NCBI GenBank assembly: GCA_018816105.1
Contig: JAHIWE010000036.1
Location: 1-64,000, forward strand
Reading direction: 5' to 3'
DNA from: a bacterium
Lineage (GTDB): Bacteria; Campylobacterota; Campylobacteria; Campylobacterales; Arcobacteraceae
DNA: 64,000 nt
Positions 1 through 64,000 of the stretch are shown in pieces (within the stretch, counting starts at the first letter, position 1; the number at the start of each line of letters is the position of its first letter). Under the pieces are notes generated by a model. The model did not search any database. It was not told the origin of the DNA and saw nothing but the letters and a program-made list of their open reading frames with translations. The position numbers and the translations under genes are program-made.

Positions 1-1
1 A

Positions 2-1060
2 GCCTCAAAATCTAAATCGTTAAAAGAAGCATATTGGTTATATTCAAATGAAACTTTCTTAGGAACAGATGTTCCTTGGAGTGCCTCAGTTGGAAGAAGA
101 CCTTCAACTGATGGATTACCTATAAATCTTAGAAATGACCAAAAAGAGAATTCTCCTTTATCTCATGTTGTTGATGTTGAGTTTGACGGTTTTTCATTTA
201 GATTTGATACTGAAGCAGCTACTGGATTTAGAGGTTCTTGGTTTAAGATTTGTGCAGGAAGAGGTTTAACAAATGCAAAACCAAGATTTGATATGTCAGG
301 GGCTGCATATGCTGCTGATGATACAAAAAATGTAGATGTAGACTTATTAGGAATCATCGCTGTTCCTTATGATGATGGGCAATACTCTATTCATACAAAT
401 TATGCAAAAGCTTGGAATTTAATTGGATTTGATCAAAACTCATTAAATTCTTATGGAGGAGCATATAGTAATTATTTAGCTGCACCAAGTGCAACAACTG
501 CTTATGATTTACAAATGGCAAATCCAGCATTTAAAGATGTTGGTGATATAGATTTTGCAACAATTTTATTCAAAACAGAAGGTATTGGAAATGGTATATC
601 TGATTATTTAGATAATACTGTATTTTTTGCTTCATTCGCTGCTAGTAAAACAAATCCTAATTCTTTAGGAATGTTAGGTTCAACTGATTCTGAAGTTGGA
701 ACTTCTGTTTGGTTAGGAATAAATGCTCCTTGTCCGTTAACTCCTGATGATGCAAAAATTGGATTAGAATGGAATAAAGGTAGTAAATACTGGAGATCTA
801 TGACTTATGGTGAAGATACATACGCAGGAAGTAAAATTGCAACTCGTGGTCAAGCATGGGAAGTTTATAGAACTCAGAAATTAACTGATGCTTTAAGTTT
901 TGGTCTTAGTTATGTATATATGAAATATGATTACACTGGTTCAAATTCATTTTTTGGAGCAGATGGTACACCTATGACAATGGCACAAGCTCAAGCAGCG
1001 GGACAAAATCCAGTTGAATCAGCACAAGATGTTAGAGCTTATATGAGATATAGATTCTAA
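2..1060 (+). CDS. Outer-membrane protein, DUF3373-like porin family (5' end truncated by window)
   Basis: Frame 2 is open from base 2 to the TAA at 1058-1060, so the ORF-track start at 293 is internal. Beta-barrel-like composition, ends in aromatic F (YMRYRF). Confidence 0.7.
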   Translation, partial: ASKSKSLKEAYWLYSNETFLGTDVPWSASVGRRPSTDGLPINLRNDQKENSPLSHVVDVEFDGFSFRFDTEAATGFRGSWFKICAGRGLTNAKPRFDMSGAAYAADDTKNVDVDLLGIIAVPYDDGQYSIHTNYAKAWNLIGFDQNSLNSYGGAYSNYLAAPSATTAYDLQMANPAFKDVGDIDFATILFKTEGIGNGISDYLDNTVFFASFAASKTNPNSLGMLGSTDSEVGTSVWLGINAPCPLTPDDAKIGLEWNKGSKYWRSMTYGEDTYAGSKIATRGQAWEVYRTQKLTDALSFGLSYVYMKYDYTGSNSFFGADGTPMTMAQAQAAGQNPVESAQDVRAYMRYRF

Positions 1061-1099
1061 TACAAAAATAAAAAGAGGTTTTCCTCTTTTTATCTTCTT

Positions 1100-1630
1100 T
1101 TATCTAAACGAATATCTATCAAATTTATAAATTACTTTTTCAGCTAATTCAATCATTTTTATATTTAACTCTTTAAACTCTTTATTTTTCATCTCTACTA
1201 GTAATTTATCATATACATTTGCATATGGATAAAGAATAAAGTATATATACTCTTTTGAACGTGATTCTTTATTTAGTTCTTTAAACCAAACAGCAAGCAG
1301 TGAAAAATATAACATAGATGGATTAAAAGCTTCGTTTTGTTTTAGCTCTTTTGATATTTCATTATTAATAAAATTATATCCGTCTAAAATAGCTTTAATT
1401 CGATAATGTTTTCTATTTTCTAAATAATACTTATCTGGCAAAGTTATATTTAAAATTTGTTTTAACATATCATTCCCAATATTATTAAAATTTTCAATAA
1501 TATCTTTATCAACGCCATATTTTTCTATATCAACACCATCTTTGTACGATAGAATCAAGTCTTTGCAAAATAACAATAAGCTTTCTGTTTTTATTTTTGA
1601 TAAGTTTAAAATCATAGGTAATTGTAACAA
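1100..1630 (-). CDS. Hypothetical protein (start may be internal Met, MILNLSK)
   Basis: 176 aa ORF, convergent with the upstream gene; no recognised domain. Confidence 0.55.
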   Translation of the reverse strand: MLQLPMILNLSKIKTESLLLFCKDLILSYKDGVDIEKYGVDKDIIENFNNIGNDMLKQILNITLPDKYYLENRKHYRIKAILDGYNFINNEISKELKQNEAFNPSMLYFSLLAVWFKELNKESRSKEYIYFILYPYANVYDKLLVEMKNKEFKELNIKMIELAEKVIYKFDRYSFR

Positions 1631-1725
1631 AATTTCTCTAAATTAACTTATATCTCATTAAGTTTAAGTCACTTTGAGGTAAAATAATCGTAATTTAATA
1701 AATAATTAAGAAAAAAAGGAATTTA

Positions 1726-3534
1726 TTGGAACCTATTGGTATATTAAAAGATGGTCAAGTCTATGACCTTCAAACTGCTCTGGCTTTAAATATCCAAGGA
1801 GAAGAGATTAAAGCTGATGATTCAAAAGAATCTTTAGATATTTTAAGACACTCTTGTGCTCACATGATGGCTCAAGCTATCAAAGAACTTTACCCTGAAG
1901 CAAAATTCTTCGTTGGACCTGTTGTAAAAGAAGGTTTTTACTATGATTTCAAAGTAGAAAGTAAAATCTCAGATGAAGATTTACCGACTATTGAAAAGAA
2001 AATGAAAGAAATCGCAGATAGAAAACTTCCTATTACTAGACATGAAACTACAAAAGAAGAGTTTTATGAAAAATTCAAAAATGATGAATTAAAACAAGCT
2101 GTTCTTAAAAATATCAAAGATGATACTTTAACTATATATAAACAAGGTGATTTTGAAGACTTATGTAGAGGTCCTCACTTACCAAATACTAGAATGATTA
2201 GATCTTTCAAATTAACAAGAGTAGCTGGTGCTTATCTTGGTGGTGATGAAAAAAATGAAATGATTACTAGAATATATGGTATTGCATTTTTTGATAAACA
2301 AGCTTTATTTGACTACTCTAAAATGATTGAAGAAGCAAAAAAAAGAGACCACAGAAAACTTGGGACTGAATTAGAACTATTTACGTTTAGCGATGATGTA
2401 GGTGCTGGTCTTCCAATGTGGCTACCAAATGGTGCAAGACTTAGATCTAAATTAGAGCATATCTTATATAAAGCACATAGAATGAGAGGTTATGAACCTG
2501 TTCGTGGTCCTGAGATATTAAAAGCAGAAATGTGGAAAATATCTGGTCACTATGCTAACTATAAAGAAAATATGTATTTTACTACTATTGATGAACAAGA
2601 ATATGGTATCAAACCTATGAACTGTGTTGGACATATTCAAATATTTAAAAACTCATTAGTATCATATAAAGACTTACCTAAAAAACTTTTTGAATATGGT
2701 GTTGTTCATAGACATGAAATGTCTGGAGCTATGCATGGATTATTTAGAGTAAGAGAGTTTACTCAAGATGATTCACATATTTTCTGTACACAAGATCAGA
2801 TAAAAGAAGTTATTTTTGAAGTTTTAGAGTTTGTTGATGCATTATTAAAAATGTTTGATTTCAAATATGAGATTGAAGTTTCTACAAAACCTGAAAAAGC
2901 TATTGGTGATGATATTTTCTGGGAAAAAACAACTGCTGGTATTATGGATGCTTTAAATGAGAAAAATATCTCTTATGGTATTGATGAAGGTGGAGGAGCA
3001 TTTTATGGTCCAAAAATCGACATTAAAATTCTTGATGCAATCGGTAGAAAATGGCAATGTGGAACAGTTCAAGTAGATATGAACTTACCTTCAAGATTTA
3101 ATGCTGAATTTATCAATGACAAGGGTGAAAAAGAGCAACCTGTAATGATTCATAGAGCGATTCTTGGTTCTTTTGAGAGATTTATTGGTATTTTAACTGA
3201 ACACTGTGCGGGTGAATTTCCATTTGCTATCGCACCTACTCAAGTAATTTTTGTTCCAATTGCTGATACTCATGTTGAGTATGCAAAACAGTTACAAAGA
3301 GAATTACAACAAAATGAAATGGATTCTAAAATCTTTGATATGAACGAAAGTTTAAACAAAAGAATTAGAATGGCGGAGAAACAAAGAGTTCCAATGATAG
3401 TTGTTATCGGTGATGAGGAAGTTGCTAATAAATCTGTGGCACTAAGAAACAGAAGAACAAGAGAACAATCAAATATGAGCAAAGATGAATTTATATCAAT
3501 GCTAAATGAAATAATTAAAGGAAGCGAAATTTGA
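1726..3534 (+). CDS. thrS: Threonyl-tRNA synthetase (TTG start)
   Basis: Motifs [48 protein letters not shown]; upstream SD-like AAAAAAGGAA. Confidence 0.97.
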
Positions 3535-4058
3535 GTAAAGATAAAAGAAAAGACGATGTAATCATGAACGAAATGATTACAGCAAAAGAGGTTAGATGTA
3601 CAAGTGATGAGGGAACTAATTATGGTATTATTAGTACTGCAGAAGCACTTAAAATTGCTGATGAGTTAGGTCTTGACTTAGTATTAATTGCTCCAGATGG
3701 AAAGCCTCCAGTTGCTAAAATTATGGATTATGGTAAATTCAGATACCAACAAGAAAAAAAGAAAAAAGAAGCTAAAAAAAATCAGAAAGTTATTGTTGTA
3801 AAAGAAATTAAACTTTCTGTTAAAATTGCTGAAAATGACGTTAGCTATAAAGTTAAACATGCAAGAGAATTCTTAGAAGAAGGGAATCATGTTAAGTTTA
3901 GAGTTTTTCTAAAAGGTAGAGAAATGGCTAATCCTCAAGCTGGTGTTGATGTTTTAAACAAAGTTTGGCCAATGATTGAAGATTTAGCTGTAATGGACAA
4001 AGAACCAAAACTAGAAGGAAGATACGTAAATATGATGGCTCTTCCTAAAAAAGACTAG
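3531..4058 (+). CDS. infC: Translation initiation factor IF-3 (TTG start, TTGA overlap with thrS stop)
   Basis: [36 protein letters not shown]; thrS-infC-rpmI-rplT order. Confidence 0.97.
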
Positions 4059-4212
4059 GACTTATAAGCATAAAGAAGAGAACTTTCTCTTCTTTACTCC
4101 CTAAAAACTATTTTTCAACTTTATTTAAAGTTAAGTTAATCAAAATTTAAGTATAATCCAAAACTTTTTCATATAATTTATGAAAACGCAAATTTATAAG
4201 GAGGATTCTTCA

Positions 4213-4410
4213 ATGCCAAAAATGAAAAGTGTTAGTGGCGCTTTAAAAAGATTTAAAGTGAAGAAAAACGGGTCAATTAAAAGAGGATCAGCTTTTAGAA
4301 GCCATATCTTAACTAAAATGACGCAAAAAAGAAAAAGAAATCTAAGAGGTCCTAAAACAGTTCACAAAACTGATGCTGGTAGGATTCTTGCAGCATTGTG
4401 TAAAGCGTAA
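4213..4410 (+). CDS. rpmI: 50S ribosomal protein L35 (start at 4213, not 4180)
   Basis: [55 protein letters not shown] at 4199-4205. Confidence 0.95.
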
Positions 4411-4513
4411 TTACTTAAATTTAAGTAATTTTTTGTCCCTCCATCAATGATGGAAAAGTTCAGCATTTGCTGACACCTTATTACAAAAATAATGGTAAAG
4501 AAAGGAAATATAT

Positions 4514-4870
4514 ATGCCTAGAGTTAAAACTGGTGTTGTTAGAAGAAGAAGACATAAGAAAGTATTAAAAGCTGCTAGAGGTTTCTTCAGTGGTAGAAGA
4601 AAACACTTTAGAAAAGCTAAAGAACAATTAGAAAGATCTTTAGTTTATGCTTTCAGAGATAGAAGACAGAAAAAAAGAGACATAAGAAAATTATGGATCA
4701 TAAGAATCAATGCAGCTTGTAGATTAAATGATATTAACTACTCAAGATTCATGAACGGATTAAAATTATCTGCAATTGAATTAGATAGAAAAATCTTAGC
4801 TGATATGGCTATGAATGATTCTGCTGCATTTGCATCATTAGTAGTAACTGCTAAAGCTGCACTAAAATAA
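4514..4870 (+). CDS. rplT: 50S ribosomal protein L20
   Basis: [38 protein letters not shown]. Confidence 0.98.
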
Positions 4871-4884
4871 ATTTGCATAAACAC

Positions 4885-4922
4885 TAAAAAAGGCTAGAAG
4901 CAAATGCTTCTAGCCTTTTTTT
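4885..4922 (+). terminator. Rho-independent terminator after rplT
   Basis: AGGCTAGAAGC-aaat-GCTTCTAGCCT followed by a T run (stem 4891-4916). Confidence 0.9.
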
Positions 4923-4939
4923 ATGCCTTAGAATTGAAC

Positions 4940-6118
4940 TTAAGCTCCTAAAGGCTCATTAACTTCAATTTTACATTTCTCATCTTCACAAGTTATATTT
5001 GCATCAAAATATAAAATATCAGAAATATCAATATTATCTTTTTTCAATTTACTCCAAGCTTCGATAGATCTAGCACCAGCAGAACAATTAAATACTATCG
5101 TTTTTCCTTTTGGAAGTTTTTCAAATAGTTCTTTTGCAGTTAATTTATCAGCTTCAATATTTATTGAACCTTTGATATGACCTTTTTTAAAATCTTTTGC
5201 ACTTAAAACATTTACAATTTGAATATACTCAGGAACTTTATCTTCAAGAATTTGTGCTTTTAGCCATTCTCCATCAATACTTCCTTCATCTTCTCCTAAT
5301 TTAGCACCATTAGGTGTAAACTCTTTTTTCACTTTTACTTCAGATTTTACTTTTGCATTTGCATTGGCAGTTGTACCTAATCCAGCCTCTTTCCAAGCAG
5401 GAACTCCAGCTGCATAAACAGCAACATTTTTATAACCTATACTATATAATTTATTTGCAACAATATTTGATTTTTCACAAGTATATCCTGCACAAAATGT
5501 AACTATTTTTTCATTTTTATCAATAGGAAGTCTTCCAATTAATTTATCTAAATTAGTATCAGGAATAGATAAACTTCCAGGAATTGTTTCTTGAAAATAC
5601 TTAATCTGAGGTCTTGTATCTACAAGTAAAGCACTATTATTTTCTTGATATACTTTTACTACATTTGTACCAATTTCAAGATAACTTTTTTTAGCCCAAT
5701 CAGGTTCACCTGCTGAATAAACTTTTACATTTTTATGTCCATTTTTTTTCAATAGCTGAGCAACAATTGGACTTTTTTCACAATTATAACCTGCACAAAA
5801 AACAATTATTTCTTTATCTTTTGCTAAGTTTATTATTTGGTTATAATCATTTTCAAAGTTTGAATCTGTAATATTTAAACTAGAAGGAATTGTTCCTTTT
5901 TCATATTTTAAAGCAGGTCTAGCATCTATTAAAATTGCTTGTGCACCACCTCTAAATCCAATACCTACTTTCTTTTGTACGTAATCAAATTCTACTTGTT
6001 CTAAATTATGTTTTTTTATTAATTCAGCAATCTCAGGTGTGACATTATTTTCTTGAGCATAAGATTGACTTATTGTTAATAATGTAGCAAGTGCAAAACT
6101 ACTTAGTATTTTTTTCAT
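4940..6118 (-). CDS. Exported protein with three rhodanese-like domains
   Basis: Signal peptide MKKILSSFALATLLTISQSYAQ; three putative active-site Cys loops: CAGYNCEKS, CAGYTCEKS, CSAGARS. Confidence 0.85.
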   Translation of the reverse strand: MKKILSSFALATLLTISQSYAQENNVTPEIAELIKKHNLEQVEFDYVQKKVGIGFRGGAQAILIDARPALKYEKGTIPSSLNITDSNFENDYNQIINLAKDKEIIVFCAGYNCEKSPIVAQLLKKNGHKNVKVYSAGEPDWAKKSYLEIGTNVVKVYQENNSALLVDTRPQIKYFQETIPGSLSIPDTNLDKLIGRLPIDKNEKIVTFCAGYTCEKSNIVANKLYSIGYKNVAVYAAGVPAWKEAGLGTTANANAKVKSEVKVKKEFTPNGAKLGEDEGSIDGEWLKAQILEDKVPEYIQIVNVLSAKDFKKGHIKGSINIEADKLTAKELFEKLPKGKTIVFNCSAGARSIEAWSKLKKDNIDISDILYFDANITCEDEKCKIEVNEPLGA

Positions 6119-6120
6119 GA

Positions 6121-6339
6121 TTATTTCCTTTTAAATAGTTTGTATATTCCTCTTGGTATCAAAAATATTACATACACAACAGTAGCAAAAACTAATGGAT
6201 GAAAGATTCCCAATCCGTAAGCTGCTGAATTGGGGAAATTTTGCAAGTGTTGAATTGGATATTCTAAAAACTCTTTGTAATGAAAACCAATAGTTAAAAC
6301 CAAGGTAATCACTAAAAAGATAATCAATTCCTTCTTCAA
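6121..6339 (-). CDS. Small membrane protein
   Basis: 72 aa, two hydrophobic segments, between rhodanese and SQR-like genes on the same strand. Confidence 0.6.
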   Translation of the reverse strand: MKKELIIFLVITLVLTIGFHYKEFLEYPIQHLQNFPNSAAYGLGIFHPLVFATVVYVIFLIPRGIYKLFKRK

Positions 6340-6348
6340 AATAATTTC

Positions 6349-7815
6349 CTAAGCTTTTCCACTTAACATACCATATTGAGTCATTGGTTTTAACAGATAA
6401 ACTTTTAATAACCACCAAAGATATCTCTCTTGTGTAGGATCTAGTGGGAATGAAGGTGTTGGTTTTGCTGTCCAGTCAAATTCAGCTAACATAACTTTCC
6501 CAATATCCGTGATTAATGGACAAACAGTATATCCAGCATATTTAGCTGTCGGTTCTTTCCCTTCCATTACAGAAACTAAGTTATCAACTAAAACTTTATA
6601 TTGTTTTCTAACACTTCCACCTGTTTTTCCCATAGGAACAGCAGCAATATCACCTAAAGAAAAAATGTTTTTATATTTTACATGTTGGAGTGTTTCTTTA
6701 TTTACAGGAACCCAACCTTTTGCTGAACCAATTGCAGATTTTCCAATCTCATCTGGAGCTTTTTGAGGAGGTGTAATATGTAAAAAATCAAAAGGCACTT
6801 CAACATTTAAATGTTTTGTAACCATTTCATATTCTTCTAAATCTTTATCATAAGCACCTTTTTCTTGCCAATGTTTATCAAATATTGCAGTTTTTTTAGC
6901 TATATCAACACCAACTAAATTATGGTTGAAATTCCACTTCATATCTCTTGCAATAAATTGTTTTTCAATTGCATCAGCGTACTCTTTAACACCAAAAAGT
7001 TTTCCACCATCTGGATAAAAAGTTAATTCAGCATTTTCTCTTGCTCCAGCTTCTACTAATCTTGCATTTGTAAGATACATTACTTTTTTTGGAGCTCCCC
7101 CACATTTAATTGCAGTTGCAGGATCTGTAAATATACCTTTTACTTTTTGTCCACTTTTAGCTTTTTGAATAAACTTTTGCATTTGATCCCACATCGCAAC
7201 TGCTGAATCTATATTGTAAACAGATGTTACTCCTGAATCACCAAAAGTTTTAAGTATCTTAGAAGCATCTCCTGCTGTGTAAGCATCTCCTATTTCTTCT
7301 AATCCTTTAATAGATCCATAATCTAAAGTAATTCCAGCAGCAACAACTAAAAAATCATAGGTAAGTGTTTCCCCTGATTCTAAAGCTACACTATTAGATT
7401 CAGGATTAAAATCAATCGCTTTATCTTTAATAATGGTAACACCCTTAGGAACATACTCACTAGTATTATAATCAATATCAGCTTTTGTATAAATACCTGA
7501 TGCGATTAGTGTAGTTCCTGGCTGATATGATACTGATTTTGGATTTGGCTCAATGATAGTTATATCAGGATTTGATAATGTATTTGCAAGTCTAGCTGCT
7601 GTTGAGATTCCAGCTAATCCACCACCAATAATAAGAATCTTACCTGTAGCTTCGCTTGCTTTTAATTCAGTATTAGCTTGAGATTCAGTTCCTCCCATTA
7701 AATAAGCAGCACTGCCAAGTCCTGCTAGTTTAAAGGCTTCCCTTCTTGAAAGTCCAGATTTTTTTATTTCTGAATCAACTAGTTCTAATGCTTTGTCTAA
7801 TTCATTTTTTGCCAT
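6349..7815 (-). CDS. FAD-dependent oxidoreductase, sulfide:quinone reductase / FccB-like, with twin-arginine-type N-terminus
   Basis: Dinucleotide-binding GGGLAGISTAARL; redox Cys contexts IKCGGAPKK and YTVCPL; N-terminal SRREAFKLAGLGSAAYLMGG. Confidence 0.85.
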   Translation of the reverse strand: MAKNELDKALELVDSEIKKSGLSRREAFKLAGLGSAAYLMGGTESQANTELKASEATGKILIIGGGLAGISTAARLANTLSNPDITIIEPNPKSVSYQPGTTLIASGIYTKADIDYNTSEYVPKGVTIIKDKAIDFNPESNSVALESGETLTYDFLVVAAGITLDYGSIKGLEEIGDAYTAGDASKILKTFGDSGVTSVYNIDSAVAMWDQMQKFIQKAKSGQKVKGIFTDPATAIKCGGAPKKVMYLTNARLVEAGARENAELTFYPDGGKLFGVKEYADAIEKQFIARDMKWNFNHNLVGVDIAKKTAIFDKHWQEKGAYDKDLEEYEMVTKHLNVEVPFDFLHITPPQKAPDEIGKSAIGSAKGWVPVNKETLQHVKYKNIFSLGDIAAVPMGKTGGSVRKQYKVLVDNLVSVMEGKEPTAKYAGYTVCPLITDIGKVMLAEFDWTAKPTPSFPLDPTQERYLWWLLKVYLLKPMTQYGMLSGKA

Positions 7816-7897
7816 TTTGCTTCCTTTATTTATTATAATAAGTATAGCTTAAGGATAGCAAAAAAGAGATAATAACACACTTATATTTTAAGAGTAT

Positions 7898-8503
7898 TCA
7901 ATTATCATAATTATAATTTTTTCTTATATATTCAAGCGCATTTAAATAGTCATTTTTATTATTAATATTTATAAATTCATCGTTATTTTGGAATTCTATA
8001 ACTTTAAATTTATTATTTTTTATTAAGTAGCCGATTTTATGTATGTCATTTTCTATCATATTTTTAATAGTTGAACTTATATTAGACGAAAATACTCCAC
8101 ATAAATTATGTATTTTTTCTGTTTGTGCTACACAAATATCAACATCTTTTGATTCATCAATTAATTTTGAAATTGATTCTATAGAAACAAGTGGGGTATC
8201 AACAGTTATTATAAATACCTTTTGATTTTTCAATTTATCAAAAATAGTATTAAGTGCTAGAATTGGAGAAAATATATCTTTATTTTCATCTAAAATAAGT
8301 TCATTAGCACTTATAAAATCAAATTTATCTGTTTTTGAAGAGAGGTAAATATTTTTAAAATAAGGTTTTAATCTATCAAATTGATATTGAGTTAAAGAGT
8401 TAGAAAAAGAAAAAGGAAGAAGAGACTTATCTTCTCCCATTCTTGAGCTTTTACCTCCACATAAAATCACACAAGTAATTTCAAAGAATGGAGGATTTAA
8501 CAT
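7898..8503 (-). CDS. mobA: Molybdenum cofactor guanylyltransferase
   Basis: CVILCGGKSSRMGEDKSLLPF and VDTPLVS motifs. Confidence 0.88.
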   Translation of the reverse strand: MLNPPFFEITCVILCGGKSSRMGEDKSLLPFSFSNSLTQYQFDRLKPYFKNIYLSSKTDKFDFISANELILDENKDIFSPILALNTIFDKLKNQKVFIITVDTPLVSIESISKLIDESKDVDICVAQTEKIHNLCGVFSSNISSTIKNMIENDIHKIGYLIKNNKFKVIEFQNNDEFININNKNDYLNALEYIRKNYNYDN

Positions 8504-8504
8504 A

Positions 8505-9785
8505 TTATAAACTTCGAGGATCTGTAATATATCCAGAAATAGCAGATGCTGCTGCTACTGCACTATTTGCTAAATAAATTTTTGAGCTTCTTGAACCCAT
8601 TCTTCCAATAAAGTTTCTATTTGTTGTAGAAATACAAACTTCACCATCACCAAGAATTCCCATATATCCACCTAAACAGGCCCCACAAGTTGGATTAGAT
8701 ACAACAGCTCCTGCATCAACAAGAATATCAATATATCCAGCTTTTTGTGCATCTCTTAGGATTTTTTGAGTTCCTGGAGTTACAATAAGTCTTACATGAC
8801 GTGCAACTTTTTTACCTTCTAAAATTTCAGCTGCAACTTTAAAATCTGATAATCTACCATTTGTACAGCTTCCAATAAATACTTGATCAACTCTAATGTC
8901 ATCTACAACAGCTTGATTTACAGAATGACCATTTGATGGTAAAAATGGATATGCAATTACAGGATCTAAAGATGCTACATCAATTTCAATAACTTGACAA
9001 TATTTTGCATCATCATCAGAATAATGAATTTTTGGTTCTGCTCTTAATCCACCATTTAATTCAGCTGTTTTATCTAAGAACTCTTTTGTAACATCATCAT
9101 ATGCAACAATACCATTTTTAGCACCTGCTTCAATTGCCATATTACATAAAGAGAATCTATCATCCATACTTAAGTATTGAATTGTGTCACCAGTAAACTC
9201 TAAAGCTTTATATAAAGCTCCATCAACACCTAAAATTCTAATGATTTCTAAGATTAAATCTTTACCAGTTACATAATGACCTGGCTTACCTTTAAATATA
9301 ACTTTGATTGATTCAGGAACTTTAAACCAGTTACCACCTGTAATCATTCCAAAAGAGATATCTGTACTTCCCATACCTGTAGAAAATGCTCCAAGAGCAC
9401 CATGTGTACATGTGTGTGAATCTGCACCAATAATTACATCACCTGGCAATACTAAACCTTTTTCAGGTAAAAGTGCATGTTCAATTCCCATATCTTTTTC
9501 ATCAAAGAAATATTTTAAATCATGTTTCATTGCAAAATCTCTTGAGATCTTTGCTTGATTTGCTGATGCTATATCTTTTGCTGGAATAAAGTGATCAAGT
9601 ACAATAGCAAATCCTTCAGGATTCATTAATTTTTCAAAACCACCATCTTCAAATGCTTTAATAGAAATTGGTGTAGTAATATCATTTCCAATTACCATAT
9701 CAATTGAACTTCTAACTATCTCTCCAGCATATACTTCTTTACCAACATGCTCACTAAAAATTTTTTCTGTTATTGTTTGACCCAT
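8505..9785 (-). CDS. leuC: 3-isopropylmalate dehydratase large subunit
   Basis: GADSHTCTHGALGAFSTGMGSTD, GSCTNGRLSD, NPTCGACLGG aconitase-family Fe-S motifs. Confidence 0.93.
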   Translation of the reverse strand: MGQTITEKIFSEHVGKEVYAGEIVRSSIDMVIGNDITTPISIKAFEDGGFEKLMNPEGFAIVLDHFIPAKDIASANQAKISRDFAMKHDLKYFFDEKDMGIEHALLPEKGLVLPGDVIIGADSHTCTHGALGAFSTGMGSTDISFGMITGGNWFKVPESIKVIFKGKPGHYVTGKDLILEIIRILGVDGALYKALEFTGDTIQYLSMDDRFSLCNMAIEAGAKNGIVAYDDVTKEFLDKTAELNGGLRAEPKIHYSDDDAKYCQVIEIDVASLDPVIAYPFLPSNGHSVNQAVVDDIRVDQVFIGSCTNGRLSDFKVAAEILEGKKVARHVRLIVTPGTQKILRDAQKAGYIDILVDAGAVVSNPTCGACLGGYMGILGDGEVCISTTNRNFIGRMGSRSSKIYLANSAVAAASAISGYITDPRSL

Positions 9786-9852
9786 TTCAATTCTTCCTGT
9801 AATTTTCTAAAATTTCTTGGATTATAGCTAAATTTATTTTAAGCTACAAAAT

Positions 9853-10326
9853 TCAAGATTTAATCTGTTTTTTCTTTTTATCTTCTCTCATTTGTACTAT
9901 TTGTTTATAAATTATCAAGGCAACTGCTATATTTATAATCACATCTGCAATATTAAATATTGCAAATTTAAAACCATAATGCCAATAAAAATAATCAACA
10001 ACTCCACCATAAGTGAATCTATCTAAAATATTCGATAATCCACCTGCATACAATAGTGCTATTGGTAAATAATACTCTTCAAAAACATCTTTGTTTTTTA
10101 AAAGATATATTGTTCCTATTAATATTAATAAAAGTTGTATATATTTTAAATTGTGCTCTAAAAATGAAAACATAGAAAAAGCCACACCATAATTATATGC
10201 TAGTTTTAATGACATATAAGGTCCATCTACATCCCAAGCTAGATTTGCAAATCCATATTTAACAACTTGGTCTATTATAAAAATAGCAATAAATAAAGTT
10301 ATTGCTATTATTAGTTTTTTTTTCAT
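9853..10326 (-). CDS. lspA: Lipoprotein signal peptidase
   Basis: [37 protein letters not shown] motifs. Confidence 0.95.
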
Positions 10327-11657
10327 AATGCCTTTTTGAAAAAGGCAATTAAAGAGTCCATACCCTCTTCAACATCTTTTTTCTTTTTACCCTCTAGAAG
10401 TAATCTAATTTTATTTTCAGTTCCTGAATATCTAATTAAATCTCTCATTCCTTTTTCTCTAATAGGTTTTAAAATCGCTTCTAAACCTTCTAGTTTAGCT
10501 AATGGGATTTTTTCTGTAACTTTCATATTATGTAAAATTTGAGGATATAACTCAAATGGATTTAAAACTTCACTTGCTTTCTTCCCTGATTTTAAAACCA
10601 GTGCCAAAACTTGTAATGCAGATGCTAATCCATCTCCTGTTTTTGCAACATCAGAGAAAATAATATGTCCGCTTTGCTCTCCACCGAAATTAATACCTTT
10701 TTCTTTCATCACTTCAAGAACATATTTATCACCAACATCAGATCTAAATAATTCAATTTTCTCTTTTGCTAAATAATCTTCTAATGCTTTATTTGACATA
10801 ACAGTTGCTACACAACCTTTACCTTCAAGTAATTTCTCATCATTTAGATATTTACATAAAGCACCTATTAATTTATCACCATCAACAATTTCACCTTGGT
10901 CATCAACAACTACCAATCTATCAGCATCACCATCAAGTGCTAAACCAATATCTGCTCTATACTCTTTTACAAGCTTTGCCGTTGCTTCTGGATGCATTGC
11001 TCCACAATTTTCATTAATATTAAATCCATTTGGTTTATTATTAATTACAATTACATCAGCACCAAGCTCTTCTAAAATTGTAGGTCCAACTTTATAAGCT
11101 GCACCATTTGCACAATCAAGAACTATTCTTAATCCATGTAATGTTAAATCTTTTGGAAATGAACTTTTTATTGAAACAATATATCTTCCAATAACATCAT
11201 CAATTCTTTTTGAAGCTCCGATATTTCTACCTGTTACTTGCTCACCAATCATTAAATCATTGTCATTAAATATTTTCTCAATCTCTTTTTCACAAGATAC
11301 ACTTAACTTATTTCCATGATTATCAAAAAATTTAATACCATTATCTTCATAAGGATTATGAGAGGCAGAAATCATAATTCCTGCATCACATCTCATTGAT
11401 TCTGTTAAATATGCGATTGCGGGTGTTGGCATTGGACCAATTTGAATAACATCATAACCTACAGCTGTTAATCCACTCACAAGTGCATTTTCAATCATAT
11501 AACCACTTCTTCTAGTGTCTTTCCCTACAAGAATCTTCTTTGTAGTTGAATGTTTTCTAAAATAAATCCCTGCAGCCTTAGCTAATTTTAGTACAGTCAT
11601 TGCATCTAAAAAATCACCAGCTTTCCCTCTAACTCCATCAGTTCCGAATAGTTTCAT
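10323..11657 (-). CDS. glmM: Phosphoglucosamine mutase
   Basis: [47 protein letters not shown]. Confidence 0.97.
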
Positions 11658-11740
11658 TAAATCTTCCTAAAATTAAACTTTGTTTAAGATACTTTAGGTA
11701 ATATTCTACCCTTAAAATTTTTACAAAGAGGTTAAAAAAA

Positions 11741-12001
11741 ATAGCAAATCACAAATCTTCTGAGAAAAGAGCTAGACAGACTAGAGTTAAAACAGAAAGA
11801 AACAGATTTTATAAAACTAGAATCAAGAATGTTACAAAAAATGTATTAGCAGCAATCGAAACAGCTGATAAAGAAAAAGCAATTGAAACTATGAAAACTG
11901 CAAACAAATATTTACACCATTGTGTATCTAAAGGTATTCTTAAAAAAGAAACTGCAGCAAGAAAAGTAGGAAGATTACAATTAAAAGTTAACGCTATATA
12001 A
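11741..12001 (+). CDS. rpsT: 30S ribosomal protein S20, apparent ATA start codon (absent from ORF track)
   Basis: Hand translation from 11741: (M)[85 protein letters not shown]. No ATG/GTG/TTG in frame between the upstream TAA (11699) and 11741; SD-like AGAGG at 11727-11731. Confidence 0.93.
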
Positions 12002-12025
12002 TTTTGAATTTAAAATAATATATAT

Positions 12026-13093
12026 ATGTTAAAAAACAGACTACAACCATTTATTAATAGACACGAAGAAATCAATAATTTATTGATGGCTCCGGATATT
12101 ACTGATGATATTAAAAGAATGACTGATCTTTCAAAAGAACAGTCAAATATGCAACCTATTGTTACTAAAGCTAGAGAGTATATTAAGTTAATGAATGACA
12201 TTGACGAAAATAAATCTATTCTTGATGATCCAGAACTTGGTGATTTAGCAAAAGAAGAACTTAAAGAATTAGAAACAAGAAAACCTAAACTTGAAGAAGA
12301 AATTAAATTTTTGATGATTCCAAAAGATCCTAATGATGATAAAAATATTTATCTTGAGTTAAGAGCAGGTACAGGTGGCGATGAAGCTGCTATCTTTGTT
12401 GGTGACCTATTTAGAGGTTATTTAAGATATGCAGAAAACAATGATTGGAAAGTTGAAATCATGAGCTCGAGTGAGAGTGAATCTGGTGGGTATAAAGAAA
12501 TTGTAATTCTAGTAAAAGGTGATCACGTATATTCGAAATTAAAGTTCGAAGGTGGTACACATAGAGTTCAAAGAGTTCCTGCAACAGAATCACAAGGTAG
12601 AGTTCATACATCAGCAATAACTGTAGCAGTTATGCCTGAAGTTGATGATGTAGAAGTTGAAATTGATCCAAATGATTTAAAAATTGATGTTATGAGAGCC
12701 AGTGGAAATGGTGGTCAATCTGTAAATACTACAGACTCGGCTGTTAGAATCACTCATATTCCATCTGGAATTGTGGTAACCAACCAAGATCAAAAGTCTC
12801 AACATAAAAACAAAGATAGAGCTATGAAAGTTTTAAAAGCTAAACTTTGTGATATTGAGACTCAAAAGAAAATGGAATCAGAAGGTGCTACAAGAAAAGA
12901 GCAAGTTGGTACTGGTGATAGAAGTGGAAGAATTAGAACTTATAATTATCCACAAAATAGAATCAGTGATCATAGAATAACCTTGACTTTATATAGACTT
13001 GATTACATCATGAATGATGGTCTATTTGATGAAGTAATTGATCCTCTTATTGCTGATCATCAATCTAGACTCATCGAAGCTAATGGATTATAA
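12026..13093 (+). CDS. prfA: Peptide chain release factor 1
   Basis: [21 protein letters not shown] (GGQ), [12 protein letters not shown]. Confidence 0.97.
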
Positions 13094-13111
13094 TCCATTA
13101 GCTTTTTTTTA
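13079..13111 (+). terminator. Rho-independent terminator overlapping the prfA stop codon
   Basis: GCTAATGGAT-TATA-ATCCATTAGC followed by TTTTTTTT. Confidence 0.88.
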
Positions 13112-13118
13112 ATTTAAT

Positions 13119-13307
13119 ATGATAGAACTAAATACTACTTATACACACTACAAAAATAAAGAATCTTACACAACAATAAACTTTTGTAAAATCCAAGAAG
13201 ATAATCTTTGGGTAAAAGCTGTAATCTATAAACCAAATGATTGCGAAGAACTATTTGTTAGATCTTGCAAAGAGTTTGAAGATAAATTTTCAAAAGTAAA
13301 TAACTAA
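13119..13307 (+). CDS. Small hypothetical protein
   Basis: 62 aa ORF; no recognised domain. Confidence 0.5.
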   Translation: MIELNTTYTHYKNKESYTTINFCKIQEDNLWVKAVIYKPNDCEELFVRSCKEFEDKFSKVNN

Positions 13308-13334
13308 TACTAAATTATTACTCTTATTTTTAGA

Positions 13335-13352
13335 GTAACCAAAATGTAACCA
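13335..13352 (+). promoter_or_regulatory. Candidate Pho box upstream of pstS
   Basis: Perfect direct repeat GTAACCA-AAAT-GTAACCA (11-bp period) 33 bp before the pstS start. Confidence 0.65.
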
Positions 13353-13384
13353 GAAATCATTAAACTTTCGACATAAAAAAATTT

Positions 13385-14452
13385 ATGGAGAAAAATATGA
13401 CATTCAAAAAAACTTCTATGGCTTTAATCGCAAGTGCTTTATTAGCAACAACTCTAACAGCTAGAGATCAAATCAAAATTGTTGGTTCTTCAACTGTTTA
13501 CCCTTTTTCATCTTCAGTAGCTGAAGAGTTTGGTGCAACTACAAAATTTCCAACTCCAGTTGTTGAATCAACAGGTACTGGTGGTGGTATGAAATTATTT
13601 TGTGCAGGTGTTGATTTAAATACTCCTGATATTACAAATGCTTCAAGAAGAATGAAAGACAAAGAGTTTAAACTTTGTGAAGAAAATGGTGTAACTGATA
13701 TTACTGAAGCAATCATTGGTTTTGATGGTATTGCAGTTGCTCAATCTGCAAGTGTAAAAGGTTTCAATGTAACTAAAGCTCAATTAGCATTAGCAGTAGC
13801 AGCTGAAGTTCCATCAGCTGATGGAAAATCATTAGTTGCAAATCCTTATAAAAAATGGTCAGATATTGATGCATCTTTACCTTCAAGAGAAATTATTGTT
13901 TATGGACCACCAAAATCTTCTGGAACTAGAGATTCATTTGAAGAGTTAGTATTACAACACGTTTTTGAAAAAATGGATGTTTATACAAACCTTTACAAAG
14001 CTGATGAAAAAGCAAACAAAAAATATAAAGCTTACTCAGTTATTAGAACAGATGGTGTTTATGTTGAATCAGGTGAAAATGATAATTTAATCGTTCAAAA
14101 ATTAACAAAAAATGAAGCAGCTATTGGTATTTTTGGTTACTCATTTTTAGAAGAAAACAAAGATAAAGTTGTTGGATTAAGTATTGATAACACAATGCCT
14201 ACAGTTGAAACAATCTCTTCAGCTAAATATCCAGTTGCTAGATCTATGTATTTTTATATCAAAAATGCACATGCTAAAGAAGTACCAGCATTAAAAGATT
14301 ATACAAACTTATTTATGTCTGAAAAAATGATTGGATCAGATGGAATTTTAACAGAATTAGGTCTTGTTACATTACCTGAAGATGTAAGAAGTGCTGCTAG
14401 AACAAGAGTTATGAATAACGAAAAATTAACTTTAGAAGCTTTAAAACACTAA
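13385..14452 (+). CDS. pstS: Phosphate ABC transporter substrate-binding protein
   Basis: Signal peptide, IVGSSTVYPFSS, ESTGTGGGMKLFC; followed by pstCAB-phoU. Confidence 0.93.
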   Translation: MEKNMTFKKTSMALIASALLATTLTARDQIKIVGSSTVYPFSSSVAEEFGATTKFPTPVVESTGTGGGMKLFCAGVDLNTPDITNASRRMKDKEFKLCEENGVTDITEAIIGFDGIAVAQSASVKGFNVTKAQLALAVAAEVPSADGKSLVANPYKKWSDIDASLPSREIIVYGPPKSSGTRDSFEELVLQHVFEKMDVYTNLYKADEKANKKYKAYSVIRTDGVYVESGENDNLIVQKLTKNEAAIGIFGYSFLEENKDKVVGLSIDNTMPTVETISSAKYPVARSMYFYIKNAHAKEVPALKDYTNLFMSEKMIGSDGILTELGLVTLPEDVRSAARTRVMNNEKLTLEALKH

Positions 14453-14456
14453 AAAT

Positions 14457-14486
14457 AAAAAGAAGAGATTAAAATCTCTTCTTTAT
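14457..14486 (+). terminator. Terminator after pstS
   Basis: AAGAAGAGATT-aaa-ATCTCTTCTTT hairpin. Confidence 0.7.
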
Positions 14487-14508
14487 TCTATATTAGAAAA
14501 TCAAACAC

Positions 14509-14576
14509 AAAATTTTATTACTAAGTTTTTATCTGTTTACGCGAACGAAGAGATAAGAGCTTAGTAATGAAATTTT
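14509..14576 (+). promoter_or_regulatory. Long leader hairpin upstream of EAL-CBS-GGDEF gene
   Basis: 17-nt arms AAAATTTTATTACTAAG / CTTAGTAATGAAATTTT with one mismatch, inner TTATCT/AGATAA pairing; ends 15 nt before the ATG. Confidence 0.6.
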
Positions 14577-14591
14577 ACAAATAGGGAAATA

Positions 14592-16322
14592 ATGCCAAAT
14601 TGGAATGAAATAATTGAAAAATTAGACTATGCTTTTCAACCTATTGTATATTCGCATACAGGTAAAATTTATGCTGTTGAAGCACTAATTCGTGGAGTTA
14701 GAGATATTGATGGACTTAATTGTATAGATGATTTATTTAACAAAGCTTTTAATGATGATTATTTATATGAATTGGATTTAAAGTTAAGAGAAAAAGCTAT
14801 AAGCAAATTCTCAAATATTGAAATTGATAATCTTAAACTATTTTATAATCTTGATAATAGAATTATTTATAATAAAAAATATTCTCAAGGAAATACAGCA
14901 AAAATATTAAAAAAATTTAATCTTCATAAAAATAGAATCTGTTTTGAACTTAGTGAAAAAGGTACATCTATAGAACAGAATGCATTATCTACTATGATTC
15001 AAAAATATAAGGAAAGCGGTTATTCAATAGCAATTGATGATTTTGGAATTGGCGTTTCTGGATTAAAACTTTTATACTTTAGTGAAGCAAATGTGATAAA
15101 ACTTGATAGATTCTTTATTACAAATATAGACCAAGATTCAAAGAAAAAATTATTTTGTTCTTCAATAATAGAAATGGCTCATATTATGGGAATGCAGGTA
15201 ATTGCTGAAGGTATTGAAACAATAAAAGAGTTTTATACTTGTAAAGATATTGGAGCTGATTTCATTCAAGGGTATTTAATTCAACATCCAACACAGAATA
15301 TTAATGAGATAAAAAATATTTATCATAATATGGTTGATATTATAAATGAAGACAAAAGAGCAAATGGAAATGCCTCAATTGATGATGAATTTATTGAGCC
15401 AATTACTGCATTAAAAGTTGATACTTCTTTATATAATTTATTTGTTCATTTTAAAGATGATACAAGAAATAATTTTGTTCCAATAGTTGATGAGTATGAT
15501 AACTTTTTAGGAATTATATATGAAAGTGATATAAAAAAAATTTCATATTCTCAATATGGATTAGCACTTGCTCAAAATAAAACATATTCATCATCATTAA
15601 TTAAATATATTAAACCAACACTAAGTGTAGAAGTTTCTTGGGGAATTGATAAAATATTAGAAATGTATAATTTAAAATCTAAGAATGCTTTGGGTATTTT
15701 TATTACACAATCTGACAAATACAAAGGTTTTATAAATCTAAATTCTCTATTAACTTTATCATACAAAAGAAATATTGAAATTGCAACAAATCAAAATCCA
15801 TTAACAAAACTACCTGGCAATAATCAAATAGAAAAATTCATAGAAAAAACTTTTAAGAAAAGCCAAAAAAATATTACCCATATTATATATTTTGATTTTA
15901 ATGATTTTAAACCTTTTAATGATATCTATGGTTTCAGACAAGGTGATCGTGCTATTTTAATTTTCTCAGAACTTCTACAAAAACGATATCCAAGGGATGC
16001 TTTTATTGCTCATATTGGAGGGGATGATTTTTTTGTGGGATTAAGAAATCACGAATTTAATGAAGTTTTTAATCTAAGTCTTGAAGTACAAAATGAATTT
16101 AAAAGTACAGCTGAAAATATTTATTCAAAAAAAGATAAGGAAAATGGTTTTATTACTTCAAAAGATAGATTTAATATGCAAAGAAAATTTAACTTATTAA
16201 CAGTATCCTCAGCTATCATTGAAATAAACGCCAAATCAGATATATCCAATTTTGACAATACTTTGAACCTATTAAAAAAAGCATCAAAAAACTCAACAAA
16301 ACCTATATCTAGGGTTCTTTAA
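14592..16322 (+). CDS. Cyclic-di-GMP signalling protein: EAL domain, CBS-like pair, GGDEF (GGDDF) domain
   Basis: AVEALIRG, IAIDDFGIG, KLDRFFI, IAEGIET, QGYLIQHPT (EAL); CBS-like central region; HIGGDDFFVGL (GGDEF-type). Confidence 0.9.
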   Translation: MPNWNEIIEKLDYAFQPIVYSHTGKIYAVEALIRGVRDIDGLNCIDDLFNKAFNDDYLYELDLKLREKAISKFSNIEIDNLKLFYNLDNRIIYNKKYSQGNTAKILKKFNLHKNRICFELSEKGTSIEQNALSTMIQKYKESGYSIAIDDFGIGVSGLKLLYFSEANVIKLDRFFITNIDQDSKKKLFCSSIIEMAHIMGMQVIAEGIETIKEFYTCKDIGADFIQGYLIQHPTQNINEIKNIYHNMVDIINEDKRANGNASIDDEFIEPITALKVDTSLYNLFVHFKDDTRNNFVPIVDEYDNFLGIIYESDIKKISYSQYGLALAQNKTYSSSLIKYIKPTLSVEVSWGIDKILEMYNLKSKNALGIFITQSDKYKGFINLNSLLTLSYKRNIEIATNQNPLTKLPGNNQIEKFIEKTFKKSQKNITHIIYFDFNDFKPFNDIYGFRQGDRAILIFSELLQKRYPRDAFIAHIGGDDFFVGLRNHEFNEVFNLSLEVQNEFKSTAENIYSKKDKENGFITSKDRFNMQRKFNLLTVSSAIIEINAKSDISNFDNTLNLLKKASKNSTKPISRVL

Positions 16323-16327
16323 TAAGT

Positions 16328-16345
16328 GTAACCATTCTGTAATCA
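16328..16345 (+). promoter_or_regulatory. Candidate Pho box upstream of pstC
   Basis: GTAACCA-TTCT-GTAATCA, same 11-bp period as the pstS copy. Confidence 0.6.
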
Positions 16346-16359
16346 ACTTTATTTAAAAT

Positions 16360-17319
16360 ATGTTTAAATTTAATACAAAGGCAAAGGTATTGAGCACTTT
16401 CGAATCAAGAAAAAAGCAAAGAGAACTTAATGAAAAACTAATCAAATTCGCTTTAATTAGTGCTGCAACAATCTCAATTTTAACTACATTTGGAATTTTA
16501 TTTTCTATTCTTTTTGAGGCTATTGAGTTTTTCAAATTAAGAAGTTTTTGGTATTTTATAACAGGAACTGTATGGTCACCAGGGGTTATTGGTAGTCAAT
16601 TTGGTGCATTACCAATTTTTGCTGGTACATTTATAATAACTATTATAGCTTTGAGTGTTGCTATTCCTATTGGACTTGGAAGCGCAATTTATATGAGTGA
16701 ATATGCAAGTCCTAAATTAAGAGATTATTTAAAACCATTATTAGAAATATTAGCTGGAATTCCTACTGTTGTTTATGGATTCTTTGCAGCAATTACAGTG
16801 GCTCCATTAGTTGTAAAGGTTGCTGAATTTGTAGGACTAGAAGCTACATTTAATTCAGCACTAGCATCTGGAGTTGTAATGGGAATTATGATTATCCCTG
16901 TTATTTCATCACTTTCAGATGATGTAATAAGAGCTGTTCCAGATAGTCAAAGAAAAGCTGCTTTTGGTCTTGGTATGACACATGGAGAAACTATAAAAAA
17001 TATCGTTTTACCATCAGCAATGCCAGGAATCATTTCAGCTTCACTTCTTGGTCTTTCAAAAGCTTTGGGAGAAACAATGATTGTTGTTATGGCAGCAGGG
17101 CTTCGTCCAAATCTATCTTGGAATCCACTTGAAGATATGACTACCGTAACTGTAACTATTGTAAATTCACTTGTTGGAGATTTTGAGTTTAATTCACCTG
17201 AAACGTTAAGTGCATTTGCATTAGGACTTATTCTATTTATTGTTACATTAATTTTAAATATGATTTCATTGTCATTAATTAGAAAATTCAAAGAAAAATA
17301 TAAAGTGAACACATTATGA
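16360..17319 (+). CDS. pstC: Phosphate ABC transporter permease PstC (true start may be TTG at 16390)
   Basis: EILAGIPTVVYGFFA, GLSKALGETMIVVMAAG; SD-like AAAGGCAAAGG lies just before TTG 16390. Confidence 0.93.
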   Translation: MFKFNTKAKVLSTFESRKKQRELNEKLIKFALISAATISILTTFGILFSILFEAIEFFKLRSFWYFITGTVWSPGVIGSQFGALPIFAGTFIITIIALSVAIPIGLGSAIYMSEYASPKLRDYLKPLLEILAGIPTVVYGFFAAITVAPLVVKVAEFVGLEATFNSALASGVVMGIMIIPVISSLSDDVIRAVPDSQRKAAFGLGMTHGETIKNIVLPSAMPGIISASLLGLSKALGETMIVVMAAGLRPNLSWNPLEDMTTVTVTIVNSLVGDFEFNSPETLSAFALGLILFIVTLILNMISLSLIRKFKEKYKVNTL

Positions 17320-18506
17320 TAAAAAGAAAAAAGAAAAATAAACAAGCACATAATCCATTTTACGATCCAACATTAAAAGCTAGACATAACAGTGCTAGAA
17401 GATTTAAAAAGTTTACATTAACTTCACTAATTTTTTCAATAGCATTTTTAGCATTTTTCCTATTTGATATAGTTGGAAAAGGACTACCAGCTTTTAGTGC
17501 AGCTTATGTAAAAGTTGATGTTACGTATAATGAAAAAACAATTGAGGATAGTAGATTAGCAATTGAAAGAAAATATAGAAATGTTGTTTCAAGAGCTTGG
17601 TTAAGAGATATTCCAAATCAAGTTAGAGCAAATCCAGAACTTATGAACACAACAGAACATACTTGGGCATTAGCTGATGATCAAGTTGACCAGTATTTAA
17701 AAGGTCACCATCATAAATTAAAAGATAAAAATATAGCTTTAGTTGATGAATTATATGCTCAAGGTTTAATTGAAAAAAGATTTAATACTGTATTTTTTAC
17801 AAATGGTGATTCAAAAATTCCTGAATATGCAGGTCTTTATTCAGCAATGGTCGGTTCAGTTTTAACTTTGATTATTACAATGGCTGTAGCTTTTCCTATT
17901 GGAGTTATGACAGCTATTTACCTTGAAGAGTTTGCAAATGATAATAAATTTACTAGATTCATCGAAATTAATATTAATAACCTTGCAGCTATTCCTTCTA
18001 TTTTATTTGGTCTTTTGGGTCTTGCAATATTTATTAATCTATTTGGAATGCCAAGATCATCTCCATTAGTTGGTGGTTTAACACTTGCACTTATGACTCT
18101 ACCTATTATAATAGTTAGTTCACGAGCTGCATTAAGAGCAGTTCCTGATAGTATAAGACAAGCAGGATATGGATTAGGACTTAATAAAATTCAAGTGACA
18201 CGTGACCATGTTTTACCACTTGCATTTCCTGGTGTATTAACAGGATCTATTATTGGTTTGGCACAAGCAATGGGAGAAACAGCTCCATTAATTATTATAG
18301 GAATGATTGCATTTATCCCTGATGCTCCAACCATGGTTACTCAAGCAGCAACTGTTATGCCTGCTCAATTATTTACATGGGCTGGAATGCCAGAAGGTAC
18401 ATATATAGAAAAAACAGCAGCTGGTATTATGGTATTATTAACAATATTAATTTCACTAAATACAATGGCAATATATTTACGAAAAAAATTCGAAGTTAAA
18501 TGGTAA
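17316..18506 (+). CDS. pstA: Phosphate ABC transporter permease PstA
   Basis: NLAAIPSILFGLLGLAIF, GLAQAMGETAPLIIIGM. Confidence 0.93.
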   Translation: MIKRKKKNKQAHNPFYDPTLKARHNSARRFKKFTLTSLIFSIAFLAFFLFDIVGKGLPAFSAAYVKVDVTYNEKTIEDSRLAIERKYRNVVSRAWLRDIPNQVRANPELMNTTEHTWALADDQVDQYLKGHHHKLKDKNIALVDELYAQGLIEKRFNTVFFTNGDSKIPEYAGLYSAMVGSVLTLIITMAVAFPIGVMTAIYLEEFANDNKFTRFIEININNLAAIPSILFGLLGLAIFINLFGMPRSSPLVGGLTLALMTLPIIIVSSRAALRAVPDSIRQAGYGLGLNKIQVTRDHVLPLAFPGVLTGSIIGLAQAMGETAPLIIIGMIAFIPDAPTMVTQAATVMPAQLFTWAGMPEGTYIEKTAAGIMVLLTILISLNTMAIYLRKKFEVKW

Positions 18507-18521
18507 GAAGGAAAAATTAAA

Positions 18522-19295
18522 ATGATAAAAAATGACAATAAAACAAAAATTGAGGTAAGAAACTTAAATTTATTTTATGGGGCTAATCAAGCACTTTTCG
18601 ATATTACAGCTAATTTATATGAAAATAAAATTACCGCGTTAATTGGACCTTCTGGATGTGGAAAATCTACATTTCTAAGATGCGTAAATAGAATGAATGA
18701 TTTAATACCAATTGTAAAAATTGATGGTTCAATAATTATTGATAATAAAAATATCTATGATAAAGACGTTGATGAAGTAAGCGTTAGAAAAAAAATAGGT
18801 ATGGTATTCCAACAACCAAATCCTTTTCCAAAATCAATCTATGATAATGTTGCATATGCTCCATTAAAACATGGAATTGTAAAAAAAGGAAAAGAGTGTG
18901 AGGAACTGGTTGAAACGTCACTTATTAAATCTGGACTTTGGAATGAAGTTAAAGATAAATTAAACCAACCTGGAACTTCACTTAGTGGAGGGCAACAGCA
19001 AAGACTTTGTATTGCAAGAACTATTGCTATTAAACCAGATGTTATATTAATGGATGAGCCAACAAGTGCACTAGATCCAATTTCAACTGAAAAAATTGAA
19101 GCGTTAATGCTTGAATTAAAAGAAGATTATACAATTATAACTGTTACTCATAATATGCAACAAGCTGCACGTGTTGCTGATTACACAGCTTTTTTCCACT
19201 TAGGAAAACTAATAGAATATGATGAAACAGAAACTATTTTTGTTAATCCATATAATAAAAAAACAGAAGATTATATTACAGGGAGATTTGGATAA
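18522..19295 (+). CDS. pstB: Phosphate ABC transporter ATP-binding protein
   Basis: [48 protein letters not shown]. Confidence 0.97.
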
Positions 19296-19963
19296 TGTTA
19301 AAACCGTATGAGCAAAAATTAGGAAATATAAAAGAAGAAATATTAAGAATTGGGACAGATGTTGTTGAATCATTAGAATTATGCCTAAAAGCATTAAAAG
19401 ACAAAAATATTAATGATTTAAAAGATATAGAAATAACAGAAAAAAAACTACAAATTAAATCAAATGAAATTGATAATTTAATAGTAACAACATTAGCTTT
19501 ATATTCACCAGAAGCAAAAGATTTAAGACAACTTGTATCATTTTTAAAAATTACAAATGAACTTGTAAGAACAGGTTCAAATGCAAAAGATTTTGCAAAA
19601 AAATTTAAAAAATCTTATAGTGAAGATTTGAATACAAGTATTATATTAGAGTATGCAGTACCATTATTAAAATCAGCTCTTTTATCTTTACAAACTTCTA
19701 TTTCTATTATCGATGAAACAGACAGTAAACATATTGAAGAGAAATATCATAGAGTTGTAGTTGAAGAGAGCAAAACTGATGATTTATATTTAATGATTGA
19801 AAAAAATATATTAAAATTAATCTCAAAGAATCTTGATTTATCAAAAGAGTATTTTGATATATTAAGTGCTCTAAGAAGATTAGAAAAAATAGCAGATAGA
19901 GCTGTATCTATCGCTAATTTACTTCAGTTTGCTCAAGTTGGAGGAGATATAGTACAATCATAG
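19295..19963 (+). CDS. phoU: Phosphate uptake regulator PhoU
   Basis: PhoU-type helical protein directly after pstB. Confidence 0.9.
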   Translation: MLKPYEQKLGNIKEEILRIGTDVVESLELCLKALKDKNINDLKDIEITEKKLQIKSNEIDNLIVTTLALYSPEAKDLRQLVSFLKITNELVRTGSNAKDFAKKFKKSYSEDLNTSIILEYAVPLLKSALLSLQTSISIIDETDSKHIEEKYHRVVVEESKTDDLYLMIEKNILKLISKNLDLSKEYFDILSALRRLEKIADRAVSIANLLQFAQVGGDIVQS

Positions 19964-19984
19964 TTTTTATGATATACTTTTCCA

Positions 19985-20434
19985 ATGAAAAAAGCTATTA
20001 ATAAAATTAAAAACTACTTTAGTACAAACTTCGAGGTTCTAGCTGCAACAATTATTTTTATAGGGATACTTGTTGCTGGCATAGATTTTTATAAAGCAAT
20101 TATCCTTATGCTAGAATTTATTGTAATTATGGAAGTTGTAAAGATGATCTCTGACTTTATAAAAAGAGAGACTTTAAGACTAAGATATGTAATCGATATT
20201 TTCATTATTTTCTTAATTCGTGACGTAATTATTCTAACAACAAACAAAAATAGAGACTATTTTGATATCACATTTTTATTATTTGTAATATTTGTCTTTT
20301 TTATGTTTAGGATTCTTGCAATTAAATTTTCACCAGGTATTATCAAAATCTCAAAAGATACAGTAATTGAGTATGACGATGATAGGCCAAATAAAACAGT
20401 ACATACAACAAAAGAGTCTAATTCAAATGAATAA
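19985..20434 (+). CDS. PsiE-like phosphate-starvation-inducible membrane protein
   Basis: Hydrophobic 149 aa protein; RYVIDIFIIFLIRDVII; pst locus context. Confidence 0.7.
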   Translation: MKKAINKIKNYFSTNFEVLAATIIFIGILVAGIDFYKAIILMLEFIVIMEVVKMISDFIKRETLRLRYVIDIFIIFLIRDVIILTTNKNRDYFDITFLLFVIFVFFMFRILAIKFSPGIIKISKDTVIEYDDDRPNKTVHTTKESNSNE

Positions 20435-21098
20435 ATTAATTTTAATAGTTGAAGACGAAGAGGATATTTTAGAACTTCTTGAATATACTCTTCAAAAAGA
20501 GGGTTATGAAACAATAGGTTTTTTAACTATTGATAAAAATGTAAGAAATATTTTAGATGAAGAGCATATTGATTTAATTTTAATGGATAGAAATCTTCCT
20601 GGGATTGAAGGCACAACATTTATTAAAGAAATTAAAAAACAAGGTTACTCAAATCCTGTGATTTACGTAAGTGCAAAAGATAATGATGATGATATTATTG
20701 AAGGCTTTGACTCTTATGCTGATGATTATATTACAAAGCCTTTTAATATCAAAGAATTATGTGCAAGAGTTAAAGCTGTTATGAAAAGAAGCTCAAAAGA
20801 GATTGATATTTTAAAAGTTAGAGATATTGTTTACAAGTCTTCAAATAAAAAGTTTTCTATTGATAATGTTGAAATAGATTTAACCCACCTTGAACATGAT
20901 TTATTATTAGAATTTATTAAAAACAAAGATATTTTAATGACGCGAGAGCATCTATTAAATAGTGTTTGGCAAGACTCATTTGATAAAAAAATAAAAACTG
21001 TAAATGTTGCTATTAAAAGATTAAAAGCTAAAATTGATGCTGATGGAACAAAAGATTATATAAAATCTATTAGAGGCGAAGGTTATATTTTTTGCTAA
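20427..21098 (+). CDS. OmpR/PhoB-family response regulator (start 20427)
   Basis: LILIVEDEEDILELL, DLILMDRNLPG, winged-helix C-terminus; start follows overlap with psiE. Confidence 0.9.
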   Translation: MNKLILIVEDEEDILELLEYTLQKEGYETIGFLTIDKNVRNILDEEHIDLILMDRNLPGIEGTTFIKEIKKQGYSNPVIYVSAKDNDDDIIEGFDSYADDYITKPFNIKELCARVKAVMKRSSKEIDILKVRDIVYKSSNKKFSIDNVEIDLTHLEHDLLLEFIKNKDILMTREHLLNSVWQDSFDKKIKTVNVAIKRLKAKIDADGTKDYIKSIRGEGYIFC

Positions 21099-22480
21099 AA
21101 ATTCACCAACTATTTTTACGAACTTATATAGCTATTTTTGCAGCAATTCTAATCACTCTAACTTTAGTTACATATTTTTGGGCAAAAAATCTTTATTTAA
21201 ATCAAATTGAAAAAAACCTTATTCAAAATATTGATACCTTATCAATTGTTTTAGATGAAATGCAAAATATTCATAATATTACAAATATTGTAAAAAATCT
21301 ACGTACTGAATTAAATCTAAGAATCACAATTATTAATGAAGATGGAAAAGTAATAGCAGAAAGCGATAAACTTGAATTGTCAGATATTAACAATCATTCA
21401 AATAGAGTAGAAATAATTCAAGCTAGAAATGTTGGTATGGGTAAGGATACTAGAGAATCTGAAACTTTAAAAAAAGAACTTCTATATATTGCAAAAAAAA
21501 TCACTATTGAAAATCATATTTACTATATACGAATGGCTGATTATACAAATAAAATCACTGATAATTTTATGAAACTAACTTTTGATATATTTTTATTTAT
21601 TACCTTCTTTTTAATTATTGCATTTTTAGCTACATATTTTATTAGTATAAGAATAAAAAAAGAAGCTGATAGTATTTTATATTTTTTAACACAACTTTCA
21701 AACAAGAAGCAATCTTTTCCTCTAAATTCAACTTATACCTATGAATTTTATAAAATTGCAAAACTATTAAACAAAGTTGCCATCAAACTTTCAAAAAAAG
21801 AGAGACAAAAAGCCAAACAAACTGCCAAGCTAAAACTAGCAAATAGACAAAAAGATGAGATAATATCGGCCTTATCCCATGAATTCAAAAACCCAATTGC
21901 AATTATTTCTGGATATAGTGAAACAATTTTAAATGATGAACAAATGCCTCAGGCTATGAAAAATAAATTCTTAAGAAAAATACAAACAAATGCAATTAAA
22001 ATGTCTCATATAATAGATAAACTACGATTAACACTAAAACTAGAAGAAGGAAAACAAGAAATACTGCTACTTCCTTGTTCTATGAAAAAACTAATTGATA
22101 ATTGTGTAAGTGATTTACATGATAAATATAAAAATAGAGAAATTATTGTTTTAGGTGAAGATATCACTTTAAATGTAGATGAAACATTAATCTCAATGGC
22201 GATTTCAAATCTAATTGAAAATGCTTTAAAGTACTCAGAAGATGAAGTTATTGTTAAAATCAACGAAAATTCTATTTGTATTATAGATAAGGGAATTGGA
22301 ATTGAAATTAATGAGCTTGAAAATATAAATCAGAAATTTTATAGAGTATCAAACAATGGATGGAACAATTCCCTAGGGTTAGGGCTTTTTATTGTTCAAT
22401 CTGTACTATCATTACATAATTTTAACCTCGAAATAAGTTCAGAATTTGAAAAAGGTTCTCAATTTTGTATAAAATATTAA
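21092..22480 (+). CDS. Sensor histidine kinase (PhoR/PhosS-like)
   Basis: ALSHEFKNPIAIISGYSE H-box, NLIENALKYS, GLGLFIVQSV; TTG start overlapping the RR gene. Confidence 0.88.
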   Translation: MLKIHQLFLRTYIAIFAAILITLTLVTYFWAKNLYLNQIEKNLIQNIDTLSIVLDEMQNIHNITNIVKNLRTELNLRITIINEDGKVIAESDKLELSDINNHSNRVEIIQARNVGMGKDTRESETLKKELLYIAKKITIENHIYYIRMADYTNKITDNFMKLTFDIFLFITFFLIIAFLATYFISIRIKKEADSILYFLTQLSNKKQSFPLNSTYTYEFYKIAKLLNKVAIKLSKKERQKAKQTAKLKLANRQKDEIISALSHEFKNPIAIISGYSETILNDEQMPQAMKNKFLRKIQTNAIKMSHIIDKLRLTLKLEEGKQEILLLPCSMKKLIDNCVSDLHDKYKNREIIVLGEDITLNVDETLISMAISNLIENALKYSEDEVIVKINENSICIIDKGIGIEINELENINQKFYRVSNNGWNNSLGLGLFIVQSVLSLHNFNLEISSEFEKGSQFCIKY

Positions 22481-22555
22481 TTTATACTTAATTTAAGTAA
22501 TTTTTAAGTATTACTACACTATTATTTCACCTCATTAAAAAAGCGGAGAAAATAA

Positions 22556-22975
22556 ATGAAATTTACTCAAATGGCACATGCTAACGAAATCGAAAGAGAT
22601 TGGATAGTAGTTGATGCAACTGATAAAGTATTCGGAAGAATTATTACAGAAGTTGCTACTATCTTAAGAGGGAAAAACAAACCTTGTTTTACACCAAATG
22701 TAGACTGTGGAGATTTTGTTGTTATTATAAATGCATCAAAAGCAAAATTTTCTGGTAAAAAATTAGAAAGTAAAAATTACTTTACACACTCAGGTTATTT
22801 TGGTAGTACAAAAACTCACAAAATGTCTGAAATGTTTGAAAAAAATCCAGAAAAATTATACAAACTGGCAACAAGAGGTATGCTTCCAAAGACTACTCTT
22901 GGTAAAGCTATGTTAAAAAAATTAAAAGTATACGCAGGTAGCGAACACCCTCATACTGCGCAAATTAAAGGATAA
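22556..22975 (+). CDS. rplM: 50S ribosomal protein L13
   Basis: [29 protein letters not shown]. Confidence 0.97.
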
Positions 22976-22980
22976 TAGTA

Positions 22981-23370
22981 ATGGCAAAAGTATATGCAAC
23001 TGGAAGAAGAAAATCAGCAGTAGCTAAAGTATGGCTAGAAAATGGTAATGGTCAATTAACAGTTAATGGTCAATCTTTAGACGCATGGCTTGGTGGTCAT
23101 GAATCTATCAAAAAAAGAGTAATGCAACCATTAAATGTTGCTAAACAAGAAACTTCTGTAAACATTGTAGTAAAAACTCTTGGTGGTGGATATTCTGCAC
23201 AAGCTGACGCTGCAAGACACGGAATTTCAAGAGCACTAGTTGCTTTTGATGAGCAGTTTAGAGCAGTGTTAAAACCTTACGGTTTATTAACAAGAGATGC
23301 TAGATCTGTTGAAAGAAAAAAATACGGAAAGAAAAAAGCAAGAAAATCTTCTCAATTCTCAAAAAGATAA
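22981..23370 (+). CDS. rpsI: 30S ribosomal protein S9
   Basis: [15 protein letters not shown] ... [19 protein letters not shown]. Confidence 0.98.
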
Positions 23371-23408
23371 TTGGTATTTTCGAAGAGTATATTTCTTACT
23401 GTTCTCAG

Positions 23409-23439
23409 AAAAAGGAGCGACTTTGTTGCTCCTTTTTTT
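23409..23439 (+). terminator. Terminator after rpsI
   Basis: AAAAAGGAGC-gactttgtt-GCTCCTTTTTTT. Confidence 0.88.
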
Positions 23440-23474
23440 ATGCTTATTTATATAAAAAAACTATACAATACCAT

Positions 23475-24977
23475 ATGAAATTATTAACTTACTATTTATT
23501 ACTTATTACCTACCTAAGTGCAAGTACCTTGAATCTATCAATGAGTTCAAGTCCTAGTCGATTAAATCCTATATTAGCAAATGATAGTGCGAGTAGTGAA
23601 ATATCTGATTGGCTTTTTAATGGCTTATTTAAATATGATAAAAATGGAAATCCAACTGTTGATTTAGCACAATCATATGAATTTAAAGATCCAACAACAC
23701 TAATAATAAAACTAAAAGAAAATGTACTTTGGCACGATGGTGTTAAGTTCTCTGCAAAAGATGTAATCTTTACATATGAAAAAATTATTGATCCAAAAGT
23801 ATTTAACTCTATTAAATCAAATTTTCAACAAGTAAAAAGTGTAAAAGTAATTGATGATTACACAATTGAAGTGATATATTCACAAGCATATTTTAAAGCA
23901 ATAGAAACTTGGATGGTTGGAATTCTTCCTTATCATCTTTTAAAAGATGAAGAAAATTTAATGACAAGCTCTTTTAATAAAAATCCAATAGGAACCGGTG
24001 CTTATAAATTAAAAGAGTTTAAAACTGCTCAAGATATAGAATTAATTGCAAATGAAAACTATTTTGAGGGAAAGCCTAAAATTGATAAAATCTTATATAA
24101 ATTTCTTCCTGATCCGAATACTTCATTTTTATATTTAAAACAAAAAAAACTTGATATTGGAGGATTAACTCCAATTCAAATAGATAGACAAATTGATAAT
24201 GATTTTAAAAACAAATTTACAATAATTCAAAAACCAAGTTTTGCATACTCATATTTAGGATTTAATCTAAAAAATGAAAAATTCAAAGATATTAGAATAA
24301 GACAAGCTTTATCATTAGCGATTGATAGACAAGAGATAGTGGATATTTTGTTTTTTGGATATGGAAAGATTTGTAATGGACCTTTTTTACCAGACTCATT
24401 TGCATATAATGAAGATGTAAAAACTATAAAACAAGATATAACAAAAGCAAAAGCTTTACTAAAAAAGGCTGGTTATGATGAAAACAATCCATTTACTTTT
24501 GAAATAGTTACAAATACGGGAAATGACACAAGAATAAACGCAGCACAAATATTACAATATCAGCTTGAAAAAGCTGGAGTTAAAATGAGTATCAAAGTAA
24601 TGGAGTGGCAAGCCTTTTTAAATACGGTTGTTCATCCAAAAAAATTTGAAGCAGTACTTTTGGGATGGTCACTTGCTTTAATGCCTGATGCTTTTCCACT
24701 TTGGCATAGCTCAAGTTCAAAATTAGGTGGATTTAATCTTGTTGCTTATGAAAATGAAAAAGTTGATATACTAATAGAGCAAGGTAGTACTACAATTAAT
24801 AGAGATGAATTAGGAAATATTTATAAAGAAATTTTTAAAATCATTGCTGATGATTTACCATATTTATTTTTATATATTCCAGATGCTATTACTGTGGTAA
24901 ATAAAGATATAAAAAATATAGAACCTTCATTTGTAGGAATAATGCACAATCAAAAAGATTGGGTAATTGAAGAATAA
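23475..24977 (+). CDS. Peptide/nickel-type ABC transporter substrate-binding protein (SBP family 5), no transporter genes adjacent
   Basis: LNPILANDSASSEISDWLFNGLFKYD, WHDGVKFSAKDVIFTYE, AKALLKKAGYDENNPF. Confidence 0.88.
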   Translation: MKLLTYYLLLITYLSASTLNLSMSSSPSRLNPILANDSASSEISDWLFNGLFKYDKNGNPTVDLAQSYEFKDPTTLIIKLKENVLWHDGVKFSAKDVIFTYEKIIDPKVFNSIKSNFQQVKSVKVIDDYTIEVIYSQAYFKAIETWMVGILPYHLLKDEENLMTSSFNKNPIGTGAYKLKEFKTAQDIELIANENYFEGKPKIDKILYKFLPDPNTSFLYLKQKKLDIGGLTPIQIDRQIDNDFKNKFTIIQKPSFAYSYLGFNLKNEKFKDIRIRQALSLAIDRQEIVDILFFGYGKICNGPFLPDSFAYNEDVKTIKQDITKAKALLKKAGYDENNPFTFEIVTNTGNDTRINAAQILQYQLEKAGVKMSIKVMEWQAFLNTVVHPKKFEAVLLGWSLALMPDAFPLWHSSSSKLGGFNLVAYENEKVDILIEQGSTTINRDELGNIYKEIFKIIADDLPYLFLYIPDAITVVNKDIKNIEPSFVGIMHNQKDWVIEE

Positions 24978-24999
24978 GAAAAAAAGGAATTAATAAAAT

Positions 25000-25659
25000 A
25001 TGAAAAAAGAAAAAATAATACTTTTTGATTTAGATGGAACATTAATAGATTCAACTGATGCTATTGTTTCAACTTTTTATCACACATTTAAAGAATTAGA
25101 ATTTAATTTTACAGGTAGTGATAAAAATATAAAAGATTTAATAGGTTATCCTTTAGATATTATGTATAAAGATTTAGGGATTGAAGATTCAAAAGTTTGG
25201 GATTTTGTTGATGCTTATAAAAACAGATATAGAGTTATCTCAAAAGAACAAACTACATTACTTGAAAATGCATATGAAGCTGTACTTTTAGCTTCACAAC
25301 TAGGAAGAGTAAGCGTTGTAACTACAAAAACTAGAATGTATACAATGCCATTGTTAGAACATTTTAATATTGCACATTTTTTTGAAATTGTAACAGGTAG
25401 AGAAAATGTACAAAATCCAAAACCACACCCAGAACCTATTTTAATTACACTTGAACAAATGAATTATAATAAAGATTTGCACGATGTATGGATGATTGGT
25501 GATACTAAACTTGATTTAATTGCTGCACGTGAAGCAAATATAAGATCAATTGGTGTTTTATGTGGATATGGTGAAATAAATGAGATACAAGAATACACTC
25601 AATTTATTCAAAAAGATGCAATAAGTGCAATAAATTTCCTAAAAAATCTAAAAGATTAA
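25000..25659 (+). CDS. HAD-family hydrolase (phosphoglycolate phosphatase-like)
   Basis: LFDLDGTLIDSTDAI, KPHPEPI, WMIGDTKLDLIAAREA. Confidence 0.85.
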   Translation: MKKEKIILFDLDGTLIDSTDAIVSTFYHTFKELEFNFTGSDKNIKDLIGYPLDIMYKDLGIEDSKVWDFVDAYKNRYRVISKEQTTLLENAYEAVLLASQLGRVSVVTTKTRMYTMPLLEHFNIAHFFEIVTGRENVQNPKPHPEPILITLEQMNYNKDLHDVWMIGDTKLDLIAAREANIRSIGVLCGYGEINEIQEYTQFIQKDAISAINFLKNLKD

Positions 25660-25689
25660 TTAAATTAATCAATTCTAACGCTCAAATAC

Positions 25690-25743
25690 TAATTAAATAT
25701 AGCTTAAATTTAATTTTTATATTATAAATACTATATTTAATTA
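25690..25743. repeat. AT-rich inverted repeat, 13-bp perfect arms
   Basis: AATTAAATATAG (25691-25702) / CTATATTTAATT (25731-25742) plus a flanking T-A pair. Confidence 0.5.
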
Positions 25744-25952
25744 AGATTTTATTCATATAATTATTTTAAGTTTAATTATTTTTTCCATATATCAAGAAAC
25801 ATCTATTTTATAGTACTTTCTTTGTATTTTTAATCTTTGTATTTTTTGTTATAGATAGTAAAAATAACTTTTAATTTTTATTTTACTGTAGCATTAAGTT
25901 ACATATATTTCATTTTCTTTTAAATAAAAGTGCCTTATAAGTTAAGATTATC

Positions 25953-25958
25953 TATAAT
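25953..25958 (+). promoter_or_regulatory. Candidate -10 box of the por operon
   Basis: TATAAT about 55 bp before the porG ATG in a 350-bp AT-rich intergenic region. Confidence 0.4.
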
Positions 25959-26013
25959 GTTGAAGACTAATTAAATTTTTTAAGTCAAATTTAATATTAA
26001 TTAAGGAGCCACT

Positions 26014-26577
26014 ATGTTAGAAATTAGATGGCATAGCCGTGCAGGTCAAGGTGCTGTTACAGGTGCTAAGGGTCTTGGGTCAATTGTTGCCGAATCTGGT
26101 AAACAAGTTCAAGCATTTGCATTCTATGGTTCAGCTAAAAGAGGTGCGTCGATGACAGCCTACAATAGAATAGATGATAAAGTAATTTTAAATCACGAAA
26201 AATATATGCAACCAGATTTTGTATTTATACTAGATCCAGGTTTAGCGTTAACTGATGATATTACTGCTAATGGTAAAGATACAACAAAATATATTATTAC
26301 AACACACCTTAGCAAAGGGGATCTAATTGCATTAGTTCCTGAATTACAAGGTATTGAAGATAGAGTTTTTGTACTTGATTGTTTTCAAATTGCAAGAGAT
26401 ACAATAGGAAAAGCTATTCCAAATACTCCAATGCTTGGTGCATTTATGAAAGTAAGTGGAATGTTTGATTTAGAACATTTCAAAGAAAAAATGCATGGTG
26501 TATTAAAAAAATTACCACCAAATATTATTGATGCAAATATGGTTGCAATCCAACGTGCTTACGATGAAGTTCATTAA
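26014..26577 (+). CDS. porG: Pyruvate:ferredoxin/flavodoxin oxidoreductase gamma subunit
   Basis: EIRWHSRAGQGAVTGAKGLGSIVAESGKQVQAFAFYGSAKRGA; first gene of a four-gene operon. Confidence 0.92.
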   Translation: MLEIRWHSRAGQGAVTGAKGLGSIVAESGKQVQAFAFYGSAKRGASMTAYNRIDDKVILNHEKYMQPDFVFILDPGLALTDDITANGKDTTKYIITTHLSKGDLIALVPELQGIEDRVFVLDCFQIARDTIGKAIPNTPMLGAFMKVSGMFDLEHFKEKMHGVLKKLPPNIIDANMVAIQRAYDEVH

Positions 26578-26587
26578 AGGATAAAAA

Positions 26588-26998
26588 ATGAGTAAACCAA
26601 TTAGTGAAATGGGATGGGATGAGTTAGTACCAGGTGCTGCTCTTTACACATTCGATGGAGATATAGATTATAATATTGCAGATATTCAACCAGAAGATAG
26701 AATGTATTCTGAAACTAGTTCGAAAAGTATGTCTGTAGGAGACTGGAGAGTTATTAAACCAGTTTGGAATTCTGAAACTTGTATTGACTGTCAAAATTGC
26801 TGGATATTCTGTCCAGATACATCAATTATTGCTAGAAATAAAGAGATGAAAGGTGTGGATTATGAACACTGTAAAGGTTGTGGTTTATGCGTAAGTGTTT
26901 GTCCTACAAACCCAAAATCATTATTAATGTTTAATGAATTTGAAACAGTAGAAAATGCACTTTCACAATGGCCTGAGAAAAAGAAGAAAGGTGAATAA
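26588..26998 (+). CDS. porD: Pyruvate oxidoreductase delta subunit (2x[4Fe-4S])
   Basis: CIDCQNCWIFCPDT and CKGCGLCVSVCPTNP. Confidence 0.92.
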   Translation: MSKPISEMGWDELVPGAALYTFDGDIDYNIADIQPEDRMYSETSSKSMSVGDWRVIKPVWNSETCIDCQNCWIFCPDTSIIARNKEMKGVDYEHCKGCGLCVSVCPTNPKSLLMFNEFETVENALSQWPEKKKKGE

Positions 26999-27000
26999 CA

Positions 27001-28242
27001 ATGAATAAAAGAGTAATGGACTTAAAAAAAGTAGAAGTTTGGGATGGAAATATGGCAAACTCACAAGCTTTGAGACAAGCTGATGTAGATGTTATTGCTG
27101 CTTATCCTATTACACCTTCAACTGCAACTGTTGAAAACTATTGTATGTTCCATGCAAATGGTTATGTTGATGGTGAAGTAATTATGACAGAATCTGAGCA
27201 TGCTGCAATGTCTGCATGTATTGGAGCTGGAGCTGCTGGTGGTAGAGTTGCAACTGCAACTTCTTCACAAGGTTTAGCACTTATGATTGAAACTTTATAC
27301 CAAGCATCTGGAATGAGAATTCCTGTTGTTTTATGTCTTGTAAATAGAGCACTTGCAGCTCCACTAAATGTAAATGGTGACCACTCAGATTTATATTTAA
27401 CAAGAGATTCTGGTTGGATTTCAATTGATGCATTTTCACCTCAAGAAGCTTATGATATGACATTAATGTCATTTAAAATTTCTGAGCATCCAGCTGTTAG
27501 ATTACCTGTAATTTCTAACCAAGATGGATTTATGACATCACATACAGCTCAAAATGTTACTCCATTAGAAGATGATGTAGCTTGTAAATTTGTAGGTGAT
27601 TACTTACAAGTAAATGCTTTATTAAACTTTGATAAACCAGTAACTCATGGTGTACAAACTGAACAAGATTGGCACTTTGAACATAAAGCTAAACAACATG
27701 CGGCATTAATGGGTTCTAAAAAAGTAATTTTAGAAACATTTGCGCAATTTAAAGAATTAACAGGGAGAGAATATAAACTTGTTGAAACTTATGGTGATGC
27801 AGATGCCAATATTGCAATCGTATGTTTAGGTTCAACTTTTGAAACAGCAATGCTTGCAATTGAACAATTAAAAGAAGAAGGTATTAATGCTTGTGTTGTT
27901 GCACCTAGAGTATTTAGACCATTCCCACTTGAAGAAATTGCGGAGGCTTTACAAGGTATGAAAGCTATTGCTTGTATGGATAGATCAGCTCCTGGTGGAA
28001 CAGTTGGAACACTTTATAATGAAATATCTGGAGCATTAATTAACACGCCTGCACGTCCTATAATATCTAACTTAATTTATGGATTAGGTGGAAGAGATAT
28101 GACTGTTGCTGGATTAAAAAATATTTTTAGAACATTAGATAAAGAGGCTCGTGAAGGTAAATTATCTGGAAAAATTCAAAGATTCATTGGAGTTAGAGGT
28201 CCAGAATTAAGCTTTTATGAGGCACAAGGAGTACAAAAATGA
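27001..28242 (+). CDS. porA: Pyruvate oxidoreductase alpha subunit
   Basis: AAYPITPSTATVENY, ESEHAAMSACIGAGAAGGRVATATSSQGLALM. Confidence 0.93.
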   Translation: MNKRVMDLKKVEVWDGNMANSQALRQADVDVIAAYPITPSTATVENYCMFHANGYVDGEVIMTESEHAAMSACIGAGAAGGRVATATSSQGLALMIETLYQASGMRIPVVLCLVNRALAAPLNVNGDHSDLYLTRDSGWISIDAFSPQEAYDMTLMSFKISEHPAVRLPVISNQDGFMTSHTAQNVTPLEDDVACKFVGDYLQVNALLNFDKPVTHGVQTEQDWHFEHKAKQHAALMGSKKVILETFAQFKELTGREYKLVETYGDADANIAIVCLGSTFETAMLAIEQLKEEGINACVVAPRVFRPFPLEEIAEALQGMKAIACMDRSAPGGTVGTLYNEISGALINTPARPIISNLIYGLGGRDMTVAGLKNIFRTLDKEAREGKLSGKIQRFIGVRGPELSFYEAQGVQK

Positions 28243-29207
28243 GTACACTAGTTAATACACAAAAAGAAATTAAAAATTTAAAATCATTCTCAACAGCAGC
28301 TGAAAGATTTGAAGGTTCGCACCTTTTATGTCCAGGTTGTGCTCACTCTATTATTGTAAGAGAAGTTTTAAATGCAACAAATGATAACTTAGTTGTTTCA
28401 GCATCTACTGGATGTTTAGAAGTTTGTACAGCTATTTATCCTCATACTTCATGGGATTGTTCTTGGATTCATATTGGATTTGAAAACTCTTCAACTGCAA
28501 TGGCAGGTGTTGAAACTATGAATAAAGCATTAAGAAATAAAGGAAGAATATCTGAAGATACACCTGAACCAAAGTTTGTAACATTTGGTGGAGATGGTTC
28601 AACTTATGATATTGGATTCCAATGGATTTCTGGATGTTTTGAAAGAGGACATGACTTTATGTATGTTTGTTTAGACAATGAAGTTTATGCAAATACAGGA
28701 GGTCAAAGATCATCTTCGACACCAATTGGAGCTAGTACAACAACTGCACCAGCTGGAAGTCATTCTTATGGTGAGAAAAGACAGAAAAAAGATATCGTAT
28801 CTATTATGGCAGCGCATGGTGCTCCTTATGTTGCACAAGTAGCTCCTAATAAATGGAAAGATATGGTTAAAAAAATCCAAAGAGGATTTGATACAAAAGG
28901 ACCTGTATTTATCAATGCAATGTCAGCTTGTACAACTGAATGGAAATTTGCTCCAAATCAAACTATTGAAGTTTCTGATTTAGCAGTTGATTCATTAGTT
29001 TTCCCATTATATGAAATTATTGATGGAAGAGAATTAAACATCACGTATAGACCAAAAAACATCATTCCTGTTAGAGATTATTTAGGTGCACAACCAAGAT
29101 TTAAACATTTATTTAAACCTGAATATGAATACTTAATTGATGAATGGCAACAAAGAATCGACAAAAGATGGGAATTCTTACAAAAAAGAGAAGAAATCCG
29201 AATGTAA
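28239..29207 (+). CDS. porB: Pyruvate oxidoreductase beta subunit (TPP-binding)
   Basis: LCPGCAHSIIVREVL, FGGDGSTYDIGFQ, NEVYANTGGQRSSSTPIGA. Confidence 0.93.
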   Translation: MSTLVNTQKEIKNLKSFSTAAERFEGSHLLCPGCAHSIIVREVLNATNDNLVVSASTGCLEVCTAIYPHTSWDCSWIHIGFENSSTAMAGVETMNKALRNKGRISEDTPEPKFVTFGGDGSTYDIGFQWISGCFERGHDFMYVCLDNEVYANTGGQRSSSTPIGASTTTAPAGSHSYGEKRQKKDIVSIMAAHGAPYVAQVAPNKWKDMVKKIQRGFDTKGPVFINAMSACTTEWKFAPNQTIEVSDLAVDSLVFPLYEIIDGRELNITYRPKNIIPVRDYLGAQPRFKHLFKPEYEYLIDEWQQRIDKRWEFLQKREEIRM

Positions 29208-29222
29208 TTTCTTCTTTTGTTT

Positions 29223-29258
29223 GAAAAATAAAATCTTTTTTTAAAAGTTTTATTTTTC
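29223..29258 (+). terminator. Possible terminator after por operon
   Basis: GAAAAATAAAA / TTTTATTTTTC, 11-bp perfect but all-A/T-rich stem. Confidence 0.45.
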
Positions 29259-29302
29259 TTACATTTATATTACATTCTTTTTAAATACTATATATAAGTC
29301 TA

Positions 29303-29402
29303 TTAAATTACCTCCTGTTTTTTATATATGACATAAAAATACTAACAATTTTTCCTTTCCCCATTTCAATTTTTTTGCCTCCTATTGAAATGGGGATTTT
29401 TA
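29303..29402 (+). ncRNA. Candidate small RNA with CCUCCU motifs and an intrinsic terminator
   Basis: TATATA -10-like element at 29289-29296; stem CCCCATTTCAAT (29359-29370) / ATTGAAATGGGG (29384-29395), 13-nt loop TTTTTTGCCTCCT, then ATTTTTATTT; second CCTCCT near the predicted 5' end. Confidence 0.45.
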
Positions 29403-29491
29403 TTTCTAAATTTCAAAATTTTTTTTTTATTTTATTTTTCTTACATTTTTTTCCTTTATCATAAAAATATAAATAACTCAAAAGGACTCAT

Positions 29492-30463
29492 ATGAAAATT
29501 CAATTTTCAAAAATCTGTAAAAATGTTGCATTAGCAAGTTGTCTAGTTGCAGGAATGGCTGTAACTTCTGTTGCATCAAGTGTTGAGAAAATTCACTTTT
29601 TAATCCCAGGAGGTGCTGGTGGTGGATGGGACGGAACAGCAAGAGGTGTTGGTGATGCATTAAAAAAATCTAACCTTGTTGGTGAAACATCTTATGAAAA
29701 CATGTCAGGTGGTGGTGGAGGTACTGCTATTGCTTATATGATTGAAACGGCACGAAAACAAGAAAATACTTTAATGATAAATTCAACTCCAATAGTAATT
29801 AGATCACTACAGGGTGTTTTCCCTCAATCATTCAGAGATTTATCTTTAGTTTCAGCTGTTGTTGCTGACTATGGAGTTCTTGTTGTTGCTGCTGATTCTA
29901 AATACAAAACGTGGGCTGATGTAAAAGCTTCATTTGAAAAAGATCCAACTGCACTAAAAATTGCAGGTGGAAGCTCAAGAGGAAGTATGGATCACTTAGT
30001 TGCTGCTCAAATTTTTAAGGCAGCAGGTGGGAATCCTACAAATGTAAGATATGTTCCTTATGATGCAGGTGGAAAAGCACTTGCAGGATTATTAACAGGT
30101 GAAGTAGATGTTCTTTCAACTGGTCTTGGTGAAGTTTTAGAAAAACATAAAAAAGGTGAACTAAGAATTATTGGTGTTACTTCTGATGAAGCTATTGATG
30201 GAGTTCCAAGTTTCAAAGAAATGGGTGTTGATGCATACTTTGCAAACTGGAGAGGATTCTTTGGAGCGCCTAATTTACCAGAAGAGAAAATTAATGCTTT
30301 TGCAAAAGTTTTCGCAGATATGTATAAAACAAAAGAGTGGGAAGAAGTTAGAGCTAGAAATGGTTGGTCAAATTTATATAAACCAACTGCTGCATTTAAA
30401 ACATTCTTAGAAAAACAAGAAGAAGGTATCTCATCTTTAATGAAAGAAATGGGGTTCCTATAA
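29492..30463 (+). CDS. tctC: Tripartite tricarboxylate transporter substrate-binding protein
   Basis: IHFLIPGGAGGGWDGTARG; followed by TctB- and TctA-like genes. Confidence 0.9.
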   Translation: MKIQFSKICKNVALASCLVAGMAVTSVASSVEKIHFLIPGGAGGGWDGTARGVGDALKKSNLVGETSYENMSGGGGGTAIAYMIETARKQENTLMINSTPIVIRSLQGVFPQSFRDLSLVSAVVADYGVLVVAADSKYKTWADVKASFEKDPTALKIAGGSSRGSMDHLVAAQIFKAAGGNPTNVRYVPYDAGGKALAGLLTGEVDVLSTGLGEVLEKHKKGELRIIGVTSDEAIDGVPSFKEMGVDAYFANWRGFFGAPNLPEEKINAFAKVFADMYKTKEWEEVRARNGWSNLYKPTAAFKTFLEKQEEGISSLMKEMGFL

Positions 30464-30505
30464 AATAAATAGAGCTTTTGCTCTGTTTATATAAAGGATT
30501 TAATT

Positions 30506-30991
30506 ATGACAAAAAATAGAATCGGATCATTATTCTTTTTAGCTTTTTCAACTTTTTATTTTTATAGAGTTTTTAGTATAAAAAAGATGCCAGGTAATCA
30601 ATTTGAGATTATGACAGCTTCAACTTTTCCTTTTTATATTGCAATTACTGGAATTGCAATATCAATTATATTAATAATATTATCATTTATAGAAAAAGAT
30701 CAAGCCAAATTATCATTACAATATATAAAATCATTAGATTTAAAAACAACATTATATTTTATTTTGGCGATGTTCTTTTATGGTTTCACTATGAAAGCAT
30801 GGGGATTTATTATTGCAACAGCTGTATTTTTAGCAATAGGTTTTTTAATATTAAAAGAAAAAAGTTTGAAAAAGATATTAATAATTTCAATTAGTGTATC
30901 AGTTGGTTTTTATTTACTATTAAACAATGTAATGGGTGTTTATATAGATGCTGGTGATTTAATCGACAATTTAGTAGGAGCTATATCATGA
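30506..30991 (+). CDS. tctB: Tripartite tricarboxylate transporter small membrane subunit
   Basis: 161 aa, four hydrophobic segments, between tctC and tctA. Confidence 0.85.
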   Translation: MTKNRIGSLFFLAFSTFYFYRVFSIKKMPGNQFEIMTASTFPFYIAITGIAISIILIILSFIEKDQAKLSLQYIKSLDLKTTLYFILAMFFYGFTMKAWGFIIATAVFLAIGFLILKEKSLKKILIISISVSVGFYLLLNNVMGVYIDAGDLIDNLVGAIS

Positions 30992-32505
30992 TGGATGGTA
31001 TTTTATTAGGAGCAGCAACTGCTTTTTCTATGTATAATATTTTAATGGTAATTATTGGATGTTTTGCAGGTACATTTATTGGAATGATTCCAGGACTTGG
31101 ACCAATATCTGCTATTGCACTTATGATTCCAATTACGTATGGAATGGACCCATCATCTGGATTAATTTTAATCTCAGGGGTTTATTATGGTGCAATTTTT
31201 GGAGGTTCAACTTCATCAATTTTAATTAATGCGCCAGGAGTTGCAGGAACTGTTGCAACATCATTTGATGGTTATCCAATGGCACAAAAAGGTCAAGCTG
31301 GAAAAGCTCTTGCCATTGCTGCTTATGCCTCTTTTAGTGGTGGAACAATTGCAGCAATTTTCTTACTTATTGCAGCGCCTGCACTAGCAAGTGTGAGTTT
31401 AAGTTTTCAGTCATCTGATTATTTTGCTTTAATGGTTTTAGGGCTTACAGCAGTTGCAGCGTTTGCGGGAAAAGGTAAGTTTTTAAAAGCAGCTATCATG
31501 ACTATATTTGGTCTTATGTTAGCAACAGTTGGAACAGATTCAGATTCAGGAATTGCAAGATTTACTTTTGGAAGAATGGACTTAATTGATGGAATTTCAT
31601 TTTTACTATTAGCAATGGCTGCTTTTGCATTATCTGAAGCACTTATGAATGTATTGGAAAATCATAAAGTTTCAAAACAAGAAGAAGATGAATTAAAAAA
31701 AGACATTGGTACTTTAAAATTAACAAAACAAGAAGTAAAAGAGATTATTCCAACTATTGGAAGATCATCTGTTTTAGGATTCTTTGTTGGAGTTCTTCCT
31801 GGAGCTGGTGCGACTATTGCTTCATTTTTAGCTTATGGAATGGAAAGAAGTTTTGCAAGTGCTAAGGATAAGTTAGGTTTTGGAAAAGGAAGTTTAAAAG
31901 GACTTGCAGCTCCTGAAAGTGCAAATAATGCTGCTTGTACAGGTTCATTTGTTCCTTTATTAACACTTGGAATTCCAGGAAGTGGAACTACTGCTATTAT
32001 CTTAGGAGCTTTATTGTCTTATGGAATTCAACCAGGTCCTACTATGTATATTGATAATCCGGCTTTATTTTGGTCTGTTATTATTTCTATGTATGTTGGA
32101 AACTTTGTATTATTGGTTTTAAATTTACCATTAATTCCTTATATTGCAAAACTATTAGCTGTTCCTAAACAGTTGTTATTACCATTAATTATGTTCTTCT
32201 CATTAGTTGGGGTTTATTTAGTTACATTTAACAACTTTGATATTTATATGATGACAACATTTGCTGTTGTTGCACTATTTTTAAGAATTGTTGATTTCCC
32301 AATGGCTCCTATGATTTTAGGATTTATTTTAGGTGGAATGATGGAAGATAATCTTAGACGTGCATTAACAATTAGTGATGGTTCAATCTCATTTTTATGG
32401 GAAAGACCTATTACATTATCAATTTTAATTCTTACTATTGTGCTATTACTTATGCCATTAATTAGTGAGTTTTTAGCTAAAATGAAAAAGAGAAAAGAGA
32501 GTTAA
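30988..32505 (+). CDS. tctA: Tripartite tricarboxylate transporter large membrane subunit
   Basis: GTFIGMIPGLGPISAIALMIPITYGM, YYGAIFGGSTSSILINAPG. Confidence 0.93.
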   Translation: MMDGILLGAATAFSMYNILMVIIGCFAGTFIGMIPGLGPISAIALMIPITYGMDPSSGLILISGVYYGAIFGGSTSSILINAPGVAGTVATSFDGYPMAQKGQAGKALAIAAYASFSGGTIAAIFLLIAAPALASVSLSFQSSDYFALMVLGLTAVAAFAGKGKFLKAAIMTIFGLMLATVGTDSDSGIARFTFGRMDLIDGISFLLLAMAAFALSEALMNVLENHKVSKQEEDELKKDIGTLKLTKQEVKEIIPTIGRSSVLGFFVGVLPGAGATIASFLAYGMERSFASAKDKLGFGKGSLKGLAAPESANNAACTGSFVPLLTLGIPGSGTTAIILGALLSYGIQPGPTMYIDNPALFWSVIISMYVGNFVLLVLNLPLIPYIAKLLAVPKQLLLPLIMFFSLVGVYLVTFNNFDIYMMTTFAVVALFLRIVDFPMAPMILGFILGGMMEDNLRRALTISDGSISFLWERPITLSILILTIVLLLMPLISEFLAKMKKRKES

Positions 32506-32518
32506 TCTCTTTTCTTTA
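32489..32518 (+). terminator. Hairpin at the tctA stop codon (possible attenuator before the TCS genes)
   Basis: GAAAAGAGA-gttaa-TCTCTTTTC followed by TTTAT. Confidence 0.5.
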
Positions 32519-32534
32519 TAAAAAAGAGGTTTAT

Positions 32535-33221
32535 ATGGATGAGTTTAAAAAATATACTATATTATACATTGAAGATGATGAAGGTGTAAGAACTATAAAT
32601 TCTCGTTTTTTAAATCGTATGTTTAACGAATTATATGAAGCAAAAGATGGGCAAGAAGGTTATGAATTATATAAAAAATATCATCCTGATATTATTCTAA
32701 CCGATATAAAAATGCCAAGATTAGATGGTATTTCACTTTCTAAAAAAATAAGAGAAAAAGATAAAACTACAAAAATCATAATATCAACTGCTTTTAGTGA
32801 AAAAAACTATTTATTAGATGCTATTGAATTAAATCTTGAAAAATATATTATAAAACCACTAACAAGTAGAAATCTAATGCCCGCTCTTACAAAAGCTGTT
32901 GATTCACTAGAAAAACAAAAAGATTTCAAAATATTCTTAGATGAAAACTTCTACTTTGATAATAACACTTCACTATTTTATTTTGAAGACAAAGTTATAG
33001 ATCTTACAAAAAAAGAGTTGCTTTTCTTAAAACTTTTAACACTAAATAAAGATAGAGTTGTATCTTACGAAGAGATAGAACAAAATATTTGGGAAGATGA
33101 ATATATGAGTTTAAATTCACTTAGAACATCAATTGGATTTTTACGAAAAAAGATTCCATTTAATTGTATTAAGAATATTTCAAATATGGGTTATAAGTTA
33201 AATCTTGAAAAAAAATTATAA
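32535..33221 (+). CDS. Response regulator, OmpR-like
   Basis: ILYIEDDEGVRTIN, PDIILTDIKMPRLDG, KYIIKPLTSRNL; C-terminal winged helix. Confidence 0.9.
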   Translation: MDEFKKYTILYIEDDEGVRTINSRFLNRMFNELYEAKDGQEGYELYKKYHPDIILTDIKMPRLDGISLSKKIREKDKTTKIIISTAFSEKNYLLDAIELNLEKYIIKPLTSRNLMPALTKAVDSLEKQKDFKIFLDENFYFDNNTSLFYFEDKVIDLTKKELLFLKLLTLNKDRVVSYEEIEQNIWEDEYMSLNSLRTSIGFLRKKIPFNCIKNISNMGYKLNLEKKL

Positions 33222-35394
33222 TCTAAATCAAGAAAAAGGTATTAAAAAAACCACCTTACTAAGTTCAACTATTATTATTTTAATAGTTGCTACAATTACT
33301 GGTTATAACCTTATTAAAACAGAGTTTGATAACTTTAAAAATCATATAAATAGTTTTAAAGAAACCCTTATTGAAAGGGAAAAATTTTATATAAAAAGCT
33401 CAGTTGAAAACTTGAAAAATGATATAAGTTTTGAAGAACTTTCAATAATTACAAATAAAAAACTCAGAGTTAAAAATCAATCTATTGTTGCTTACAATCT
33501 AGCTCTTTCTTTGTATGAAAAAACTAAAAACTTAAGTAAACAAGAACAAATTCTATTAATAAAAAATTCAATCAATCAATTAGCACAAAAGAAAAATGAT
33601 ATAAACTATTTTATTTTAGATACAAAAGGTACATTAATTTTAAATAGTGAAAATGAAATAGATGAAAATCAAAATTTCTATGATTTTGAAGATATAAATG
33701 GTAAAAAGTTTATTAATGAAATTATTAATATGAAAGAAGAAAAACAAAATTTTGTTGATTACTTCTGGTATATTCCCAAAAATAGCATAACTGCAAAAAA
33801 GATAACATACTCAAGAGAACTCAAAGAGTTAGGAATAATAATTGGTTCAGGTACATTTTTAGATAAGCAAAGTAATGAACTAACCACTAAACTAACAAAA
33901 AAAATAGAAAGTCAGAATTTCAATAAAGAAGAGTTTATTTTCATTTATAAAATCAATAGCTTAAGTGATATTACAAATGAAAATGAATTAATAACACAAA
34001 AATTAATAGACACAAAAAAAGATGAAATTGAAGCTATGAAAAAACTTCTAATTAATACAGACTATAAAGGAAATGATTATCTATTTTATTACAATAATCA
34101 AAGACTCATTTATGGAACATATCTAAAAGATTATAGATATTTTATAGCAATGGGAGTAAATTTAAATAATATCTATGACATAGTAGATAAAGAAAGAAAT
34201 ATTTCTTTAGAAAATATGTACAGTAATATCACTCGATTAGTTGTTATTATTACTATTATGACCATCATATTTTTCATATTTTCCTTACTTTTTACTAAAA
34301 GAATTGAAACTATTTTTAAAGAGTATAAAGAGAATGTAATTTTAAATGAAGATAAATATCATATGCTTTTTAACCATAGTAATGATGCTTTTATTATCTC
34401 TCATCTTGATACAAATAATCATACAAAAATAACAAGTTACAATAAAACAGCATCAAAGGTAACTCAATATGATGATGAAGAGTTAATACATAAAGACTTT
34501 TTCAATTTATTTATAAATCTAAACTCTAACAAAATATTAGAAGAAAAATCATTTTTAGATACAGTAGAACTTCGAACAAAAAACAATCTTATTAAAACTA
34601 TTGAATTAAGTATTATTATTTATGAAGTAAATAAACAAAATATTGTTTTTGCATCACTAAGAGATATAACAGAAAGAACTCTTTTAAAAAAAGAAAAAGA
34701 GAAACAAAAAAAGATACTAATTCAAAAATCTAAAATGGCATCAATGGGTGAAATGATAGGAAATATTGCTCACCAATGGAGACAACCTTTAAGCCAATTA
34801 TCTGGATTGTTTATAGATATCGAATCAGCTTATGATTATAAAGAATTAAATAAAAAATATCTTCAAAATCGTGTAGAAGAAGCAAATGATTTACTTGAGT
34901 ATATGTCAAAAACAATTGATGATTTTAGAAATTTCTTTAATCCAAATTCTCTAAAAGAAGAATTTATTATAAAACATTCTGTTGAAAACGCTATAAAAAT
35001 TGTAAAATCAACACTTAATTTTCATAATATTGAACTAATTATTAATATTGATGAATCACTCAAAATTGAAGGCTTTAAAAATGAGTATTCACAAGCTGTA
35101 ATGAATATAATCTCAAATGCAAAAGATGTATTTATAGATAAAAAAATACAAAATCCTCAAATTAAAATCTATATAGAAAAAACTGAAAAAATAGCCTTAT
35201 GTATAGAAGATAATGCAGGAGGGATTAGTGAAGATATTATAGATAAAATCTTTGATCCATACTTTACAACCAAATATGAGTATGGTACGGGAATTGGACT
35301 TTATATGACAAAAATGATTATTGAAGATAAAATGAATGGTTCAATATATGTAAAAAACTCAACAGACGGAGCTATATTTTTTATAGAGGTTTAA
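33205..35394 (+). CDS. Sensor histidine kinase with periplasmic cache-like domain and PAS-like domain (TTG start)
   Basis: MASMGEMIGNIAHQWRQPLSQL, NIISNAKDVF, GTGIGLYMTKMII; two TM segments. Confidence 0.9.
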   Translation: MKKNYNLNQEKGIKKTTLLSSTIIILIVATITGYNLIKTEFDNFKNHINSFKETLIEREKFYIKSSVENLKNDISFEELSIITNKKLRVKNQSIVAYNLALSLYEKTKNLSKQEQILLIKNSINQLAQKKNDINYFILDTKGTLILNSENEIDENQNFYDFEDINGKKFINEIINMKEEKQNFVDYFWYIPKNSITAKKITYSRELKELGIIIGSGTFLDKQSNELTTKLTKKIESQNFNKEEFIFIYKINSLSDITNENELITQKLIDTKKDEIEAMKKLLINTDYKGNDYLFYYNNQRLIYGTYLKDYRYFIAMGVNLNNIYDIVDKERNISLENMYSNITRLVVIITIMTIIFFIFSLLFTKRIETIFKEYKENVILNEDKYHMLFNHSNDAFIISHLDTNNHTKITSYNKTASKVTQYDDEELIHKDFFNLFINLNSNKILEEKSFLDTVELRTKNNLIKTIELSIIIYEVNKQNIVFASLRDITERTLLKKEKEKQKKILIQKSKMASMGEMIGNIAHQWRQPLSQLSGLFIDIESAYDYKELNKKYLQNRVEEANDLLEYMSKTIDDFRNFFNPNSLKEEFIIKHSVENAIKIVKSTLNFHNIELIINIDESLKIEGFKNEYSQAVMNIISNAKDVFIDKKIQNPQIKIYIEKTEKIALCIEDNAGGISEDIIDKIFDPYFTTKYEYGTGIGLYMTKMIIEDKMNGSIYVKNSTDGAIFFIEV

Positions 35395-35498
35395 TTTCTT
35401 TTATTAAAAAATAAAAAATTAGAAATCATATAAAAGGCTAATTTCGATAAAATCATAAATCTTTTTATAAAAATACTTAAAATAGTAAAGGACGAAAC

Positions 35499-37136
35499 TT
35501 GATAAATGAATTAGCAGGTAAAAAAGCACCCAAAGAAATACTAGAAAATATTGAAAAACTAATTGAAGCTTATTATATCAATAAGCCAGATGTAAATATT
35601 CAGAGTCAAAAAGTTAGTTTTGGAACATCTGGGCATAGAGGAAGTTCTACAAAATCAAGTTTTAATGAAGAGCATATTTTAGCAATTACTCAAGCACTTT
35701 GTGAATATAGAAAAGGTGCTTCTATAAATGGTGTTATGCATATTGGAATTGATACTCATGCTTTATCTACTCCTGCTCAAATAACAGCTTTACAAGTTTT
35801 TTTAGCAAATGAAGTTCAATGTAAAATTGCACCTGAAAACACATATACTCCAACTCCTGTTATGTCTTTTACAATCATTGAATCAAATAAAAATTCAAAA
35901 GATTTAAATGATGGTGTAATTATAACTCCATCACATAATCCTCCATGTGATGGTGGATTTAAATACAACACTCCAAATGGAGGACCTTCTGATACTGATG
36001 TTACATCTGTTATAGAAAAAAGAGCAAATGAAATACTAAAAGATGGTTTAAAAGATGTTAAGTTCATAACAAAAGATAAAATATATGAATCTAAATTTTT
36101 AGAAATTGCTGATTTTATAACTCCTTATGTAAAAGCTTTAGAAACTATTATTGATATGGATATTATAAAAAATGCAAATCTAAATATTGGTGTAGATCCA
36201 CTTGGAGGTTCAGGGTTAGAAGTTTATAAAAAAATAAATGAAATTTATGGTCTTAACCTTGATATTGTAAATGATTCAATTGACCCTACTTTTTCTTTTA
36301 TGTCATGTGACCATGATGGAAAAATAAGAATGGATTGTTCTTCACCTTATGCTATGGCTTCACTTATTCAATTAGCTGACAAATATGATATTGCCTTTGC
36401 TAATGACCCTGACTTTGATAGACATGGAATCGTAACAAAAAGTGTAGGGCTTATGAATCCTAATCATTATTTAACTGTTGCTATTTGGTATTTGTTTTCA
36501 AATAGGAAATCTTGGAAAAATGACTTAGGAGTTGGAAAAACATTAGTTTCAAGTTCAATGATTGATAAAGTTGTTAAATCTTTAGATAAAAAACTATATG
36601 AAGTTCCAGTTGGATTTAAATGGTTTGTTGAAGGTTTATATGATGGAAGTTTAGCTTTTGGTGGAGAAGAGAGTGCGGGAGCATCTTTTTTAAGAAAAGA
36701 TGGAAGTGTTTGGTCTACAGATAAAGATGGAATTATTTTAAATCTTTTAGCTGCTGAAATTACTGCAAAATTAAAAAAAGACCCAGGAATTATTTATCAA
36801 GAGTTTGAAAAAGAATTTGGTAAAGCTTATTATAAAAGAGTTGATGCTGTTGCAAATTATGAACAAAAAGCAAAATTAAAAAATCTTTCTGTAAAAGATA
36901 TTACATCTAAAACTTTAGCAAATGAAGAAATTGAAAACATCTATACAAATGCAAGTGGAAATAATGCAAGTATTGGTGGTCTAAAAGTAACTACAAAAAA
37001 TGGTTGGTTTGCTGCTCGACCTTCTGGAACTGAAGATATTTATAAGATTTATGCTGAAAGTTTTATAGGTGAAGAGCATTTAGAACTGATTATAAAAGAA
37101 GCTCAAGAATTAGTTATAAAAAGTATAGAAGCGTAA
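35499..37136 (+). CDS. pgm: Phosphoglucomutase, alpha-D-glucose phosphate-specific (TTG start)
   Basis: VSFGTSGHRGSSTKSSFNE, ITPSHNPPCDGGFKYN, NDPDFDRHGIV, ARPSGTEDIYKIYAES. Confidence 0.93.
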   Translation: MINELAGKKAPKEILENIEKLIEAYYINKPDVNIQSQKVSFGTSGHRGSSTKSSFNEEHILAITQALCEYRKGASINGVMHIGIDTHALSTPAQITALQVFLANEVQCKIAPENTYTPTPVMSFTIIESNKNSKDLNDGVIITPSHNPPCDGGFKYNTPNGGPSDTDVTSVIEKRANEILKDGLKDVKFITKDKIYESKFLEIADFITPYVKALETIIDMDIIKNANLNIGVDPLGGSGLEVYKKINEIYGLNLDIVNDSIDPTFSFMSCDHDGKIRMDCSSPYAMASLIQLADKYDIAFANDPDFDRHGIVTKSVGLMNPNHYLTVAIWYLFSNRKSWKNDLGVGKTLVSSSMIDKVVKSLDKKLYEVPVGFKWFVEGLYDGSLAFGGEESAGASFLRKDGSVWSTDKDGIILNLLAAEITAKLKKDPGIIYQEFEKEFGKAYYKRVDAVANYEQKAKLKNLSVKDITSKTLANEEIENIYTNASGNNASIGGLKVTTKNGWFAARPSGTEDIYKIYAESFIGEEHLELIIKEAQELVIKSIEA

Positions 37137-37150
37137 GCTATACTTTTTAT
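37116..37150 (+). terminator. Terminator spanning the pgm stop codon
   Basis: ATAAAAAGTATAG-aagcgtaag-CTATACTTTTTAT, 13-bp perfect stem. Confidence 0.8.
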
Positions 37151-37205
37151 AAACATTTAGTTTCTTTTTTATTTTTCTTACATTATATCTTGTTAATATC
37201 TTTTT

Positions 37206-37859
37206 ATGAATCCAATAAAAAACCTAATACGAGGTAATAAGCTATTTCGTAAGTATCATTTTGACGAGTTTAAAGATGAGTTACAAGAACTAAATACAAA
37301 TGGGCAAAAGCCTGAGATTTTATTTATTTCTTGTTGCGATAGCAGAATCACCATTGATTTTATGGTTGGCACAAAACCTGGTGATTTGTTTATTTTAAGA
37401 AATATTGGGAATTTTGTTCCTCCTTTTAGTTTAAATGGAGATTTTCACGGAACGGCTTCCGCTATTGAGTATGCAGTTTCTATTTTGAATGTTTCAAATA
37501 TTATTGTTTGTGGCCATTCATATTGTGGAGCTTGCCAAAGTTTGTACAAAGATATTCCAAGTACACAAAACTACATAAATATAAGAAAATGGTTGGAATT
37601 GGGTAAAATTGCAAAAGATATGACTCTTAAAAGCAAACATCTTTATAAAAATGAACAAGAATTGTATAAAGCTACGGAAAAAAACTCTATAATCTGCCAG
37701 TTAGAAAATCTTTTAACTTATCCAGCAATTAAAGAAAAAATAGAATTAAATCAGCTTTTTATTCACGGTTGGTATTATAACTTAGATGATGGTTCGATTG
37801 AATATTATGATAAATTAAAAAATGAATTTAAAGAAATAAGTGAATATTTAGACAATTAA
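37206..37859 (+). CDS. Beta-class carbonic anhydrase
   Basis: ILFISCCDSRI, RNIGNFVPPF, GHSYCGACQSL zinc-ligand motifs. Confidence 0.93.
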   Translation: MNPIKNLIRGNKLFRKYHFDEFKDELQELNTNGQKPEILFISCCDSRITIDFMVGTKPGDLFILRNIGNFVPPFSLNGDFHGTASAIEYAVSILNVSNIIVCGHSYCGACQSLYKDIPSTQNYINIRKWLELGKIAKDMTLKSKHLYKNEQELYKATEKNSIICQLENLLTYPAIKEKIELNQLFIHGWYYNLDDGSIEYYDKLKNEFKEISEYLDN

Positions 37860-37881
37860 AATTTTAGAAATAAGGAGACCT

Positions 37882-38925
37882 ATGATAAATATACAACAAT
37901 TATCTCAAATGTTACTTGCAATTTTTATAGGTGTTTTAGGCTCTATTTTATTTATTTATCTTCATTTACCTCTTCCTTGGTTATTAGGGGCTATTTTTAC
38001 CTCATCAATAGCTATGAGATTTCAAAATATCCCAATACTTAGTCCAAAGATATTTTCTACACCTGCTCGAATTATAATTGGTCTTACAATTGGAAGCGCT
38101 TTTACACCTGAGATTTTGGGAAATCTTCATATATATTTTTTTAGTATTTTACTTATTATTCCATATACTATAATTGTGGCATTTGCTGGAATGTATTATT
38201 ACTATAAAGTTTTACATTTTGATAAAAGAACTGCTTTTTTTTCTTCAATGCCAGGAGGTGTTATTGAAATGGTAATTTTAGGAGAGCAGTTAAAAGCAAA
38301 TACTTCTAAAATCACCCTAGTTCAATCTTCAAGGCTTTTATTTATAGTTTTAACTCTTCCTTTTATTATTCAATATATCTTTCATATAGATATAAGTGGA
38401 AATAAACTAATAACTGTTCCATTAAAAGAAATATATTTAATGGACTTTTTCTTTTTAGCTATTATTGGAGTAATAGGAGCTATGGGTGCAAAAAAACTCA
38501 ATATCTCAGCTGCTTATTTAATAGGTCCTATGATTTTGAGTATCATCGCTTTTAGTAGTGGTTTTGTTCACTCTAAACCACCTGATGAGTTAATAAAATT
38601 TGTTCAAGTTATATTTGGAACTATTATTGGATTTACATTTAGAGGTGTTACTTTAAAAGTGATATTAAAAACACTAATTGGAACTTTTGGGCACTTTATA
38701 ATTCTTGCCCTAGTAAGTGCTATTTTTATATCTATTGTATATTTTGCCTTTGATTTCCCTATTATTTCTGTACTTTTAGCTTTTAGTCCTGGCGGTCAAG
38801 CAGAAATAAACTTAATAGCCATTTTAGTGGCTGCTAATATTCCATATATTACAGTTCATCATATAGTTAGACTCTTTATCGTAATGAACCTTGCTCCTCT
38901 TTTAGCTAAAAGAATCAAAGATTAG
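37882..38925 (+). CDS. AbrB-family membrane protein (putative transporter)
   Basis: LPLPWLLGAIFTSS, AFSPGGQAEINLIAILVAANIPYITVHHIVRLF. Confidence 0.85.
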   Translation: MINIQQLSQMLLAIFIGVLGSILFIYLHLPLPWLLGAIFTSSIAMRFQNIPILSPKIFSTPARIIIGLTIGSAFTPEILGNLHIYFFSILLIIPYTIIVAFAGMYYYYKVLHFDKRTAFFSSMPGGVIEMVILGEQLKANTSKITLVQSSRLLFIVLTLPFIIQYIFHIDISGNKLITVPLKEIYLMDFFFLAIIGVIGAMGAKKLNISAAYLIGPMILSIIAFSSGFVHSKPPDELIKFVQVIFGTIIGFTFRGVTLKVILKTLIGTFGHFIILALVSAIFISIVYFAFDFPIISVLLAFSPGGQAEINLIAILVAANIPYITVHHIVRLFIVMNLAPLLAKRIKD

Positions 38926-38960
38926 TGTAAAATCCTTTTTTAATTATTAAAAGGATTTTC

Positions 38961-39500
38961 ATGTACATATATAAAAAAACTCAAATTCTAATTATTTTAT
39001 CTTTAATTTTACTCTTTACTGGATGTATAAAAAAGTTTGGTACAGATGGATTAACTCTAAAAATTGATGAGAGTGAATTAAACAAACCTTCAAAAGATTT
39101 CCCAATAAAACAAGATTTTGTATTTGCAAATATTGATATAAAACAGCCAAATATTTTCATTTCAGATACAAATAGATTAAATGCAAATATAAATATCAAT
39201 CTATCAGCTATTTTTATTCCAAATGCAAATGGAGTTTTTACACTATCTGGAAATCCATATTTTGATAAGGAAAAATCAGCAATTTACTTAAAAGACGTTC
39301 AAATAGAAGAACTGAAGTTTTCAAATATAAATATAGATAAAAACTTCACAAATTTACTAGTTACAAATATGAAACCAGTTATTGATAATATATTTACAAA
39401 TATTCCTATTTATAAAATTGATAAATCATCTTTCAAAGGTTCTTTTGTACAAGATGTAAAAATAGAAAACTCTGAACTTCTTGTAACTTTTGGTTTATAA
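38961..39500 (+). CDS. DUF1439-like lipoprotein
   Basis: Lipobox LLFTGC; 179 aa. Confidence 0.65.
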   Translation: MYIYKKTQILIILSLILLFTGCIKKFGTDGLTLKIDESELNKPSKDFPIKQDFVFANIDIKQPNIFISDTNRLNANININLSAIFIPNANGVFTLSGNPYFDKEKSAIYLKDVQIEELKFSNINIDKNFTNLLVTNMKPVIDNIFTNIPIYKIDKSSFKGSFVQDVKIENSELLVTFGL

Positions 39501-40049
39501 GCTATTTATTTGAAGAAGTTTTAAATTCAAATCATTTACAACTTCTTCAAAAGCCTGATTTATAGCTATTACAAAACCATAAGGGTCATTTGTTTTAGAT
39601 AAAATCTTTTTCTCATAGGTATATGTTTTTATAGTTTGTTTATTTAATTCTAAATCGAATTTTATTTTTAAAACCGCATATGATTTATTTTCTTCAATAC
39701 TATTATAAAGATTTATTACATTTGTTTTTAGTTTATATTTTGCTTCATTTTCTACTTTTGAATCAAAAACATCAACTAAACTATTATAAATCATATAAGA
39801 TGGTTTATTTATCCATTTATTTAAAGCATACTCTTCAAATAAATATTCTTTTGTCGTATAAAAAATTGAGTTTTTATCAAAGCTTTTATTTACAATTACA
39901 TCTTCTATGAAGATTGAATTAATAGTACTTTTATTTGATTTAAAATTTATTGCATATTGATTTATTTCCAAAATATTTTGTTTAAAACTACATGCTGTTA
40001 GAAGTGCAATTATACATATACTCATAAATACTTTTATACTATTTTTCAT
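39495..40049 (-). CDS. ABC-type transport auxiliary lipoprotein (PqiC/LptE-like)
   Basis: Lipobox ALLTAC; last gene of the mla-like operon. Confidence 0.7.
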   Translation of the reverse strand: MKNSIKVFMSICIIALLTACSFKQNILEINQYAINFKSNKSTINSIFIEDVIVNKSFDKNSIFYTTKEYLFEEYALNKWINKPSYMIYNSLVDVFDSKVENEAKYKLKTNVINLYNSIEENKSYAVLKIKFDLELNKQTIKTYTYEKKILSKTNDPYGFVIAINQAFEEVVNDLNLKLLQINSL

Positions 40050-40953
40050 TTACTTCTCCTGGTCCATATTTGATACTTTTTTGTTTGAAAATTAGATCAC
40101 TTGGGCTTTGTTCTATTTCATTTATTAAATTCTGTGTTTCTACAAGTGTTTCATCCAAGCTATCTAATACTTTGTTTAATCTATCAAAACTCTCAGCTGA
40201 TAACTCTTTTAGATTAAAGTTGCCATCTTTTAGCTCTTTTAAAAATTCATTTGATAACTCTTTAAAACTAGTAGCACTTTTATTTACACTTATAAAAGAC
40301 TCATTGCTTGTTTTTACTAAATTTGAAATATCTTTTAATAGTAAATCAATTTTCTTTTCATTTTTTATTAGATAATCACTTAACTGCTCAATCTTTGAAG
40401 CACTATTTTCACTTTTTGTTAAAATATTTGAAAACTTATCTATATTTTTATCATCTAATACTTTTTTGATTTGATTTAAAACTAGCATAAACTCTTGAGT
40501 AATATCTTGGGTTGAATCAAATAAAGAGACTAAATCCGATGTTTTTGATTGTATGATTTTTATTCCTGCTTCATTTTCTTTTAAAAGTGGAGAGTCATTT
40601 GTTCCACCTTTTAACTCTATATATTTAAGCCCTGTAATTCCAAGATTTCCTAATATTGCATAATTATCCTCTTTTATAGGAGTCCCTTTTTGTATTAGAA
40701 TATTTAGTTCTATCTCTTCTGAATTATTTGGATTGATTTTTATTTCATTTACATTTCCAACTTCAAAACCTTTATACTTAATGGCAGAACCCACATTAAG
40801 GCCTGAAATTGACTCTTTAAAATAGATTGTATACTCATCAAACTTTTTCTTTTCAAAGCCATATTTACCTAACCAAAATATAACTGCTAAAAGCATTAAT
40901 GTAAAAATCAGTATAAAAATTCCTATTTTAAAAAAATTTATTTTGGTATCCAT
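40039..40953 (-). CDS. mlaD: MlaD/MCE family protein
   Basis: TM anchor then YFKESISGLNVGSAIKYKGFEVGNV MCE motif. Confidence 0.88.
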   Translation of the reverse strand: MDTKINFFKIGIFILIFTLMLLAVIFWLGKYGFEKKKFDEYTIYFKESISGLNVGSAIKYKGFEVGNVNEIKINPNNSEEIELNILIQKGTPIKEDNYAILGNLGITGLKYIELKGGTNDSPLLKENEAGIKIIQSKTSDLVSLFDSTQDITQEFMLVLNQIKKVLDDKNIDKFSNILTKSENSASKIEQLSDYLIKNEKKIDLLLKDISNLVKTSNESFISVNKSATSFKELSNEFLKELKDGNFNLKELSAESFDRLNKVLDSLDETLVETQNLINEIEQSPSDLIFKQKSIKYGPGEVNEK

Positions 40954-41691
40954 TTACTCAGCCTTTTTGTTTGTTAAAAAATCTTTTATAAACTCATCAT
41001 CACTATTCATAGCTTCTTTGATATTTCCATCAAAAATAATATCTTTTTTTAGTATAACAAATCTATCTAATACTGTTTTAATAGTCTCTAAATCATGGGT
41101 TATAATAACTATTGTCATATTCAAAACATCCCTTAGATAAAGTATTAACTCATTTATCTTTTGAGTACTTGCAGGGTCAAGTCCACTTGTAGGTTCATCC
41201 AAAAATAAAATCTTAGGTTCAAGGGCTAAACTTCTAGCAAGTGCTACTCTTTTTTTCATTCCTCCACTTATTTGTGAAGGATATAGTTTTGCACAGTTTT
41301 TTGGAAGTCCTACAATTTCAAGATTTGTATAGGCTATTTTTTCTATTAAATCAGATGGTAAGTTTGTATACTCTTTTAGCATTACAGAAATATTTTCAAT
41401 TACATTCAAAAACGAATACAATGCTCCAAATTGAAAAAGATATGAAAATTGTTGTTTTATTTCTTGGTTTTCTTCTAAACTTAAATTTGAAATATCTTTA
41501 TCAAAGATTTTAATAGTTCCTTTTTGAATCTCATTTAACATCACTATTTGTTTTACTAATACACTTTTTCCAGAACCACTTCCACCTAATACTCCAAATA
41601 TCTCTTTTTCATTTATTGAAAATGAAATATTATTATGAACTATATTTTTACCAAAAGCAGTAGAAAGATTCTCTATTTTTATAATTTCCAT
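40954..41691 (-). CDS. mlaF: ABC transporter ATP-binding protein, MlaF-like
   Basis: GGSGSGKSVLVKQI, ISGGMKKRVALARSLA, LFLDEPTSGLDP. Confidence 0.92.
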   Translation of the reverse strand: MEIIKIENLSTAFGKNIVHNNISFSINEKEIFGVLGGSGSGKSVLVKQIVMLNEIQKGTIKIFDKDISNLSLEENQEIKQQFSYLFQFGALYSFLNVIENISVMLKEYTNLPSDLIEKIAYTNLEIVGLPKNCAKLYPSQISGGMKKRVALARSLALEPKILFLDEPTSGLDPASTQKINELILYLRDVLNMTIVIITHDLETIKTVLDRFVILKKDIIFDGNIKEAMNSDDEFIKDFLTNKKAE

Positions 41692-42815
41692 TATATTCCA
41701 ATCTGAGTGAAAATCACTGAAAAAATAGCGTTTAATGCAATCACTACAAAAATAGCATTTACCACACTAATAGTTGTAAACTTTCCTATACTAGTAGTAT
41801 TATTTTGCACTTGAAAACCTCTATAACATCCTATTATTGCTATTGCCATTCCAAAAAATATTGCTTTAAATATTCCTATTAAAAAATGTTTTAATGGAAC
41901 TTCCGTTCCAATTCTATGAATAAACTCCAAAAAAGTCACATCCAAATCAATATAAGCTATAACCATACCACCAAAAATTCCAACAATATCAGCAAAGAAA
42001 ACTAATAATGGCAAGGAAATAACCAAGGCAAAAATTCTAGGAAGTGTCAAAAAAAGTGTTGGTTCAAAATTCATAGTTCTCATAGCATCTATTTCATCTG
42101 TGATTTTCATAGCACCAATTTCAGCAGTATAAGAGCTAGCGCTTCGTCCAGCTATTACAATGGCGGTTACCAATGGAGCGATTTCTCTAAACATAGTAAT
42201 AGAAATCATCTCAACTATAAAAATATTTGCCCCAAATTTTTCAAGTTGAACAGCACCTTGATAAGCAATAACAACTCCCACTAAAAATGAGGTCATTCCT
42301 ACAATAAGAAGAGCATTTATAGCTGATGTATCAATATATTTGAACATTGCTTTTAATCTCATCTTACTTGGATTAAATAAAGAATAGACAAAAAAGTAAA
42401 ATACCTTTCCTATAAAATTTGTAAAATCAATAAATGAAAAATAAATTTCATGGCTTTGTTTTCCTATGGTTTCAAAAATATTACTTTTTTCTTCAAATTC
42501 AGAACTATTATCTTGATAGTGTTTTTCATAAAATCTATATTTTCTTTCATGCTCTAAAAGGTTTTCTAATGTAATGTTTTCTTTCTCAAAAGTTTTAAAA
42601 TAAGATATAAGATAGATTATTGCTGAGTTATCACACTCTTTTAGGTTTTGAAAATTTACTATTAGTTTTGAGTTTTTTTTAATATTTAATTTATTTAAGG
42701 CTTGAATATTTTTATTAAGAGTCTCTTTGGTCCAAGTATTTAGTAATATTAGTTTAAAACTATTATCACCTAATTCTTTTATTTCAAAATCATAATCTCT
42801 CATAAAAAACTTCAT
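41691..42815 (-). CDS. mlaE: MlaE family permease with N-terminal STAS-like domain
   Basis: VGVVIAYQGAVQLEKFGA, REIAPLVTAIVIAGRSASSYTAEIGAMKITDEIDAM. Confidence 0.92.
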   Translation of the reverse strand: MKFFMRDYDFEIKELGDNSFKLILLNTWTKETLNKNIQALNKLNIKKNSKLIVNFQNLKECDNSAIIYLISYFKTFEKENITLENLLEHERKYRFYEKHYQDNSSEFEEKSNIFETIGKQSHEIYFSFIDFTNFIGKVFYFFVYSLFNPSKMRLKAMFKYIDTSAINALLIVGMTSFLVGVVIAYQGAVQLEKFGANIFIVEMISITMFREIAPLVTAIVIAGRSASSYTAEIGAMKITDEIDAMRTMNFEPTLFLTLPRIFALVISLPLLVFFADIVGIFGGMVIAYIDLDVTFLEFIHRIGTEVPLKHFLIGIFKAIFFGMAIAIIGCYRGFQVQNNTTSIGKFTTISVVNAIFVVIALNAIFSVIFTQIGI

Positions 42816-42946
42816 CCTTCTATCAAAACTAAAACATGGATATTGTTTTAGATTTTAGCATATAGTTCGCGTTAAGTGTATTAAAAGAGTGTTTATAAAA
42901 AGGTATAAAAATTGCATATACAAATTTACTAATGTAAGGAGAAACC

Positions 42947-43303
42947 ATGAACTTATTTAAAAAAGCCTATGATTGGGCATCAACTTATGATTTTAAAGAT
43001 ATTGATATAGAGTATGCTTCTAAATTAGCACTTAATATGTTGGATGATAGTTGTCAAATGAACTCTCATGATAGAGAAGTTTTTTTCAATATCTACGATG
43101 CCCTTTGTGATAGAGCCGATATAAACTTAGATGATGATGTAAATCATCTTATTAAATCAGCAAGAGATAGAAAAACAATCTACTCAAAACCCCAACTAGC
43201 AAGTATTGTTCACGCATGTAAAGAAGAGATAATCCCAAATATGCTAAAAATTCATATGAAAGCTTATAAGGCTATGGTTAGAAAAAATCTCGAGATGTTG
43301 TGA
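42947..43303 (+). CDS. Hypothetical protein
   Basis: 118 aa ORF with SD AAGGAG. Confidence 0.65.
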   Translation: MNLFKKAYDWASTYDFKDIDIEYASKLALNMLDDSCQMNSHDREVFFNIYDALCDRADINLDDDVNHLIKSARDRKTIYSKPQLASIVHACKEEIIPNMLKIHMKAYKAMVRKNLEML

Positions 43304-43305
43304 TT

Positions 43306-44225
43306 TTATATTAAATCTAACTCTTCGCTTATGTCTTTGATTAGTTTTGAAAGTGGGCGTTTGTTTATATCGATGTCGTCTATGTAACCGCCTGTTATAT
43401 GTCGTAAAACATCTTCACGGTTTTTGAATAATGTTCCTTCATATTTTTGATAAAGTTCATCTATATAACTTTCATTATAGATTTGTGCTTTTTGGATTAG
43501 TTCTAAGGCTATGTCTTTGTGTTCATTGTAAAGATTTTGGATATTAAAAGTTTCTATTTTTCTTCATTTTTTACTATCTCTTTTTCTATTTCTAAAGAAT
43601 CTTTATCATAATAAAATTTGCTATCTTTTATTTTTAATTTAAATTTTACATCATCATTTAAACTCTCAATAAAAGGATGATAAATAACATCTGATTTTTT
43701 TGATTTTCTTTGATTACAAGTTTGACAACTTGGAACTAAATTAAAAATTGAAACAGAAAAATAAGGATATGTACTTTTATCAAAAAAATGGTCAAGTTGA
43801 GCAATTGTATTTAATGATTTTGTTTTTTTAAAATTAAAAATATAGTTTCTATTGCAATATGGACAAACTGTGATATCCAAATCATCAATATATTGTGGTT
43901 TATTTAGTCTTTGATATAAAGTATAAAAATAGTCTTTTTGAGTTTCAGTTAGTTTTGTTGAATCTTCATTATCATCAATAAAAACTTTTAAATCATAAAG
44001 TTCTTTATAACTTAATGTAATTAATTTCTCTAAATCAAGGTCTTTTTTGTGGTATTCAAATTTGCTTTTAATTATTTCATTTAATTCACTAAAAGTAGTT
44101 TTCCATTTTTTATTTTGTTCATTTTTTTCAAAAACTTTCTCATTTCCTTTTTTATCATAAAAATTTGATAAAACTTGAGTTTTAAAATTCTCAATAGTTT
44201 TTGAGGAAACATTTATTTTAATCAT
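43306..44225 (-). pseudogene. PtuB-like HNH endonuclease, frame interrupted by 1 nt in an A-run near 43558 (5' ORF 43554..44225; 3' part 43306..~43563)
   Basis: CPYCNR...QLDHFFDKSTYPYFSVSIFNLVPSCQTCNQRKSKK; after the TAG the shifted frame continues IETFNIQNLYNEHKDIALELIQKAQIYNESYIDELYQKYEGTLFKNREDVLRHITGGYIDDIDINKRPLSKLIKDISEELDLI*. Confidence 0.8.
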
Positions 44226-44259
44226 TATTTAGAATTTTGTTTTTGCATAAACCGAAAGA

Positions 44260-44577
44260 TTAGACATATTTTACTTCTTTTAAAATAAACTCTTTTCCTA
44301 TTTCATTTAAAGAGTCTTTATCCACAAAATCAACTTCTTTATTTAACTCTTTTTTTAAAAACTCTTTTGTATCTGCAAGTTTTGAAAAAGCACTAAAACC
44401 TTTGTATTTTTCCATAAACTCTTTTATATCTTTTATCTCATAAAGTATGTCTATATCACTATTATTGGTATAATCACCTCTAGCGTAAGAGCCAAAAATT
44501 CCAAGAATATTTATACCATCATTAGAAAGAATTGGTTTAATAAGTCTTAGTTTTTCGTAAATATCATTTATACTCAT
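44260..44577 (-). CDS. Minimal nucleotidyltransferase (MNT/MntA-like)
   Basis: GIFGSYARGDYTNNSDIDILYE (GSx10DxD-type) and a third acidic residue in EVDFVDKD; ATGA overlap with the ATPase stop. Confidence 0.88.
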   Translation of the reverse strand: MSINDIYEKLRLIKPILSNDGINILGIFGSYARGDYTNNSDIDILYEIKDIKEFMEKYKGFSAFSKLADTKEFLKKELNKEVDFVDKDSLNEIGKEFILKEVKYV

Positions 44578-46208
44578 TTATCTTCCTTTTTTTCTAATTC
44601 CACCAGTCTTTTAGAAGATTCTTCTAACTCTTTTGTTAGTTTATCAACTTTTTCTCTTATTTTATCAATTTCTGTTTTATTTGACAACTCCATTTTATTT
44701 TTTAGCATTCGTTGAAGTTCTCTTTTTATGATTGGTTCACCAATTATATTTATAATATTTTGAGCATCTTCATCAGTTGTTATGGTACTTTTTTTGTCAT
44801 TGTTTAAATATTTTATCACATCATCAATTTTACTTTTCGCAAACTCACCCATAAGTCCATCTTTCATAAAAAAACCATGAGAAAGTAAAGTATGAATATT
44901 TGCTCCGAATGGGTTTATATCTACATCTACTTGCTTTCCATTTTCTAAGAATATTACATTTTCTTTTGGTAGGTCTGAAAGGATGAATGGGGAATGAGAA
45001 GTTATAATGATATGTAGTTTTTTCGACAATCCTATTTCTTTAATAAAATCAAGTATTATTTTTAAAATTCGTTTTTGCCAATTTGGATGAAGATATAATT
45101 CTATTTCATCAAAAAGTAATATATTGCATTTATCTTTTTCAAATCTTGATAACATCAAATCTATTCTTTCCAAATAAAATAGAATTGTTTTTTCACCTGC
45201 ACTTAATTTTATATCTTTACCATCTTCTGTTTGAAAAGTTAATTGAAAATTTGTTTCTAAATTATATACAGATGAAATCAATGTAAAAAAAGTTTTATAA
45301 TCATCACTTTCAATAATTAAATTGTCTTTTATTTTGTTTAAAAACTCTACTATTTTATCAATCTTATCAGGGACACTTGCATCTATTGCTCTTGCTGAAT
45401 CACCATTTGGTGTATTAGAAATTTTTATATCATTAAGCTTTGTTTTATCATAGTTAATTTTAATACTATGTGGCTGTTTTATTTTAAAAAGTTCAAAAAA
45501 AAGCTTTTTGTATTTATCATCAATCGATAAATTACCTATTGCAAGAGTTTGAAAAAAGTTAAATTGTGAAAGTTTAAATCCTGAAAAAGTTGGATACAAA
45601 TTATCTTCTTTATATAATTCAGAATCATTTTTTCTATAAATACCATAATACTTTATAAGGTCATCGGGGCTTGGATAGTTATTTTTTATAATGCCATCTC
45701 TTTCTAAATGAGATATGTTGAGATAACTTACATCAAAATATTTTTTTAAAGCTATATTGTGATTAGTTATTCCACGACTTAATTTTCCATCTACTAGTTG
45801 TCTTGGAATATGTTTTTCTATAGTTATATCTGTATTTAAGATATCTATATTATTTGTATAACAAATATTTTTCAAACCATCATTTAAAACAAAAAAATAG
45901 TTAAATACTTCTAACCCGCTATTAACTATTAGTATTTTTGATAATACTTCAAATATACTGCTCTTTCCACTTCCATTTTCACCAACAATTGCTGTAACAT
46001 TTATATTATCACCAAAAAAGTTCTTAGGATAAAATTCTCCAGTTTCTTCTTTATCAACAATGTTTAATTCTTTCGTATCTTCATCATACTCACACCTAAA
46101 CCTAGGCGAAAAATTAAACCCTTGCTTTTGTATATTCTTATAATCTTCAACCCACAAATAAACCAATTCCATTAAAAACTCTTTTTCTATTATTTTATTA
46201 CTAATCAT
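44574..46208 (-). CDS. AAA ATPase, PtuA/OLD-like (start probably at 46172)
   Basis: Walker A GENGSGKSS, signature LSAGEKTILFYLERIDLML, Walker B NILLFDEIELYLHP, H-loop TSHSPFILSDLP; C-terminal coiled coil. Confidence 0.88.
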   Translation of the reverse strand: MISNKIIEKEFLMELVYLWVEDYKNIQKQGFNFSPRFRCEYDEDTKELNIVDKEETGEFYPKNFFGDNINVTAIVGENGSGKSSIFEVLSKILIVNSGLEVFNYFFVLNDGLKNICYTNNIDILNTDITIEKHIPRQLVDGKLSRGITNHNIALKKYFDVSYLNISHLERDGIIKNNYPSPDDLIKYYGIYRKNDSELYKEDNLYPTFSGFKLSQFNFFQTLAIGNLSIDDKYKKLFFELFKIKQPHSIKINYDKTKLNDIKISNTPNGDSARAIDASVPDKIDKIVEFLNKIKDNLIIESDDYKTFFTLISSVYNLETNFQLTFQTEDGKDIKLSAGEKTILFYLERIDLMLSRFEKDKCNILLFDEIELYLHPNWQKRILKIILDFIKEIGLSKKLHIIITSHSPFILSDLPKENVIFLENGKQVDVDINPFGANIHTLLSHGFFMKDGLMGEFAKSKIDDVIKYLNNDKKSTITTDEDAQNIINIIGEPIIKRELQRMLKNKMELSNKTEIDKIREKVDKLTKELEESSKRLVELEKKEDK

Positions 46209-46341
46209 AGTTAAATACTTATTTAAAGACTCTTTTGTGATAATCTATGAATTTATATACATTTGTGTACTAATTAAACAAATTTTAGCTTATCAATTTT
46301 CAACTTTTAGATATACTCTAAATAAAAAGTAGGTTTTAATT

Positions 46342-46737
46342 ATGGGAATGTTTGATATTCAATTTAGTAATAAAATTAAATCAAGTTATGGAAATATTCA
46401 TCTATTTGAATTTTTGAAAAAACAACTTCAAAAAAATAAAACTTATCCAAACAAAATAGAAGAGAGTACATTAACTATAGAAAAATGTCGTATAAATACT
46501 TTACTAAGATACAACCTAGACATAAATATCCAAACAAATAAAAAAGACAATATTTCAGAAATCACAGTAAATGGTCAACTTCACGATACTTTGTTATTAA
46601 CTATTTTTATAATCTTATCAATCCTTTTAACCTATGGATTGGGAATCATTTTGGTTATTGGTTTTACTTTTTATCAAAAAGTTGTTGCAACAAAACAATT
46701 GAAAGAATTAATACATAATTACAAATCCACTATTTAG
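46342..46737 (+). CDS. Hypothetical membrane protein
   Basis: 131 aa with C-terminal hydrophobic segment. Confidence 0.6.
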   Translation: MGMFDIQFSNKIKSSYGNIHLFEFLKKQLQKNKTYPNKIEESTLTIEKCRINTLLRYNLDINIQTNKKDNISEITVNGQLHDTLLLTIFIILSILLTYGLGIILVIGFTFYQKVVATKQLKELIHNYKSTI

Positions 46738-46835
46738 GTCTAAATATATAAACCATAAACTAAATTTATTTTCAATCCCTCTTTTTTCCTTCTATTAGTT
46801 TATATACTTTTGTATAAACAAAAAAAGGATTGATT

Positions 46836-47396
46836 ATGGAAAATACAGCATTGATATTAATAGATTTACAAAATGACTACTTTGGAAGCTTTGAAGGTGC
46901 AAAATGGCAACTAAATGAAACTGAAAAGGCAGCAACAAATGCTTTAAAGATATTGACTAAATTTAGAGAAAAAAACATGAAAATAATTCATGTAAGACAT
47001 GAATTCGCTATTGAAAATCCACCATTTTTCGCCCCAAATACACAAGGTGCAAAAATTCACGATACTTTAACTCCAAAAGAAAATGAATCTCAAATCTTAA
47101 AACACAATGTTAATGCATTTAAAGATACAAATCTAAAAGAAATCTTGGATGATTCTAATATTACAAATGTTATTATCGTAGGAGCTATGTCATATATGTG
47201 TATTGATGCCGTTACAAGAGCAGCTAGTGATTTTGGATATAAGTGTTTTGTAGCTCACGATGCTTGTACTACAAGTGATGTGGAATTTAATGGTATTAAA
47301 GTTGAAGCAGCAATAGCACACGCAGCATTCATGGCAGCACTTCAATTTGCTTATGCAAAAGTTGAAACAACAAATGAGATATTAGAATTATTATAA
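46836..47396 (+). CDS. Cysteine hydrolase, isochorismatase family
   Basis: ALILIDLQNDYF, VGAMSYMCIDAVTRAASDFGY; SD before ATG 46836. Confidence 0.88.
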   Translation: MENTALILIDLQNDYFGSFEGAKWQLNETEKAATNALKILTKFREKNMKIIHVRHEFAIENPPFFAPNTQGAKIHDTLTPKENESQILKHNVNAFKDTNLKEILDDSNITNVIIVGAMSYMCIDAVTRAASDFGYKCFVAHDACTTSDVEFNGIKVEAAIAHAAFMAALQFAYAKVETTNEILELL

Positions 47397-47404
47397 GGCG
47401 TAAA

Positions 47405-48088
47405 ATGGAATTAAGTGATTTATCTGTACTTTATATCATGGATAATCAAGATAAAGAAGAGACTTTATACTCTCTTCTTTGTAGTACTGTAAATAAAATA
47501 ACTTGTACTTCAACAATACTGGAAGCAAAACAACAATACATCAAACAATCACCTTGTTTAATCATCATTGATAGTGATTTTGAAAATAGAGATATTATTG
47601 ATTTTTTGATTGAGCTAAGAAGTGATGATATAAAGACTGCCTTTATTGTTTTATCAAATAACAAAAACAACCAATATCTAAGTGAGTTATTAGAACTTTA
47701 CATCACAAAATATATCATAAAACCTTTTAGTGAGGATAAACTAATAGAAGCTTTAAATAAATGTATGGAAATTATTGAAAGAAGAATATTTAGTAATTTC
47801 AAACTTGCAAATGGAATCTTTTTTAACTTTCAAACTCAAAGTATCATAAAAAATGATGAATCATATGTTTTAAATAAAAAAGAGAGTTTATTAATTAACT
47901 TATTCATTCAAAACCAAGGAAGAATAATCACCTATGAAGAAATTGAATATTATATTTGGAATAACGAGTGTACAACTGCCGCATTAAAATCACTAATCAG
48001 AGATTTAAGAAAAAAAACTTTTAAAAATATCATAAAAAACTACTCAGGAATAGGATACAAACTAGAACTTAAAAATATTCATTCCTAA
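47405..48088 (+). CDS. Orphan response regulator-like protein, OmpR type with atypical receiver
   Basis: CLIIIDSDF (phospho-acceptor position), KYIIKPFSEDKL; acidic pair reduced to MDN; winged-helix C-terminus. Confidence 0.75.
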   Translation: MELSDLSVLYIMDNQDKEETLYSLLCSTVNKITCTSTILEAKQQYIKQSPCLIIIDSDFENRDIIDFLIELRSDDIKTAFIVLSNNKNNQYLSELLELYITKYIIKPFSEDKLIEALNKCMEIIERRIFSNFKLANGIFFNFQTQSIIKNDESYVLNKKESLLINLFIQNQGRIITYEEIEYYIWNNECTTAALKSLIRDLRKKTFKNIIKNYSGIGYKLELKNIHS

Positions 48089-48194
48089 GCTTCTTAAATT
48101 CTTCTTATAACCTATTCATCAAACTTTTGATACAATCAACGCTTATTAAAAAACAAAAAATTGAACAAATTTTATAAAATAAAAAGGAAATTAT

Positions 48195-48710
48195 ATGCCA
48201 TTATTAGATAGCTTTAAAGTTGACCATACAATCATGCCAGCACCTGCTGTTAGAGTTGCAAAAACTATGAAATCACCATCAGGGGATATCATCACTGTTT
48301 TTGATTTAAGATTTTGTGTACCAAATGAATCAATGTTAAGTGAAAAAGGTATTCATACTCTGGAGCATTTATTTGCGGGATTTATTAGAAATCACCTTAA
48401 CTCTGACAAAGTTGAAATTATAGATGTTTCACCAATGGGTTGTAGAACTGGTTTTTATATGAGTTTACTTGGAAATCCAGATGAAAAAACTGTGGGAGCA
48501 GCGTGGAGAGCTTCAATGCAAGATGTTCTAGCTGTTGAAAAACAAGAAGATATTCCAGAACTAAATATCTACCAATGTGGAACATGTGCTATGCATTCAC
48601 TTGATGAAGCAAAAGACATCGCAAGAGATATTTTAAAATCGGATATAGGTGTTATGTCAAATGAAGAACTATACCTTTCAGATGAAAAACTAAACGCTTT
48701 AGGAAACTAA
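48195..48710 (+). CDS. luxS: S-ribosylhomocysteine lyase
   Basis: [49 protein letters not shown]. Confidence 0.97.
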
Positions 48711-48716
48711 AATAAA

Positions 48717-49160
48717 GTGCAAAAAAAACTAGAACTTTTTAAAGAGTTATTTGCAGATTATACAAATATCGCTATTTTACATATTGATAACTCTTTAGGA
48801 CTGGTAGACTCAGTACTTGAAGAAGTAAGAGTTCAAAATGAAGGGAATATAAAATATATTCCTTTTGTTGATGAAAATAGCGCAAAACTGCGAGCCACTG
48901 CAAGAGAATATGAATATATTGTTTTAGGAAATATACTAACATACTGTTCAAATCAAGAAGCTATTTTAAAACTAATGTACAAAGCCATTGAAAATTCAGG
49001 AAATATAATCATCCTTGAAAAAATCTCAAATGATAATAGATATGAATTATTAGATTTATTAGAAAATATTGGTTTTCAAGCACCAAATTGTATTGAACTT
49101 TTTGATGATACATATATTTTCACAGCAAAAAAAATGCACCATTGGGACAATGGCTTATAA
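48717..49160 (+). CDS. Methyltransferase-like hypothetical protein (GTG start)
   Basis: 147 aa, Rossmann-like pattern; between luxS and mnmD-like gene. Confidence 0.6.
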   Translation: MQKKLELFKELFADYTNIAILHIDNSLGLVDSVLEEVRVQNEGNIKYIPFVDENSAKLRATAREYEYIVLGNILTYCSNQEAILKLMYKAIENSGNIIILEKISNDNRYELLDLLENIGFQAPNCIELFDDTYIFTAKKMHHWDNGL

Positions 49161-49175
49161 GATGAAAAATTAATT

Positions 49176-49931
49176 TTGCAAGACAATATAAACTCAATAG
49201 TAACCACAAAAGATGGCTCAAACACCCTCTTTTCAAAACTCTACAATCAGCACTATCACAATCCAGATGATGGTGCTATTGATGAGTCTTTAAGTAAACA
49301 TATCATTCCAGCTTTTACTTTTCAAGCAAATAAAAAAGAATTAAATATTTTAGATATTTGTTTTGGAATTGGATATAACACTTTTTCTACTATTTATTAT
49401 ATTCTTAAAAATAATCTTGATATAAAGTTAAATATTTATTCACCTGAACTTGATGGTAATCTTGTGAAATCACTTGATACATTTGCTTTTCCAAAAGAGT
49501 TTGAAGATATAAAACATATCATAAAAACTGTCGCACAAAATGGTTTTTATAGTGATAAAAAAATCAAAATAGAAGTGAATATTGGTGATGCAAGAGAATA
49601 TATAAAAACTCTTGAACAAAACTCTTTTGACATAGTTTATCAAGATGCTTTTTCAAGTGATGTAAACTTTGAACTTTGGACAAAAGAGTATTTTGATGAT
49701 ATATATAAACTTTGTAAAGATGATTGTATTATGAGCTCATATGCAATTGCAACTCCGATTAGACTCTCACAGAATGAAGCAGGTTTTTATATTTATGAAC
49801 ATAGACCAGTAAAAAGAAAAATCACTTTAGCTTTTAAAGAAAAACAAGAAATAATTGGTAGGTTTGTGGATATGGAATTAAAAAGAGAAAGAAACAAAGA
49901 AGCTATTGCTTTATATGACAAAGTAGTTTAA
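49176..49931 (+). CDS. MnmD/MnmC N-terminal domain-like tRNA methyltransferase (TTG start)
   Basis: LDICFGIGYNTFSTIYY, VYQDAFSSDVNFELWTKEYFDDIYKL, RPVKRKITLAF. Confidence 0.8.
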   Translation: MQDNINSIVTTKDGSNTLFSKLYNQHYHNPDDGAIDESLSKHIIPAFTFQANKKELNILDICFGIGYNTFSTIYYILKNNLDIKLNIYSPELDGNLVKSLDTFAFPKEFEDIKHIIKTVAQNGFYSDKKIKIEVNIGDAREYIKTLEQNSFDIVYQDAFSSDVNFELWTKEYFDDIYKLCKDDCIMSSYAIATPIRLSQNEAGFYIYEHRPVKRKITLAFKEKQEIIGRFVDMELKRERNKEAIALYDKVV

Positions 49932-49947
49932 TTAAACTACTTTTTTA
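49921..49947. terminator. Bidirectional terminator between convergent genes
   Basis: Perfect 24-nt palindrome AAAGTAGTTTAATTAAACTACTTT followed by TTT. Confidence 0.8.
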
Positions 49948-50439
49948 TTTTGAAAGATTATCTTTAATATATTTTTCTAAATCTCTTTTTGAAATCTCAT
50001 CTTTTATAGATTTTTCAAATATTTCTTCTATTTTTTCAGAATACTCTTCATATGAAAAATATGGGAAATGCAATTTCCAAGATCTTTTTATCAACTCTTT
50101 TGTAATACTGTCTCTCATTCTATCTCTGAAGAAATTAAAGCCAATAAAAATTGCAGCTGTAATTATCATTGCACCTACAATTGAAACATGAGGATCTATC
50201 TTTATAAGTGGTTTGTGTGTTAATAATGATATTGGAATAATAATAGATAACACTAATCCTATATAAACTATATATGCTCTAACTAATCGTATTCTAAATC
50301 CAAGTTTTGCTGGGTCTACATGCATTCCATCTGAATGTTGTCTATTTGCAATTAGTAAATCTTTTAACAAAATTGGTTGTTTAGATATAGTATAAATATA
50401 CTCTAATATTTTATTTTTAATTGTTTTTTCTTTAGACAT
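49945..50439 (-). CDS. Hypothetical membrane protein
   Basis: 164 aa, two TM segments. Confidence 0.65.
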   Translation of the reverse strand: MSKEKTIKNKILEYIYTISKQPILLKDLLIANRQHSDGMHVDPAKLGFRIRLVRAYIVYIGLVLSIIIPISLLTHKPLIKIDPHVSIVGAMIITAAIFIGFNFFRDRMRDSITKELIKRSWKLHFPYFSYEEYSEKIEEIFEKSIKDEISKRDLEKYIKDNLSK

Positions 50440-50529
50440 AATATTTTCCTAAATTTAATGATATATATTTTATCTTACTTTGTTATAATATTGTGTTAAT
50501 TAAGTATGAAAAATTATTAAAAAGGTCTT

Positions 50530-53079
50530 ATAATTAAAAAACTAATATTAATTATACTTTTGCCATTGTTGATTCTATCTTCTTTATGCGCACAAAACTT
50601 ACAAAAAACTTCAGTTCAACTAATGTGGTTAGATCAATTTGAATTTGCAGGGTTTTATGTAGCAAAAGAAAAAGGCTTTTATGAAAAAGTTGGACTAGAT
50701 GTTGAGTTAAAAAAATATAATGCTTCTACAAATGTTTTAAATGAAGTTTTAGAAAAAAAAGCTGATTTTGGAGTAAACTCAACTTCACTAATTATTGAAA
50801 AATCAAATGGGAAAGATATTGTAATATTAGGTTCAGTTTTTCAATCCTCTCCTTTAATTCTACTTGCTTTAAATAACTCACAAATCAAAAGCTTACAAGA
50901 TATTAAAAATAAAAAAGTAATGATTACACAAGAACAATATGAATTTGCTTCTTTACAATCAATGCTAATAAGTGAAAATATTTCATTAAAAGATATAAAA
51001 TTTATTGAACATACATTTAAAGTAAATAATCTAATAGACAATATTACAGATTTTATGATTGCATATAGCACAAATGAGCCTTATATTCTTAAAGAAAAAG
51101 GCTATGAAAGTAAAATCTTCCATCCAAAAGATTATGGTTTTGATTTTTATGAAGAAATAATCTTCACTTCAAAAGAGTTTGCTAACAATAATCCTAAACT
51201 TGTAAAAGATTTTTATGATGCCACAATAAAAGGCTGGAATTATGCTTTTGAAAATATTGAAGAAGTAGCACAATTAATATATGAAAAATATAATCCTCAA
51301 AATAAAAGTTTAGATAGTTTAATATTTGAAGCAAATGAAATGAAGAAATTAGTTTATGATGAAAATAAACAAATTGGAACAATTACAAAAGAGAGAATAA
51401 ATCTAATTATTAATACATATAAAGTATTAGGCTTAATGAAAAATTCTATTGATATTGATGATTTGATTTACACTAAACATTTGAGCAACTCAATTAGCCT
51501 TTCAAAAGAAGAAGAGTTTTATTTAGAAAATAAAAAAGAGATTAAAATGTGTATTGATCCAGATTGGATGCCTTTTGAAAAAATAGAAAATAATACCCAT
51601 GTTGGTATTTCGGCTGATTACATCAATATCATTAAAAATAAACTTAATATTCCTATTACTTTAATTTCTACAAAAACATGGAGTGAAAGTTTAACTAATG
51701 CCCAAAAAAGGCTTTGTGATATTATTCCCCTTATTGTTAAAACCAAAAAAAGAGATAATTATTTAAACTTTACATCATCATATATAAAACTACCTTTAGT
51801 AATGGCAGGAGGAATTGAAGCTCCATTTATTGAAGATATAAATCAATTAAAAGATGAAAAAATTGGTGTTTCAAAGGATTATGCTTTTGAAGAAATTTTA
51901 AAAGCAAAATATCCACACTTAAATTTTATTCAAGTAGAAAATATGAAAGATGGCTTTGAACAAATACAAAAAGGTAAAATATTTGGGTTTGTTGGAAATT
52001 TAACATCTGTAGGCTCTTCTATTCAAAAAGATTACATTGGTCAAATAAAAATTATTGCTAAACTTGATGAGACTTTGGAAGCAAGAATTTCTTCAAGAAA
52101 TGATGAACCGATACTAAACTCTATTCTTCAAAAAGCTTTAGATTCTATTGATTTAAAACAAAGAGAAGAAATTTATAATAAATGGGTACATGTAAATTAT
52201 CAAAAAGAAATAAGTTATGTATTTTTTAATAAAACATTTGCCGTAATAATAGTACTAATTATAATTTTTATTTTAATATATAGACAATATTTGTTAAAAA
52301 AAATGAATAAACAGCTTTTTGAAAGAATTGAAATTGAAATGAAAAAAAATGAAGAAAAAAATAGAATTTCAATTCAACAATCAAGAATGGCCTCTATGGG
52401 AGAAATGCTTGAAAATATAGCTCACCAATGGAGACAACCACTATCTACTATTAGTGTAGCAGCTTCTGGAATAGAGGTGAAGAAAGAGTTAAATATTTTA
52501 AATGATGAAGATCTTAATGATTCACTTAGACATATAAAAAATGCCACACAATATTTATCTAATACAATTGAAGATTTTAGAAACTTTTTTAGTAAAGATA
52601 AAGTTTCTTCAAATATAAAAATTAGAACTACCATAAATAAAACCATAGATTTAGTTAGTTCAACATTTGCTAAAGAAGAAATCACTGTAGTAAGAAATAT
52701 TCAAAATATAAGCTTTTCATCATTTGAAAATGAATTAATTCAGGTTTTAATGAATATATTAATAAATGCAAAAGATGCTCTTGAAAATAAACCATCTCAA
52801 AAACTTATAATAATAAAAGTAAAACAACTCAATGAGAATCTTGTTATTACAATAAAAGATAATGCAGGTGGAATCGATGAAGAGATTATTGATAAAATAT
52901 TTGAACCATATTTTACAACAAAACACCAATTTAATGGAACAGGTATTGGTCTTTATATGAGTAAACTAATAGTAGAAAAACATTTAGAAGGAGAAATAAG
53001 TGCCCAAAATGTCTCTTTTGAATTTAATAATACTCTGTATAAAGGAGCTTTATTTAAGATAGTTTTACCTTTGTCTTAA
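50530..53079 (+). CDS. Hybrid sensor kinase: NMT1/THI5-like domain + SBP_bac_3-like domain + histidine kinase (start ATA 50530 or ATT 50533; TTG 50560 in ORF track)
   Basis: WLDQFEFAGFYVAKEKGFYEKVGLDVEL (NMT1), MCIDPDWMPFEKIENNTHVGISADY (SBP_3), MASMGEMLENIAHQWRQPLST (H-box), GTGIGLYMSKLIV. Confidence 0.88.
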   Translation: MIKKLILIILLPLLILSSLCAQNLQKTSVQLMWLDQFEFAGFYVAKEKGFYEKVGLDVELKKYNASTNVLNEVLEKKADFGVNSTSLIIEKSNGKDIVILGSVFQSSPLILLALNNSQIKSLQDIKNKKVMITQEQYEFASLQSMLISENISLKDIKFIEHTFKVNNLIDNITDFMIAYSTNEPYILKEKGYESKIFHPKDYGFDFYEEIIFTSKEFANNNPKLVKDFYDATIKGWNYAFENIEEVAQLIYEKYNPQNKSLDSLIFEANEMKKLVYDENKQIGTITKERINLIINTYKVLGLMKNSIDIDDLIYTKHLSNSISLSKEEEFYLENKKEIKMCIDPDWMPFEKIENNTHVGISADYINIIKNKLNIPITLISTKTWSESLTNAQKRLCDIIPLIVKTKKRDNYLNFTSSYIKLPLVMAGGIEAPFIEDINQLKDEKIGVSKDYAFEEILKAKYPHLNFIQVENMKDGFEQIQKGKIFGFVGNLTSVGSSIQKDYIGQIKIIAKLDETLEARISSRNDEPILNSILQKALDSIDLKQREEIYNKWVHVNYQKEISYVFFNKTFAVIIVLIIIFILIYRQYLLKKMNKQLFERIEIEMKKNEEKNRISIQQSRMASMGEMLENIAHQWRQPLSTISVAASGIEVKKELNILNDEDLNDSLRHIKNATQYLSNTIEDFRNFFSKDKVSSNIKIRTTINKTIDLVSSTFAKEEITVVRNIQNISFSSFENELIQVLMNILINAKDALENKPSQKLIIIKVKQLNENLVITIKDNAGGIDEEIIDKIFEPYFTTKHQFNGTGIGLYMSKLIVEKHLEGEISAQNVSFEFNNTLYKGALFKIVLPLS

Positions 53080-53331
53080 AAGCTCATTTTTTATTCCACA
53101 GTTCCTTTAGATTTGATAAACTTTAAAATTTATACTTTTTGAACACTTTGTGGAACACGCAAAACTAATATAAGTGCATTGTGTTCTAAAACCTAGATAC
53201 TTTTAAATTCTGAGTATAAATTAATATAACCAAATCATCCCACATTCACTGCCAATTTTACAATCAACTAAAATAATAAAAAAAATTCTTAATTTTATTA
53301 AAAAAGAGTTATTTTTTTGTCATTAGGGTGA

Positions 53332-53337
53332 TATAAT
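53332..53337 (+). promoter_or_regulatory. Candidate -10 box for the cache sensor kinase gene
   Basis: GGGTGATATAATA extended -10-like, 25 bp before the start. Confidence 0.45.
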
Positions 53338-53361
53338 AAGATAACAATTTAAGGATTATGG

Positions 53362-55338
53362 ATGGAAGTTACTAATTATAAACCAAAAAGATTTTTATTC
53401 CCAATTCTCGCTCTAGTACTTATTTCCATAATATCAATTGCTTTAATCAATACCTATATTACAGTCAGCGTGCTTAAAACTAATATGAATCAGCAGATTA
53501 ATAATACTAAAAAAGAATACTCAGAACAACATAACAATAGAGTATATAAAGAAGTGAATCTTGTAAATGAATTTATAGAATTCCAAATTACAAAAATTGA
53601 AAATAAATTAAGAGAATCTTTAAAAGAAAAAATTCAAATTGCATTGGACATTACAAATTACACATATAATTTGTACAAAGACGAACTTAATAAAGAAGAT
53701 TTAAAAAAGAAAATTTCAAATGCATTAGCAGCAATAAAATTTAATGATGATCAAAGTTACTACTTTATGTATGATAATAAAACAAAAATCATTTTTGGAC
53801 ATCCTTTAAAAAATTTTGTCGGTCGAGATATGACTTCTTTTAGAGACATCAAAGGTCAAAGTTTAATGCAACTTGATGCAGATAGTCTAGCAAAAAATAA
53901 AATAGGATATAGTAAAATTTATTTTAATAAACCAAAGAATCAAACAAAAGAATTTCCTAAACTAACTTGTATTACAAAGTTTGAGCCACTTGATTTAGTA
54001 ATAGGAATAGGCGAATATCTTGATGTTGTTGAAAATCAAATAAAAAAAGAAGTATTGGAGAGATTTTCTAAATTTGAAAATAAGGATAAATATTTATTTA
54101 TATTAGATGTTCATGATATTGAGGGAGGAGATGAATTTGCAACAGTTCTACTAAACTCAAATAGATCTGAACTAGTTGGTAATAAAGTTTCTGATAAGGA
54201 TAAAGATGTAAAAGGAAATATGTTTAGAAAACAATTCTTAGAAATAATAAAAGGAGAAGGAGAAGGTTTTACACAATACTGGTATAAAAAACCTTCCACT
54301 GAAACTCCCGCTCTTAAAGTGTCTTATATTTATTTTCAAAAGGCTTGGAACTGGATAATAGGTAGCGGTTTTTATTCTAATGACTTAGAAGAAAAAATAT
54401 TATTGATGGAAAAATCAATAAGTTCTCATATAAACGACACAATATATAAAACAATTATCTGGGTAGTTTTATTATCCTCTCTTGCTATAGTAATAGCTAT
54501 ATTTGTATCTTTTAGAATTGATAGAACAATTGAAAAATATACTAATACAATTATTGATTATGAGCATAATAAAAGAAAACAAGAGCATATGTTAATACAG
54601 CAAAGTAAAATGGCAGCTATGGGAGAAATGTTAGGAAATATAGCGCATCAATGGAGACAACCATTATCTACTATTTCAACTGCTTCAACAGGTGCAAAAC
54701 TACAAAAAGAGATGGATTGTTTAAGCGATACAGATTTTAATTATGCGATGGATTCGATTAATAATTCTGCACAATATCTTTCTACAACTATTGACGATTT
54801 TAGAAACTTTTTTAATCCAACTAACAATAAAGAAACAGAATTTTTATTTTCTGATACGATTAATAAAACCTTAGCTATTGTAAGTCCACAATTTGTAACT
54901 AAAGATATTATAATAGTAAAAAAAATTGAAGAGCTAAGCATTAAATCAATAGAAAATGAATTAATACAAGTTCTTTTAAATATATTAAATAATTCAAAAG
55001 ATGCGTTGATTAAATTAGAAGATGAAAAAAGATTAGTATTTATAAATGCATATATTGAGAATAATGTCATAACAATAGAAATAAAAGATAATGCAAAAGG
55101 AATAAATGAAGATATTATTGATAGAATTTTTGAACCTTATTTCACTACAAAACACCAATCTCAAGGAACAGGTATTGGATTATATATGAGTCAAGAGATT
55201 ATTAATAATCATTTAGGTGGAACTCTTACTGTTTCTAATGAAACTTATTCTTATGATGAGATTGAGTATACAGGGGCTAATTTTTTAATAAAAATACCTA
55301 TTGTCCCAAAAATAAAAATATCCAGCATAAAAAACTAA
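53362..55338 (+). CDS. Cache-domain sensor histidine kinase
   Basis: N-terminal TM, YYFMYDNKTKIIFGHPLKNFVGRDM cache pattern, MAAMGEMLGNIAHQWRQPLST, GTGIGLYMSQEII. Confidence 0.9.
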   Translation: MEVTNYKPKRFLFPILALVLISIISIALINTYITVSVLKTNMNQQINNTKKEYSEQHNNRVYKEVNLVNEFIEFQITKIENKLRESLKEKIQIALDITNYTYNLYKDELNKEDLKKKISNALAAIKFNDDQSYYFMYDNKTKIIFGHPLKNFVGRDMTSFRDIKGQSLMQLDADSLAKNKIGYSKIYFNKPKNQTKEFPKLTCITKFEPLDLVIGIGEYLDVVENQIKKEVLERFSKFENKDKYLFILDVHDIEGGDEFATVLLNSNRSELVGNKVSDKDKDVKGNMFRKQFLEIIKGEGEGFTQYWYKKPSTETPALKVSYIYFQKAWNWIIGSGFYSNDLEEKILLMEKSISSHINDTIYKTIIWVVLLSSLAIVIAIFVSFRIDRTIEKYTNTIIDYEHNKRKQEHMLIQQSKMAAMGEMLGNIAHQWRQPLSTISTASTGAKLQKEMDCLSDTDFNYAMDSINNSAQYLSTTIDDFRNFFNPTNNKETEFLFSDTINKTLAIVSPQFVTKDIIIVKKIEELSIKSIENELIQVLLNILNNSKDALIKLEDEKRLVFINAYIENNVITIEIKDNAKGINEDIIDRIFEPYFTTKHQSQGTGIGLYMSQEIINNHLGGTLTVSNETYSYDEIEYTGANFLIKIPIVPKIKISSIKN

Positions 55339-55466
55339 GTTTAATAAAAATTAAAAGGATTGATCCTCATTAGCATATAAATTTTGAAATAAAAAACTTT
55401 AACTAAATTCGATTTTTTGCGATTTTTTTTAGTTAAACTTCATTCATAAAAGATTTAAACTTTTTT

Positions 55467-55532
55467 AAATACCTCTAAGTGTTTTAACAAAACTCTTCTC
55501 TCCTGAAATTTCAACTTAGGGGTATTTCTTTT
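55467..55532 (+). terminator. Long structured 3'-region hairpin
   Basis: AAATACCTCTAAGT (55467-55480) / ACTTAGGGGTATTT (55514-55527), interior GTTTT-aac-AAAAC and TGAAATTTCA; then CTTTT. Confidence 0.5.
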
Positions 55533-55543
55533 AATTCTATAAT

Positions 55544-56677
55544 CTATTTTAAAGACATCTCTAAAATTAATGCAACTTTCTCTAGAGTTACATTTCCTTT
55601 TTCACCAATTGCTATCATTCCATGTGATTCTAAAGCTTTTGTAATATTTGAAACTACCTTATCATCTGTTTTATAAGCGCTTAATTTTGTTGGAACTCCA
55701 ATACTTTGATACATATATTCTATTGCTTCAATAACCATCTCATAATTATGTGGCATATCAAAAACTTCTTTTCCCATCAAAGTTAATTTTTCTTGTTTAT
55801 CTTCAATCATTACTCTTAAAAGATGTGGTTGAACAACTGCTAAACTTTGAGCATGGTCAAGTCCATAAAATGCTGTAATTTCATGTCCTATCATATGTGT
55901 AGCCCAGTCTTGTGGAACACCTGAACCTATAAATCCATTTAACGCTTGATTTGCAAGAAGCATTAAATTTTCTTGCCATAAAGCATCATGTCTATTTGCC
56001 CAGTCTTGTGCTAAAACATGTAAACCTTTTAAAATCGTTTGTGCATATCCATCATGTAAAAGTGATGTATTTGGATAAGTTAGATACTGTTCACAAGTAT
56101 GAACAAAGGCATCAACTAAACCATTTGCAAGTTGTCTATCATCAAGAGTACTCATTACACTTGAATCTAAAACAGCAAATGTTGGATATAAAAGTGGTGA
56201 TCCAAAATATCTTTTTTCATTTGTTGCTCTTTTTGAAATAACAGTATTAGCATTTGATTCGCTTCCTGTTGCAGGTAATGTCAGAATTGCTCCTAAAGGA
56301 AGAGCTTTTGTAACTTGTGTACCTTCTAAGAAATCCCATGCATCACCATCATAAAGTGCAGCTGCTGCAAGATATTTACAACCATCAATTACAGAACCAC
56401 CTCCAACTGCTAAAATAAAATCTATTTTTTCAGCCTTGATAAGTTCAACTGCTTTATTTAAAGTTTCAACACTTGGATTTGGCTCAACTCCAGAAAATTC
56501 ACTCCAAGTATAACCGTCAAGTGCAGTTACAACTTGATCATAAACTCCATTCTTTTTTATAGAGCCACCACCATAAACTACTAACACTTTTTGGTCTTTT
56601 GTAATAAAATTTACGATTGATTTAATTTGACCTTTTCCAAACTGAATTGCAGTTGGGTTATAATATGAATACTCCAT
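55544..56677 (-). CDS. Iron-containing alcohol dehydrogenase, YqhD-like
   Basis: YYNPTAIQFGKGQI, LAVGGGSVIDGCKYLAAA, DWATHMIGHEITAFYGLDHAQSLAVVQPHLL. Confidence 0.92.
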   Translation of the reverse strand: MEYSYYNPTAIQFGKGQIKSIVNFITKDQKVLVVYGGGSIKKNGVYDQVVTALDGYTWSEFSGVEPNPSVETLNKAVELIKAEKIDFILAVGGGSVIDGCKYLAAAALYDGDAWDFLEGTQVTKALPLGAILTLPATGSESNANTVISKRATNEKRYFGSPLLYPTFAVLDSSVMSTLDDRQLANGLVDAFVHTCEQYLTYPNTSLLHDGYAQTILKGLHVLAQDWANRHDALWQENLMLLANQALNGFIGSGVPQDWATHMIGHEITAFYGLDHAQSLAVVQPHLLRVMIEDKQEKLTLMGKEVFDMPHNYEMVIEAIEYMYQSIGVPTKLSAYKTDDKVVSNITKALESHGMIAIGEKGNVTLEKVALILEMSLK

Positions 56678-56744
56678 ATAAAAATCCTTTATAATTGTTT
56701 TAATTAATATTATAGGATAATTTGCATTACAAAGGATTAGAATT

Positions 56745-57341
56745 TTGAAAATATTTTTACTTTTATTTTTTACAGTTTTTATATGGTCAGCTATTAAACC
56801 TCATGATTACTTTACTTGGTTTTTAGAGGTGCTTCCAGCTGTTCTTGCACTATTTGTTTTAGGATTTACTTATAGACGTTTTAAACTTACTACTTTAGTT
56901 TATTCACTTATATTGATTCACTGTATTATTCTTATGATTGGTGGTCACTATACTTATGCTCAAGTTCCTTTTTTTGATTTTATAAAAGAAATTTTTAATC
57001 AAGATAGAAACAATTATGATAAGCTTGGACATTTTGCTCAAGGGTTCATTCCAGCTATTATTGCTAGAGAAATAATTATTAGAAAAAACATTATAAATTT
57101 TGAAGCATGGAGAAACTTTTTTATTCTTTGTTTTTGTTTGGGATTCTCTGCTTTTTATGAGTTAGTAGAGTGGTGGGTTGCCATATTATCAAATGATTCT
57201 GCGGATGATTTTTTAGGAACACAAGGTTATATTTGGGATACACAAAGTGATATGGCTTGGGCATTATTTGGTGCTATTTTTGCCCTCATAGTTTTACGAA
57301 AATATCATACAAAACAATTACAAAACATTAAAAAAATATAA
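56745..57341 (+). CDS. DUF2238/YjdF-like membrane protein (TTG start)
   Basis: YDKLGHFAQGFIPAIIARE, FYELVEWWVAILSNDSADDFLGTQGYIWDTQSDM. Confidence 0.88.
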   Translation: MKIFLLLFFTVFIWSAIKPHDYFTWFLEVLPAVLALFVLGFTYRRFKLTTLVYSLILIHCIILMIGGHYTYAQVPFFDFIKEIFNQDRNNYDKLGHFAQGFIPAIIAREIIIRKNIINFEAWRNFFILCFCLGFSAFYELVEWWVAILSNDSADDFLGTQGYIWDTQSDMAWALFGAIFALIVLRKYHTKQLQNIKKI

Positions 57342-57350
57342 ACTTTCTGA

Positions 57351-57950
57351 TTAATGTAGTAGATTTGATAAAATCATAATCACAGCAGATAAAATAAGAA
57401 TTGACCCCATAATTATATTAAAAATTTTTAATTTGTTATGTGTATTTAAAAACTTCGTAAAATATAATCCTAAATATCCCCAAAAAGACAATGATAAATA
57501 ACAAACAATAAAATATATAAAGACAAATATCAAAAGTTTTTCATTTCCAGTAAACATCGAAACACCAGATAATGAAGCAATCCAAGCTTTTGGATTTAAC
57601 CATTGAAGTAAAAATCCTTCATAAAATCTTAGATTTCTTTTATTTTCATCTTTTATTTCTAAAGAAGAATCAGAACTTGCAATTTTATATCCCATATACA
57701 CAATAAATGAAAAACCAAAAAATTCCAAATAAGATAAAAAAGATGGATAGATATTTAAAATTTCTGACAATCCAAAACCTATAGAAATCAACAAAAGTGT
57801 AAAACCAATAGTAGCTCCTGAAATAAAAGCAAAGGTATTTTTAAAACCATTATTTATACTTGAAGTTACTATCATCATATTCACAGGTCCAGGAGAAATT
57901 GACATTACTAAAGAGAAAAGAAGCATCGATAAAAATATTGTTAAACTCAT
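57351..57950 (-). CDS. LysE-family translocator
   Basis: SISPGPVNMMIVTSSINNGFKNTFAFISGATIGF, LNPKAWIASLSGV. Confidence 0.88.
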   Translation of the reverse strand: MSLTIFLSMLLFSLVMSISPGPVNMMIVTSSINNGFKNTFAFISGATIGFTLLLISIGFGLSEILNIYPSFLSYLEFFGFSFIVYMGYKIASSDSSLEIKDENKRNLRFYEGFLLQWLNPKAWIASLSGVSMFTGNEKLLIFVFIYFIVCYLSLSFWGYLGLYFTKFLNTHNKLKIFNIIMGSILILSAVIMILSNLLH

Positions 57951-58002
57951 ATATTTTCCTAAAATTAAATTTAAAAAAAGTATATAAGTTTTTTAAATTT
58001 AA

Positions 58003-58818
58003 TTATTGTACAAAATTGAGTTTATACTCATTTGGAGTACAAGCAACAATTTTTAGAAAGTTTTTATGAAAGTGACTTTGGTCAAAAAAACCACACTCTA
58101 AAGCAGTGTCAACAATAGAGTGATTTTTTCTCAAAAGTTCTTTCGATTTATTGATTTTTAGATTTAATAAATATGCATGAGGAGTCATATTCATTTCAGA
58201 TTTGAAAAGTCTAATTATATAAAAAGGGTTTAAATCAAATTCTTTTGATAACTCATTAATAGAAATATTTTCTCTGTAATTTTCTTCTAAATAAAACATT
58301 ATTTCTTTAAATCGTTTATCGACAATATCTTCTTTTTCTTCATTTAGAAACAATGAAAAAAATTTAATAAAAAAACTATAAAGGAAATCTTCTTTATCCA
58401 ATATATAATTATCTGCAAAAAGAAATTCACATAGATTTATATATTCATTATAGAAATCTTCATCCTCTAAAATATCAACTGGAATATTAGCAAAAGTATC
58501 AATATCTTTATTTATAATATTTTGTATATTTGCACACCAACTTGGATTTAAATATAACATATAGTAGACATTTAATACATCACTGCAAGAGTTACATGAG
58601 TGCACAATATTTGGATTTATTATGCTAATCATATTTTTATCTAAAGTATAAGAAGTCTCTCCATTAAGATAAATACTTACACCTTTTTTATTTACACCTA
58701 ATGAAAAAGTATCATGAAAATGTTTTTTATAATGCATATTTGAATTGGAATACCTTAACTCAACAAAAGGAAGTCTTTCATCAGTAAATATTTTAGTAAA
58801 TGTTTTTTCTTGATTCAC
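58003..58818 (-). CDS. AraC-family transcriptional regulator
   Basis: ISINELSKEFDLNPFYIIRLFKSEMNMTPHAYLLNLKINKSKELL, ALECGFFDQSHFHKNF. Confidence 0.9.
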   Translation of the reverse strand: MNQEKTFTKIFTDERLPFVELRYSNSNMHYKKHFHDTFSLGVNKKGVSIYLNGETSYTLDKNMISIINPNIVHSCNSCSDVLNVYYMLYLNPSWCANIQNIINKDIDTFANIPVDILEDEDFYNEYINLCEFLFADNYILDKEDFLYSFFIKFFSLFLNEEKEDIVDKRFKEIMFYLEENYRENISINELSKEFDLNPFYIIRLFKSEMNMTPHAYLLNLKINKSKELLRKNHSIVDTALECGFFDQSHFHKNFLKIVACTPNEYKLNFVQ

Positions 58819-58821
58819 AAT

Positions 58822-59682
58822 TTATACCTTGGCATTTTGTTTTAAAGTATATATTGAATTTATAAGCAATGTAATAATAATTACACTCCCACCAATCAAG
58901 GTGTAAGAACTAGGAATTTCATTAAAAAAAATCCATACCCAAATGGGAGCCATTATTGTTTCAATAATCATAAGTAAGCTAACTTCACTTGCATTTATAT
59001 ATTTTGTTCCATTTGATATTAGAACTCTAGAAATTGGTGTTATTAATAATCCCATACCAGTAACTACTAAAATATTATGAAAATCAATATTTATATTTTC
59101 TGCTAAAAAAAATGAAATTATAGATAAAACCAATCCACTAATTGCAATTAAAACTACACGGTTTATCTCTTTATATTTTGATAATAAAACAAAAGAAATA
59201 GCAAATGCAATTGTACAAGTCAAAGCAAAAAGATTCCCTTTTAATCCACCTAAGCCTAACTGATCATTGAAAATAATAAAAAGACCTACAAACATAAAAA
59301 ATGAAGCATAAAAAATATTTTTTCCTACTTTTTCTTTATAAAAAACATAAGAGAATAAAGCTGAAAAAAGTGCAGCTGTTCCAAAAATAATTACTACATT
59401 TGCAACGGTTGTACTTTTTATTGCTGAGATAAAAAGAATATTTGAAATTGCCATTAGAGTTGCACACAATAATGAAATACCAAAATAGTTTAATTCAAAT
59501 TTCTTTATATTTTTACCCTCTTGAATCAAAAGAGTTCCTATCATAGAAAAAAATATAAAAATACCTAAATAAAAAGAAAAAACAAGAGGAGAAATTGTAC
59601 TAGATTTAATAAAAAGAGATTCTAAACTCATAATCAAAACTCCAATTGAGGTAATAGCTAAACCTTTTGCATTGTTTGACAA
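58822..59682 (-). CDS. EamA/DMT-family transporter (likely TTG start at 59682; ORF track extends to 59778)
   Basis: Ten hydrophobic segments; N-terminal 32 residues of the ORF overlap metH and are not transporter-like. Confidence 0.85.
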   Translation of the reverse strand: MSNNAKGLAITSIGVLIMSLESLFIKSSTISPLVFSFYLGIFIFFSMIGTLLIQEGKNIKKFELNYFGISLLCATLMAISNILFISAIKSTTVANVVIIFGTAALFSALFSYVFYKEKVGKNIFYASFFMFVGLFIIFNDQLGLGGLKGNLFALTCTIAFAISFVLLSKYKEINRVVLIAISGLVLSIISFFLAENINIDFHNILVVTGMGLLITPISRVLISNGTKYINASEVSLLMIIETIMAPIWVWIFFNEIPSSYTLIGGSVIIITLLINSIYTLKQNAKV

Positions 59683-59729
59683 GTTCTTAATCCTATGAGA
59701 AAATAAGAAGGGAAAGATATCCCCTCTTT

Positions 59730-62700
59730 TTAAATATTGTAGTAATTTGCTTCTTTGTGAGTAACCACAATGGCGCAAGTTGTTTGCTCTGGATGCATTT
59801 GGAATGTTTCTGATAATTCTATTCCAAACTCTTCAGGATTTAATAAATCAAAAATATCTCTGTTCATTGCTAAGTCTGGACAAGCTGCATATCCTGGAGA
59901 ATATCTACACCCTACATATTGTTTCATTTGAACATCATTTAAAGTATGTCCCTCTTTTGGCACAATATCTAAATCAAGTCTGATTTGTTTATGTAAAACC
60001 TCAGCTAAAGCTTCTGCAAGTTCAACCCCGAGTCCATGAACTTGGTAATATTTTGTAAACTCACCTTTGTCATATAAACTTCTTTCATAATCACTGATTT
60101 TAAGTCCAGCACTTGCAAGTGTAAAGGCAATAACATCAAGTCTATCATTTGCGAAAAAGTCAGCAATACATCTAAAAGGTTTTCTTTTTTGTCTTGGGAA
60201 CTCTAATACTTTTATGGCTTCACTTAAAGGTGGTACATTTTTTGCTTCTTCTAGTGAATTAAATAGATATTTTTTATCAAAGATATAAATTTTATTATCA
60301 TGTGATATACAAGGATAATAAGCATAAATAGCAATTGGTTCAAAAATATTTTTATCCAACAACTCAGCTTTTAGAGCTTGATATGTAGGTTCAACTACTT
60401 CTTCTTCATATTTTAAGAACTTAGCTGAATCTTGTTTTCCTCTTTTATATCCCCATCTTTGTCTAAATAAAACCCTATGATTTATCCATTTAAAAATAAG
60501 TTCTTTATCTAATTTCTCACTAGTTCTGGCCATTCTTTCCCAAATTGGAGGGAAAGTAAAAGCATTTGGTGAAGGAAGTGGAATCTCTTCATAAGGAGGA
60601 ATAACAACAGCCTCTTCTTCAACCCTATCACTTGTATCAATAATTTTTATTAAATCAGCGGCAAGTGCTGTGTTATTTTCATCACCTTTTTCAATTCTTT
60701 GCATAGAAACAACACCATCAAATGCATCTCTACAATAAAAAATAGGTCCATCATAAAAAGGTCTGCAATACTCATCAATAAAGTTTTTAGTTAAAGCAGC
60801 ACCTCCAAGAAGTACAGGAACTTTGATTCCTAATCTTTGAAGTTCTTCAAGATTTTCTTTCATAACAGCTGTTGATTTAACAAGTAATCCACTCATACCA
60901 ATTGCATGGGCTTTATGTTCTTCAAGTTTTTCTATAAAAGTATCTAAACCAGCTTTTATACCAATATTAATAACTTTAAATCCATTATTACTTAAAATAA
61001 TATCAACAAGATTTTTACCAACATCATGAACATCACCTTTTACAGTTCCGATGATTAAAGTTGTTTCACTCTCTTTTTCTTGTTTTGGTAAATATGGATT
61101 TAGTGCATCAACAGTTGCTTTCATAGTTTCAGCACTTTGAAGTACAAATGGTAACTGCATTTGTCCAGAACCAAATAATTCACCAATGATTTTCATACCA
61201 TCAATTAGCCATTCATTTACTATTGTTTCAGGATTTACTGTATGTCTTAATTCATCAACTAAAGGAAGAAGTCTATCTTTATCACCATCAAGTAATAGCA
61301 TTTGCACTTTTTCAAGTGGCGGCATATTTTGATACTCTTCATCTGTTTGCTCTTCTTGGGCTTCTACATTTGAGAAGTGATCAATAAAGGCAAATAATGG
61401 GTCACCATTTTCATGATTATTGAAAATTAAATTATCACAAGCAGTTCTATCTTCATCACTTATTTTATTTAATGGAATTATATGCTTAACATTTACAATA
61501 GCTGATGTTAAACCAGCTCTAACACAATGATCTAAATAAATAGAGTTTAGATAAATTCTAGCTTTTTGGTCAAGTCCAAATGAAATATTTGATAGTCCTA
61601 AAGTAGTTCCAACCTCAGGATGTAAAATTTGAAACTCTCTAATAGCTTCCATTGTTTCAACACCCGCTGTTCTATACTCATCATCACCTGAACCAATTGT
61701 AAAAGTAAGCATATCAAATACTAAATCATGTGGATCAAAGCCATGTCTATTTACACATAAATCAAAGATTCTCTCAGCTATTCTAATTTTATCTTCTTTT
61801 GTTTTTGCCATTCCTACTTCATCAATTACAAGACAAACAAGAGCAGCTCCAAACTTTTTAGCCAAGGCACAAACAGCATCAAACTTTTCTTCACCATCTT
61901 CAAGGTTAACAGAGTTAATAATAGCTCTTCCACCTATTTGTTTAAGTGCTGCTTCAAGTGCATATATTTGCGTTGAATCTGGCATTAAAGGAAGTGCAAC
62001 TTTTTGAGAATAAAGTGCTGTTACCTCATCCATATCTTTTCTTTCATCACGACCTGCAAAGCCTACACTTACATCAATTACGTGAGCTCCTGCTCTTACT
62101 TGTTGTTGACCAACACTTAATGTTCCTTCGTAGTCATTTGCTTTTAATAACTCTCTAAAAGCTTTACTTCCTGTTGCATTTGAACGCTCACCAATTAAAA
62201 GTGGAGCAGGCTCTTGTTTTAAAGGAACAGTTCCAAATAGTGATGCTAAAGAAGCTTTTAAAAATCCACAAGGTTTTAAAGGAGTTACACCTTCAATTGC
62301 ACTAGCTAAAGCTTGAATATGCTCAGGAGTAGTTCCACAACAACCACCTAAAAATGCAACACCATTAATATTTAAAAACTCTTTTTGTAAGTTTACAAAC
62401 TCTTCTGGTTGCATTGGATAGTAAGTTTTACCACCTCTATTTTGAGGAAGTCCTGCATTTGCGTGAACTGATATTGGGAATTTACAAACTTCACTTAATG
62501 TTTTAACATGTTTATGAACTTGTTTTGGTCCAGTTCCACAGTTAAATCCTAAAGATAAAATATTAAAAGGAGCCATAATAGCTGCGATTGTTAAAGCATC
62601 CGTACCAATTAGCATAGTTCCTGACATCTCAATAGTTACAGATACCATAATTGGAATTTGAGGTGCAGTGTCTGTTAAAGCATGAAGTGCAGCTTTTATT

Positions 62701-63206
62701 TGAAGTGGATCTTGACAAGTTTCAAGTAAAAAAATATCACATCCACCATCAACTAACCCTTGAGCCATGATTTTATAACCATCATACATAACATCATATT
62801 TGATGTGATTAAGTGAAGGAAGTTTTGTTCCAGGTCCAATAGAACCTAAAACATATCTTGGTTTTTCTGGCGTGCTATATTTTTCACAAGTTTTTTTTAC
62901 AAGTGCAGCACCAAGACGTGAAAGTTCATAAGATGTATGACCAATATCATATTCATCTAAAACCCAAGGCATTGAACCAAATGTATTTGTAGATATTAAA
63001 TCAGCACCTGATGCTGCATAAGCATCATGAATAGTTTCAAGAACATGAGGAGCTGTTAAATTTAGAAGTTCATTACATCCTTCTAAATCAGCACCTTCAT
63101 AAATCCATTCTTCACTTTTTATATCTGCTAGTTGAAGCTGTGTTCCCATAGCTCCATCTATTACTAAAACTCTATTTTTTATTATATCTTTGATTGTTTC
63201 TAACAT
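59730..63206 (-). CDS. metH: Cobalamin-dependent methionine synthase
   Basis: VIDGAMGTQLQ, GGCCGTTPEHI, GERSNATGSKAF, GTVKGDVHDVGKNLV, YYPCISHDNKIYIF activation-domain region. Confidence 0.97.
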   Translation of the reverse strand: MLETIKDIIKNRVLVIDGAMGTQLQLADIKSEEWIYEGADLEGCNELLNLTAPHVLETIHDAYAASGADLISTNTFGSMPWVLDEYDIGHTSYELSRLGAALVKKTCEKYSTPEKPRYVLGSIGPGTKLPSLNHIKYDVMYDGYKIMAQGLVDGGCDIFLLETCQDPLQIKAALHALTDTAPQIPIMVSVTIEMSGTMLIGTDALTIAAIMAPFNILSLGFNCGTGPKQVHKHVKTLSEVCKFPISVHANAGLPQNRGGKTYYPMQPEEFVNLQKEFLNINGVAFLGGCCGTTPEHIQALASAIEGVTPLKPCGFLKASLASLFGTVPLKQEPAPLLIGERSNATGSKAFRELLKANDYEGTLSVGQQQVRAGAHVIDVSVGFAGRDERKDMDEVTALYSQKVALPLMPDSTQIYALEAALKQIGGRAIINSVNLEDGEEKFDAVCALAKKFGAALVCLVIDEVGMAKTKEDKIRIAERIFDLCVNRHGFDPHDLVFDMLTFTIGSGDDEYRTAGVETMEAIREFQILHPEVGTTLGLSNISFGLDQKARIYLNSIYLDHCVRAGLTSAIVNVKHIIPLNKISDEDRTACDNLIFNNHENGDPLFAFIDHFSNVEAQEEQTDEEYQNMPPLEKVQMLLLDGDKDRLLPLVDELRHTVNPETIVNEWLIDGMKIIGELFGSGQMQLPFVLQSAETMKATVDALNPYLPKQEKESETTLIIGTVKGDVHDVGKNLVDIILSNNGFKVINIGIKAGLDTFIEKLEEHKAHAIGMSGLLVKSTAVMKENLEELQRLGIKVPVLLGGAALTKNFIDEYCRPFYDGPIFYCRDAFDGVVSMQRIEKGDENNTALAADLIKIIDTSDRVEEEAVVIPPYEEIPLPSPNAFTFPPIWERMARTSEKLDKELIFKWINHRVLFRQRWGYKRGKQDSAKFLKYEEEVVEPTYQALKAELLDKNIFEPIAIYAYYPCISHDNKIYIFDKKYLFNSLEEAKNVPPLSEAIKVLEFPRQKRKPFRCIADFFANDRLDVIAFTLASAGLKISDYERSLYDKGEFTKYYQVHGLGVELAEALAEVLHKQIRLDLDIVPKEGHTLNDVQMKQYVGCRYSPGYAACPDLAMNRDIFDLLNPEEFGIELSETFQMHPEQTTCAIVVTHKEANYYNI

Positions 63207-63298
63207 TTTTTTCTCTGTATTATTAATTATAATTGTTTTTGATATTTATTATTAGATAGTGTACTTAAATCGTAGTTAAAAAGTTGTTAAACAAAAAT

Positions 63299-63898
63299 CT
63301 AACGCTTTTTAATAACAACTCTAATCACACAAGCCTCGCCTTGATGACCAATTCCCTCATCTAAAATCACTATCTCTTGGGTAATATTTTTTTCACATGA
63401 ATTAAAATGATTTTTAAAATCCTCAATAGTATATAAAAGATCTAAATCTTTTGGTCCACCACTATTGTAAGTTAATTGTTTTGTTGAAAAAAACTCACCA
63501 ATAAAATAGCCATTTGATTCTAAAGAATTTTCTATTTTTTCAAATAAACTTTCTCTTTCATTTTTATACATATGTAAGTATGAAGCCACGATTACATCGT
63601 ATTTTAAAGAATCATCCCAATGATTTAAATCCATACAAAAAGTTTTTATTTCTAAATTTTCTTCTTTACTTTTTAAATCCAATTTTTCTAAACCAACATC
63701 AGATGCATCAATAGCGCTTACTTCAAAACCATTTCTTGCAAAAAATATAGCGTTTCTTCCTTCTCCTTCACCTAAACATAATAACTTCTTGTGATTATTT
63801 AATAACTGTAAATTTGAAGATAAAAATTCATTTGCTTTTGTTCCATAAAAATAATCAGCTTTTGAAAACTTACCATTCCAAAACTCTTTTTGGCTCAT
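63299..63898 (-). CDS. Class I SAM-dependent methyltransferase
   Basis: LLCLGEGEGRNAIFFARNGFEVSAIDAS. Confidence 0.88.
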   Translation of the reverse strand: MSQKEFWNGKFSKADYFYGTKANEFLSSNLQLLNNHKKLLCLGEGEGRNAIFFARNGFEVSAIDASDVGLEKLDLKSKEENLEIKTFCMDLNHWDDSLKYDVIVASYLHMYKNERESLFEKIENSLESNGYFIGEFFSTKQLTYNSGGPKDLDLLYTIEDFKNHFNSCEKNITQEIVILDEGIGHQGEACVIRVVIKKR

Positions 63899-64000
63899 AG
63901 GTTAACCTTTTTATTTTAATTTATCTAAATTGTTTTACTATTTTTTTTATCAATTTTACATTATACCTTTTAAAAGTTTAAATGCGACTAAGTTGCATTT

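Follow-up and report, generated by a model that had tools for sequence, protein, structure and literature searches.

Gene content of the locus

The window, that is, the complete stretch of 64,000 nucleotides analysed, is Aliarcobacter-like and belongs to a draft genome of 183 contigs. Its best genome match was Aliarcobacter sp. STC_124 (G020, locus L004), and a further congener, G001, is about 95% identical over window positions 44221-49173. The minus strand carries a module composed of a Septu-like ATPase and HNH nuclease pair (PADLOC PDC-M62A/B) with an MntA-type antitoxin gene in between.

The ATPase gene (44574-46208) is intact and encodes a PDC-M62A (PtuA-like) ABC/AAA ATPase of 544 aa, which matched the PDC-M62A profile with an E value of 3e-109. 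The mntA gene (44260-44577), also intact, encodes an MntA-like nucleotidyltransferase of 105 aa, the antitoxin type that accompanies HepT; the Pfam models NTP_transf_2 and Polbeta, which indicate the adenylyltransferase of an MntA-HepT pair, scored above their cut-offs, and the NCBIfam MntA equivalog reached 40 bits, below its cut-off of 60. Of hepT only a remnant of 12 codons is left (44267-44229; MSNLSVYAKTKF followed by a stop), so that, contrary to the earlier note, the nuclease is not the only damaged gene of the module. The hepT product is 117-118 aa long in relatives, with a Pfam HepT-like match in one of them. The gene is intact in G001, G020, G031, G248 and G179, in the first two at the same site between mntA and hnh. 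From the hepT start to the hnh start there are 42 nt in the window versus 353 nt in both G001 and G020, 311 nt being missing.

The 5' part of hnh (44225-43554) encodes 223 aa of a PDC-M62B-type HNH nuclease, retains the HNH core (CPYC...DH...N...CQTC) and ends in ...KNEEK at a premature TAG (43556-43554). The linker that carries the lesion occupies positions 43557-43600. The 3' tail (43557-43306) is out of frame, open for 83 codons in the -1 frame, and ends in ...INKRPLSKLIKDISEELDLI; the conserved C-terminal motif [HN]KRPLSKLIKDISEELDLI (43306-43374), recognised by homologue comparison, is untranslated here.

PDC-M62 largely corresponds to the Septu system of DefenseFinder (PMC11811056). As in PDC-M62, the ATPase matches PDC-M62A and the split HNH gene matches PDC-M62B over its length, but in the window the HNH frame is broken, and mntA and the hepT remnant stand between the two genes. 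With Septu PtuA/PtuB the locus shares the pairing of an ATPase with an HNH protein, and the PtuA and PtuB models were matched more weakly (E 5e-21 and 2e-11), PDC-M62 fitting much better. Against NCBIfam PtuA (retron Ec78) the ATPase scored 46 bits, for a cut-off of 500, and no retron genes were identified at the site. The mntA gene overlapped by the hepT start, and the intact HepT-like gene of relatives, resemble the type VII toxin-antitoxin system MntA-HepT (PMC7641770); unlike that system, the cassette of the window lies inside a defence operon and its toxin is lost, the HEPN RNase HepT being reduced to the 12-codon stump. No close copy was found in viral, plasmid and phage collections.

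The frame break in hnh

The 223-aa ORF matched positions 1-227 of the 328-position PDC-M62B profile (E 2e-38) and the 83-aa tail matched positions 245-325 of the same profile (E 6e-29). Both parts tile one profile, which identifies them as a single gene with a broken frame and not as a chance arrangement. The break on the minus strand, with the TAG and the open -1 frame continuing for 83 codons to position 43306, was confirmed. Since the PDC-M62B match spans two frames parted by the stop, the hnh gene of the window is, judging from its sequence, a decayed member of PDC-M62B. No ATG, GTG or TTG for a restart was present in the tail frame.

According to the earlier note, the frame is broken by a single base within an A5 run. 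Of this, the net offset of one base modulo 3 stands, and it is all that is certain about the size of the lesion; the linker, however, is 13 or 16 nt short. It lacks 13 nt with respect to G011, G062 and G252 and 16 nt with respect to G020, and just before the conserved (I)E-x-F these four relatives of the same type carry 4-5 codons that are absent from the window. Between two invariant anchors (F196 and H242 of G020) the distance is 122 nt in the window, not a multiple of 3, versus 138 nt in G020, 159 nt in G011 and G062 and 150 nt in G252, all of which share the same N-half; G011, G062 and G252 also differ from the window further upstream, for which reason the local linker comparison is the one that matters. 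Among 26 homologues the linker of the window is the shortest, the others being at least 129 nt long and in frame, and it would still be the shortest with A6 in place of A5. The lesion is therefore best read, from these alignments, as a small deletion of a length not divisible by three, probably of 13-16 nt, rather than as one homopolymer base. A second apparently frameshifted homologue, in G289, was rejected, its apparent break being a stretch of N in a scaffold gap.

An assembly or sequencing error, with a gene that is intact in the cell and has an unusually short linker, is improbable. The draft state of the genome, the perfect preservation of the -1 frame in the tail and a net offset equivalent to a single base are all in keeping with such an error, but a comparison of 137 conserved orthologues with those of G001, covering about 45,000 codons, revealed no frameshift, a corrected linker would still fall 4-5 codons below those of the four same-type relatives, and hepT was deleted independently. 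A loss of 13-16 nt is also unlike a homopolymer miscall, and the sequencing error contemplated in the earlier note is consequently disfavoured. Five apparent breaks among the 137 orthologues, which could have indicated a frameshift-rich assembly, were all explained by query ORFs that extend upstream into non-homologous sequence.

Production of two nuclease forms at A AAA TAG, whether through programmed -1 frameshifting or through transcriptional slippage, is very unlikely. The AAA codon in the P site can re-pair at -1 and the tail frame is open, but the linker would be too short under every reading, and among 399 genomes of the order no stop was present in any matched stretch except that of the window itself, although at least one homologue, that of G026, is split by a frame break. 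In relatives the tail is encoded in the same frame as the rest of the gene. The tandem-slip pattern X XXY YYZ is absent, the RNA downstream is no better folded than shuffled sequences (z = +0.84; 117-nt site), and A AAA followed by a stop ends 20 of the 290 ORFs (7%) of the sampled genome; a slippery heptamer with a downstream stimulator, conserved in relatives, was not found. The A6, A7 and T7 runs of the same gene would slip more readily. These data do not favour either form of recoding suggested in the earlier note.

Phase variation through a change in the length of the A5 tract, likewise raised there, is implausible and just as improbable as recoding. An A-tract does lie at the break, but it is absent from relatives, eight of the 23 A/T runs of at least 5 in the hnh gene are longer than A5 (including A6, A7 and T7), and the window contains 350 runs of at least 6.

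The C-terminal tail and the predicted inactivation

The TAG cuts off about 83 residues, including the C-terminal tail KRPLSKLIKDISEEL, which is near-invariant in relatives; the homologues encode hnh in one frame that ends in this motif. Beyond the stop fall 17 of the 36 columns that are invariant among 14 homologues, chiefly in KRPLSKLIKDISEEL. In ten intact copies from the same site the last 22 residues of the HNH protein show a mean DNA identity of 89%, versus 50-66% for the remaining gene; in the same copies the ATPase has two islands (residues 1-75 and 401-450) with 83-90% DNA identity around a core of 49-61%. As the tail does not change when the nuclease half is swapped, it would most simply represent a contact with a shared partner, and it constitutes a concrete candidate for a docking element between nuclease and ATPase. 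A structure model of the intact HNH protein of G020 had low confidence (mean pLDDT 60.6) and was left unused. In Septu, mutants in the HNH motif of PtuB abolished immunity (PMC13096335), and growth arrest by retron-Eco7 requires PtuA and PtuB jointly (PMC11555353).

The locus probably represents a Septu-like (PDC-M62) predicted anti-phage operon, with the gene order ATPase - mntA - hepT - hnh, that was inactivated recently. Inactivation was among the options of the earlier note, as the loss of a costly effector, and it is the one that the comparison supports. In the hnh tail the window and G001 differ at six codons, all six synonymous, indicating that the frame was under selection until recently and that the break is recent. 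The linker of hnh is shorter by a number of bases not divisible by three and translation ends at the TAG, so that the HNH core is translated and the conserved C-terminal region is not. If the tail, constant while the N-half of the nuclease is swapped between lineages, docks on the partner ATPase or is activated by it, the truncated nuclease could not be deployed. The HepT toxin gene between antitoxin and nuclease is almost wholly deleted as well, and with the toxin gone the loss of the module would go unpenalised. The cell may tolerate such a loss because of the cost of the system and because a second intact PDC-M62 pair is kept in the same genome (G000:C2:25314-27898, equivalent to L063:3314-5898), with an ATPase of 525 aa, an HNH protein of 336 aa and a slightly altered tail motif. 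A residual function of the truncated HNH protein is possible, the ATPase, mntA and the HNH core still being intact. The locus should be dropped as a recoding candidate, and as an instance of a defence operon in decay it is unremarkable.

Relatives and history of the mlaE-luxS site

G001 and G020 have their operon in the corresponding position, flanked by mlaE and luxS, with ATPase, mntA, hepT and hnh all intact. The N-half of the window hnh has 83% DNA identity to G020 and is diverged from G001, while its tail is 97% identical to G001; for the neighbouring ORF118 the identity is 98% with G001 and 78% with G020. With an N-half that follows G020 and a tail that, like ORF118, follows G001, hnh has a mosaic composition. 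The foreign segment has the hepT stump at one end and the linker lesion at the other. This arrangement, together with the contrasting identities, suggests a failed module swap, a mechanism compatible with the recent inactivation of the operon, in which one recombination would have imported a G020-type N-half of hnh, removed hepT at the left end and broken the frame near the right end. It is put forward tentatively: the similarity to G020 extends about 30 nt beyond the frame break, which argues against a break exactly at the crossover, and two separate events would explain the data equally easily.

PDC-M62 systems were found at the mlaE-luxS site in 14 Aliarcobacter neighbourhoods (window 43306-46208 and L047-L059), chosen for matching the query, with conserved islands and swapped interiors; G021 and G004 have no system there. 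Decay is common there: frames are also broken in G006, G019 and G026, three of the 13 further systems. A tentative view of the site, to which we give about the same weight as to the failed swap, is that of an operon at one fixed Aliarcobacter position that has been re-cut by recombination: islands with 83-90% identical DNA (ATPase residues 1-75 and 401-450 and the last 22 residues of the nuclease) would be retained, sensor and nuclease modules would be exchanged, MntA-HepT would act as an optional guard cassette, and the window would represent a failed swap that lost the guard and the nuclease frame together.

The embedded MntA-HepT cassette was also present in G031 and, in other families, in G248 and G179. 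Its combination with a Septu-like pair in a four-gene architecture is, on sequence comparison with relatives, the less ordinary feature exposed here, together with a fixed site that exchanges ATPase and nuclease modules around a short, near-invariant tail. The titles and abstracts found by a literature search on Septu, HEPN and MNT do not evidently describe such an operon. The mosaic site and the embedded cassette merit separate study.

The architecture ATPase - mntA - hepT - hnh was observed in L047, L048, L182, L186 and L187, in several families of Campylobacterales, and the cassette stands without an adjoining ATPase in L005. In G031, where the system lies elsewhere (L182:4294-6032), the ATPase frame is broken even though the mntA, hepT and hnh genes are all undamaged, evidence against a strict rule by which the toxin cassette would protect the system from decay. 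The mlaE-luxS site also holds a four-ORF block, with or without a defence system (L048, L050, L060 and L061); in G020 its ORFs encode 318, 564, 372 and 365 aa, at least two of them ABC-2 type transporter permeases.
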